Shown: positions 1 through 36,610 of the stretch, in pieces
How the letters are laid out: every line of letters starts with the position of its first letter
Position numbering within the stretch: position 1 is the stretch's first letter
Source: Bacteroidales bacterium
Lineage (GTDB): Bacteria; Bacteroidota; Bacteroidia; Bacteroidales; UBA932
Direction: 5' to 3'
NCBI GenBank assembly: GCA_017509685.1
Contig: JAFWPA010000082.1
Span: 1-36,610 of the forward strand
DNA length: 36,610 nt
The notes under the pieces: model-generated
What the model saw: only the letters and a program-made list of their open reading frames with translations
What the model was told of the DNA's origin: nothing
Database searches by the model: none
Program-made: the position numbers and the translations under genes

Positions 1-95
1 CTGACGCTTCTAGTTTCCTAAAGAAACTGACGCTCGTTTGTACTTGCTTCCTTGTACTTTTAGTCTTTCAGTATTGTCAAAAAACTCGTAAAAAA

Positions 96-150
96 TCCCG
101 TTCTTCTCAAACGGGACTGCAAAGGTAGTAATTATTTTTTACCTGGCAAA
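96..150 (-). promoter_or_regulatory. Minus-strand stable-RNA-type promoter with 5' leader hairpin, pointing out of the window
   Basis: On the minus strand there is a -33 TTTG (147-150), a 19-base spacer and a -7 TACCTTTG (120-127). This is a full match to the Bacteroidota sigma-ABfr type promoter. The start of transcription would fall near 113-116, directly at a hairpin (TCCCGTT at 110-116 paired with AACGGGA at 96-102, 7-base loop) that is followed by a run of T. The 13 bases CTTTGCAGTCCCG spanning the -7 end and start region are identical to those of the tRNA-Ser promoter in this window. I therefore infer that the promoter drives an rRNA or tRNA operon beyond base 1. No RNA gene is visible in bases 1-95, which hold only short direct repeats of CTGACGCT. 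Confidence 0.55.
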
Positions 151-215
151 TTTTTTATGAGAAAATTTTGAAAAATTTAGAGATTCTTCGCTTCTCTCAG
201 AATGACAAATATTCG

Positions 216-223
216 TATCTTTG
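216..223 (+). promoter_or_regulatory. -7 promoter element for the chrA pair
   Basis: TATCTTTG matches the Bacteroidota -7 consensus TAnnTTTG and ends only 7 bases before the ATG at 231. The transcript would therefore have almost no leader. I found no convincing -33 TTTG at the usual distance. Confidence 0.55.
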
Positions 224-230
224 CATTTGT

Positions 231-785
231 ATGGAAAAGAAAGTATCTCTGTGGCAAATTTTCACGGTGTTCGCCAAGATTGGTGCGTTCACCATCGGCG
301 GAGGCTATGCCATGATACCGCTCATCCAGGCCGAGATGTCCCGCCGGGGCTGGATCTCGGACGATGAGCTGCCGGATATCGTGGCTCTGTCACAGAGCGC
401 CCCGGGCGTGATGGCCGTGAACATTTCCATCTTCGCGGGGCACAAGCTGCGCGGGTTCAAGGGCAGTGTGGTGGCCACCCTGGGCAGCATCACCCCTTCT
501 TTCCTCATCATCCTGGCTGTGGCCATGTTCTTCACCGCCTTCCGGGACAACCCCTGGGTAGAGCGCGCCTTCAAGGGCATCCGCCCCGTGGTGGTGGCCC
601 TCATCGCCGTGCCCACGGTGAACATGGCCCGCAAGTGCTGCACCACGTGGTGGAAGTGGGCGCTGGCAATCGGCTCGCTCCTACTGGTCTCTTTCCTCAA
701 CGTTTCACCTATATATATTATCCTGTGCGTCCTGGTCATCGGCTTCGGCGTCACTTATTATAAGGAGGGCCGATGGAAACACTGA
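231..785 (+). CDS. Chromate transporter family protein, N-terminal-type half (ChrA/CHR domain)
   Basis: This is a predicted inner-membrane transporter half of 184 residues. Near residue 18 it carries the CHR signature GAFTIGGGYAMIPL, followed by a conserved SQSAPGVMAVN segment and several hydrophobic helices. Full-length ChrA has two such domains in one chain. Here each domain is a separate short protein, as in two-gene CHR systems. An in-frame extension back to 168 is possible, but the -7 element at 216-223 would lie inside it, so I chose ATG 231. The next gene overlaps by 13 bases, so the two halves are very likely co-translated and act together. The substrate cannot be told from sequence: the family is named for chromate efflux, but many members have no tested role. 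Confidence 0.88.
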   Translation: MEKKVSLWQIFTVFAKIGAFTIGGGYAMIPLIQAEMSRRGWISDDELPDIVALSQSAPGVMAVNISIFAGHKLRGFKGSVVATLGSITPSFLIILAVAMFFTAFRDNPWVERAFKGIRPVVVALIAVPTVNMARKCCTTWWKWALAIGSLLLVSFLNVSPIYIILCVLVIGFGVTYYKEGRWKH

Positions 786-1375
786 CACTCATCCTCCAGC
801 TGGCCTGGACGTTCTTCGTGATCGGCGCCTTTACCATCGGCGGCGGATACGCCATGCTCTCCCTCATCCAGAACCAGGTGGTGGTGGAGCATGCGTGGAT
901 TACCGAGGGCGCCTTTACGGATATCGTGGCCGTGAGCCAGATGACGCCCGGCCCGGTGGGCATCAACAGCGCCACCTATGTGGGCTACAACGTACTGTTT
1001 AACGCCACCGGCAGCCAGCTGCTGGGCGTGTGCGGCTCCCTTACCGCCACCCTGGCCCTGATACTGCCCTCGTTCATCATCATGCTGCTCATCGTGAAGT
1101 TCTACCTCAAGTTCAAGAGCAGCCGCCTGTACGCGGGCACTATGGACTGGCTCAAGCCCTGCGTGGCGGGCCTTATCGGCGCAGCGGCCGTCATCCTCAT
1201 CCTCAAAACCACCTGGGCGGGCGGCGTTCCGCACGTTCAGTTGCTCACGGAGAACTTCCCGGACTGGAAGAGCTGGGTGCTGCTGGGCGGTGCCTTTGCG
1301 GCCTCCTACTGGGGAAAGGTGAATCCCATCTATCTCATCCTGGCCGCGGCTATGGCGGGATTGGTGTTGTATTAA
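773..1375 (+). CDS. Chromate transporter family protein, second half (ChrA/CHR domain)
   Basis: This 200-residue membrane protein is the partner of the preceding gene. It repeats the CHR signature GAFTIGGGYAMLSL near residue 18 and has the matching SQMTPGPVGINSATYVGY segment. The two proteins look like the two homologous halves of one transporter. The ATG lies inside the end of the upstream gene (13-base overlap). It is preceded by AAGGAGGG, an unusually good Shine-Dalgarno sequence for this phylum, where such sites are rare, so translation may be coupled as well as independently initiated. Hydrophobic helices cover most of the chain after residue 80. The acid phosphatase gene starts 18 bases downstream and is probably in the same transcript. 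Confidence 0.88.
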   Translation: METLTLILQLAWTFFVIGAFTIGGGYAMLSLIQNQVVVEHAWITEGAFTDIVAVSQMTPGPVGINSATYVGYNVLFNATGSQLLGVCGSLTATLALILPSFIIMLLIVKFYLKFKSSRLYAGTMDWLKPCVAGLIGAAAVILILKTTWAGGVPHVQLLTENFPDWKSWVLLGGAFAASYWGKVNPIYLILAAAMAGLVLY

Positions 1376-1393
1376 TGTCAAAACGAAATAACT

Positions 1394-2119
1394 ATGCGTA
1401 GAATCCTCTTTACCGTCCTTCTGGTGTCCCTGTCGCTGCCCGTTTTGGCGCAGGCCACCTTCGAACCTTACATTCCAGAAGACCAACTGCCGGATGCCGT
1501 GCTGTGCGTCCCGGCACCTCCGGAGAATCCCAGCACGGAGTTCGACCACGACATCCTCCGCTATATGTGGGGGAAGGAGCAGCGTAAGGACTCCATCCGG
1601 CTGGAGATAGCCAAACGGGATGCCATCTGGGACCTGGATACCACGCTGGTCATCATGTCTGAGCCTTTCGGCCTCAAGATTTCCAAGGAAGAAACGCCGG
1701 CTATCTACGAGGTGCTCACCCGCGGCGTCACCACCATCGAGAATATCCGTATCAAGCCCAAGGCACACTATTTCCGCATCCGGCCTTTCGCTTATTTCGG
1801 AGAACCGTCCATCTTCCCGCAGGACGATGACTGGCTGGCCAAAGAGGGCTCCTATCCCTCCGGTCACACCATCCGCACCTGGGCCTGCGCCCTGGTCATG
1901 GCCCAGCTTAATCCGGCCACGGCCGAAGCCGTCTATGCCCGCGCCTGGATGGCCGGCGAGAACCGCGTCATTTCCGGCTGCCACTGGCAGAGCGACGTAG
2001 ACGCCAGCCGCCCGGTAGCCAGCATCGGCTTCGCCCACCTCCAAACCAGCCCCGAATTCCAGAAACAAATGGCCAAGGCCCGCGAAGAGCTCAAAAAGCT
2101 CAAGGCCAAAGGCCGATAA
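1394..2119 (+). CDS. Secreted class A (PAP2-superfamily) acid phosphatase
   Basis: This 241-residue protein is a periplasmic phosphomonoesterase of the PhoN-like class A type. A signal peptide spans about residues 1-19, with cleavage after VLA. The three-part PAP2 phosphatase signature is visible: K-x6-RP at K123 to R130-P131, PSGH at 155-158, and R-x5-H-x3-D at R191, H197 and D201. The residue before R191 is N rather than the usual S. These motifs hold the histidine nucleophile and general acid. The gene follows the chrA pair by 18 bases and may be co-transcribed with it. The pairing of an anion-transporter-like protein with a phosphatase hints at phosphate or phosphoester handling, which is inference only. 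The C-terminus is lysine-rich. Confidence 0.85.
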   Translation: MRRILFTVLLVSLSLPVLAQATFEPYIPEDQLPDAVLCVPAPPENPSTEFDHDILRYMWGKEQRKDSIRLEIAKRDAIWDLDTTLVIMSEPFGLKISKEETPAIYEVLTRGVTTIENIRIKPKAHYFRIRPFAYFGEPSIFPQDDDWLAKEGSYPSGHTIRTWACALVMAQLNPATAEAVYARAWMAGENRVISGCHWQSDVDASRPVASIGFAHLQTSPEFQKQMAKAREELKKLKAKGR

Positions 2120-2136
2120 TTTCTGCCAGGCTATGT

Positions 2137-2186
2137 TTTGTTTATTTTATAAACTTTTCTAACTTTGCAAGAAAGGTTTATAAAAT
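2137..2186 (+). promoter_or_regulatory. Promoter embedded in a 17-base inverted repeat upstream of the Ig-like lipoprotein
   Basis: A -33 TTTG (2137-2140), 19-base spacer and -7 TAACTTTG (2160-2167) form a full promoter for the gene at 2206. The -7 box sits in the loop region of a near-perfect inverted repeat: 2144-2160 pairs with 2170-2186 with 16 of 17 bases complementary and a 9-base centre. This could be an operator that hides the -7 box when bound. Confidence 0.6.
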
Positions 2187-2205
2187 CAACTTAAAATATA
2201 CGCCT

Positions 2206-4080
2206 ATGAAAATTACTAGACTATTTGGTTTCCTGGCCCTGGTGGCAGGAATGATGGTGGGATGCACGCCCGAGAATATCGAGGAGAGCATCACCAACGA
2301 TCAGCTCACTGTTTCCCCGGCTTCGCAGAAGATTGCCCAGGATGGTACAGCCACTTTCACCTTTACGCTCACGCTAACCAGAGGCGGAAAAGTTCTTACC
2401 TTGAAAGAAACCACGGCTACCGTTGCTTTTGAAGCAACCGGCGGTACCGTGAGCCCTGCCAGTGGCACCACGGACGAGAACGGGCGGGTGACCGTGACCT
2501 TCACCACTCCCGATCCACAAGGCTTTACCGGAGGTACTGTCAAAGGTACAGTCAAGAATGTGAAGGGCATTGTGGACCAGCAGGGAAACCTTGCCACCGC
2601 TACGGCCCAGGTCCTGCCGATGGATGCAGTGGATCCTCCGGTAGTGGACGACCCCATCAAGAAGGCCCAGGCCCTGCAGGAAAACACCTATTCCATCCAG
2701 AAGGGTAATGAAGCCGCGCAAGTATTCCCCTTCCCGCCGCAGTACTCCAACTGGTACGCTGGCACCAGCTATATGGATGGCACCAAGCAGGCCATTCACG
2801 TGGAATTGATGGATGAAGACGAAGGGCAGATGACCATGGGCTGGATGAGTGCGGAATTCCCGCCGGAAGTTGCCAACAAGCTCACCACCGTGAACGATGA
2901 GTTCTACGGCAAGTATAGTTGGTCGTCGGCTAAGGTGGGCACCATGCGGCTGGGCCAGAACAAAATGATAGACTGCCATATGGGCAAGGGCGGTAACGTG
3001 AAGCTGGATGGCCGCAGCCAGTTCTGGCTCAAGGAAAAGAGCAGCTCAAAGGCTTATTCCGGAGAATACCAGCTTCTGTTTGTCTTCGTCTTTGAGTACC
3101 AGGAATACGATCCCGAGACCGATACCTATCTCCCGGGAGGAGAAGAATACACCATGTGCTGCAACGCCACACTCACTGAACTGGTTGCCGACCTTTCATA
3201 CATCAGTCTGGATTGCACGGACAATTGGGTTGTTCCCGGCCAGTCCACCACCCTCACGGCATACTGGACAGCCGGTGCCAGCTTTGACTGGAGCAAGTTA
3301 GCCCTCGCCGGCCAAAGCTGCAACGGCTATTCCGGTGAATGGTTCAGCTGGGATGCGTCTACGCAAACCCTCACCGCCACCCAGTCGGCCGAGAATCAGC
3401 AGGTGGAACTCTCCTTCAGCTATACCGGCACAGATTTGACCGCCAGCGTTTCCCTCTATAACGGCCCTGGTTACTCTTCCTTCTCTCTTTCGCCGCAAAA
3501 CTGTTCCGCCGATTATATCCTGGTGGAGAATGATCCCGCCTACGGATGGGGCAGCGACACCATCTGGCTCACGGTAGATTCATGGACACCCGAGGGCTCT
3601 TCTTTCACCGGCTACGGCATAGAGATTGACCCGGCCACAGAGAACTATGAAAAACTGTATTACAATCCTTACGGCAAGTACGTCGATTTCAAGAAAGGCA
3701 TCCCGGAGGGAGACTTCGACCTTATTTTCCGCAGCGTGACCGACCACAGCGCCAAATGCACCATTCCCGTAAAGGTGGTTCATCATAAGGTCACTTCCTT
3801 CCAGATACAGCCCGAGTCCGGCGCCACGGTGGGCTATAGTATGGGCCTCGAGCTCTCTGTTACAACCACGCCGGAGGATGCTTATTGGGACTGGGCACTG
3901 GTGGAACTGGATCCGGATTATGAGGGTAATTTCCGCTTCCAGGGCTGGGGTGGCAAAGATGAACATCCCAAACTCTTTGTCCGAACCAGCCACGACCCTG
4001 CCGTCATGGGTGTTCAGGTGAAGTTCCAGCTCAAGAACGACAACAGGAAATACTGCTATATCTACGTAACAATGGACTAA
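2206..4080 (+). CDS. Large surface lipoprotein with N-terminal bacterial Ig-like domain, function unknown
   Basis: This is a 624-residue lipoprotein with a signal ending in MMVGC, so Cys20 is the likely lipidated residue. Residues of about 35-125 form an invasin-type bacterial Ig-like domain (SPASQKIAQDGTATFTFTL, then TDENGRVTVTFTTP). A linker with PPVVDDP follows, then a tryptophan- and tyrosine-rich region (about 160-330) and further beta-rich segments resembling Ig or BACON-like repeats to the C-terminus. There are no recognisable catalytic motifs. The gene appears monocistronic: it has its own promoter 38 bases upstream, and the next gene has a separate -7 element. A surface adhesin or binding role is plausible from architecture alone. 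I do not recognise the family of the central part. Confidence 0.75.
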   Translation: MKITRLFGFLALVAGMMVGCTPENIEESITNDQLTVSPASQKIAQDGTATFTFTLTLTRGGKVLTLKETTATVAFEATGGTVSPASGTTDENGRVTVTFTTPDPQGFTGGTVKGTVKNVKGIVDQQGNLATATAQVLPMDAVDPPVVDDPIKKAQALQENTYSIQKGNEAAQVFPFPPQYSNWYAGTSYMDGTKQAIHVELMDEDEGQMTMGWMSAEFPPEVANKLTTVNDEFYGKYSWSSAKVGTMRLGQNKMIDCHMGKGGNVKLDGRSQFWLKEKSSSKAYSGEYQLLFVFVFEYQEYDPETDTYLPGGEEYTMCCNATLTELVADLSYISLDCTDNWVVPGQSTTLTAYWTAGASFDWSKLALAGQSCNGYSGEWFSWDASTQTLTATQSAENQQVELSFSYTGTDLTASVSLYNGPGYSSFSLSPQNCSADYILVENDPAYGWGSDTIWLTVDSWTPEGSSFTGYGIEIDPATENYEKLYYNPYGKYVDFKKGIPEGDFDLIFRSVTDHSAKCTIPVKVVHHKVTSFQIQPESGATVGYSMGLELSVTTTPEDAYWDWALVELDPDYEGNFRFQGWGGKDEHPKLFVRTSHDPAVMGVQVKFQLKNDNRKYCYIYVTMD

Positions 4081-4095
4081 ATCACAAATAATCCC

Positions 4096-4103
4096 TATCT
4101 TTG
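4096..4103 (+). promoter_or_regulatory. -7 promoter element, near-leaderless transcript
   Basis: TATCTTTG matches TAnnTTTG and ends 8 bases before the ATG at 4112. Transcription would start at or next to the start codon. No clear -33 box is seen. Confidence 0.5.
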
Positions 4104-4111
4104 CCCCTGAT

Positions 4112-4699
4112 ATGGAACAATTCGACGCACTGGAAGTCATTGCCCGTACCAGGGGCAAAGTAGATATGGACAAGGTCCCCACAGGAGAAAATCTCTTTTT
4201 GCTGTGGGGAATCCTTACCTCCACTTTTTTCCTGATTCAGTTTATATTGTGGATGGTTCTTCGCCAACCATGGTGCATGTGGATTTGGAGTGGCGCCGTA
4301 GTGATTGGCTGGCCGTGGATGATTGTTCTCCTTCGCCGAGACCACAACCGTACGCACCGCAGAACCCACGAAGCAAAAATTATCCTGGATTTCTGGATTT
4401 TTGTGGGCGCAGCCTGTGCCGTGGGCGGATTCGTCTTCGGGCTTGCCAATCTGTTCGAGTTCTTTGCCATACCGCTTATGAGCCTGCTCATAGGAATAGG
4501 AGCCTTTGTCACCGGAGAAGTCAATCGCTTCCGTCCCAAGATTATCGGCGGGATCTCGGGAGCGGCCATCGGCATTGGCTCCTTTATACTTCAGGAAGAT
4601 CTTTGGGCTTGGCAAATGCTGGCGCTCTCCGTTGTTTCCATCGTGTCACTGGTCATACCCGGCCTTCTTTACAAGAATCGTATTAAGAATGGAGTTTAA
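4112..4699 (+). CDS. Small multi-pass inner-membrane protein of unknown function
   Basis: This 195-residue protein has a cytoplasmic-looking N-terminus of about 28 residues followed by roughly six hydrophobic helices. A paired helix comes first (about 29-50 and 57-73), then a basic stretch RRDHNRTHRRTHEAK near 74-88, two helices between about 90 and 130, and two more towards the C-terminus. The glycine-rich segment GGISGAAIGIGSF suggests tight helix packing. The gene overlaps the following winged-helix regulator by 11 bases, so the two are co-expressed. In Bacteroidota, small membrane proteins are often paired with a regulator of this type. I do not recognise a function. Confidence 0.7.
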   Translation: MEQFDALEVIARTRGKVDMDKVPTGENLFLLWGILTSTFFLIQFILWMVLRQPWCMWIWSGAVVIGWPWMIVLLRRDHNRTHRRTHEAKIILDFWIFVGAACAVGGFVFGLANLFEFFAIPLMSLLIGIGAFVTGEVNRFRPKIIGGISGAAIGIGSFILQEDLWAWQMLALSVVSIVSLVIPGLLYKNRIKNGV

Positions 4700-4973
4700 A
4701 GACCTGGATCCCATCCTTCACAACGAGCTAAGGCTGAAGATTATGGCAGCCCTTGACTCGCTGGACGACGCCGACTTTGTGTACCTGAAAGGGCTCACGA
4801 AGGCTACGGCTGGGAACCTGTCTGTCCAACTCTCCAAGCTGGAAGAAGCCGGCTACATCCGCGTCTCCCGCTCCGGCGAAGGTCGCGGCTCGCATACCGT
4901 CTGCCGCATCACATCGGCCGGCACCCACGCCCTGCAGGAATACCAGCGGGCGCTGCTGTCGTATTTCCGGTAA
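4689..4973 (+). CDS. Winged-helix transcriptional regulator (MarR-like, single-domain)
   Basis: This 94-residue DNA-binding protein consists of one winged helix-turn-helix domain. LRLKIMAALDSL forms the first helix, TAGNLSVQLSKLEEAGYI the turn and recognition helix (about residues 40-57), and a wing with RSGEGRGSHTVCRITSAG follows. The family is used in Bacteroidota as small dimeric repressors. An open frame extends upstream to 4506, but ATG 4689 gives the normal domain boundary and overlaps the stop of the membrane-protein gene by 11 bases, so I chose it. The likely role is control of its own two-gene operon. No ligand-binding domain is present, so any signal may come through the membrane partner, which is inferred. 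Confidence 0.8.
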   Translation: MEFKDLDPILHNELRLKIMAALDSLDDADFVYLKGLTKATAGNLSVQLSKLEEAGYIRVSRSGEGRGSHTVCRITSAGTHALQEYQRALLSYFR

Positions 4974-4979
4974 AACTGC

Positions 4980-4987
4980 TAAATTTG
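4980..4987 (+). promoter_or_regulatory. Candidate -7 element for the MscS/outer-membrane operon
   Basis: TAAATTTG matches TAnnTTTG and lies 29 bases before the GTG start at 5017. No good -33 TTTG is visible upstream, so this is a moderate call. Confidence 0.4.
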
Positions 4988-5016
4988 TGGATATTTAGTA
5001 ATAAAGCATTATAACC

Positions 5017-5559
5017 GTGAAAAGAATTCTTCTCGTTTCGGCCCTTTTGCTGGCCTCTGTATCCCTCTTTGCCGCCAAACCGTTCAAGGTGACCAAGGGC
5101 AGCGTGGATGTGCTTAAGCAGGAAACCACTGCTACGTGGAGCATCGATCTTTCCGAAGCTGTGTTTGTGAACAACGGTATTTTTGCCAAGGAAAACAAGG
5201 GGGATTTCAAGACCTGGTGTGAGGATGATTACGACGAGCGCGTACGTCTTATGAACGACGCGTTCTTCGATGCCTTCAATGTTTACAGCACCGGGATGGA
5301 GCTGGTAAAGGAAGGCGAGGCCCCTTATCAGGTGGTTCTCAAGGTGAATACGTTCGAGCGCACCCAGGGCCCCGGCGTCATGGGAAGCTGCTATATCAGC
5401 GTTTACGGAACCTTCAGCGTCGTTGACAATTCCACCGGAGAAACGGTCCTTGAGATTCAGGTAAACAACGTAAAGGGCGACACGGACTTCGTGGAGACCG
5501 ACCGCTTCCCCAAGACCATGAACTGGTTCTGCCGCGATTTGTTCAAAGTGAAAAAGTAA
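5017..5559 (+). CDS. Secreted protein of unknown function, first gene of the MscS operon
   Basis: This 180-residue protein starts with GTG and has a clear signal peptide (about residues 1-19, cleavage after LFA). The mature part is predicted mixed alpha/beta. A central segment reads VVLKVNTFERTQ, and later VVDNSTGETVLEIQV suggests a beta-sheet periplasmic domain reminiscent of DUF4410-like envelope proteins. That resemblance is weak and I would not assign it. Four bases separate it from the next gene, and the operon continues with overlapping genes to an MscS channel and an outer-membrane barrel. A periplasmic accessory role in that assembly is the reasonable inference. Confidence 0.65.
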   Translation: MKRILLVSALLLASVSLFAAKPFKVTKGSVDVLKQETTATWSIDLSEAVFVNNGIFAKENKGDFKTWCEDDYDERVRLMNDAFFDAFNVYSTGMELVKEGEAPYQVVLKVNTFERTQGPGVMGSCYISVYGTFSVVDNSTGETVLEIQVNNVKGDTDFVETDRFPKTMNWFCRDLFKVKK

Positions 5560-5563
5560 GCTT

Positions 5564-6262
5564 ATGAGAAAGTTAACTATTGCACTGGCGGCACTGTTCG
5601 CTGTCTGCACGCCTGCAATTGCCGGCCCCGGCTTCAAAATCAAGGACGTGCAGGAATTCGCCTTCTTCCAACCCTGCGGATGCATCGACATGTATTATAC
5701 CGATGGCGGTTACTACAGCCAGCCGCAGACCGACAAGGCTGCCGGGATTGTGGCCGATATCATCAACACGGAACGCTTCCCTTTCTCGGAAATGATTCCG
5801 GCCGATTATTACAACGACGGAGCCAACGCCGACGCCTTTAAATGGGCCCAGGTCCTTTCCCAGACCAAGCCCAAGGACGCAACCCGCCTGCGCGTCCCCA
5901 AGTCCCTGCTGGCGCTGATGAACGAAAGTGAAGACCGCTATGGCGTATTCATCTATACCTACGGATACGTCACCTCAGTGGAGGCCTATGAAAAGGAAAA
6001 GCGGGACAAGGCCATCAGCCACGCGGTAGACGCTGTGGCCGAGGAACTTACCGGCATAAAGGGCCTTACCAACCCCTCCATGAACTACACCGCCGACATC
6101 CCCTACAACAACGAGATGGTGTGCGTGGTGATTGACAAAGAGGAGCGCAGCGTGGTCTATTTCAAGAAGCAGCCCTCCCCCCTGTTCAATTCGCATCCCA
6201 CCGACCTTGAAGATGTAAGCAAGATGCTGCACAAGCTGTTGAAGGACTTCATTTCCCGATGA
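5564..6262 (+). CDS. Secreted protein of unknown function, second gene of the MscS operon
   Basis: This 232-residue protein has a signal peptide (residues 1 to about 20, cleavage after AIA). Its mature sequence begins near GPGFKIKDVQEFAFF and contains a CGC motif (about residues 38-40) followed by a tyrosine-rich patch. The C-terminal half holds a long amphipathic helix (about 145-165) and ends in a helical LHKLLKDF. No known domain is evident to me. The stop overlaps the MscS start (ATGA, 4 bases), indicating translational coupling. Location is expected to be periplasm or outer membrane. Confidence 0.65.
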   Translation: MRKLTIALAALFAVCTPAIAGPGFKIKDVQEFAFFQPCGCIDMYYTDGGYYSQPQTDKAAGIVADIINTERFPFSEMIPADYYNDGANADAFKWAQVLSQTKPKDATRLRVPKSLLALMNESEDRYGVFIYTYGYVTSVEAYEKEKRDKAISHAVDAVAEELTGIKGLTNPSMNYTADIPYNNEMVCVVIDKEERSVVYFKKQPSPLFNSHPTDLEDVSKMLHKLLKDFISR

Positions 6263-8961
6263 AAAAGAAACTTCTCTCCATTTTCTTCGCCATCCTGGTA
6301 TTTGCCATACCGGTGCTATCCATTGTGAACGGTCAGCCGCTCACGGATGTCCTGAGGGACCTTAGCGCGGAGCTGAAGATGACCTACGAGCAAAGCGCCC
6401 CGGATCAGGAGCTGTTCGACAAGGACTATATGGCGCAGCACGACCGCATGATCCGGGTCATTACGGAATCCAACGAGCTCTCCCTCCTCCTGTATACGCA
6501 GGAGCCGGAAATGACCTTCGACCTGGCTTATGCCCTGAAGAAGGTGACATCGGCCTACCAGGATTTCAGCCGCAGCAGGAGACCGTACGACCGCATTGTG
6601 GAAGGGGTCGATGTGGAAATCGACCGCTATGCCCGTCTCATCGAGGCCCTGCGCCGGCTTCCTCCCATTATGAAAATGGTAGAGATAGAGATTGTCCCGG
6701 ACAGCCTCAAATACCAGAACGACAGCCTGGAAGCACATATGTCCCAGATTGCCTCTACCCTGGAGAAGGAAGTGATCCGGATTGCCGTCAAGGATTCCCT
6801 CTCCTCCCCGCTGGTACTGGATGCCGAAGGTGAGGTTTACCGCGACAGCTGTATCTTCTATGCCGCCCAGCTCCTGAAACAGCACGCGCATAACCGGGCT
6901 ATGGTCATCGCGGACAGCAGCCACTACCAGGCCGCATATTGGCGGATGAAAGAGGCCAACGACTATGCCCAGACCCGTTATGAGAAACTGGAAAAATACG
7001 TCTTCGTAGACGGCCAAGCCTCTTTCCTGGATATCATGGCCGCCCCGGGCGCCTATTGGGAAAAAGTGGTGAACGACCTTAACGACCAATATGATTTCTC
7101 TGAACTGGGTGCAGACGATCCGCAGCCCGAGGATTCCGCGGCTCAAGAGACGGAAAAAGTGGCGGAAGAATTGAGCGACGACGGTGACATATTTGACGGT
7201 CTTTCCAGCAAAGGCGCCAATTCCGTCCTGGTCTTGGTGAGTGCCATCCAACTGATTGCCCTGATGATTTTCTGGGTACTCACCTACTTCATCCTGTGGC
7301 TTTTGAGACGCGTCAAGTTCGTCCAGAAATGGCTGCCTTCCAGACAACTGCCCCTGTTCTGTGTGCTGCTGGGCACCTTCCTGTATTTTCTGGTGCTGGG
7401 CTTCAGCATCGGCAGTGACCAGAACGAGTACATCCAGCTGAGTGCCACCCACCTGAACACCTTCCTGTGGCTGCTCATCATTATTTCCGGATCCATACTG
7501 CTGCGCGTGAAGGAAAACCAGATCCACAGCAGTCTCCGGCTCTATATCCCCACCTTCGTGATGGCGCTCGTCATCATTGTCTGCCGCATCTGTTTTGTTC
7601 CGGACAAACTGATGGTCTTCCTCTTCCCGCCCATCCTGGCCCTAGTGGTGCTGCGGCAACTGTTCTTCTGCATCCGGGAAAGCGGACGGGCCACTAAAGT
7701 GGACAGCGTACTGGGCTGGGTGTCCCTGGCCATCTATATCACCGCCTTCTGCTTCGCGCTGTTTGGTTTTACCTTCGTGGCACTGCTGCTGTTGGTTTGG
7801 TGGTATTTCCAGCTGGCCGTCATCCTCTCTGTCCTGTGCATCCTGGACCTGATGGGCCGATACAAGACGCGCTTCCTGAACAAGAAGGTGGATGCCATGC
7901 GCAACCGTATCACCTACGTGTCGGGCACCGACCGCGAGTCCCTCCTGTTCGGAGCCACCTGGTTCTACGAATTCGTTCAGCAGGTGTTGATTCCGGCCCT
8001 CATCCTGCTCTCCATCCCCATGTGCGTACATATGTCCCTGGTGGATGTATTTGACTTCGACGACCTTTACGTCAAGATCTTCTATGAGCCTTTCGTCCAA
8101 CTGGCCGACAAGGACGGATACGAGACGCTCCGCATCTCCGGAATGAGCCTCATCAGCCTGCTGATGCTCTTCTTCATCCTGCGCTACGTCAACCGGGCCA
8201 TCCACGCCATCCACCGGTACGCGCGCTATGCAGCGTTTATGCGCAAGCATAACCGCACCACCATCCGGGACAATGAAATCAACCTCTCGCTGGGCAACAG
8301 CCTCATCAGCGTCCTTGTCTGGATGGGCTATGTCGTGGTGGTAGTGACGGTGCTCCAGATTCCCACCGGGTCCCTCAGCCTGGTAGCCGGCGGTCTGTCG
8401 GCCGGTATCGGTCTGGCCCTCAAGGATACCCTGAACAACTTCATCTACGGTATCCAGCTGATGGGCGGCCGCCTGCGCGTGGGAGACTGGATCGAGTGCG
8501 ACGGCGTACGCGGACGCGTGATGGCCATCAATTACCAGTGCGTAGTGGTGGAAACCCTGGAAGGCACGGAGATGGCGTTCCTTAACTCCACCCTCTTCGG
8601 CAAGAACTTCAACAACCTCACCCGCAACAACTCCTACGAGTTCACCAAGGTGATTGTGGGCGTGGCCTACGGCACCGACGTAAAGAAAGTGCGTGATGTG
8701 CTGGGAGAGGCCATGGAACAGCTTCGCACCAAAGACCGCTACGGCCGGGAGATTGTAGAACCCAAGTACGGCTTCAACGTGGTTGTAAACGAGATGTCCA
8801 ACAGTTCCGTGGACATTGCCGTGAAGCAGTATGTACTGGTGGCCGAAAGGGTGGCTTACATTGACCGCGCCAAGGAGGTCATCTACGAGGCGCTTAACAA
8901 CGCCGGCATTACCATCCCGTTCCCGCAGTGCGATGTACACCTTATCAAAGATGAGAAGTAA
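6259..8961 (+). CDS. Large MscS-family mechanosensitive channel with long periplasmic N-terminal region
   Basis: This 900-residue inner-membrane channel opens on membrane tension and, in this family, releases solutes on osmotic downshock. A signal-like helix (1-25) is followed by about 290 residues of helical, charged periplasmic sequence. Many membrane helices lie between about 320 and 700. The MscS core then follows: the pore helix with AGGLSAGIGLALKDTLNNF near residue 709, and the beta domain with GDWIECDGVRGRV and the NSTLFGKNFNNLTR segment (about 735-790). A cytoplasmic alpha/beta region ends in a proline-containing FPQCDVHL. The size and layout resemble the MscK/MscM (large MscS) group rather than small MscS. 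The gene overlaps both neighbours (4 and 11 bases), which is strong evidence of a functional unit with the outer-membrane barrel behind it. Confidence 0.88.
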   Translation: MKKKLLSIFFAILVFAIPVLSIVNGQPLTDVLRDLSAELKMTYEQSAPDQELFDKDYMAQHDRMIRVITESNELSLLLYTQEPEMTFDLAYALKKVTSAYQDFSRSRRPYDRIVEGVDVEIDRYARLIEALRRLPPIMKMVEIEIVPDSLKYQNDSLEAHMSQIASTLEKEVIRIAVKDSLSSPLVLDAEGEVYRDSCIFYAAQLLKQHAHNRAMVIADSSHYQAAYWRMKEANDYAQTRYEKLEKYVFVDGQASFLDIMAAPGAYWEKVVNDLNDQYDFSELGADDPQPEDSAAQETEKVAEELSDDGDIFDGLSSKGANSVLVLVSAIQLIALMIFWVLTYFILWLLRRVKFVQKWLPSRQLPLFCVLLGTFLYFLVLGFSIGSDQNEYIQLSATHLNTFLWLLIIISGSILLRVKENQIHSSLRLYIPTFVMALVIIVCRICFVPDKLMVFLFPPILALVVLRQLFFCIRESGRATKVDSVLGWVSLAIYITAFCFALFGFTFVALLLLVWWYFQLAVILSVLCILDLMGRYKTRFLNKKVDAMRNRITYVSGTDRESLLFGATWFYEFVQQVLIPALILLSIPMCVHMSLVDVFDFDDLYVKIFYEPFVQLADKDGYETLRISGMSLISLLMLFFILRYVNRAIHAIHRYARYAAFMRKHNRTTIRDNEINLSLGNSLISVLVWMGYVVVVVTVLQIPTGSLSLVAGGLSAGIGLALKDTLNNFIYGIQLMGGRLRVGDWIECDGVRGRVMAINYQCVVVETLEGTEMAFLNSTLFGKNFNNLTRNNSYEFTKVIVGVAYGTDVKKVRDVLGEAMEQLRTKDRYGREIVEPKYGFNVVVNEMSNSSVDIAVKQYVLVAERVAYIDRAKEVIYEALNNAGITIPFPQCDVHLIKDEK

Positions 8962-10759
8962 ACTGTTTGTCATCGCTCTCCTCCTGCTACTCTGCCGGGT
9001 CCCTTTGCATGCGCAATGGTCCGGCAGCGCCGATTTGCAGGCCGGACTGGGCGGAATGGAAGGCAGCGAAGTCAACGACAACAAGCCCATGATTCACGGC
9101 CTGGTGAATGGGACTTTCCAACTGAACTACAAGACGGAAAAGTTCCGCTGGAGCACCAAGCTGGAAGGAAAGTGGGAACCCAGAACCACTGACAACGGCC
9201 GCCTGGCCTATAAGAACAGCCAGGTGGGCATTGTATACAAGGCCGCCACCACCAAGCCGCTCACCACCAGCATCCGGTCCGACTTTATGTGGACGCCCAG
9301 TCGGGAAAGGAGTTATTCCACCTGGATCAAATACCAGTATAAGAACGACCGTGCGCAGAATCATTCCATCAACGCCGACGGGAACGAACAGGAATTCCAA
9401 AAATTCTCCTACTACTACGAGATTCCCACGATGAACGAACACCAGATGGAAACCGGGCTCAAGACCCATAGGGATTTCGGCTCCGGACGCAGCATCCTGG
9501 AGAGTTCCCTTACCCTCAAGGCTACCGGCAGCGAGAGGGTGAACACCTGGATTATCTTCAAGGCCGGCGAGGGGGCCGACAGCGGCAGCGGAACGGCCGT
9601 GAACGTGGAAGACTTGCCGGGCTATGCCTGGAAATACCGCATCACGCCCAACAACTTTGACCTGAACCTGGACGGAGACATCCACTTGCAAAGGACGCCC
9701 CTGGACGGGACGGTGAAACTGAAATACGCCCCCGGCCTGCGCGTATCGGCCCGCCACACGCTGGACGAGAACAGCGGCGCCACCCGCATCAACGTGTCCA
9801 CGGAGGAAACCCAGGAAATCTGGCGGGACTCTACCCGCCTGCGGGAAAGTTTCAATTACCTGGTCGTAAGGACCGAACCCTATCTCGTTCTGGACTTCAA
9901 CTGGCGCAGCATTGAAGCGCACGCGGACTATGCCTGCCAAGTCTTCGCCCGTCGCCTGAGCGACGACGTCCACTGGCAGCCTCTTAAGGTCAAGGGCGTG
10001 TATCCCGTAGGAAAGGGCCATATCAAATGGACCATCTCTCCCAGCCATTCCCTCACCCTGAGAAACGAGTTAAGCGTGTCCCATCCGGATTACCTCAAGA
10101 TATGCTGGTACGACCGCACGGCCGGTTATCTGGACCAGTTGTACCGGGGCAATGAGCAACTGAAGTCGCCCCACACGAGGCTCTACGGGCTGGACTATCA
10201 GTTCACTTACAAACGCTTTGTCTCCAAGACCGGCATCTTCTACAAGAACGTGCTGGACGAAGTGGACCAGACCTGGTCCAACAAGGTCATCGACAACCGA
10301 GAGTATAAGGTATTCGAATGGCTGAATTCGGCCGACAGCCACACGCTGGGGCTCTCCCAGTCCCTGGGCTGGCGCGGCAAGGTGATTACGGCCAACGCCG
10401 GCATCACCTACAACAGGTCCCGCCGCATCGCCAAGAGCAACGGCGCCGTCAAAAACAACTTCGACTGGAAGCTGACGACCGATATTTCCGCCAAGCTGGG
10501 CAAGGGATGGACCGTGGGGGCCGATGCCAAATACCAGAGCAAGGTGGCGACGTTCTTCACCATCTTCAAGGAATACTGCGAACTGAACGCCTTTGTCCAG
10601 AAAGACTTCAAACGGTTTACCCTATACCTGCAGGGCCGGCATTTGCTGGACCAGGAGATGGAAACCAGCTTCCTCTCGGAAGAAACGCAGGAATTCTGGG
10701 TAGAGGATGTACGTCACAACCGGCGCATCTTCGTCCTGGGCGCCAGATGGAAGTTCTAA
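8951..10759 (+). CDS. Predicted outer-membrane beta-barrel protein
   Basis: This 602-residue protein has a signal peptide (about residues 1-21, cleavage before QWSGSADLQAG). The body shows alternating polar/hydrophobic strands typical of a large barrel, for example GTFQLNYKTEKFRWSTKLEG and FTLYLQGRHLL. It ends in IFVLGARWKF with a terminal phenylalanine, the usual outer-membrane barrel signature. It resembles the barrel part of TonB-dependent receptors or porin-like outer-membrane proteins, but I see no plug domain or TonB box. The open frame extends back to 8831, but ATG 8951 places the signal peptide correctly and overlaps the MscS stop by 11 bases. Coupling to the MscS gene suggests a joint envelope function. 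Its stop codon is 3 bases from the stop of the convergent GH20 gene. Confidence 0.75.
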   Translation: MRSKLFVIALLLLLCRVPLHAQWSGSADLQAGLGGMEGSEVNDNKPMIHGLVNGTFQLNYKTEKFRWSTKLEGKWEPRTTDNGRLAYKNSQVGIVYKAATTKPLTTSIRSDFMWTPSRERSYSTWIKYQYKNDRAQNHSINADGNEQEFQKFSYYYEIPTMNEHQMETGLKTHRDFGSGRSILESSLTLKATGSERVNTWIIFKAGEGADSGSGTAVNVEDLPGYAWKYRITPNNFDLNLDGDIHLQRTPLDGTVKLKYAPGLRVSARHTLDENSGATRINVSTEETQEIWRDSTRLRESFNYLVVRTEPYLVLDFNWRSIEAHADYACQVFARRLSDDVHWQPLKVKGVYPVGKGHIKWTISPSHSLTLRNELSVSHPDYLKICWYDRTAGYLDQLYRGNEQLKSPHTRLYGLDYQFTYKRFVSKTGIFYKNVLDEVDQTWSNKVIDNREYKVFEWLNSADSHTLGLSQSLGWRGKVITANAGITYNRSRRIAKSNGAVKNNFDWKLTTDISAKLGKGWTVGADAKYQSKVATFFTIFKEYCELNAFVQKDFKRFTLYLQGRHLLDQEMETSFLSEETQEFWVEDVRHNRRIFVLGARWKF

Positions 10760-10762
10760 GCT

Positions 10763-12469
10763 TTACCAGCTGTGCTTCGCCGTCTTTAAGTATTCTTCCA
10801 ATTCCTCCTGGCTGCGGGCGGGCTGGCGGTCGTAGCCGATGAGGCCCTTGTAGTCCAGACAGTAGTTCAGGCCCATGGCGTCGAACATGGCCAGGCTGTG
10901 TTCCAGGGAGGCCTTGAAGCGCTCGTAATCCTTGTTTTCGGCCGCGCACCACTGAATCTCGGACAGGGCGCAGAGGCGGGGCAGCAGCATGTACCACAGG
11001 TGGTCGGCGGTAGTGATGTACTCCGTCCACAGATTGGCCTGAACACCCAGGATGTGGTTCTCGGTGCCGGCCTCCATGCCGTCGAAGGGCTCGTAGCTGT
11101 ACACTTTCTCCAGGGGCAGGTAGCCGCCGATGCACAGGGGTTCCTTGTCCCGCTCACGGCTCTGGAAGTAGTCGAAGTACATGTAGTCGGTGGGGGTCAT
11201 CACGGCGTCGAAGCCCTTCTGGGCAGCCTTGATACCGCCTTTCACGCCGCGCCAGGACATAATGGTGGCGCCGGGAGTGAGGTCCCCTTCCAGGATTTCA
11301 TCCCAGCCGATGACCTTGCGGCCGTGGTCGTTGAGGAACTTCTGCACGCGGGAGGTTACGTAGTTCTGCAGGTAATGCTTGGCCTCGGGACCCTTCTTGA
11401 TACCCAGCTGCTTCATGCGCCTGGCGCACTTGGGGCACACGTCCCAGGGGTCGGGACGGTCGGGTTCAGCGTCTCCGCCGAAGCACTCGTCACCGCCGAT
11501 GTGGATGTATTCCGACGGGAAAATCTCCATCATCTCCGTAAGCACGCCCTCCAGGAAGTCGAAAATCTGGTCGTTGCCGGCGCAGAGGATGTCCTTGGCC
11601 ACACCCCAGCGGGTCCAGACCTCGTAGGGACCGCCGGTGCAGCCCAGCTCGGGATAAGCGGCCAGGGCGGCTACCATATGGCCGGGAAGGTCAATCTCCG
11701 GAATCACGGTGATACCGCGTTCGGCTGCATAGGACACGATCTCCTTCATCTCCTCCTGGGTGTAGAAGCCGCCGTAGCGGATACCGTCGTTGCTGCTCCA
11801 GTCCTTGCCGATGACGGTACCGTTACGCCAGGCACCGATCTCGGTGAGTTTGGGGAAACGCTTGATTTCCATACGCCAGCCCTGGTCCTCGGTAAGGTGC
11901 CAGTGGAAGCGGTTCAGTTTGTAGGCCGTCATCACGTCCAGGTACTGCTTGGTTTCCTCCACAGTCCAGAAGTGACGGCAGGGATCCAGGTGCATGCCGC
12001 GGTAGTCAAAGCGTGGCTGGTCCAGGATGCTCACGCAAGGGAGAACCCAATCGGCCTTCACCGCCTTGTTGCCGTAGACGGCGGGCGGAAGCATCTGCTT
12101 CAGGGTTTCGCAGGCATAGACGAAGCCGTTCAGGGCCGACGCTTCCACGGTGACGCCCTCGGGGGTGACGTTGATGGCATACTGCTCCGCGGCCAGGTTG
12201 GGGTTCTGGATGAAGGCGATGCCGCCATCGGCCTGCTTGCACTTTGCGCCGGTAGCGGTCTCCAAGGCATCCACGAAGCGCCGGGCCGCCTTGACGGAAG
12301 CCTCGTCCATGTTTTCGTCGAAGCACACGGCGGCGCCCTTTACGCAAAAGCTGCCGTCGGCCAGGGTAACATCGGCCGGCTGGGGAATCACCTGGAAATC
12401 CTGCGGCTGCGGCTTAGCACAAGCTGCCAGCAGCGCTGCAACGGTTAAAACGGAAAGGAGTTTTTTCAT
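10763..12469 (-). CDS. GH20 beta-N-acetylhexosaminidase, lipoprotein
   Basis: This 568-residue enzyme releases terminal N-acetylglucosamine or N-acetylgalactosamine from glycans by substrate-assisted catalysis. A lipoprotein signal ends in LLAAC. An N-terminal GH20b-type domain (about 25-140) precedes the catalytic barrel, which opens with FDYRGMHLDPCRHF. The catalytic Asp-Glu pair sits in HIGGDE at D327-E328, and WHLTEDQGWR and PEIDLPGH are also typical. The frame extends to 12508, but ATG 12469 gives the normal signal peptide. The gene is 16 bases downstream of the flippase gene and is probably in its transcript. The expected site is periplasm or outer-membrane surface. Host mucin or N-glycans, chitin oligomers and peptidoglycan-derived sugars are all possible substrates. 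Confidence 0.93.
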   Translation of the reverse strand: MKKLLSVLTVAALLAACAKPQPQDFQVIPQPADVTLADGSFCVKGAAVCFDENMDEASVKAARRFVDALETATGAKCKQADGGIAFIQNPNLAAEQYAINVTPEGVTVEASALNGFVYACETLKQMLPPAVYGNKAVKADWVLPCVSILDQPRFDYRGMHLDPCRHFWTVEETKQYLDVMTAYKLNRFHWHLTEDQGWRMEIKRFPKLTEIGAWRNGTVIGKDWSSNDGIRYGGFYTQEEMKEIVSYAAERGITVIPEIDLPGHMVAALAAYPELGCTGGPYEVWTRWGVAKDILCAGNDQIFDFLEGVLTEMMEIFPSEYIHIGGDECFGGDAEPDRPDPWDVCPKCARRMKQLGIKKGPEAKHYLQNYVTSRVQKFLNDHGRKVIGWDEILEGDLTPGATIMSWRGVKGGIKAAQKGFDAVMTPTDYMYFDYFQSRERDKEPLCIGGYLPLEKVYSYEPFDGMEAGTENHILGVQANLWTEYITTADHLWYMLLPRLCALSEIQWCAAENKDYERFKASLEHSLAMFDAMGLNYCLDYKGLIGYDRQPARSQEELEEYLKTAKHSW

Positions 12470-12485
12470 AATCATTATTAATTGG

Positions 12486-13922
12486 TTAATTATCAATGTT
12501 TTGAGCACGATGCGACCGGAGAATCATCCAGCACAGGATGCCATACGCGCCGATGAGGGCAGTATTCGTGCCCAGGCGGAAGACAATCATCGGGAACTTC
12601 ATTTCACTTAAAAAGATGCAGAAATAGAAGATGCCCATCAGGGCCATGATACCCAGGATGCGCTTCCAGTTATACGGAATGGGATAGTACTTGGAGCCCA
12701 AATAGGCGCTCAGGATGAACATGACCAGGTAGCTGGCCAGATGCCCGAAGGCCGATGCCCAGTAGGAGTACCGCGGCATCCATACCACGTTCACCACAAT
12801 GGTCACCAGCAGGCCGGCCAGGGTAATCCAGATGGCCATATTGGTGCGGCCGGAAAGCTTATACCACATGGACACGTTGAACAGCATCCCCAGGATCATG
12901 TAACTCAGGAGCATGATGGGCACTACGTCAATTCCCACGCGGAAGTCCCGCCCCAGGAAGAGGGAAATGATGTCTATGTAACCCACCACACCCAGCAGTA
13001 CCAGGCCGCAGAAGGCCGTGAACCATTCCATCACCAGGGCATACAGTTCCTTGGAGTTCTTGTCACGGGCACGCTGGAAGAAGAAGGGCTCGGCCGCATA
13101 GCGGAACATCTGGATGAAGAGGTTCATGATGACGGCCAGTTTCACCGCCGCCTGATACACGCCCAGGGTGGCCTGCCACTGGGCCGATGAAGTGTCGAAG
13201 AAACGGAACAGCACCCGGTCCAGGAAGTCGTTGGCCACACCCGGCAGGGCTGCGACCATGAGCGGCAGCGAGTATACCAGCAGGCGCTTCACCACGCCGG
13301 TATCCCAGGTGGGGCGCAGCCGCAGCAGGTCCGGGATGAACATCACCAGGCACAGCACGCAGCTTATCAGGATGGCAAAAATGGGATAGGTGAAGTCCGG
13401 CTGGGCGGGCCACACGAAGAAGAGCACCAGGTTGGCGCCGGTCTCCGTGAGGATTTTCACGGTCTTGAAGATGGCGAACTTCACCGCCTTGTGTTCCTGC
13501 CGCAACTTGGCAAAAAGGATGGCGGTGAGGCTGTCGCAGAAGAGGATGGAAGCCGAATAGATGATCAGGCGCTTGTACCCGGCATAGCCCAGGGCGGCCG
13601 ATATGGGCTCTGAAAAGGCCACCATACAGGCCAGGAACGCCAGGTTAAGGCCCAGCACCGTGAGCAGGGCGCCGGAGTACACCTTGCGGGGGTCCTCCCC
13701 TTCTTTGTTGGCAAAGCGGAAACAGCCGGTCTCCAGGCCCAGCACCAGTACCACCTGCAGGATGGCGATGTAGGCCATGAACTCCGTGACCACACCATAC
13801 TGCATCTGGGACAGCGTGCGGGTATAGATGGGTACAAAAAGGAAGTTCAGTATCCTGGCCAGGATGGAACTGAAGCCGTAAATGGCGGTTTCGCCCGCTA
13901 ATTGTTTCAACGGATTTGCCAT
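12486..13922 (-). CDS. Polysaccharide/oligosaccharide flippase (Wzx/MATE-like MOP superfamily)
   Basis: This 478-residue integral membrane protein would move lipid-linked sugars across the inner membrane. It has about 12-14 hydrophobic helices. The N-terminus LAGETAIYGFSSILARIL with FVPIYTRTLSQMQYG is characteristic of bacterial Wzx-like exporters in this phylum. No other polysaccharide-synthesis gene is in the window, so its cargo is unknown, and a MurJ-like role is less likely given this N-terminus. It begins the two-gene operon with the GH20 enzyme. Its -7 element (minus strand, 13931-13938) ends 8 bases before the ATG, so the transcript is nearly leaderless. The opposite strand carries the isomerase promoter back-to-back. 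Confidence 0.85.
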   Translation of the reverse strand: MANPLKQLAGETAIYGFSSILARILNFLFVPIYTRTLSQMQYGVVTEFMAYIAILQVVLVLGLETGCFRFANKEGEDPRKVYSGALLTVLGLNLAFLACMVAFSEPISAALGYAGYKRLIIYSASILFCDSLTAILFAKLRQEHKAVKFAIFKTVKILTETGANLVLFFVWPAQPDFTYPIFAILISCVLCLVMFIPDLLRLRPTWDTGVVKRLLVYSLPLMVAALPGVANDFLDRVLFRFFDTSSAQWQATLGVYQAAVKLAVIMNLFIQMFRYAAEPFFFQRARDKNSKELYALVMEWFTAFCGLVLLGVVGYIDIISLFLGRDFRVGIDVVPIMLLSYMILGMLFNVSMWYKLSGRTNMAIWITLAGLLVTIVVNVVWMPRYSYWASAFGHLASYLVMFILSAYLGSKYYPIPYNWKRILGIMALMGIFYFCIFLSEMKFPMIVFRLGTNTALIGAYGILCWMILRSHRAQNIDN

Positions 13923-13948
13923 AGTAAGTACAAATTTAACTAAATTTG
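13915..13948. promoter_or_regulatory. Back-to-back divergent promoters sharing an 18-base palindrome
   Basis: CAAATTTA (13931-13938) and TAAATTTG (13941-13948) form an exact palindrome separated by AC. Read on each strand they are two -7 boxes (TAnnTTTG), minus for the flippase-GH20 operon and plus for the prolyl isomerase. The plus promoter has a -33 TTTG at 13915-13918 with a 22-base spacer. RNA polymerase could not occupy both -7 boxes at once, so the two operons probably compete. Confidence 0.6.
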
Positions 13949-13968
13949 CACAAACATTTTGTATCTAT

Positions 13969-14652
13969 ATGAAGAAGTTTGTATACGTGGCGCTGGTCCT
14001 GGCCCTGATAGTCGGCTGCAAAAACCGCAGCCAGAGCGCCCAAGAAGCAGTAAATCTGGAACCCCAGGACAGCCTGGCCGCCCTGGAAGCTGCTAAGGCC
14101 CTGCCGGAAGAGCCTTTCTTTGACATAGTTACCACCATGGGCACCATCCGCGTAAAACTGTACAAGGACACGCCACGCCACCGGGATAACTTTGAGAAAC
14201 TGGCCCTAAGCGGCTACTATGACAGCCTCCTGTTCCACCGCACCATCAACGGTTTCATGATCCAGGGCGGAGACCCCTTCACCCGGGATACCTCCAAGGT
14301 GGAGCAGTACGGACAGGGCGGCCCTTCCTACACCATCCCCGCCGAGATGCGGGACACCCTGGGCGCTCCCCTGCATCGGCACAAAAAAGGCGCGCTGGCC
14401 GCCGCCCGCCGCGGAGACCTGGCCAATCCCTTCAAGGAGAGCTCCGGATCCCAGTTCTACCTGGTACAGGACCCCGATAACTGCACGCATCTGGACGGCG
14501 AATACACCGTGTTCGGAGAGACCGTCGCCGGCCTCAACGTCATCGATAAAATCGCCGCCGTACCCACCGACCGGTACGACCGTCCCCTGCAAGATGTAAG
14601 AATTATCCGAATTCGGCCAAATAATGAACTAAATTCTCCCAAGGAGCAGTAG
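13969..14652 (+). CDS. Cyclophilin-type peptidyl-prolyl cis-trans isomerase, lipoprotein
   Basis: This 227-residue protein speeds proline isomerisation during folding of envelope proteins. A lipoprotein signal ends in LIVGC, so it is anchored in the periplasm or outer membrane. The cyclophilin fold covers about residues 45-220: TTMGTIRVKLY at the start, the catalytic Arg in FHRTINGFMIQGGDP, the SSGSQFYLV strand, and HLDGEYTVFGE near the end. The usual active-site tryptophan or histidine position falls in that last motif. An upstream in-frame start at 13882 is rejected because the promoter lies between. The start is 20 bases past its -7 element. A terminator-like hairpin follows at 14725-14754. 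Confidence 0.92.
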   Translation: MKKFVYVALVLALIVGCKNRSQSAQEAVNLEPQDSLAALEAAKALPEEPFFDIVTTMGTIRVKLYKDTPRHRDNFEKLALSGYYDSLLFHRTINGFMIQGGDPFTRDTSKVEQYGQGGPSYTIPAEMRDTLGAPLHRHKKGALAAARRGDLANPFKESSGSQFYLVQDPDNCTHLDGEYTVFGETVAGLNVIDKIAAVPTDRYDRPLQDVRIIRIRPNNELNSPKEQ

Positions 14653-14724
14653 TTTGGCACGGAATTCGCAATAGAATTTAACCGAATAGTTTTTTTAATA
14701 GGTTAAGTTTTTAGGTTAGAATGA

Positions 14725-14754
14725 GAACGGGCTTGCAGAGATGCACGCCCGTTC
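14725..14754. terminator. Hairpin terminator between convergent genes
   Basis: GAACGGGC (14725-14732) pairs with GCCCGTTC (14747-14754). Inside the loop TGCA-GAGA-TGCA extends the stem after one mismatch. It is followed on the plus strand by the AT-rich ATTATTTATT. It lies between the stops of the isomerase gene (14652) and the minus-strand solenoid gene (14760), so it may serve both. Confidence 0.65.
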
Positions 14755-14759
14755 ATTAT

Positions 14760-15434
14760 TTATTCCTGACAGATAACATTAGCGTCGGGATGGATGTTGA
14801 CGGTGCCGCATTTGCCGCCGGCGCCTTTGCCGATGCAGTCGCTGGGGATATCTCCGGTAGAGACTCTGGAAGCCGTTATCTGAACCACCTTTTTGGATAT
14901 GGTGATGTTGCCGCATTGGCCGCAGTAGCCGCCGCCGATGGCTGCTGCACCCATACCGCCGGTAGCGATGACCACGTTCCCTTCAATGACAATGTCGCCA
15001 CAGGGGCGCTGGTAGCCACTGCCGATGCCCGCAGACAGATAACCGCCCCAGGCCACGATGACGCCGCTCTTGATGACGATGCTGCCGCAGGCGCGCTGAT
15101 AACCGCCGCCGATACCGGCCGCCTTACCGCCGGCGCTGGCCTGGAGAGAGCCCTTCCCCTTGATGGTGAGGGTCTTCCCCTCGGCCGGGAAAACAGCGGG
15201 GAACTCCCCGTGATGGGCTTTGACGGCATTGGCCCCTTCCAGGACCAGGGTGGCGTCTCCCAGACAGGTGATGGCGGCGTACTCGTCACCGGGTACGATA
15301 ATGGACACGTCCTTCAGGCCAACCACGGCACCATCGGGTATGACAACATAAACGTCCGGCCCCGCCACTCCGGTGAGAACGGTTCCGTCTACGGCCTCGT
15401 AACAGCCTTCTATGAGAGATAGGTCTATGGTCAT
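14760..15434 (-). CDS. Cysteine-laddered solenoid (beta-helix-like) repeat protein, function unknown
   Basis: This 224-residue protein has no signal peptide or membrane helix, so it is probably cytoplasmic. Residues of about 105-222 consist of four solenoid repeats with a GIGGGYQRACGSIVI-like core. The core cysteine recurs at C116, C145 and C174 (exactly 29 residues apart) and again at C209, with additional cysteines at 171, 200 and 222. Such Gly-rich repeats are seen in extracellular carbohydrate-binding or cell-surface proteins of Bacteroidales, but those carry signals. The in-frame start at 15506 lies inside the CobW gene. ATG 15434 is one base past the end of that gene, so translation is coupled. 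The pairing suggests a client or partner of the metal-chaperone GTPase, which is inferred. Confidence 0.75.
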   Translation of the reverse strand: MTIDLSLIEGCYEAVDGTVLTGVAGPDVYVVIPDGAVVGLKDVSIIVPGDEYAAITCLGDATLVLEGANAVKAHHGEFPAVFPAEGKTLTIKGKGSLQASAGGKAAGIGGGYQRACGSIVIKSGVIVAWGGYLSAGIGSGYQRPCGDIVIEGNVVIATGGMGAAAIGGGYCGQCGNITISKKVVQITASRVSTGDIPSDCIGKGAGGKCGTVNIHPDANVICQE

Positions 15435-15435
15435 C

Positions 15436-16581
15436 TTATTCTGCCAAACAACTGTCCATGAGTTTCTCCAGTGCAGGCTTGTCCAGATGCTGGCCGATGA
15501 ACACAATCTTCTGCATCCGGTCTCCGTACTGGGGGTCCCAGTCTTCGCGCAGCTTGCGGTCCCGTTCCATCATCTCGGCCAGTTCGTCGGGCTCCATGGT
15601 GGCAAACCACAGGCCGCAGTCCTTGAGGGTCTTCTGGCGGCCGGCTTGCTCAAAGAGGTAGCACTTGTCAATGTCCTGGGAGAAGTAGCACAGGCCCTTG
15701 GCGCGGATGATATTGGCCGGCCAGTGACGGGCTATCATATTATCGAACTTATTCAAGTCCAGGGCCGGACGGCGGGTGTACACGTAGGTGTCGATACCGT
15801 ATTCCAGGGCTTCGCCTTCGGCCTCCTCTTCCTCGTCCTCGCCTTCGATGGCGGCAATCCAGGCAGCCGATGTGGCCACTTCGTCAAAGCGGAACATGCC
15901 CGTGTAGATGAGTTCGTCCAGGTCCACGTCGCCATAATTGCACTCCAGCACCTTGGCGCCGGGATTGATGCTCTTGACGATACCCTTGAGCTTGCCCATC
16001 TCTTCGGGGGTGAGCTCGGCGGCCTTGTTCAGCAGTACGATGTTGCAGAACTCGATTTGCTCGATGACCAGACGCTCGAGGTCGTCGTCGCCGATATCCT
16101 CTTTCTCCAGGGCGCTGCCGCCGTCGAACTCGTCCTTCATGCGCAGGGCATCCACCACAGTGGCGATGCAGTCCACGTACGGAATGCCGTCCTGCACGCT
16201 CTGCGGCGCCAGGGCCGGCATGGTGCTGATGGTCTGGGCGATGGGAGCGGGCTCGCAGATGCCGCTGGCCTCGATGACGATGTAGTCGAACTTGCGGGCC
16301 GATGTTAAGTCGGCCAGCTGCGCCACCAGGTCCATCTTGAGGGTGCAGCAGATGCAGCCGTTCTGCAGGGCCACCAGAGAGTCGTTGGTGCTGCCCACGA
16401 TGCCGCCTTTCTCGATGAGGCTGGCGTCTATGTTCACCTCACCGATATCGTTCACGATGACGGCGAACTTAATGCCTTTCCTGTTGGTGAGGATACGGTT
16501 CAGGAGGGTGGTCTTGCCACTTCCCAAATAGCCGGTGAGAAGGAGTACCGGCACTTGCGGTCTATTGAGTGTAATTTCCAT
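15436..16581 (-). CDS. CobW/G3E-family metallochaperone GTPase (P47K/ZNG1-like)
   Basis: This 381-residue cytoplasmic GTPase belongs to the family that delivers metal ions, often zinc or cobalt, to target proteins. The Walker A loop is GYLGSGKTT (residues 17-25). The conserved metal site C-x-C-C is C76, C78, C79. Further motifs are the IEASGICEP switch segment near 105 and the guanine-recognition NKAA in IVLLNKAAEL. The CobW C-terminal domain covers roughly 270-375. Between them sits an unusually acidic stretch, EGEDEEEEAEGEALE (about 247-261), which may act as an additional metal or partner-binding linker. The gene lies 6 bases after the PorV/PorQ-like gene and 1 base before the cysteine-laddered solenoid gene. 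No Zur-type operator was recognised. Confidence 0.93.
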   Translation of the reverse strand: MEITLNRPQVPVLLLTGYLGSGKTTLLNRILTNRKGIKFAVIVNDIGEVNIDASLIEKGGIVGSTNDSLVALQNGCICCTLKMDLVAQLADLTSARKFDYIVIEASGICEPAPIAQTISTMPALAPQSVQDGIPYVDCIATVVDALRMKDEFDGGSALEKEDIGDDDLERLVIEQIEFCNIVLLNKAAELTPEEMGKLKGIVKSINPGAKVLECNYGDVDLDELIYTGMFRFDEVATSAAWIAAIEGEDEEEEAEGEALEYGIDTYVYTRRPALDLNKFDNMIARHWPANIIRAKGLCYFSQDIDKCYLFEQAGRQKTLKDCGLWFATMEPDELAEMMERDRKLREDWDPQYGDRMQKIVFIGQHLDKPALEKLMDSCLAE

Positions 16582-16587
16582 AATCAG

Positions 16588-17493
16588 TTAAAAACGAAAT
16601 GCCGCGCCGACATTCAGCGTATTGCCAAGGATAGGAGAGGCGGTGAGGTAGCTGATATCGGCCCGGAAGCCCTGGAACTGCACGCCCATACCCAGCGCCA
16701 GATGCGAAGGGATAATGGCGTTCTCCCCTGCCAGCCGATAACCGACGCGCAGGAAGAGGAGATCGTCGAAGACATATTCCGCACCGACGGCCGCCGCCAG
16801 GGACTGGCTCAGGTCATACTCCCCGTCCAGCATCAGTTCTATGCGGTGCATCTGGCCCAGCGGCTGCTTCCACGCAACGGCCAGGTCCAGATGGGTGGGC
16901 AGGCTGTAAGAGGCCGATGACCCCTTCACCTGCGGGCCGAAGCAAGCCACGCCGCCCATGACGGAAAGATTGTCGGTGATCTGGCTGAAGAGGGTGACGT
17001 CGGCGCTGAAGCCGCCTACCTTCGCATCCTGGGAGAAACTCTGCCCGGCATAGCGGGCGTTGACGCCGATACTCAGCTTCTCGATGGGCCGAAAAGCCAC
17101 GCCCAACGACACCAGGTAGTCCGAGGGGATGAACGTCCCCAGGGGAACGCCCTTCTGATACACGCCGCCCAGGGCCACGCCGAACTTGCCGAAATGGAAA
17201 CCGGCGCCCGCCATCAGATTGGTGGTTTTGTCCACTTCATTGGACATCTCCCACATCTGCAGGCCCGCGAAAACCTCTCCCATTCCCTGCAGGGAAGGCA
17301 GTGCCGCGGCATTCTTGAAAGCCCCGTACGCGCCGTTGCCGTTAGATGCCGCACCCGCCCCGGCCAGGGCCGATGTACGCGGATTGCGGTCAATCCGGGT
17401 GAAGCCCAGCGCAGTGTTTTGGGCATATACTTGTGCCGTACCGCCCAGGAACAGGGCCAGCACCGCTGCCAGATATTGCTTTTTCACAGTCAT
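16588..17493 (-). CDS. PorV/PorQ-family outer-membrane protein
   Basis: This 301-residue outer-membrane barrel has a signal peptide of about 22 residues (cleavage before QNTALGF). The family mark is the N-terminal FTRIDRNPRTSALAGAGAA followed by GNGAYGAFKNAAALPSL. The C-terminus ends in VGAAFRF with the terminal aromatic expected of a barrel. PorV and PorQ shuttle or anchor type IX secretion cargo, but many PorV/PorQ-like proteins lack a proven role and no other T9SS gene is in the window. A TTG start at 17502 is possible by frame, but it overlaps the -7 element, so ATG 17493 is chosen. It is the first gene of an operon with the CobW GTPase and the solenoid protein. Confidence 0.82.
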   Translation of the reverse strand: MTVKKQYLAAVLALFLGGTAQVYAQNTALGFTRIDRNPRTSALAGAGAASNGNGAYGAFKNAAALPSLQGMGEVFAGLQMWEMSNEVDKTTNLMAGAGFHFGKFGVALGGVYQKGVPLGTFIPSDYLVSLGVAFRPIEKLSIGVNARYAGQSFSQDAKVGGFSADVTLFSQITDNLSVMGGVACFGPQVKGSSASYSLPTHLDLAVAWKQPLGQMHRIELMLDGEYDLSQSLAAAVGAEYVFDDLLFLRVGYRLAGENAIIPSHLALGMGVQFQGFRADISYLTASPILGNTLNVGAAFRF

Positions 17494-17499
17494 AGCGTG

Positions 17500-17531
17500 C
17501 AAAGATGGCCATAATCCTGCGGATTACCAAA
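17500..17531 (-). promoter_or_regulatory. Minus-strand promoter of the PorV-CobW operon with internal dyad
   Basis: Reading on the minus strand, -33 TTTG (17528-17531), a 20-base spacer and a -7 CATCTTTG (17500-17507, one mismatch to TAnnTTTG) lie 6 bases before ATG 17493. Between the two boxes sits the inverted repeat TAATCC-TGC-GGATTA (17512-17526), a candidate operator. Confidence 0.55.
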
Positions 17532-17537
17532 ATATTT

Positions 17538-17568
17538 TTTGCAAAAAACGAAAAAGTGCTTATCTTTG
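17538..17568 (+). promoter_or_regulatory. tRNA-Ser promoter
   Basis: -33 TTTG (17538-17541), 19-base spacer and -7 TATCTTTG (17561-17568) give a full Bacteroidota promoter 27 bases before the tRNA. The initial transcript would start with a 6-bp hairpin with a TTTT loop (17572-17587). The bases CTTTGCAGTCCCG are shared with the promoter at the left edge of the window. Confidence 0.75.
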
Positions 17569-17595
17569 CAGTCCCGATTTTTCGGGAGTCACATT

Positions 17596-17683
17596 GGAGA
17601 GATGCTCGAGTGGCTTAAGAGGCACGCCTGGAAAGCGTGTATACTCCAAAAGGGTATCCCGAGTTCGAATCTCGGTCTCTCCG
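17596..17683 (+). tRNA. tRNA-Ser (anticodon GGA)
   Basis: This is an 88-base cloverleaf with a 7-bp acceptor stem GGAGAGA/TCTCTCC. The anticodon stem is CACGC/GCGTG, enclosing a loop with anticodon GGA. A long variable arm typical of serine tRNA follows, then a T arm with GTTCGAAT. The discriminator base is G at 17683. CCA is not encoded and would be added after transcription. It has its own promoter and a downstream terminator. Confidence 0.95.
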
Positions 17684-17697
17684 CAAACCAATCTTCA

Positions 17698-17727
17698 CAG
17701 CCAGCTGCGTTAGCAGTTGGCTGTTTT
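17698..17727 (+). terminator. Intrinsic terminator of tRNA-Ser
   Basis: CAGCCAGCTGC (17698-17708) pairs with GCAGTTGGCTG (17713-17723), giving an 11-bp stem with one G-T pair and a GTTA loop. It is followed directly by TTTT. Confidence 0.8.
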
Positions 17728-17733
17728 GGTTGT

Positions 17734-17877
17734 CAGGGGGCGTTGAAAGCCTGCTTTCAAGACTCCCTCCTGCGAACTTGTCCACTCCGGACGAGTAACT
17801 TTCCACAAATTAATTTGTATATCTTTCTGCAACATTAAGACACGAATTCAATAGTTCCGCCAAATTGTTTAACTTTG
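17734..17877. promoter_or_regulatory. Palindrome-rich intergenic region with -7 element for the 7TM/kinase operon
   Basis: Three elements are visible. TTGAAAGC-CT-GCTTTCAA (17743-17760) is a dyad inside a longer imperfect palindrome CAGGGGG...CCCTCCTG (17734-17772). ACAAATTAATTTGT (17805-17818) is a perfect 14-base palindrome. TAACTTTG (17870-17877) is a -7 match 24 bases before ATG 17902. No -33 box is clear, so the promoter may need an activator. The rest of the region shows no gene. Confidence 0.45.
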
Positions 17878-17901
17878 TAAGTAAAATAGTTATTGGCGGA
17901 A

Positions 17902-18657
17902 ATGGAAGTACTACTATATCAGATATCACTGGTACTTGCAGCCATTGCCAACCTGGCAATGGCGGTTGGGCTTTGGGCAAACTGTAAGAAATATTCAAAA
18001 TATCCTGTCTATTCCAGGGCAAGGTTCATGACCATTTTGTGGCTCACGGTTTTTGCCGTGGGCTATATGCTGCACTTCGTGTTTATGCCGCGTGTAAACT
18101 GGCCTTCGGCGGCATCGGCCCTTACCGTGTCTTATTTCCACTGGGGGGCAATCTGCTTCTGCTGGGGATACATTCCGCTGCTGAATCCGGATTATCTTAC
18201 AAAAAAGAAGATGATATGGGATATCGTCATTTTCGTAATCGGCCTGGCATGCTACTGGACGGTGCCGCTGCTGTTGTGGAAGGAGGCTCCCATTGCCACC
18301 ACACTTTCCTATCTGGTTTTCTTTGTTTACTGCGCATACAACGTGGTGGTTTTCTACAAGACATACAACCGCGTGAGCTTCAGGCTGGTTAAGATGTCGT
18401 ACGGTAACGTGAGCGGCTTCGTGCGCTGGATGCAGAACAGCTGCGACCTCATCATCCTGTTCGGCATCGGAAGCGTTGCCATTACCGCCATGTTCCCCAC
18501 GGACTTCTGGCCGTACACCGCGCTGGAAGTTATCGGCACTCTGGTTTATGCCTATATAGTCTATTCCCTAAGCCGCTACGGCTCCGTCATCGAAACCGCC
18601 TCCAGGGCAACCGAAAACGTCGCCGCCATAGAGATGAGTAATAATTCCCCCGAATGA
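17902..18657 (+). CDS. Seven-helix membrane protein, probable sensor partner of the histidine kinase
   Basis: This 251-residue protein has about seven hydrophobic helices, beginning at residues 3-24, 41-62, 72-91, 105-127, 132-152, 178-196 and 204-225, and a polar C-terminal tail of about 25 residues. Loops contain several aromatic residues, and a charged loop KTYNRVSFRLVK precedes helix six. No known family is certain. The layout resembles 7TM sensory modules that are normally fused to kinases. The stop overlaps the kinase start (ATGATGA), so the two proteins are made together. I infer a split membrane sensor. A TTG at 17893 is an alternative start, but ATG 17902 is preferred. Confidence 0.7.
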   Translation: MEVLLYQISLVLAAIANLAMAVGLWANCKKYSKYPVYSRARFMTILWLTVFAVGYMLHFVFMPRVNWPSAASALTVSYFHWGAICFCWGYIPLLNPDYLTKKKMIWDIVIFVIGLACYWTVPLLLWKEAPIATTLSYLVFFVYCAYNVVVFYKTYNRVSFRLVKMSYGNVSGFVRWMQNSCDLIILFGIGSVAITAMFPTDFWPYTALEVIGTLVYAYIVYSLSRYGSVIETASRATENVAAIEMSNNSPE

Positions 18658-20666
18658 TGAAGACAAGACTTCCATACATACTTGCAGCCATTATCCTGAC
18701 CTGCTCCTCCTGCAACAGGTTCCACCAGATGGAGGTCCACGACACCGCCAGGGCCGATTCCCTGATGGAAGCCGCCCACCTGGCCCACGACAACGACCGC
18801 ATCATTTTTCTGGCCGATTCCCTTGCGTCCACCGGCGATTTCGCCCCCGTCAAGGCCGACTTCTGGAGAGGATACGGCCACTATGGAAAATGGAATCACT
18901 ATCTGTGCCGGCAGTACTGGTATGAAGGGCTTGAACTGAAAATCACCAGCAAGGAAGAAATGATATACCATGGCCGCACCGCCAACCGCCTGGCCGATGT
19001 CCTGCTCACTGCCGGCGATTATGAAGCTGCCATGCGCGTGGCCCTTCCGGCAATGGAAAAGATGCGCAAGGAAGGCGTCTCCGTGAGCCGCGATTACGGT
19101 TATCTCCTGGTTGTAGTTGGTTGTTGTGAGCTTAACAGCAGAAATTTCAAGGAGGCGGACGCCTATTTCGACGAAGCTTATAAGCTTTTCAAGCTGCTGG
19201 CTGAAGACAACGGTGTAGATGGCGGATCCTCGCACCTGGATAACCTGAAAACCGCCGTGGCCGGTCTCACTTCCATCGCCAGGCATAACCTGGAGAAAAA
19301 CAGGTTTGAAGAGGTTCTTACGTGGGTAGACCGCCTGAATTATGTGATGGAGGACTATCGTCGCCAGCCTGAAACATTACAGGAGAGCCTGGATCGCCGT
19401 GAGACGCTTGGCAATTTCTTCAGGGCCACGGCTCTGGAAGGCCTGGGGCGGCATGAGGAAGCCGCCGCGGCGTTCGATGCCGCTATGGACAATCCCTTCG
19501 CTTCTACCCCTCAGGGCAGGGTTGAGGGTGCAAGGTACCTTATGCTTGCAAAGCGCTGGGACGAAGCGGCCGACAGCTACAAACAGCTTGACGGCGTCGC
19601 CAATGTCTATGGCGTGGGTCTCACGCTGGACAACATCCAGCAGTACATGCTGCCCAAGCTTCGCGCCAACCTCAATGCTCGCCGCAACGACCAGGCCCTG
19701 GCCACCAGCATCCGTCTTGCCGATGTCTTGGATTCCGCCATCGTCCGCAGCAAGAACGACAAGGCCGCGGAACTGGCCACGGTGTACCATACCCAGGAAA
19801 TAAAGGAGGATTTCCTCCAGCAAAAGGCCCGCCTGGAGCGCGAGAGGTTCGTGTCGTCACTGGGTGTTATCGTGCTGCTTATCATAAGTTTCCTGGTGTT
19901 CGTATTCCTGCGTTACCGTTCGTCAATACGCCTGGAGGAAGCATATAAGCAACTGGAGGTTGCAAACGCCCACGCCCAGGAGGCATCACGCGTAAAGACG
20001 GCCTTCCTGCAGCAGATTTCTCACGAAATCCGGACGCCCATCAACCTGCTTTCCGGCTTCGCCCAGCTACTCACCACCCCCGGTATGGAACTAGACGAAA
20101 AGAGCCGCGAGGAAATAAACGAAGGCGTGGTGAAGAACACCAGCCGCATCACCGGCCTCATAAGCAAGATCCTAGACTTGAGCGACCTCATAAGCAGCTC
20201 TTCTCTGGAAAACAAAGACAGCTTGACCCTTGGACAGATAGCCGCAGAAGCCGCCGACGGTAGCGGCATCCGGAACAACAAGGACATCCACTTCGATATC
20301 ATGATGACCGATGGTGTCAAGGACCAGACCATCGTCACCAATCGCAAAGCCGCGACGCGCATCCTGGGGCTCCTGCTGGAAAACGCCAACAAATTCACGG
20401 AGAAGGGAATGGTTTCCCTGAGGGTGGTTCCCAAACAGGGTTTCGTGTATTTCCTGGTGGAAGACACCGGCATCGGCATCCCGGCCGAAGAAGCGGAGCA
20501 CATCTTCGAACACTTCGTCCAGCTGGACGATTACCAGGAAGGCACCGGAATCGGCCTTTCTCTGGCCCGCAGCCTTGGCCGCCGCTTGGGCGGAGACGTC
20601 GTCCTTGACACCTCCTACACCTTCGGCGCCCGCTTCATCTTCTCCCTCCCGCTGAATCAGGAGTAA
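18654..20666 (+). CDS. Sensor histidine kinase with periplasmic TPR-like domain
   Basis: This 670-residue kinase has an N-terminal hydrophobic segment (1-20) followed by a periplasmic helical region of TPR-like repeats (about 30-390). A transmembrane helix spans about 402-420, then a coiled linker (HisKA at about 440-510) with the phospho-acceptor H457 in SHEIRTPIN. The ATPase domain has the N box ENANKF, G1 box DTGIGIP, F box HFVQLDD and G2 box GTGIGLSLA. There is no receiver or DNA-binding domain, and no response regulator gene is nearby, so the partner is unknown. Classical Bacteroidota hybrid systems fuse everything, whereas this one is a plain orphan kinase. Overlap with the 7TM gene indicates a two-component sensor complex. 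The downstream gene converges on it. Confidence 0.88.
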   Translation: MMKTRLPYILAAIILTCSSCNRFHQMEVHDTARADSLMEAAHLAHDNDRIIFLADSLASTGDFAPVKADFWRGYGHYGKWNHYLCRQYWYEGLELKITSKEEMIYHGRTANRLADVLLTAGDYEAAMRVALPAMEKMRKEGVSVSRDYGYLLVVVGCCELNSRNFKEADAYFDEAYKLFKLLAEDNGVDGGSSHLDNLKTAVAGLTSIARHNLEKNRFEEVLTWVDRLNYVMEDYRRQPETLQESLDRRETLGNFFRATALEGLGRHEEAAAAFDAAMDNPFASTPQGRVEGARYLMLAKRWDEAADSYKQLDGVANVYGVGLTLDNIQQYMLPKLRANLNARRNDQALATSIRLADVLDSAIVRSKNDKAAELATVYHTQEIKEDFLQQKARLERERFVSSLGVIVLLIISFLVFVFLRYRSSIRLEEAYKQLEVANAHAQEASRVKTAFLQQISHEIRTPINLLSGFAQLLTTPGMELDEKSREEINEGVVKNTSRITGLISKILDLSDLISSSSLENKDSLTLGQIAAEAADGSGIRNNKDIHFDIMMTDGVKDQTIVTNRKAATRILGLLLENANKFTEKGMVSLRVVPKQGFVYFLVEDTGIGIPAEEAEHIFEHFVQLDDYQEGTGIGLSLARSLGRRLGGDVVLDTSYTFGARFIFSLPLNQE

Positions 20667-20698
20667 TTGGGACGGGTACCCAAGTGCACTGAAGCACC

Positions 20699-21406
20699 TT
20701 ACACCAGCGACAGGGCGACGTCCATCATGCGGGTGAAGGTGGTTTGGCGTTCTTCGGCAGTGGTGACTTCGCCGGTGACAATGTGGTCGGAGACGGTGAA
20801 GAGGGCCATGGCGCGGTTGCCGGAACGGGCGGCGTTCATGTAGAGGGCGGCGGCTTCCATTTCCACGGCCAGTACGCCCATCTTCATCCACTTGTCGCCC
20901 TGGGGGTTGTCGGAATAGAACACATCAGAAGACAGCACATTACCCACCTTGTAGCGGTAGTCCAGTTTCTTGCAGGTATCCACGGCCTTGACCAGCAGGT
21001 CGAAGTCGGCGATGGGGCAGAAGGTGCCCGGCAGCTGGTACTGCGCCGCATAGTTGGAGTCCGTGCAGGCACCCATGGCCAGGACCAGGTCTCCAATCTT
21101 CAGATCCTTGTGGTAAGCACCGGCAGAGCCGATGCGGATGATGGTTTTCACGCCATAGAAGTTGAACAGCTCATATGTGTAGATGGCAATGGAAGGGATG
21201 CCCATTCCGTGCCCCATCACGCTCACGGGCTTGCCGTTGTAGGTTCCCGTGAATCCCAGCATACCGCGTACATTGTTGAACTGGACGGGATTCTCCAGGT
21301 AATGGTCGGCCATGAACTTGGCGCGAAGCGGGTCCCCGGCCATGATGACCGTGGGTGCAATTTGTCCGTATTGTGCCCCGATGTGGGGTGTAGGTGTATT
21401 ACTCAT
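20699..21406 (-). CDS. deoD: Purine nucleoside phosphorylase, DeoD type
   Basis: This 235-residue cytoplasmic enzyme splits purine (deoxy)ribonucleosides with phosphate into base and (deoxy)ribose-1-phosphate. It is close to the 239-residue E. coli DeoD length. Visible motifs are [20 protein letters not shown] at the N-terminus, [31 protein letters not shown] for phosphate binding, VEMEAAALY for the nucleoside ribose, and the catalytic-Asp region [10 protein letters not shown]. The frame extends to 21436 within the SusD gene, but ATG 21406 gives the standard start. It lies 11 bases after the SusD-like gene, so it is the last gene of a susC-susD-deoD operon. This suggests that the pair imports nucleosides or material that yields them. 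Confidence 0.93.
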
Positions 21407-21417
21407 AGTTATAGTGC

Positions 21418-23271
21418 TTACTCGGCGATATCCCACCAGACGGGCAGGGTGCCGATTTGCTTGGAGGTGTACCAGACGTCTCCGGGGAGCGCCAGGGCAC
21501 CGGGCACCTTTTCGCCGATGGCAGCCAGGTTGGCGGTGTTGTACTTGAGCTCATAGGAGGCCTGGCCCCAGCGACGGGGATACTTGTCCAGGGGCAGGTA
21601 GTCCTGCAGGCCGGCCGTATTCAGGTAGTAGTAAGGCTTGGCGAAGTTGAAGAAGACCGCCGGGTCATAGTCGTAGCGGCGCATATCGTTCCACGCTTCC
21701 AAGGTGAGCAGATACAGGATCTGCTTCTGGGTCATGATCTTGCCAAGGGTAAGGTCTGCGGCCGTGCCGATACCGTTGTTCAGGAAGTTGTTGATGTCGG
21801 CGGCGGGCATGTCCGTAAAGGACGGGCACTCGGAGGTGGGGGCGCCGTACTGGTCCCTCCAGATCTTGAGGTAGCCGTTCATGAACTCGATATTGGCTTT
21901 GATGCCGTTCTTGTAGGCCTCGAAGGCTTCGGTTGTGGCGCCGTCGCGGTTGAACAGCACTTCGGCCTTGATCAGGCAGGCCTCGGCGTAGGAAGCCATC
22001 ACCGACGGGGAGTCGGCGCGCAGATGGAAGGCGCCGCTGATGGCCGATGCGTCGTTGTTGGCCTCGAAGCGCAGGAGTTCGTCGGTGGAGTTGCCGAAAT
22101 AGCCCACGGTTCCCACCACGTACACGGTGTCGCCCTGACGGTTGACAGGGTCCGTCACGGTCCATTTGCCGTTGGAGAAACTGATACTGTGGGCGGGGCC
22201 GTTATCCTTGAAGATGCTGGAAGTAAGGTCTACGCCCAGGGAGCGCATCCACTTGTTGTCGGCGGACCACTTGAGCGCGGCGGGAGAATCGGCGCTGCGG
22301 GTGGCGCGGCGCCAGGGGATAATCTTATCGGCCCGGGGGTCTTCCACGCCGTTGCCGGCGAAGTCGGTGAGGTTGTCATACAGCGCCTTGGACACCCAGT
22401 AGTGGCGGTTATTCTGGCCGATGCAGGAATGGACGCCGGAGTAGTTGACAGACTCTTTCCAGAGGAAATCCAGGGTAGAGCCCAGGGCGTTGACGTGCTT
22501 GATGACGGTGTCGTCCGAGTTGCTCTGAGGGCCCTTTGCCAGGCACGCCAGGATTTCGTCTACGTCGTACTTGCCGTCCTTGTAGCTGCCGGGCTGTTTC
22601 TTGCTCAGCTTGACCAGCCAGCGGGCTTTGAGCAAGTAGCACATCTTGATCCACTTGTCCACGTTGCCGCCGTTCCAGCTGTCGCCGGTGGCCAGGGGTT
22701 CGGCACCATCGGCCTGGGTTTTCCCGAAGAGTTCGATGGCCTCTTCCAATTCGTCAAGGCAGCCCTGGAACACCATGTCGCCGGTGTCATAATACGGGGC
22801 GGCCGAAGCACCGAGGGCGTCGGTATAGGGGATTTCGCCGAAAAGGTCTATCATCTCCATGAAACCGAAGGCACGCATGAGCTTGGCCGTAGCGGCATAA
22901 TGGTAGGCGCCGGCAGCCATAGCGTCATCGTACATACTGCGCAGGTTGGTGGCACAGCCGGTGAAGAACCACTGCTGGGCATTGCTGCCGCGATTGGCGG
23001 CGTTCATATCCCAGTTCATGGCGCCGTTGGTCTGGTTGTGCTTGGAAGCCAGCATCTGCGTATAATAGGCGGCATTGCTGCCGGGGATTTCCCACGTGTG
23101 CTCCAGATAGAACTGGCACCAGGGCAGGCGCTGGTAATAAGGAGCCTGCGCCGATGTGGCGGTATTGGGATTCTCGTTCACATCCAGCCACTTGTTGCAA
23201 GAACTTGCACCCAGGCAAAGCAGGGTGGCGGCCATTAAGAATGTAGCTATTCTGTTCATCGTCTTACGCAT
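21418..23271 (-). CDS. SusD/RagB-family surface lipoprotein (SusD-like_2 type)
   Basis: This 617-residue substrate-binding lipoprotein forms the lid of a SusCD uptake complex. The lipoprotein signal ends near GASSC (Cys25), followed by [15 protein letters not shown], a start typical of the SusD-like_2 group. TPR-like helices include [17 protein letters not shown] (about 435-452) and [16 protein letters not shown] (about 535-550), the conserved C-terminal SusD segments. The start is 2 bases after the SusC stop. A second ATG at residue 5 is possible. The ligand is unknown. Members of this group bind varied substrates, and the downstream phosphorylase points to nucleosides, which is inferred. 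Confidence 0.92.
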
Positions 23272-23273
23272 CT

Positions 23274-26200
23274 TTAGAACTTAAGGTTAACACCAAAACT
23301 CACACCGGCCAGTGCGGGTACGCAGCACCAGTCAATGCCCACGGAAGAGGAGCCGATGGATCCGGCGCCGGCCGCTGCCACCTCGGGATCACCGTAATAG
23401 TTGGTAAACAACAGGACGTTGTTGGCAGAGACCGTAAATACGCAACCCTTTACGAAGTTCTTGGTTCCATTGGCGAGAAGTTGCTGCGGCAGCGAATAGG
23501 ACAGGGAAATGCTGCGCAGACGCAGGGAGTTCACCTTGGTCATGAAATTGGCGCTTTCCTGCGGATAGAATGTCTGCCAGTAGTTGTTGATGATGTATTC
23601 TCCGCTCACGGTCTTGCTGTTGTACGGGTAGGTCTCACCAGCCCTGAAGGTCTTGGATACATCTTCGTAGCCCGTCACCTCACCCGTTTCATCCGTGATG
23701 GGACGAACGCCCGTGATGGTGAGTTCGCTGCGGTTCCCGGTCATCTTGGCGGTACCGGCCTTCACCATTTCGTAAAGCGTTCCATTGTACACGTCACCGC
23801 CGATGCGGAAGTCCCACAGCATATTGAACACGAAGTTCTTGTAGCGGAGGGTATTGTTCCAACCGCCGGACACCAGGGGCTCACGGTTGCCGATTTCGTA
23901 GGAAGTTTCGCCGTCGGACTCCGGCATGAAGTTGGCGTCCAGGATGACGCGGCCGTCCTCGGTGCGGTTCCACTTGGAACCGGAGATGGCCATGAAGTTG
24001 CCGCCGTTGAAGGAAGCGGCCTTGGCGTTGCCTACCTGAACGTCGGTCACATAGAGGATGTCCACGCCTTCCAGCAGGTTCTCTACGCGGCCGCGGTTGC
24101 CATACATGTTCAGCGTGCTTTCCCACGTGAAGTCGCGGGTTTCCACGGGACGTCCGCCGATGGAGAATTCGATACCCTTGTTGAGTACGTCACCGGCATT
24201 GACCGAACGAAGGATATAGCCCACCGTGTTGGAAAGACGCGGGCTCATGATCTGATTGTAGGAGTCGTTGGTATAGTAGGCGAAATCCAGATGCAGGCGG
24301 TTCTTGAAGAAGCTCAGTTCCAGGCCGATTTCGGTGGACTGGGTGATTTCCGGCATCAGGAACGGGTTACCGGCCTCCCAGTAGTCGCCCACGGCCACCT
24401 TGTTGCCCAGGTACACGCCCACGGGCCAGATGCTGGTATTGGTGATGTACGGGCTGGAATCCTTACCCACACGGGCCCAGGAAGCGCGGAGCTTACCATA
24501 GGACAGCACTTCGTCGTCCAGGATGTTCAGGTCCTGCAGGAGCTGGGTGAACACGAAGGAGCCGCTAACGGAAGGATAGAAGTAGCTGCGGTTCTCCAGC
24601 GGCAGGGTGGAAGACCAGTCGTTGCGGCCCGTGACCGTGAGGAAGACCGTATTCTTCCAGTCTGCCCGGAACTCTCCGTACACGCCCACAAGGCGCTTGG
24701 TGCTCTTGTAGTTGCTGAAGTTGCGCTCCGAATCCACGGCATTGTCAAAGGCATACAGGCCGGGAACCTGGAAGTTCCACGCCATACGCTTGTCGGTGAC
24801 TATACGTGTGTCGTCCGTGGCGGTACCTAGCAGGAGGTTGAAGTTGAAGTCGCCCAGGCTGTGGCTCATGTTGGACATGATGTTGGTGGACAGGTACTGG
24901 TAGCGTTTGTCGTTTTCGCTGTACATGCCCTGCTGCCAGGTTTTCTTGTTCACGCCGCCGGCGGCCAGGAGGTTGCTGTCGCTGGTGGTATAGGTGTCGA
25001 TACCCACGCGGGCGCCGATCCACCACCACTTGAAGATATCGGCCTTCACGTTGACGGAACCGGTGAAGCGGGAGGTCTTGTCCTGCATCTTGTTCTTGTT
25101 CAGGACCCAGTAGGGGTTGGACTTGTCTTCCCAGGGATCCAGACGGTCTGCGAACATACTGTAGCGGGTGCCGTCGTCATTCAGGTAGTGGGACATGTCC
25201 GAGGAAGGGGCCCAGGTGTAGATGCTGTGCATGGTACCCTGGCCGTTATTGCCGTAAAGGCCGCCCGAAGTGAGGGTTTTGTCGGTATGGGCCTGGGAAT
25301 AGGCGGAATTCACCGTGAAGGTGATGAACTTCCACCGCTGCTCTCCGTTGAAACGGAAGGTAGTCTTCTCATAACCCGTGGTGGGAATGACACCAGTCTG
25401 ACGGAAATGGGAGGCCGACAGGAAGAAGTTGCTGTTCTTGGTACCGCCGGAAACGGACAGGTTGTTATCCCAGGAATGGCCCTTCTGGAAGAAAGAGCCG
25501 ATATTGTCATAGAACTGGGTCCCGGCAGGTGCGGGAGCGCCCCAGGAAGCATAGGAAAAGTCGTTGTAGACTGTCTTGCTGTAGTCTCCGCTGGCTTCGT
25601 CGTAGATGTCTTCCACATAGCCCTGGAGATACTTGTTCTGGGTTTCCGGGAGCGCCGTTACCCAGGAGAGGGAATACTTGGTAGAGAAATTCACGTCCAC
25701 TACGCCCTCGTGGCCCTTCTTGGTGTTGATGATGACCACACCGGCCGACGCACGGGATCCGTACAGGGCCGATGCGGCAGGGCCCTTCAGGATGGACATG
25801 CTCTCGATATCCTCCGGATTGATATCCATCACGCGGTTGGAGGTGGTGGTGGCCGTATTCATGGAGCCGTCGAAGCCGGAATCTCCCAGAACACCTGACG
25901 AGTTATCGTAAATGATGCCGTCCACCACGAAAAGCGGCTGGTTGTCACGCTCCAGGGAGGTACCGCCGCGCAGGATGATCTGGGCACCGGCACCGGCCGA
26001 ACCGGAAGACTGGGTGATGGACACACCGGCCACCTTGCCCGCCAGGGAGTTGATGGCGTTGGTATTCTTGTTCAGCATCAGTTCGGTAGCACCGACTTCC
26101 TCAACGGCATAACCCAGGGACTTTTTCTCCTTGCGGATGCCCATAGCCGTCACCACGGATTCCTCCAGGAACAGGTTATCTTCGGCCAGGATGATGCGCA

Positions 26201-26465
26201 GGTTCACGCCCGCCTTTACTTCCTGGGTGGTGTAACCGATACAGGAAACTACCAGCACGGAACCGGCGGGAGCCTCCAGGGTGAAGGAGCCGTCGGAAGC
26301 CGTCATGGTTCCCGTGGAGCCGCCCTTAACGACAACAGTGGCGCCCGGCACGGCTAGCCCCTGCGCGTCCACTACGACGCCACTGGCATTCTGGCCCAAG
26401 GCTACTGCACTGACACCCAAAAACAGGAGGGTTGTCAGCAGGACAGACTGTATTTTTTTCAGCAT
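23274..26465 (-). CDS. SusC/RagA-family TonB-dependent outer-membrane transporter
   Basis: This 1063-residue outer-membrane transporter is driven by TonB and works with the following SusD-like lipoprotein. A signal peptide (1-24, cleavage after ALG) is followed by a carboxypeptidase-D regulatory-like domain (about 25-110, GVVVDAQGLAVPGATVVVKG). The plug is next, with VVTAMGIRKEKKSLGYAVEEV and AGVSITQSSGSAGAGAQIILRG and the SusC mark PLFVVDGIIYDNS. The 22-strand barrel runs to the C-terminus, which ends GVNLKF. Promoter and leader lie between this gene and divergent manA. No anti-sigma or hybrid regulator is adjacent, so control is unclear. Confidence 0.95.
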   Translation of the reverse strand: MLKKIQSVLLTTLLFLGVSAVALGQNASGVVVDAQGLAVPGATVVVKGGSTGTMTASDGSFTLEAPAGSVLVVSCIGYTTQEVKAGVNLRIILAEDNLFLEESVVTAMGIRKEKKSLGYAVEEVGATELMLNKNTNAINSLAGKVAGVSITQSSGSAGAGAQIILRGGTSLERDNQPLFVVDGIIYDNSSGVLGDSGFDGSMNTATTTSNRVMDINPEDIESMSILKGPAASALYGSRASAGVVIINTKKGHEGVVDVNFSTKYSLSWVTALPETQNKYLQGYVEDIYDEASGDYSKTVYNDFSYASWGAPAPAGTQFYDNIGSFFQKGHSWDNNLSVSGGTKNSNFFLSASHFRQTGVIPTTGYEKTTFRFNGEQRWKFITFTVNSAYSQAHTDKTLTSGGLYGNNGQGTMHSIYTWAPSSDMSHYLNDDGTRYSMFADRLDPWEDKSNPYWVLNKNKMQDKTSRFTGSVNVKADIFKWWWIGARVGIDTYTTSDSNLLAAGGVNKKTWQQGMYSENDKRYQYLSTNIMSNMSHSLGDFNFNLLLGTATDDTRIVTDKRMAWNFQVPGLYAFDNAVDSERNFSNYKSTKRLVGVYGEFRADWKNTVFLTVTGRNDWSSTLPLENRSYFYPSVSGSFVFTQLLQDLNILDDEVLSYGKLRASWARVGKDSSPYITNTSIWPVGVYLGNKVAVGDYWEAGNPFLMPEITQSTEIGLELSFFKNRLHLDFAYYTNDSYNQIMSPRLSNTVGYILRSVNAGDVLNKGIEFSIGGRPVETRDFTWESTLNMYGNRGRVENLLEGVDILYVTDVQVGNAKAASFNGGNFMAISGSKWNRTEDGRVILDANFMPESDGETSYEIGNREPLVSGGWNNTLRYKNFVFNMLWDFRIGGDVYNGTLYEMVKAGTAKMTGNRSELTITGVRPITDETGEVTGYEDVSKTFRAGETYPYNSKTVSGEYIINNYWQTFYPQESANFMTKVNSLRLRSISLSYSLPQQLLANGTKNFVKGCVFTVSANNVLLFTNYYGDPEVAAAGAGSIGSSSVGIDWCCVPALAGVSFGVNLKF

Positions 26466-26502
26466 AAAGTATTAAAAGGTAAATGGTTTTCAGTTAGGTA
26501 CA

Positions 26503-26533
26503 CAAATTTAGCACGAAGAATCGGATTGGACAA
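26503..26533 (-). promoter_or_regulatory. Promoter of the susC-susD-deoD operon
   Basis: On the minus strand, TTG (26531-26533), a 20-base spacer and a -7 TAAATTTG (26503-26510) lie 37 bases before the SusC ATG at 26465. Confidence 0.55.
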
Positions 26534-26543
26534 GGATTTTTTG

Positions 26544-26551
26544 TATATTTG
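26544..26551 (+). promoter_or_regulatory. -7 promoter element of manA
   Basis: TATATTTG ends 4 bases before ATG 26556, implying a leaderless or nearly leaderless mRNA. It overlaps the region of the divergent susC promoter. Confidence 0.5.
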
Positions 26552-26555
26552 TGGC

Positions 26556-27524
26556 ATGTATCCTCTGAAATTTCAGCCACTTTTGACCCCTTTCGTTTGG
26601 GGCGGGCAAAAAATCGCACCCTACAAGGGTATTGAATCCAAAGAAAAGAATATCGGCGAGAGCTGGGAGCTCTCCGGAGTGGAAGGACTGGTGAGCGTGG
26701 TGGCCAACGGTCCCCTGGCGGAAAAGACCATCACGGAACTGGTCAAAACGTATAAAGGACAGCTGGTGGGAGAGCACGTCTATGCCGCCACCGGAGACGA
26801 ATTCCCCCTGCTGTTCAAATTCATCGACGCCCTCCGGGACCTCTCCATCCAGGTACACCCTAACGATGCCCTGGCCGCGCAGTTGCACCCCGGTTCCCGC
26901 GGAAAAACGGAGATGTGGTACGTGATTGACGCCGAACCCGGCGCCAAGCTGTACAGCGGCCTCACCAAGTCCATCACCCCGGAGCAGCTGGCCACGATGG
27001 CCGCCGACGGCACCATCACGGACGTACTGGCCTGCTATGACGTAAAGCCCGGGGATGTCTTCTTCCTGCCCGCCGGCCGCATCCACGCCATCTGCAGCGG
27101 CTGCTTCATCGCAGAAATCCAGCAGACATCGGACCTCACCTACCGCATCTACGACTATGGGCGCATGGGCCTGGACGGCAAACCCCGCCAGCTGCACATC
27201 TCCCAGGCGCAGCAGGCCGTGGACTACAAGGTATACGACAACTACAGGACCGAATACGAACCCGTACCGGACGAAGAAGTAGAGCTGGTGAGCTGCCCCT
27301 ACTTCACCACCAGCGTCCTGGACCTCACACTCCCCTATGCCAAGGACCTCTCCGAACTGGACTCCTTCCTCACCGTGATGTGCCTGAGCGGCAACGGTAC
27401 CCTGGAAGTGGACGGCGAGGAAATAAGCATCGGCCAGGGTGAGACGGTACTCATCCCGGCCGACGCCGACGACGTCTGCTTCATCCCCGTGGAGCGAATG
27501 AAATTGTTAATCAGTCACTTATAG
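26556..27524 (+). CDS. manA: Mannose-6-phosphate isomerase, class I
   Basis: This 322-residue zinc enzyme interconverts mannose-6-phosphate and fructose-6-phosphate, linking mannose use and GDP-sugar synthesis to glycolysis. Metal-binding motifs are SIQVHPND (Gln and His ligands, about residues 90-97), KTEMWYVID (Glu ligand) and the active-site LPAGRIHAI (His ligand, about 175). A second cupin-like domain ends with QGETVLIPAD. The length matches the Bacillus-type ManA. The frame extends to 26526, but the -7 element lies within that extension, so ATG 26556 is used. It is a single-gene unit between two minus-strand transport operons, with a strong terminator after it. I see no direct functional tie to them. 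Confidence 0.93.
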   Translation: MYPLKFQPLLTPFVWGGQKIAPYKGIESKEKNIGESWELSGVEGLVSVVANGPLAEKTITELVKTYKGQLVGEHVYAATGDEFPLLFKFIDALRDLSIQVHPNDALAAQLHPGSRGKTEMWYVIDAEPGAKLYSGLTKSITPEQLATMAADGTITDVLACYDVKPGDVFFLPAGRIHAICSGCFIAEIQQTSDLTYRIYDYGRMGLDGKPRQLHISQAQQAVDYKVYDNYRTEYEPVPDEEVELVSCPYFTTSVLDLTLPYAKDLSELDSFLTVMCLSGNGTLEVDGEEISIGQGETVLIPADADDVCFIPVERMKLLISHL

Positions 27525-27525
27525 A

Positions 27526-27557
27526 AAAAGGGGTGCACTTGCAGGTGCACCCCTTTT
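27526..27557. terminator. Bidirectional intrinsic terminator
   Basis: AAAAGGGGTGCAC (27526-27538) pairs perfectly with GTGCACCCCTTTT (27545-27557) around a 6-base loop. Being A-rich on one side and T-rich on the other, it can end both manA (plus) and the M3-peptidase operon (minus). Confidence 0.9.
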
Positions 27558-27580
27558 CTTATAATCAATTTATAGTCAAG

Positions 27581-29590
27581 CTATTGCAGGCCACGGGCGC
27601 GCATCAGCGCGGAGGGATCGGGGCGGGAACCGCGGAACTGCAGATACAGGACCATGGGTTCTTCGCTGCCGCCCTTCTCCAGGAAGGTCTTGCGGAATGC
27701 ATTGGCGGTCTCCTTGTTGAAGATGCCGTCTTCCTTGAACTTCTCCCAGGCATCCACGGCCAGCACCTCGCTCCAGAGGTAGCTGTAGTAGCCGGCGCTG
27801 TAGCCGCTGGCGATGATGTGGTTGAAGTAGGAAGTGCGGTAACGGGGGATGATTTCGTCGATCAGACCCATCTCCCGGCAAACCTTGTCCTCGAAGCGGC
27901 GGATATCTTCCGGTCCTTCGAAGGCGGCCAGCTGGTCCACGGACAGTTCGTGCCATTTCATATCCAGGATGGATGCGGCGCAGGTTTCACCCGCGGCGAA
28001 GCCCTGGTTGAACTTGAGGGCTTTCTGGATTTTGTCTACCAGAGCCGCCGGGATGGGCTCTCCGGTATAGCAGTTATTAGCATAACCGGCCAGGATTTCC
28101 GGTACAAAGGCGAAGTTCTCGTTGAACTGGGAGAACATTTCCACGAAGTCGCGGGCCACGTTGGTACCGGACACGCTGGAATAGTTGCACTGGCTGAGGA
28201 AACCGTGCAGGGCGTGGCCGAACTCGTGGAAGGCAGTCTGCACATTGTCGATGGTGAGCAGGCTGGGCTGGGCGGCGGTGGGATCCGCGCCGGGGGCCGG
28301 GAAGTTGCACACGTTCACGATGATGGGACGTACGCCCTTGGACTGCTCCCGGAAGTTGTTCATCCAGGCGCCGCCCCGCTTGGTGGGACGCACATAGTAG
28401 TCGCGGTAGAAGATGCCGATGAGGCTGCCGTCGGGCTCGGTGAGTTTGTAGGCGCGCACCTCGGGGTTATACACCTCTACTTCCGGGGCTTCCTCGATGC
28501 AGATGCCGTAAATCTTCTCGGCGGCGGTAAACACGCCCTTGAGGACGCTGTCGGCCTGGAAATAAGGCTTGGTGACGTTCTCGTCCAGGGCATACTTCTG
28601 CGCACGCAGTTTCTCGGCATAGTACATCCAGTCCCAGGCCTCGATCTTGTGACCGGCAATCTTCTGCATTTCCTTCATCTGGGCCTTGGCGCTGCGCATG
28701 CAGGCGTCCATGATGGGCTGCAGGAAATGGTCTACCGTTGCGGGGTCTCCGGCCATCTTGTCGGACAGCTGGAAGGCGGCGAAGTTGGGATAGCCCAGCA
28801 GGCGGGCCATTTCGGCGCGCAGTTTCAGGACCTCCAGGACAATGTCGTTGGTATCGTTCTCATTGCCGTGATTGCCGCGGCTGGAGTAGGCCTTGAACAC
28901 TTCTTCGCGCTTGGCGCGGTCGTCACAGGAAGCCATGAAATCGTAGTACGCGCTCACGGTGATGCCGGTGGCCTCCTTGAAGGCGTTGTTCTCGGCCAGC
29001 AGCTTCTGGCCGAACTGCTGCGTAAGGGTGGCCAGGCGGTTGGAAATCTCGGCGAAACGCTTCTTTCCGGCTTCGTCCAGGCCCACGCCGTTGCGCTCGA
29101 AAGCCTGATACAGCTTCTTGGTGGCCATCTGCTGCTCGCGGGTGAGGCCGTCCTGGTTGTCATACACGGCTTTCACGCGGGCGAAGAGATCGGCGTTCAT
29201 CATAATCTCGTTGGAGGCGTCGGTGAGCAGAGGCGTCACTTCCTCCTCGATGGCCTGCATCTCGGGCGTGGAGTCGCTCTCGGCCAGGTTGAAGAAAACG
29301 CCCTGCACCTTGTCCAGGATGGGGCTGGCTTTTTCGAAGGCCAGGATGGTATTTTCAAAGGTGGGAGCCTCCTTGCAGTCGATGATGGCCTGGATATTGG
29401 CCTTTTCTTCCTCTATGCCGGCTTTAAAAGCGGGCATATACTGGTCCAGCGTGATCTGGGAGAAGGGAGCGGTACCGTAAGGGGTATCCCACTCCTGCAG
29501 GAAGATATTCTTGGGTTCGTTCTTACAGGCGCTTACAAGCATAAGCAAAGCCAGGCCCAAAGGCCTGGCAATTTTAAAGGTTCTTTTCAT
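27581..29590 (-). CDS. M3-family metallopeptidase (Dcp-like peptidyl-dipeptidase), lipoprotein
   Basis: This 669-residue zinc peptidase cuts short peptides, with Dcp-type members removing C-terminal dipeptides. A lipoprotein signal ends in LVSAC, so unlike E. coli Dcp it is probably periplasmic or surface-anchored. The zinc site is HEFGHALH, with the first His at about residue 455. The third ligand lies in ARDFVEMFSQFNENF about 26 residues on. The substrate-binding tyrosine region ASGYSAGYYSYLWSE is near the C-terminus. The start codon overlaps the stop of the DUF5689 gene by one base (TAATG), so it is the last gene of the nuclease/TonB operon. There it may clear peptides from nucleoprotein, or simply supply amino acids. 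Confidence 0.92.
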   Translation of the reverse strand: MKRTFKIARPLGLALLMLVSACKNEPKNIFLQEWDTPYGTAPFSQITLDQYMPAFKAGIEEEKANIQAIIDCKEAPTFENTILAFEKASPILDKVQGVFFNLAESDSTPEMQAIEEEVTPLLTDASNEIMMNADLFARVKAVYDNQDGLTREQQMATKKLYQAFERNGVGLDEAGKKRFAEISNRLATLTQQFGQKLLAENNAFKEATGITVSAYYDFMASCDDRAKREEVFKAYSSRGNHGNENDTNDIVLEVLKLRAEMARLLGYPNFAAFQLSDKMAGDPATVDHFLQPIMDACMRSAKAQMKEMQKIAGHKIEAWDWMYYAEKLRAQKYALDENVTKPYFQADSVLKGVFTAAEKIYGICIEEAPEVEVYNPEVRAYKLTEPDGSLIGIFYRDYYVRPTKRGGAWMNNFREQSKGVRPIIVNVCNFPAPGADPTAAQPSLLTIDNVQTAFHEFGHALHGFLSQCNYSSVSGTNVARDFVEMFSQFNENFAFVPEILAGYANNCYTGEPIPAALVDKIQKALKFNQGFAAGETCAASILDMKWHELSVDQLAAFEGPEDIRRFEDKVCREMGLIDEIIPRYRTSYFNHIIASGYSAGYYSYLWSEVLAVDAWEKFKEDGIFNKETANAFRKTFLEKGGSEEPMVLYLQFRGSRPDPSALMRARGLQ

Positions 29591-30750
29591 TAGTCAAACA
29601 CAACTGAAATGGAAGGATCGTCTACCAGGGAAATCTGAGCCGCACCGTTGTACAGGGTAACGATACCCGTGATGGTTACCGGCTGGTGGTCCAGGATGCC
29701 GGCGGCCAGCTGGGATGCCGCAAACTTGGCATAACCGCTGGTGCGCACCTGGATGGAGGTGGAGCCCAGGTTGAAGTAGTGCGAGATGTAGTTGGCGGCG
29801 GCGTACTTGATCATGATTTCCTTATAGGTAAGATAGGCGTCCGGGCCGAACTTGGCCGCCGTGTCGGCGTCCAGGTACTGGTTGGGCGTTCCCAGGATGG
29901 AACCGTAGCGGGTGGCACCGCTGCCTACCTCGGCCTCGTCCCAGCAACCGTCCTGCAGATAGCCGATATAGCCGTCCTTGGTGCAGGACCAGGTGGTCAC
30001 GCCCCAGGTACCCTTGTCGGAGAGGAACACACGGTTTTCCGGGTTGCCGCTCTTGTGGGCCATGTTGGAGTTGGGATAGAAGAGGGCGAAAATCTGGTCG
30101 CCGTACACGCAGCCCTTCAAGGAGACCACCTTGCCCCAGACGTTGTCCGAGCCACCGGCGGTGATGGCCTTTTTCAAGGCGTCCTCGGTGAGGGAAACGG
30201 GAGCGAAGGCAGTGTCCTGGAAGCCACGGAAGACATGACTTTCGATGATGGACTGCAGGTTGATGTAGGAGGTCTCGTACTCGTTGGTGGCGGTTTCATC
30301 GGCGGCCATACCCAGCTGGATCATACCGTTGTAGGCGCCCAGCGTGAGGCCCGTGCACTTCACGTACAGCCAGGTACCCACGGGATACTCGTTGTACAGG
30401 GAGCCTTTGCCCAACTTGAGGGAGATGGCGGCGCCGGAATTGGCGTCCTTACCGTCCTGGATATAGATTTCGTTGTAGATGTTACCGGACTGGTCGGAAG
30501 AAATCACCTTACCCTTGATCCAGATATTGCCCAGGATGGGAAGGGGCTTGTTCTTGTACATGGCCTTGAGGTCGGCGATGGCCGTAATCTCCTCCAGGCC
30601 CTGTTGCTCCTGAAGCTGCTCCTCGGTGTAAGGAACGGCCCAGGCGGCATCGGGCTGCTTTCCGGTGAACACGGGATCCCATTCTTCCTTCAGACTCTTG
30701 CAGGAAACGACGGCTGCCAGTGCAGCGATAGCGATAAAATACTTTTTCAT
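29590..30750 (-). CDS. DUF5689-domain OB-fold-like lipoprotein
   Basis: This 386-residue lipoprotein has a signal ending in VVSC (Cys17). Residues of about 50-150 match the DUF5689 pattern, an OB-fold-like unit with TAIADLKAMYKN, then GNIWIKGKVISSDQSGNIYNE, IYIQDGK and AISLKLG. A second beta-rich part with VTITGIVTLYNGAAQISLVD at the C-terminus looks like another OB-like module. OB folds often bind nucleic acid, but this has not been shown for DUF5689. The gene sits 5 bases after the TonB-dependent receptor, in the position a SusD lipoprotein would take. I infer that it is the surface-exposed binding partner of that receptor. Confidence 0.8.
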   Translation of the reverse strand: MKKYFIAIAALAAVVSCKSLKEEWDPVFTGKQPDAAWAVPYTEEQLQEQQGLEEITAIADLKAMYKNKPLPILGNIWIKGKVISSDQSGNIYNEIYIQDGKDANSGAAISLKLGKGSLYNEYPVGTWLYVKCTGLTLGAYNGMIQLGMAADETATNEYETSYINLQSIIESHVFRGFQDTAFAPVSLTEDALKKAITAGGSDNVWGKVVSLKGCVYGDQIFALFYPNSNMAHKSGNPENRVFLSDKGTWGVTTWSCTKDGYIGYLQDGCWDEAEVGSGATRYGSILGTPNQYLDADTAAKFGPDAYLTYKEIMIKYAAANYISHYFNLGSTSIQVRTSGYAKFAASQLAAGILDHQPVTITGIVTLYNGAAQISLVDDPSISVVFD

Positions 30751-30755
30751 GGCTC

Positions 30756-33671
30756 TTAGAATCTGAAGTAAATGTTAAGCATGTAGTTGGTACCTGCCAT
30801 ATAGAAGTACTTGGAGTCGAAGCGGTAGTAACGGCTCTTGGAAGCGGTGTTGTCCACCATACGGGTCTGTTCGTAACCGCCGGTCTTCACGTCCTTGTTG
30901 TTCAGGATGTTCTTCACGTTGAGGGAGAAACCAATCTGGTACTTGCGCTGGATGTACCAGCTCTTGCCCACGGAAATATTCACCAGCCACGCGGGTTTGA
31001 ACTTCTCCTGGGTGGTCATATAGATCACCTCTTCGTCGGTGATGGTGTTGTCCAGGCCGGCCACGGCGTAGTCCGTGCGGTACAGGGGATTCATATCCAG
31101 GTAGGCGCGGTCGAAGTACTCCACATCGGCGTCGATGAACCAGTAATTGTAGTTGTAGCTCAGGCCCAGGCTGGCAGCCGTCTGCGGCGTGGAAGGCACA
31201 TAGTGCTTCTGCCTCACGGTGCCGTCGGCGAGCACGGTCTTGGTCCAGTAAGGAACCAGGACGTTCTCCATCACGGTTTCGGCGCTGTTGTCCACGGTCT
31301 GGGTCATCGTAGGCGTAGAGGTGTAGACGTACTCACCCAGGGAGAGAACGCCCTGCAGACTCAGGTTGGGAACGATGTAGGTGGGAATCTTGAAGCCCAG
31401 TTCCACACCCATGTGACGCTCGTTGATACCGCTGATAGCAAAGTTGGAGAAGGCGTTCTGGAGGTCGTCGTAGGCGCTCATCACCTTGCTCTGGTCCCAG
31501 ATCTTGGTCCAGTAGGCGGTGGCGCGCACGTTGATGCCGCTGCCGCTGAACTGCCAGTTGATGTCGGAGGCAAAGGTCTTGGTGGTGGTGAGGTTGCTCA
31601 CCATGGAGTTGCGGGTACGGGGGCTCAGGAACACCTGGTTGAACTTGGGTGCATCGTTGAAGTAGCCCACGTTGGCGTACAGGCGCATATTGCCGCCGAT
31701 CACCAGGTTCAGGTTGGCCTTGCCGGCATAGGTGAAGAAGCGGGCTACCTTGGACTTGCCATAGGAGGTGGTCACGCTGCCGTCGGCCTCGTAGGTGGGT
31801 TCGATGGTCTCTCCGGTGAGCGGATCCACCATCTTGCTGCCGTTGGGAGCCAGGCCCGGGAACAGGCCCTTGCGAACCAGGCCTTCACGCCAGAAGCTCT
31901 CCAGGCCCGCACGGCCGGCGATGGTGGCGCTGAACGGACCGGCCACGAACTTGGCGCTGAGCCAGGCGTTGTAGTTGCGCACCTGGGCGTAGTAGTCGTA
32001 GCCGTATTTGTCGCCCACGTGCAACACCTCTGCGGAGCCGTTGATCAGGTAGTAATTGAGGTCATTCTGGGTCTTGTACGGAGAGGTGGAGAAGTCGCGC
32101 TCGGCAAAGTTGTCCACGTTCACGAAGTATTCGCCGCCCAGCAGATCGGCCAGTACCTTATAATATTCCGTCCGGTTGATGCGGGCGCTGAGGCCGCCGT
32201 TCAGGGTGACCACGTCGGAAGGACGGGCCTTGAAGGTGAAGGCCAGGTTCAGGTCCCGCTGGTCCACGCGGCGCTCTTCCTGCACATAGCGGGAACGGCC
32301 GGAGGACTGCATACGGTTGACGTTATACATACGGTCCCAGTCCAAATGGGTGAGGTTGGAATACATGTCGGAATAACGCCACTGGTTCAAGGCGGCCAGG
32401 TACTTGTCCGGGTTGTTGCGGTTCAAGTCCTCCACATACTCGCCGTTAATGGTGCCGTAATAGTAGCTGGGCAGATTGCGGTAGTAGTCCGGGCGGGGAT
32501 CCTGGGCGTCGTACCAATCAAGGGCGGTGTACCCGTTCTTGCCGAAGCGGTACAGCACGGTGGCGCTGCCTTCGAACTTGTCGGAAGGCTTGAAGTCCCA
32601 CTTGATGAGGGCGATGGGCTCGTGGGTCTTGCGCACGCGGGAGTTGCGTACACGGCCGTTCTGGTAACCCCAGTTGTCGTTATACATATTGTCTCCCATG
32701 AGGTCGTACACTTCCTGGGTGGAGGCGTTCTGTGCACCGCGCTCACCGGGCGTTCCGAAGAAGGCGAAATGCAGGGTGTTAGCGTGGTTCAGCACTTTGT
32801 CGGCCGCCAGGTAGTAAGCGAACGAACGGTAGTAAACGCCCTTGATCCAGTCGTTACCGCCCAGACGGGCGCTCACGTTGGCGGCGAAGGCCCAGCCGTT
32901 GTCCTGCAGACCGGTGGCGTAGGAAGCCATCACACGCAGACGGTACAGGGTGCTGTTGGTGAGCACGCTTCCGCGGAGGCCCTTGCGCACCTCACCGGCC
33001 GTACCGAAGATGTTGGTGAGGCCGTTGTAACCGCCGAAGCCAAAGTCGCTCATCTCGGAGCCGTTCACCGTCTCCTTGCTGCGCATGGCCTCGTTCAGGC
33101 CGCTCCACAGGGAGAAGGGGCTGTAGCCCGTGATGGCGTCGTTCAGCTTCACGCCGGCCAGATACACTTCCTGGCTCTCGGAGCTGTAACCGCGGGCGCG
33201 GAAACGCACGGAGGAGAAGTTGTATCCGGCAATGCTGTTGAACACGTCATTGCTGCCGAACAGGATGGTGGGGTTGTCGGAATAACCGCTGTCGTCCAGG
33301 TCGAAGGCTGCGAAGGAGTCGTCGTCCACCTCGGCCACCTGCGAAACGGCGGTAAGGGAGAGGTTGAACATGTTCTTCACATAGCCGTCGTTCACCGTCA
33401 CCTGCACCTGGCTCTCCAGGAACTCAGGTGCTTCGATGACCAGGGTGTACGAGCCGTCGGGCAGGGCGGGGATCAGGAAGGTACCGTCCTGAGCCGATGT
33501 GACCGAGGCAATCTCCGCAGCCCCCTGCATCAGCAGAAGGCGGGCGTTTTCCACCGGCTGGCGACCGTTGCGGTTGACCACCGTACCCTTCACGCCGCCG
33601 GTGGGCTCCTGCGCGAACAGGGCCACGGCACCGAGAAGGGCGGCAAATGCCAGAATAATTCGTTTAGTCAT
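30756..33671 (-). CDS. TonB-dependent outer-membrane receptor with CarboxypepD-like N-terminal domain
   Basis: This 971-residue receptor has a signal peptide (1-20, cleavage after LFA). A carboxypeptidase-regulatory-like domain (about 24-110: GGVKGTVVNRNGRQPVENARL) precedes a plug-like region (about 120-260). The latter contains FGSNDVFNSIAGYNFSSVRF and RARGYSSESQEVYLAGVKLND. The barrel follows to a C-terminal YMLNIYFRF. It is not a canonical SusC because the SusC plug marks and a SusD partner are absent. Instead it is followed by a DUF5689 lipoprotein and preceded by two nucleases. It is expected to import the products of those enzymes through TonB energy. Confidence 0.9.
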   Translation of the reverse strand: MTKRIILAFAALLGAVALFAQEPTGGVKGTVVNRNGRQPVENARLLLMQGAAEIASVTSAQDGTFLIPALPDGSYTLVIEAPEFLESQVQVTVNDGYVKNMFNLSLTAVSQVAEVDDDSFAAFDLDDSGYSDNPTILFGSNDVFNSIAGYNFSSVRFRARGYSSESQEVYLAGVKLNDAITGYSPFSLWSGLNEAMRSKETVNGSEMSDFGFGGYNGLTNIFGTAGEVRKGLRGSVLTNSTLYRLRVMASYATGLQDNGWAFAANVSARLGGNDWIKGVYYRSFAYYLAADKVLNHANTLHFAFFGTPGERGAQNASTQEVYDLMGDNMYNDNWGYQNGRVRNSRVRKTHEPIALIKWDFKPSDKFEGSATVLYRFGKNGYTALDWYDAQDPRPDYYRNLPSYYYGTINGEYVEDLNRNNPDKYLAALNQWRYSDMYSNLTHLDWDRMYNVNRMQSSGRSRYVQEERRVDQRDLNLAFTFKARPSDVVTLNGGLSARINRTEYYKVLADLLGGEYFVNVDNFAERDFSTSPYKTQNDLNYYLINGSAEVLHVGDKYGYDYYAQVRNYNAWLSAKFVAGPFSATIAGRAGLESFWREGLVRKGLFPGLAPNGSKMVDPLTGETIEPTYEADGSVTTSYGKSKVARFFTYAGKANLNLVIGGNMRLYANVGYFNDAPKFNQVFLSPRTRNSMVSNLTTTKTFASDINWQFSGSGINVRATAYWTKIWDQSKVMSAYDDLQNAFSNFAISGINERHMGVELGFKIPTYIVPNLSLQGVLSLGEYVYTSTPTMTQTVDNSAETVMENVLVPYWTKTVLADGTVRQKHYVPSTPQTAASLGLSYNYNYWFIDADVEYFDRAYLDMNPLYRTDYAVAGLDNTITDEEVIYMTTQEKFKPAWLVNISVGKSWYIQRKYQIGFSLNVKNILNNKDVKTGGYEQTRMVDNTASKSRYYRFDSKYFYMAGTNYMLNIYFRF

Positions 33672-33680
33672 ATGCGGGTT

Positions 33681-34769
33681 TTATTTTTTGATGACGATGT
33701 AGGTGGGATAGTGGTCCGAGAAACCACCGATGAAGGAACCATTGGAGAAGGTACGGAACGGGGTTCCCTTGTACTGACCGGTCTGGTTGGTCATATAAGG
33801 CTTGCTGAACACACGGCCGTAGTACTTACCCTTGACGATGGGCTGGATCTGGAAGGTTCCCGCGGGAGCGTTGGCAAGGGCGTTGTTCACCATCACGATG
33901 TCGAAGATATTGCCTTCGCCACGGTAGTACAGGGAACTGTAACCGGCCTTGATCATGCTCAGGAAGGGATCAAAGAAGTCCTGGTCGGTGGTTTCGGAGA
34001 TGAATTCCTTACCGTGCAGATACTCCATCATGGAAGGATCCGTGGGGTTGTCGTTCATATCGCCCATCACCACAATCTTGATACCGGGGAATTCCTTCTG
34101 GAGCTCCATGGCGCGGTTGTAGGCAATCTCGGCTCCGCGGGGGCGGAGGTCGGCGCCCTTGCCGCCCAGGCGGGACGGAAGGTGGCACACGAAGAAGGCG
34201 AACATTTCGCCGTCGATGGTGCCGCGGACCATGAGGACGTCACGGGTGCGGAAAGCGTCCTTCTCCTCCTGGCTCCACTCGCTCCAGTCGATTCGGGTGT
34301 TCTCGTCGAAGGTGAAAGGAATGGCCTCGCTGGTGATGTACTTGAAGATTTCGGGGCGGAAGAACAGGGCGCAGTCCACGCCGCGGCGGTCCGGGCTGTC
34401 GTAGTGGACAATCTGGTAGTGGGCCGGCGCAATGGCGGGCTCGGTCACCAGGTCCTCCAGGACGTGGCGGTTCTCTACCTCGGAAACGCCCAGGACGGCG
34501 TGCCAGGCACCGTTATCCTTGGCCATATCGGCAATCACCTTGGCCATGTTCTGCAGCTTCTTGGCATACTTGGCGTCGGTCCATTCGTTGGCGCCGTCCG
34601 GCAGATATTCGTAGTCGTTCTTGCCTTCGTCGTGATAGGTGTCGAACAGGTTCTCAAGGTTGTAGAAGCCAATCACATAGGATTTGCCTTTCACCTTCTT
34701 ACCCTGTGCGCCGGCGTTCCATCCGGAAACCAGCAGCAGCACGGCGAGCAGATATACGATTCGTTTCAT
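33681..34769 (-). CDS. Secreted endonuclease/exonuclease/phosphatase (EEP) superfamily enzyme
   Basis: This 362-residue metal-dependent phosphoesterase has a signal peptide (about 1-22, AGAQG), so it is exported. Superfamily motifs are in order: FYNLENLFD (35-43), EVEN with the metal-binding Glu (97-100), DRRG (127-130), FVCHLPSR (near 194), GDMNDNP (near 236) and the final GFSDHYP with the catalytic Asp-His (near 350). The family includes DNases, RNases and phosphodiesterases. The NLENLFD and DRRG subtype is common in Bacteroidota secreted nucleases. It lies 26 bases after the NUC1 gene and 9 before the TonB receptor. It may finish the breakdown begun by NUC1, as exonuclease or phosphatase. 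Confidence 0.9.
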   Translation of the reverse strand: MKRIVYLLAVLLLVSGWNAGAQGKKVKGKSYVIGFYNLENLFDTYHDEGKNDYEYLPDGANEWTDAKYAKKLQNMAKVIADMAKDNGAWHAVLGVSEVENRHVLEDLVTEPAIAPAHYQIVHYDSPDRRGVDCALFFRPEIFKYITSEAIPFTFDENTRIDWSEWSQEEKDAFRTRDVLMVRGTIDGEMFAFFVCHLPSRLGGKGADLRPRGAEIAYNRAMELQKEFPGIKIVVMGDMNDNPTDPSMMEYLHGKEFISETTDQDFFDPFLSMIKAGYSSLYYRGEGNIFDIVMVNNALANAPAGTFQIQPIVKGKYYGRVFSKPYMTNQTGQYKGTPFRTFSNGSFIGGFSDHYPTYIVIKK

Positions 34770-34795
34770 AATCCAGGTTATTTAGTGTCAGTTCA

Positions 34796-35965
34796 TTAAT
34801 TCCAGAATTGTGCGTTGGGTGCAGCGGCCTCGAGTTGTGCGGCCAGTTCCGGGGACCGCTTCTCCAGGTTGGGAAAGAAGTCAATGCCCGTCTGCGCCTC
34901 CAGCTCGTCGATGGACATACGGTAGCTGAGGCAGTTCGCTTCGGCAATTCCGTTGTCGTGCGGCAGGAGGAAGCCGGCCATCAGGTAGCCGTCCGTTTCC
35001 TTGGCGTAGGCCGATGTCCCCTTGTACAGCAAGGCCTTGAAGTAGTGGGTGGGAACCTTAACCCGGAAACCGGAAGAATTCCCGCTCACATTGGTGGACT
35101 TGTCGAAGAGGGCGCCGGTCACCACATACAGGGTGTCGGCCAGCGAAGCGTAATTGCGCACCTTCCCTTCCAGGTTGGCCCAGATGCCGCCGTTGAAGTA
35201 GTAGGCCTGAGGCGTCATATTGGTGGAAACGTAGGTGGACGCATTCTCCGCATAGTTCCGCTGTTTGTCGGCCGACGGAATCTGGTGTCCGCGGGTCCAG
35301 CCGCCGCCGTACGAACCATTGCGCAGGTCCGGCTGGATGTCGGCGGGCAGCAGCTTGTCGAAGCCCCAGGCTTCGGTGCGGCCCGTGCCGCTTCCCTTCA
35401 GGCTGTTATTCAGCGGATAGGCCACCCACAGGGACATATGGTCGTCGTAGTCCCAGTAGCAGCTCCAATTGCGGGTGCCGCTCTTGTCTTTGCCCATGTA
35501 CTTGCCGCCGTCCATGCTGTGTACCAGCACTTCCCTGCCGTCGCCTTCCACGCAGGCGGGCAGTTCCAGCCAGCCCATGGGAGCCACGTCATAGCCGTAG
35601 TTGCCGTCGACACCATCGGCCACACCGGCCTGGGTAATATCCACCCGGGCGGGCACGCCGGAAACCGGCTTCAGCACGATGGTGGCGCCGCGGTTCTCCT
35701 TGTGGGGATTGGCGTCGAAGCTGAGGATGGCGTTGTTCATACTGCCCGTTCCGCTTTCCGGCTTCACGCTGGCCCATTCTTCCGAGCCCGCGGGGAATTC
35801 GATGGAAAGCGTCCACGCACCGCTGGCCCTAACCGCAAAGAAGACGCCGTCGGCCGTAGCCGGCAGGTAATCGCTCCTTAGCTGGATGGCCACCTCGTCC
35901 TCCTTCTGGCAGCCCGTAAGGACCACCAGAAGGAACAAGGCGATAAGGGTCAGTTTTCTGGACAT
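34796..35965 (-). CDS. DNA/RNA non-specific endonuclease (NUC1) lipoprotein with BACON-like N-terminal domain
   Basis: This 389-residue lipoprotein has a signal ending in LTGC (Cys18). Residues of about 30-115 look like a BACON/Ig-like domain ending in VDITQAGV. The nuclease domain follows. GWTRGHQIPSADK holds the catalytic histidine of the beta-beta-alpha metal fold, with T where many members have D in DRGH. STNMTPQAYYFNGGIWANLE has the metal-binding Asn. YVVTGALFD and PTHYFKALLYK complete the family pattern. A TTG start four codons upstream (35977) is possible. ATG 35965 gives a standard signal. The enzyme would cut DNA and RNA at the cell surface, the first step of the operon's proposed pathway. 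Confidence 0.9.
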   Translation of the reverse strand: MSRKLTLIALFLLVVLTGCQKEDEVAIQLRSDYLPATADGVFFAVRASGAWTLSIEFPAGSEEWASVKPESGTGSMNNAILSFDANPHKENRGATIVLKPVSGVPARVDITQAGVADGVDGNYGYDVAPMGWLELPACVEGDGREVLVHSMDGGKYMGKDKSGTRNWSCYWDYDDHMSLWVAYPLNNSLKGSGTGRTEAWGFDKLLPADIQPDLRNGSYGGGWTRGHQIPSADKQRNYAENASTYVSTNMTPQAYYFNGGIWANLEGKVRNYASLADTLYVVTGALFDKSTNVSGNSSGFRVKVPTHYFKALLYKGTSAYAKETDGYLMAGFLLPHDNGIAEANCLSYRMSIDELEAQTGIDFFPNLEKRSPELAAQLEAAAPNAQFWN

Positions 35966-35977
35966 GTTCTTGTTCAA

Positions 35978-36610
35978 TTACTGCGCATTGACAGCAAACA
36001 ACGCAGCCCGCTTATTGGAGCCGGTGGTTTCTACTGTAATACTTGTAACGCCTGCCGTAAATGAAATCTCATATTTGTCGGTGTCCGTAACCGTGAGGGT
36101 GTAAGGAGAGGAATTGGCCAGGCCGGAATTGGCGGCAGGTTCCACAGAGCCCAGCTCTGTCTCACCGGACTTGAAGACCAGTTTGGACTGCTTGCCGCTC
36201 CATGACACGGCATAGAACGTAAGCTTGGTTGCGGTAGCCGGAACCGTAAGGGTGGCGTTGCCGATGGCAGAGCTGGTTCCCAGCTTCAGGACAGCAACGT
36301 CGGCCTCTTCATTGACAGTGGCTTTTTCGTCATAGGCTTTGGTGCCCAGCGTCCAAGTTACATTGGATGCAAAAGCAGAGGTTTCTCCACCGGGGGTGTC
36401 GCCACCACCGGGTTCATCGCCGCCGCCGGCGGGAACGATCTCGATGGCATCAAGCGTCCAGGCCTTGATCTGGCAAACATTGTTGTACTGGCAGATGGTG
36501 CCGGTTACGGTGAGCTTGTCACCCACCGCGCAGGTAGCGTTGCCGGCGCTGGAGAATACCACATAGGTATTGTCTCCGTCCTTCACGTTCACATTCTTGC
36601 CGCTCACACC
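35978..36610 (-). CDS. OB-fold-like secreted protein, C-terminal part (cut by the window edge)
   Basis: The last 210 residues of a protein whose start lies beyond base 36610. The visible N-terminal part (NTYVVFSSAGNATCAVGDKLTV... with VCQIKAWTLDAIEIV) has the strand pattern of an OB-fold domain similar to those linked with DUF5689. A Gly/Pro linker (GGGDEPGGGDTPGGE) follows. A C-terminal beta-sandwich then begins FASNVTWTLGTKAYDEKATV, a repeat domain seen in Bacteroidales surface lipoproteins. Twelve bases separate its stop from the NUC1 ATG, so it belongs to the nuclease operon. The function may be nucleic-acid binding; the missing N-terminus prevents a firmer call. Confidence 0.65.
   Translation of the reverse strand, partial: GVSGKNVNVKDGDNTYVVFSSAGNATCAVGDKLTVTGTICQYNNVCQIKAWTLDAIEIVPAGGGDEPGGGDTPGGETSAFASNVTWTLGTKAYDEKATVNEEADVAVLKLGTSSAIGNATLTVPATATKLTFYAVSWSGKQSKLVFKSGETELGSVEPAANSGLANSSPYTLTVTDTDKYEISFTAGVTSITVETTGSNKRAALFAVNAQ

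Follow-up and report, generated by a model that had tools for sequence, protein, structure and literature searches.

Gene content of the locus

The window analysed here, a whole contig (C87) of 36,610 nucleotides from a Bacteroidales bacterium, carries six minus-strand genes at one end (Table 1). In the direction of transcription they encode an OB-like fragment, a NUC1 endonuclease, an EEP enzyme, a receptor, a DUF5689 lipoprotein and an M3 peptidase; the successive gaps are 0, 26, 9 and 5 nucleotides and the last two genes overlap by one base. The open reading frames and their Pfam matches confirm the arrangement described in the first-pass annotation, namely six minus-strand genes with spacings from a 1-base overlap to 26 bases. 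Since the window is the whole contig, the first gene is represented only by its C-terminal part and the start of the operon lies outside the sequence.

Table 1 The six genes of the cluster in order of transcription
Feature	Positions	Strand	Class	Remarks and Pfam match
C-terminal fragment of BACON/OB-type surface protein	36610-35978	minus	accessory	open 5' end at contig edge
NUC1 (DNA/RNA non-specific endonuclease) lipoprotein with BACON	35977-34796	minus	accessory, lineage-specific	Endonuclease_NS PF01223, 9e-38
Exported EEP (endonuclease/exonuclease/phosphatase) enzyme	34769-33681	minus	core	Exo_endo_phos_3 PF19580, 1e-88
Receptor of TonB-dependent-transporter fold (model), N-terminal CarboxypepD_reg	33671-30756	minus	core	PF13620, 2e-12
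DUF5689 lipoprotein, two OB-fold domains (model)	30750-29590	minus	core	PF18942, 1.5e-39
M3 (Dcp-like) peptidase lipoprotein	29590-27581	minus	accessory, lineage-specific	Peptidase_M3 PF01432, 8e-122

The first gene had been called OB-fold-like. The fragment itself has no Pfam match above cut-off, but its relatives partly bear out the description: one homologue (L033:4860-6317, 97 bits) carries a BACON domain and, among the ten homologues or upstream neighbours scanned, BACON is found in nine, DUF5689 in five and the OB model PF01336 in four. The window also contains a SusC/SusD pair (21418-26465), which was rejected as a part of the system because a plus-strand mannose-6-phosphate-isomerase-like gene (26526-27524) stands between this pair and the six-gene cluster.

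Conservation of the receptor neighbourhood

The gene order was compared in close relatives and in 60 diverse loci, which were selected on receptor score and on the space available around the receptor on its contig. Of the 136 genomes with a match, 40 were used, and 20 high- and 20 low-scoring loci were taken from the class matches listed; loci with too little flank were excluded from each neighbour count. DUF5689 lies directly downstream of the receptor in 38 of 39 Bacteroidales loci, 18 of 20 other Bacteroidia loci and all 76 closest relatives, the near-perfect counts of this last set being biased because it gathers the best 80 named loci among the matches listed, that is, the nearest kin. 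An EEP gene is found just upstream of the receptor in 29/40 Bacteroidales and 16/20 other Bacteroidia loci. A label-free survey of the neighbours recovered the receptor, DUF5689 and EEP as the only families that recur often, and the receptor plus DUF5689 architecture, usually with nucleases, extends across Bacteroidales, other Bacteroidia and Cytophagales. The receptor sequence is itself conserved over the order, with many invariant columns and a mean column identity of 40% (18 members).

A sister clade of receptors served as a control. The phylogeny, reconstructed from 80 of 81 receptors (one shorter than 780 aa was omitted), separates the window family from these sister receptors with an SH-aLRT support of 100%; class members of the former score over 700 bits with the A1 profile. 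The same profiles detect neither DUF5689 (0/19) nor EEP (0/19) beside the latter, although the DUF5689 count holds for our own profile, the Pfam model giving weak matches downstream of at least 10 sister receptors. The three sister receptors scanned in this respect (L188, L190 and L192) all have a T9SS Endonuclease I protein downstream.

The conservation of the gene order across Bacteroidota, a check proposed with the first-pass annotation, is limited to the receptor, DUF5689 and EEP. NUC1 accompanies this core in 4/38 Bacteroidales and 0/18 other Bacteroidia loci. For the M3 peptidase the figures are 54/74 among close relatives, 1/35 loci across the order and 0/20 across the class. On these counts both were rejected as core parts and are regarded as lineage-specific additions.

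Other nuclease families do occur beside the core, in four of the ten neighbours scanned: an Endonuclease I with a T9SS tail (L161), an Endonuclease I that replaces EEP directly upstream (L061), a PLD-like protein together with DUF5689 (L154) and a second EEP with a T9SS tail (L156). Similar associations are found in named records. The Aureibacter locus combines DUF5689, Endonuclease I and EEP; that of Flammeovirga has EEP, DUF5689/DUF6359 and a fusion of DUF5689 to Endonuclease I. NUC1 profile matches accompany DUF5689 and EEP in Bacteroides finegoldii, where a strain carries receptor, DUF5689 and EEP on a 27-kb record, and DUF5689 in Prevotella. The named records also gave weaker matches, in Phocaeicola massiliensis and Persicobacter.

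This layout resembles that of SusCD loci, in which a TonB-dependent transporter, a surface lipoprotein encoded just downstream, and surface and periplasmic hydrolases share one operon. The cluster might be seen as an ordinary SusCD-type locus for the use of polysaccharides or peptides, in which the nucleases are incidental, and the frequency of the M3 peptidase among close relatives would fit such a role. Yet Pfam identifies no SusD and no glycoside hydrolase or other CAZyme in the six genes, the peptidase is not conserved beyond close kin, and the order-wide conservation of the receptor contrasts with the diversity of substrates handled by SusC receptors. We thus find this explanation highly improbable, and membership of a polysaccharide utilisation locus (PUL) was rejected on the absence of SusD and CAZymes from the six genes, the start of the operon being outside the contig.

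Predicted folds, active sites and export signals

The structural model of the receptor shows a plug inside a 22-strand beta-barrel, which corresponds to the TonB-dependent transporter fold. This plug-in-barrel assignment comes from the model alone: the Pfam Plug domain (PF07715) is not matched in the receptor at E<=0.1, while it is matched in the SusC of the window, and a PDB search with the receptor profile returned matches to the CarboxypepD-like domain together with a small number of weak hits.

The DUF5689 lipoprotein is modelled (pLDDT 92) as a double OB fold, whose top PDB structural matches are RPA, MCM10, CST and HIN-200; a PDB sequence search with the DUF5689 profile gave no match at E<=1. 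The earlier proposal of an OB-like lipoprotein at the position of SusD agrees with this model, and the protein is predicted to be a surface lid or binder. The lid would differ in fold from those of SusCD loci, and the enzymes of the six-gene cluster are nucleases plus one peptidase. The DUF5689 family received a single mention within the open-licence literature searched, and the predicted fold suggests a nucleic-acid-binding lid as its function. The overall net charge, calculated on the whole protein, is acidic in the window's lineage; whole-protein charge does not discriminate, since the family's class members are no more basic than the 20 sister receptors, whose median pI is 8.7. DUF5689 is the only Pfam domain of the window's protein, which lacks DUF5017; among relatives, DUF5017 is above cut-off in L054 and gives weak matches below it in L159, L172, L203 and L046.

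Another lidded transporter is the BtuB-BtuG system of B12 uptake, in which BtuG is a beta-propeller and where we know of no associated nucleases. In Bacteroides thetaiotaomicron (8bmx, 8blw), this system differs from the present locus in its small-molecule ligand and in the unrelated fold of its lid.

The catalytic residues were counted in copies longer than 70% of the window's protein. His231, Asn253, Asn262 and Glu270 of NUC1 are each invariant in 80/80 copies, in keeping with the His, two Asn and Glu of NucA/EndA-type nucleases, while the Asp of the DRGH motif, found in 33/80, is replaced by Thr in the window. The closest solved relatives are 2o3b and 1zm8, both titled 'Nuclease' and known as NucA. 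NUC1 is listed with a TTG start, and an in-frame ATG four codons downstream gives a normal lipoprotein signal, with QKEDE following the lipobox Cys. These features make it a probable surface nuclease, distinguished from the NucA/EndA type by its BACON domain, its lipoprotein form and its place in a putative import operon. The EEP active site (Glu, Asp/Asn pair and Asp-His) is also intact, Glu97, Asp237, Asn239, Asp352 and His353 being invariant in 125/125 copies; no PDB sequence match was found at 0.1. Its signal peptide lacks a lipobox, and the enzyme is probably periplasmic. The HExxH motif of the M3 peptidase is intact in the window and in 59/59 copies. By a simple pattern, a lipobox is found among the named loci in 48/75 NUC1, 72/76 DUF5689, 52/58 M3 and 8/76 EEP proteins, mixed counts which mean that the predicted locations are not uniform across these loci.

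Proposed nucleic acid import and a possible role in natural transformation

We consider it likely that the locus encodes an outer-membrane system for the capture and import of nucleic acid. The DUF5689 lipoprotein would bind extracellular nucleic acid at the surface and sit as a lid on the receptor, which would pull strands or fragments into the periplasm, powered by TonB. Long DNA or RNA would, in this lineage, be cut at the cell surface by the NUC1 lipoprotein, and the exported EEP would process the incoming material in the periplasm. The window's organism, a Candidatus Cryptobacteroides-like member of the Bacteroidales, probably uses the system mainly to scavenge nucleotides, phosphate and carbon. 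The first-pass annotation had proposed such a capture, cutting and import system: the core idea is supported by the conserved receptor, DUF5689 and EEP, the neighbouring nucleases, the double OB fold and the Riemerella pair discussed below, whereas the M3 peptidase is dropped from the system. Nothing found points to the suggested action of this peptidase on nucleoproteins such as neutrophil traps. No nucleic-acid-utilising Bacteroides loci were found in the open-licence literature searched; if our reading is correct, gut Bacteroidales would gain a PUL-like route for eating nucleic acid.

EEP enzymes are also able to act on lipids, which would suit a system scavenging phosphate from organic phosphodiesters generally (phospholipid head groups, teichoic acids, nucleotides) and not from nucleic acid in particular. 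In the available part of the Flavobacterium study, PusCD loci have a PUL-like layout that pairs TonB transporters with phosphodiesterases, are induced by phosphate depletion and are suggested to scavenge phosphodiesters including nucleic acid; the secreted Endonuclease I proteins EndA1 and EndA2 stand in the same phosphate-response table (PMC8115612). Nevertheless, the Pus lids are SusD-like and their phosphatases mixed in that text (PMC8115612), whereas the window's lid is a predicted double OB fold. In addition, most identified enzymes adjacent to the core belong to nuclease or EEP families, although most other neighbour clusters are unannotated and could include phosphatases in some loci. 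We therefore regard a Pus-like role as improbable.

Alternatively, the module could primarily be the outer-membrane step of natural transformation. DUF5689 would then bind dsDNA, the receptor would move it to the periplasm, EEP and NUC1 would trim or nick it, and a ComEA-like HHH protein and ComEC would import one strand. Pneumococcal EndA, an uptake nuclease of the NUC1 family, speaks for this possibility, as do the DprA and HHH proteins encoded in the window's genome. The one published clue found to outer-membrane DNA passage in Bacteroidota is a gene pair of Riemerella anatipestifer, in which RA0C_RS04915 (a CarboxypepD_reg outer membrane protein) is followed in one operon by RA0C_RS04920 (DUF5689 and DUF5017); according to the available part of the report, both are essential for natural transformation, were speculatively proposed to bind and import DNA, and the former has homologues only in Flavobacteriaceae (PMC8459023). 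A Riemerella tonBA mutant likewise shows lowered transformation without an iron defect. Matched by architecture alone, the pair has the same order as the receptor and DUF5689 of the window, whose DUF5689 protein differs by its lack of DUF5017; the available text mentions no neighbouring NUC1 or M3 (PMC8459023). No later work on the pair was recognised by title or abstract in the open-licence literature searched. In Porphyromonas gingivalis, DNA is imported into the periplasm by an unclear mechanism in which the T4P-like conjugation pilus is not involved, as stated in the part of a 2024 article available (PMC11532111).

In related bacteria, Riemerella for one, the receptor and lid very likely serve natural transformation as well. 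As the primary function of the module, transformation nevertheless appears rather unlikely. A surface endonuclease that shreds DNA would work against it, and F. johnsoniae is not transformable under the conditions tested, as far as the accessible text reports. Moreover, ComEC is short (365-375 aa) and without DUF4131 in the window's family (3/3 genomes). The three other genomes scanned all have a ComEC of 614-731 aa that includes DUF4131, and the order-wide list shows mostly about 700 aa, with some shorter. A wider and more tentative proposal, quite possible in our view, is that the receptor/DUF5689 pair is the general nucleic acid import channel of the Bacteroidota outer membrane. This TonB-powered transporter, covered by an OB-fold lid and served by its own nuclease, would take the role of type IV pili in other Gram-negatives and serve nutrition or transformation depending on the retention of ComEC. 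With the architecture present in Bacteroidales, other Bacteroidia and Cytophagales, the single-species result from Riemerella would become a testable phylum-wide system.

Against transformation as the primary function also stands the persistence of the receptor module in genomes without detectable ComEC. No ComEC match was obtained in 10/198 genomes of the order, where assembly gaps are possible, and the receptor (E<=1e-50), present in 92/198 genomes overall, is kept in seven of these ten (G002, G034, G050, G114, G124, G141 and G148). TIGR00360 likewise detected no ComEC above cut-off in these seven genomes, with one sub-threshold match (E 1.25, G148). All five ComEC-less genomes that are at least 90% complete have the receptor, with DUF5689 beside it in four, three of which also have EEP; the fifth is at a contig end. 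DprA was found in all seven receptor-bearing ComEC-less genomes, in G114 as a weak fragment below cut-off. As a means of recognising a Riemerella-like genome, the proximity of ComEC, scanned in 50 and 80 genomes, was uninformative, the closest case lying at about 26 kb (G359).

Conservation of the receptor, DUF5689 and EEP genes

The six-gene minus-strand cluster described in the first-pass annotation was recovered with spacings of 0, 26, 9, 5 and -1 bases, and its Pfam families are those first read: NUC1, EEP (PF19580), a receptor with CarboxypepD_reg, DUF5689 and Peptidase_M3. A BACON domain accompanies NUC1. Since the window spans an entire contig (C87, from a draft genome that is 79% complete), the first gene is incomplete and the operon start lies outside the contig. 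Profile searches of this genome gave a single match for the receptor and a single DUF5689 gene. The nearest named relatives, among the matches listed, are chiefly rumen and gut Bacteroidales MAGs, including Candidatus Cryptobacteroides. In the window's NUC1, Thr takes the place of the Asp of the DRGH motif, a residue found in just 33 of 80 sequences. Immediately past a plus-strand mannose-6-phosphate-isomerase-like gene lies a SusC-like/SusD-like pair (PF07715 Plug; PF12771) that is separate from the cluster.

Coordinates of the features discussed
Feature	Location	Coordinates	Strand
M3 peptidase lipoprotein	window	27581-29590	minus
DUF5689 lipoprotein (predicted double-OB-fold lid)	window	29590-30750	minus
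TonB-dependent-transporter-fold receptor	window	30756-33671	minus
EEP enzyme	window	33681-34769	minus
NUC1 endonuclease lipoprotein	window	34796-35977	minus
SusC-like/SusD-like pair	window	21418-26465	
Mannose-6-phosphate-isomerase-like gene	window	26526-27524	plus
T9SS-tailed Endonuclease I proteins (~750 aa) by sister receptors	L188	5092-7344	
	L190	11409-13670	
	L192	11566-13791	
T9SS-tailed protein, no named enzyme domain	L156	12160-13554	
DUF5689-Endonuclease I fusion, Endonuclease I domain complete (Flammeovirga kamogawensis)	L206	11951-14146	
Reduced ComEC (~370 aa), window's family	L193	1811-2938	
	L194	2226-3347	
	L195	2081-3178	

Conservation was surveyed on the top receptor match per genome in 40 Bacteroidales and 20 other Bacteroidia, the loci being picked on receptor score and contig room, regardless of neighbours. 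A same-strand DUF5689 gene begins no more than 250 bases downstream of the receptor in 38/39 Bacteroidales and 18/20 other Bacteroidia, and EEP lies at most 800 bases upstream in 29/40 (25 divergent, 4 on the same strand) and 16/20 (all divergent), respectively. Unlabelled clustering of neighbour proteins at these 60 loci gave the same core (receptor 60, DUF5689 58, EEP 48; next family 11). The neighbourhood is thus conserved across the class for receptor, DUF5689 and EEP, but not for NUC1 (upstream in just 4/38 Bacteroidales and 0/18 other Bacteroidia) or M3 (downstream in 1/35 and 0/20), and the inclusion of the peptidase in the system is not borne out. Among named close relatives, the 80 best matches keep the gene order NUC1-EEP-receptor-DUF5689 at every assessable locus (NUC1 73/73, EEP 76/76, DUF5689 76/76), and M3 is present in 54 of 74 assessable loci.

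Nuclease exchange around the core

Nuclease-family proteins make up four of ten further core neighbours scanned: a T9SS-tailed Endonuclease I (L161), an Endonuclease I protein immediately upstream of the receptor, in the place of EEP, whose gene is about 5 kb farther away (L061), a PLD-like/DUF5689/T9SS protein (L154) and a second, T9SS-tailed EEP (L156). Three others are T9SS-tailed without a named enzyme domain (L156, L070, L065); of the rest, L056 is an M1 peptidase-like protein and L051 a lyase, and L037 gave no matches. In a plasmid collection, four named records match the window receptor, excluding two weaker matches, and each carries a nuclease: Aureibacter tunicatorum (receptor-DUF5689-DUF5689-Endonuclease I-EEP-EEP), Flammeovirga kamogawensis (EEP-EEP-receptor-DUF5689/DUF6359-DUF5689+Endonuclease I fusion), Bacteroides finegoldii (NUC1-profile protein-fimbrillin-receptor-DUF5689-EEP) and Prevotella oral taxon 299 (receptor-DUF5689-(453 aa)-NUC1-profile protein). 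The module-bearing B. finegoldii record (NZ_OY725948.1), 27 kb, circular and typed as a non-mobilizable plasmid, may be either a mobile form or an assembly artefact; a protein named 'fimbrillin' in it matches the NUC1 profile. NUC1 and Endonuclease I may have a distant fold in common.

In the receptor tree, 60 family members (the window included, one short locus omitted) split from 20 lower-scoring receptors at 100% SH-aLRT. The profiles used in the conservation survey detected neither DUF5689 nor EEP beside the latter (0/19 each). The more sensitive Pfam DUF5689 model gave weak matches shortly downstream of at least ten of them in the class survey, and part of this sister clade therefore shares a diverged DUF5689 partner. 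The DUF5689 profile also exceeds its cut-off in Bacillus subtilis, a control genome outside Bacteroidota. The three neighbours of this kind scanned downstream of sister receptors (L188, L190, L192) are all Endonuclease I proteins with a T9SS tail, and one of them also matches DUF5689 weakly; this may be a second nuclease/receptor pairing, outside the window receptor's family.

What argues most strongly for nucleic acid as the putative substrate is that different nuclease families have joined one and the same receptor/lid core. The proposed capture, cutting and import of nucleic acid is, except for the peptidase role, well supported at its core by this exchange and by the receptor-DUF5689-EEP conservation. 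The locus would be a PUL-like TonB uptake system, similar in layout to PUL-type loci and differing in its nucleic-acid cargo and OB-fold lid.

Nutrition or transformation

Imported DNA could also serve natural transformation. In Riemerella anatipestifer, markerless mutants are reported to show that RA0C_RS04915, a carboxypeptidase-regulatory-like outer-membrane protein, and RA0C_RS04920 (DUF5689 + DUF5017), encoded directly downstream, are both essential for transformation; DNA binding and import by the pair is the authors' speculation (PMC8459023). A tonBA mutant of this species is described with lowered transformation and no iron defect, which its authors suggest reflects impaired nutrient transport (PMC8383284). 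On architecture and product name, we take the Riemerella pair to be a probable member of the window receptor/DUF5689 family: the architecture is alike, although the family's DUF5017 matches are mostly under cut-off (L159, L203), and the Aureibacter receptor has the same product name as RA0C_RS04915.

DprA and HHH proteins are present in the window's genome. ComEC in the window's family measures 365-375 aa and has no DUF4131 in 3/3 genomes examined, the profile match crossing a stop codon in two of the three; three other Bacteroidia scanned have 614-731 aa and DUF4131. In the order survey, ComEC open frames are mostly about 700 aa, with some shorter ones outside the window's family too. A profile search of 198 order genomes detected no ComEC in ten, seven of which keep the receptor, including all five with at least 90% completeness; a second ComEC model likewise gave none above its cut-off in those seven. 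Among the five, DUF5689 and EEP adjoin the receptor in three (G002, G050, G124) and DUF5689 does so in G034; in G148 the contig stops at the receptor. The receptor/DUF5689 module thus appears to outlive ComEC, which fits import for food, at least in ComEC-negative lineages, and the surface endonuclease in the window's operon favours nutrition likewise. For the window's organism, we rank nutrition first and regard transformation as a use that is either shared or derived in other lineages.
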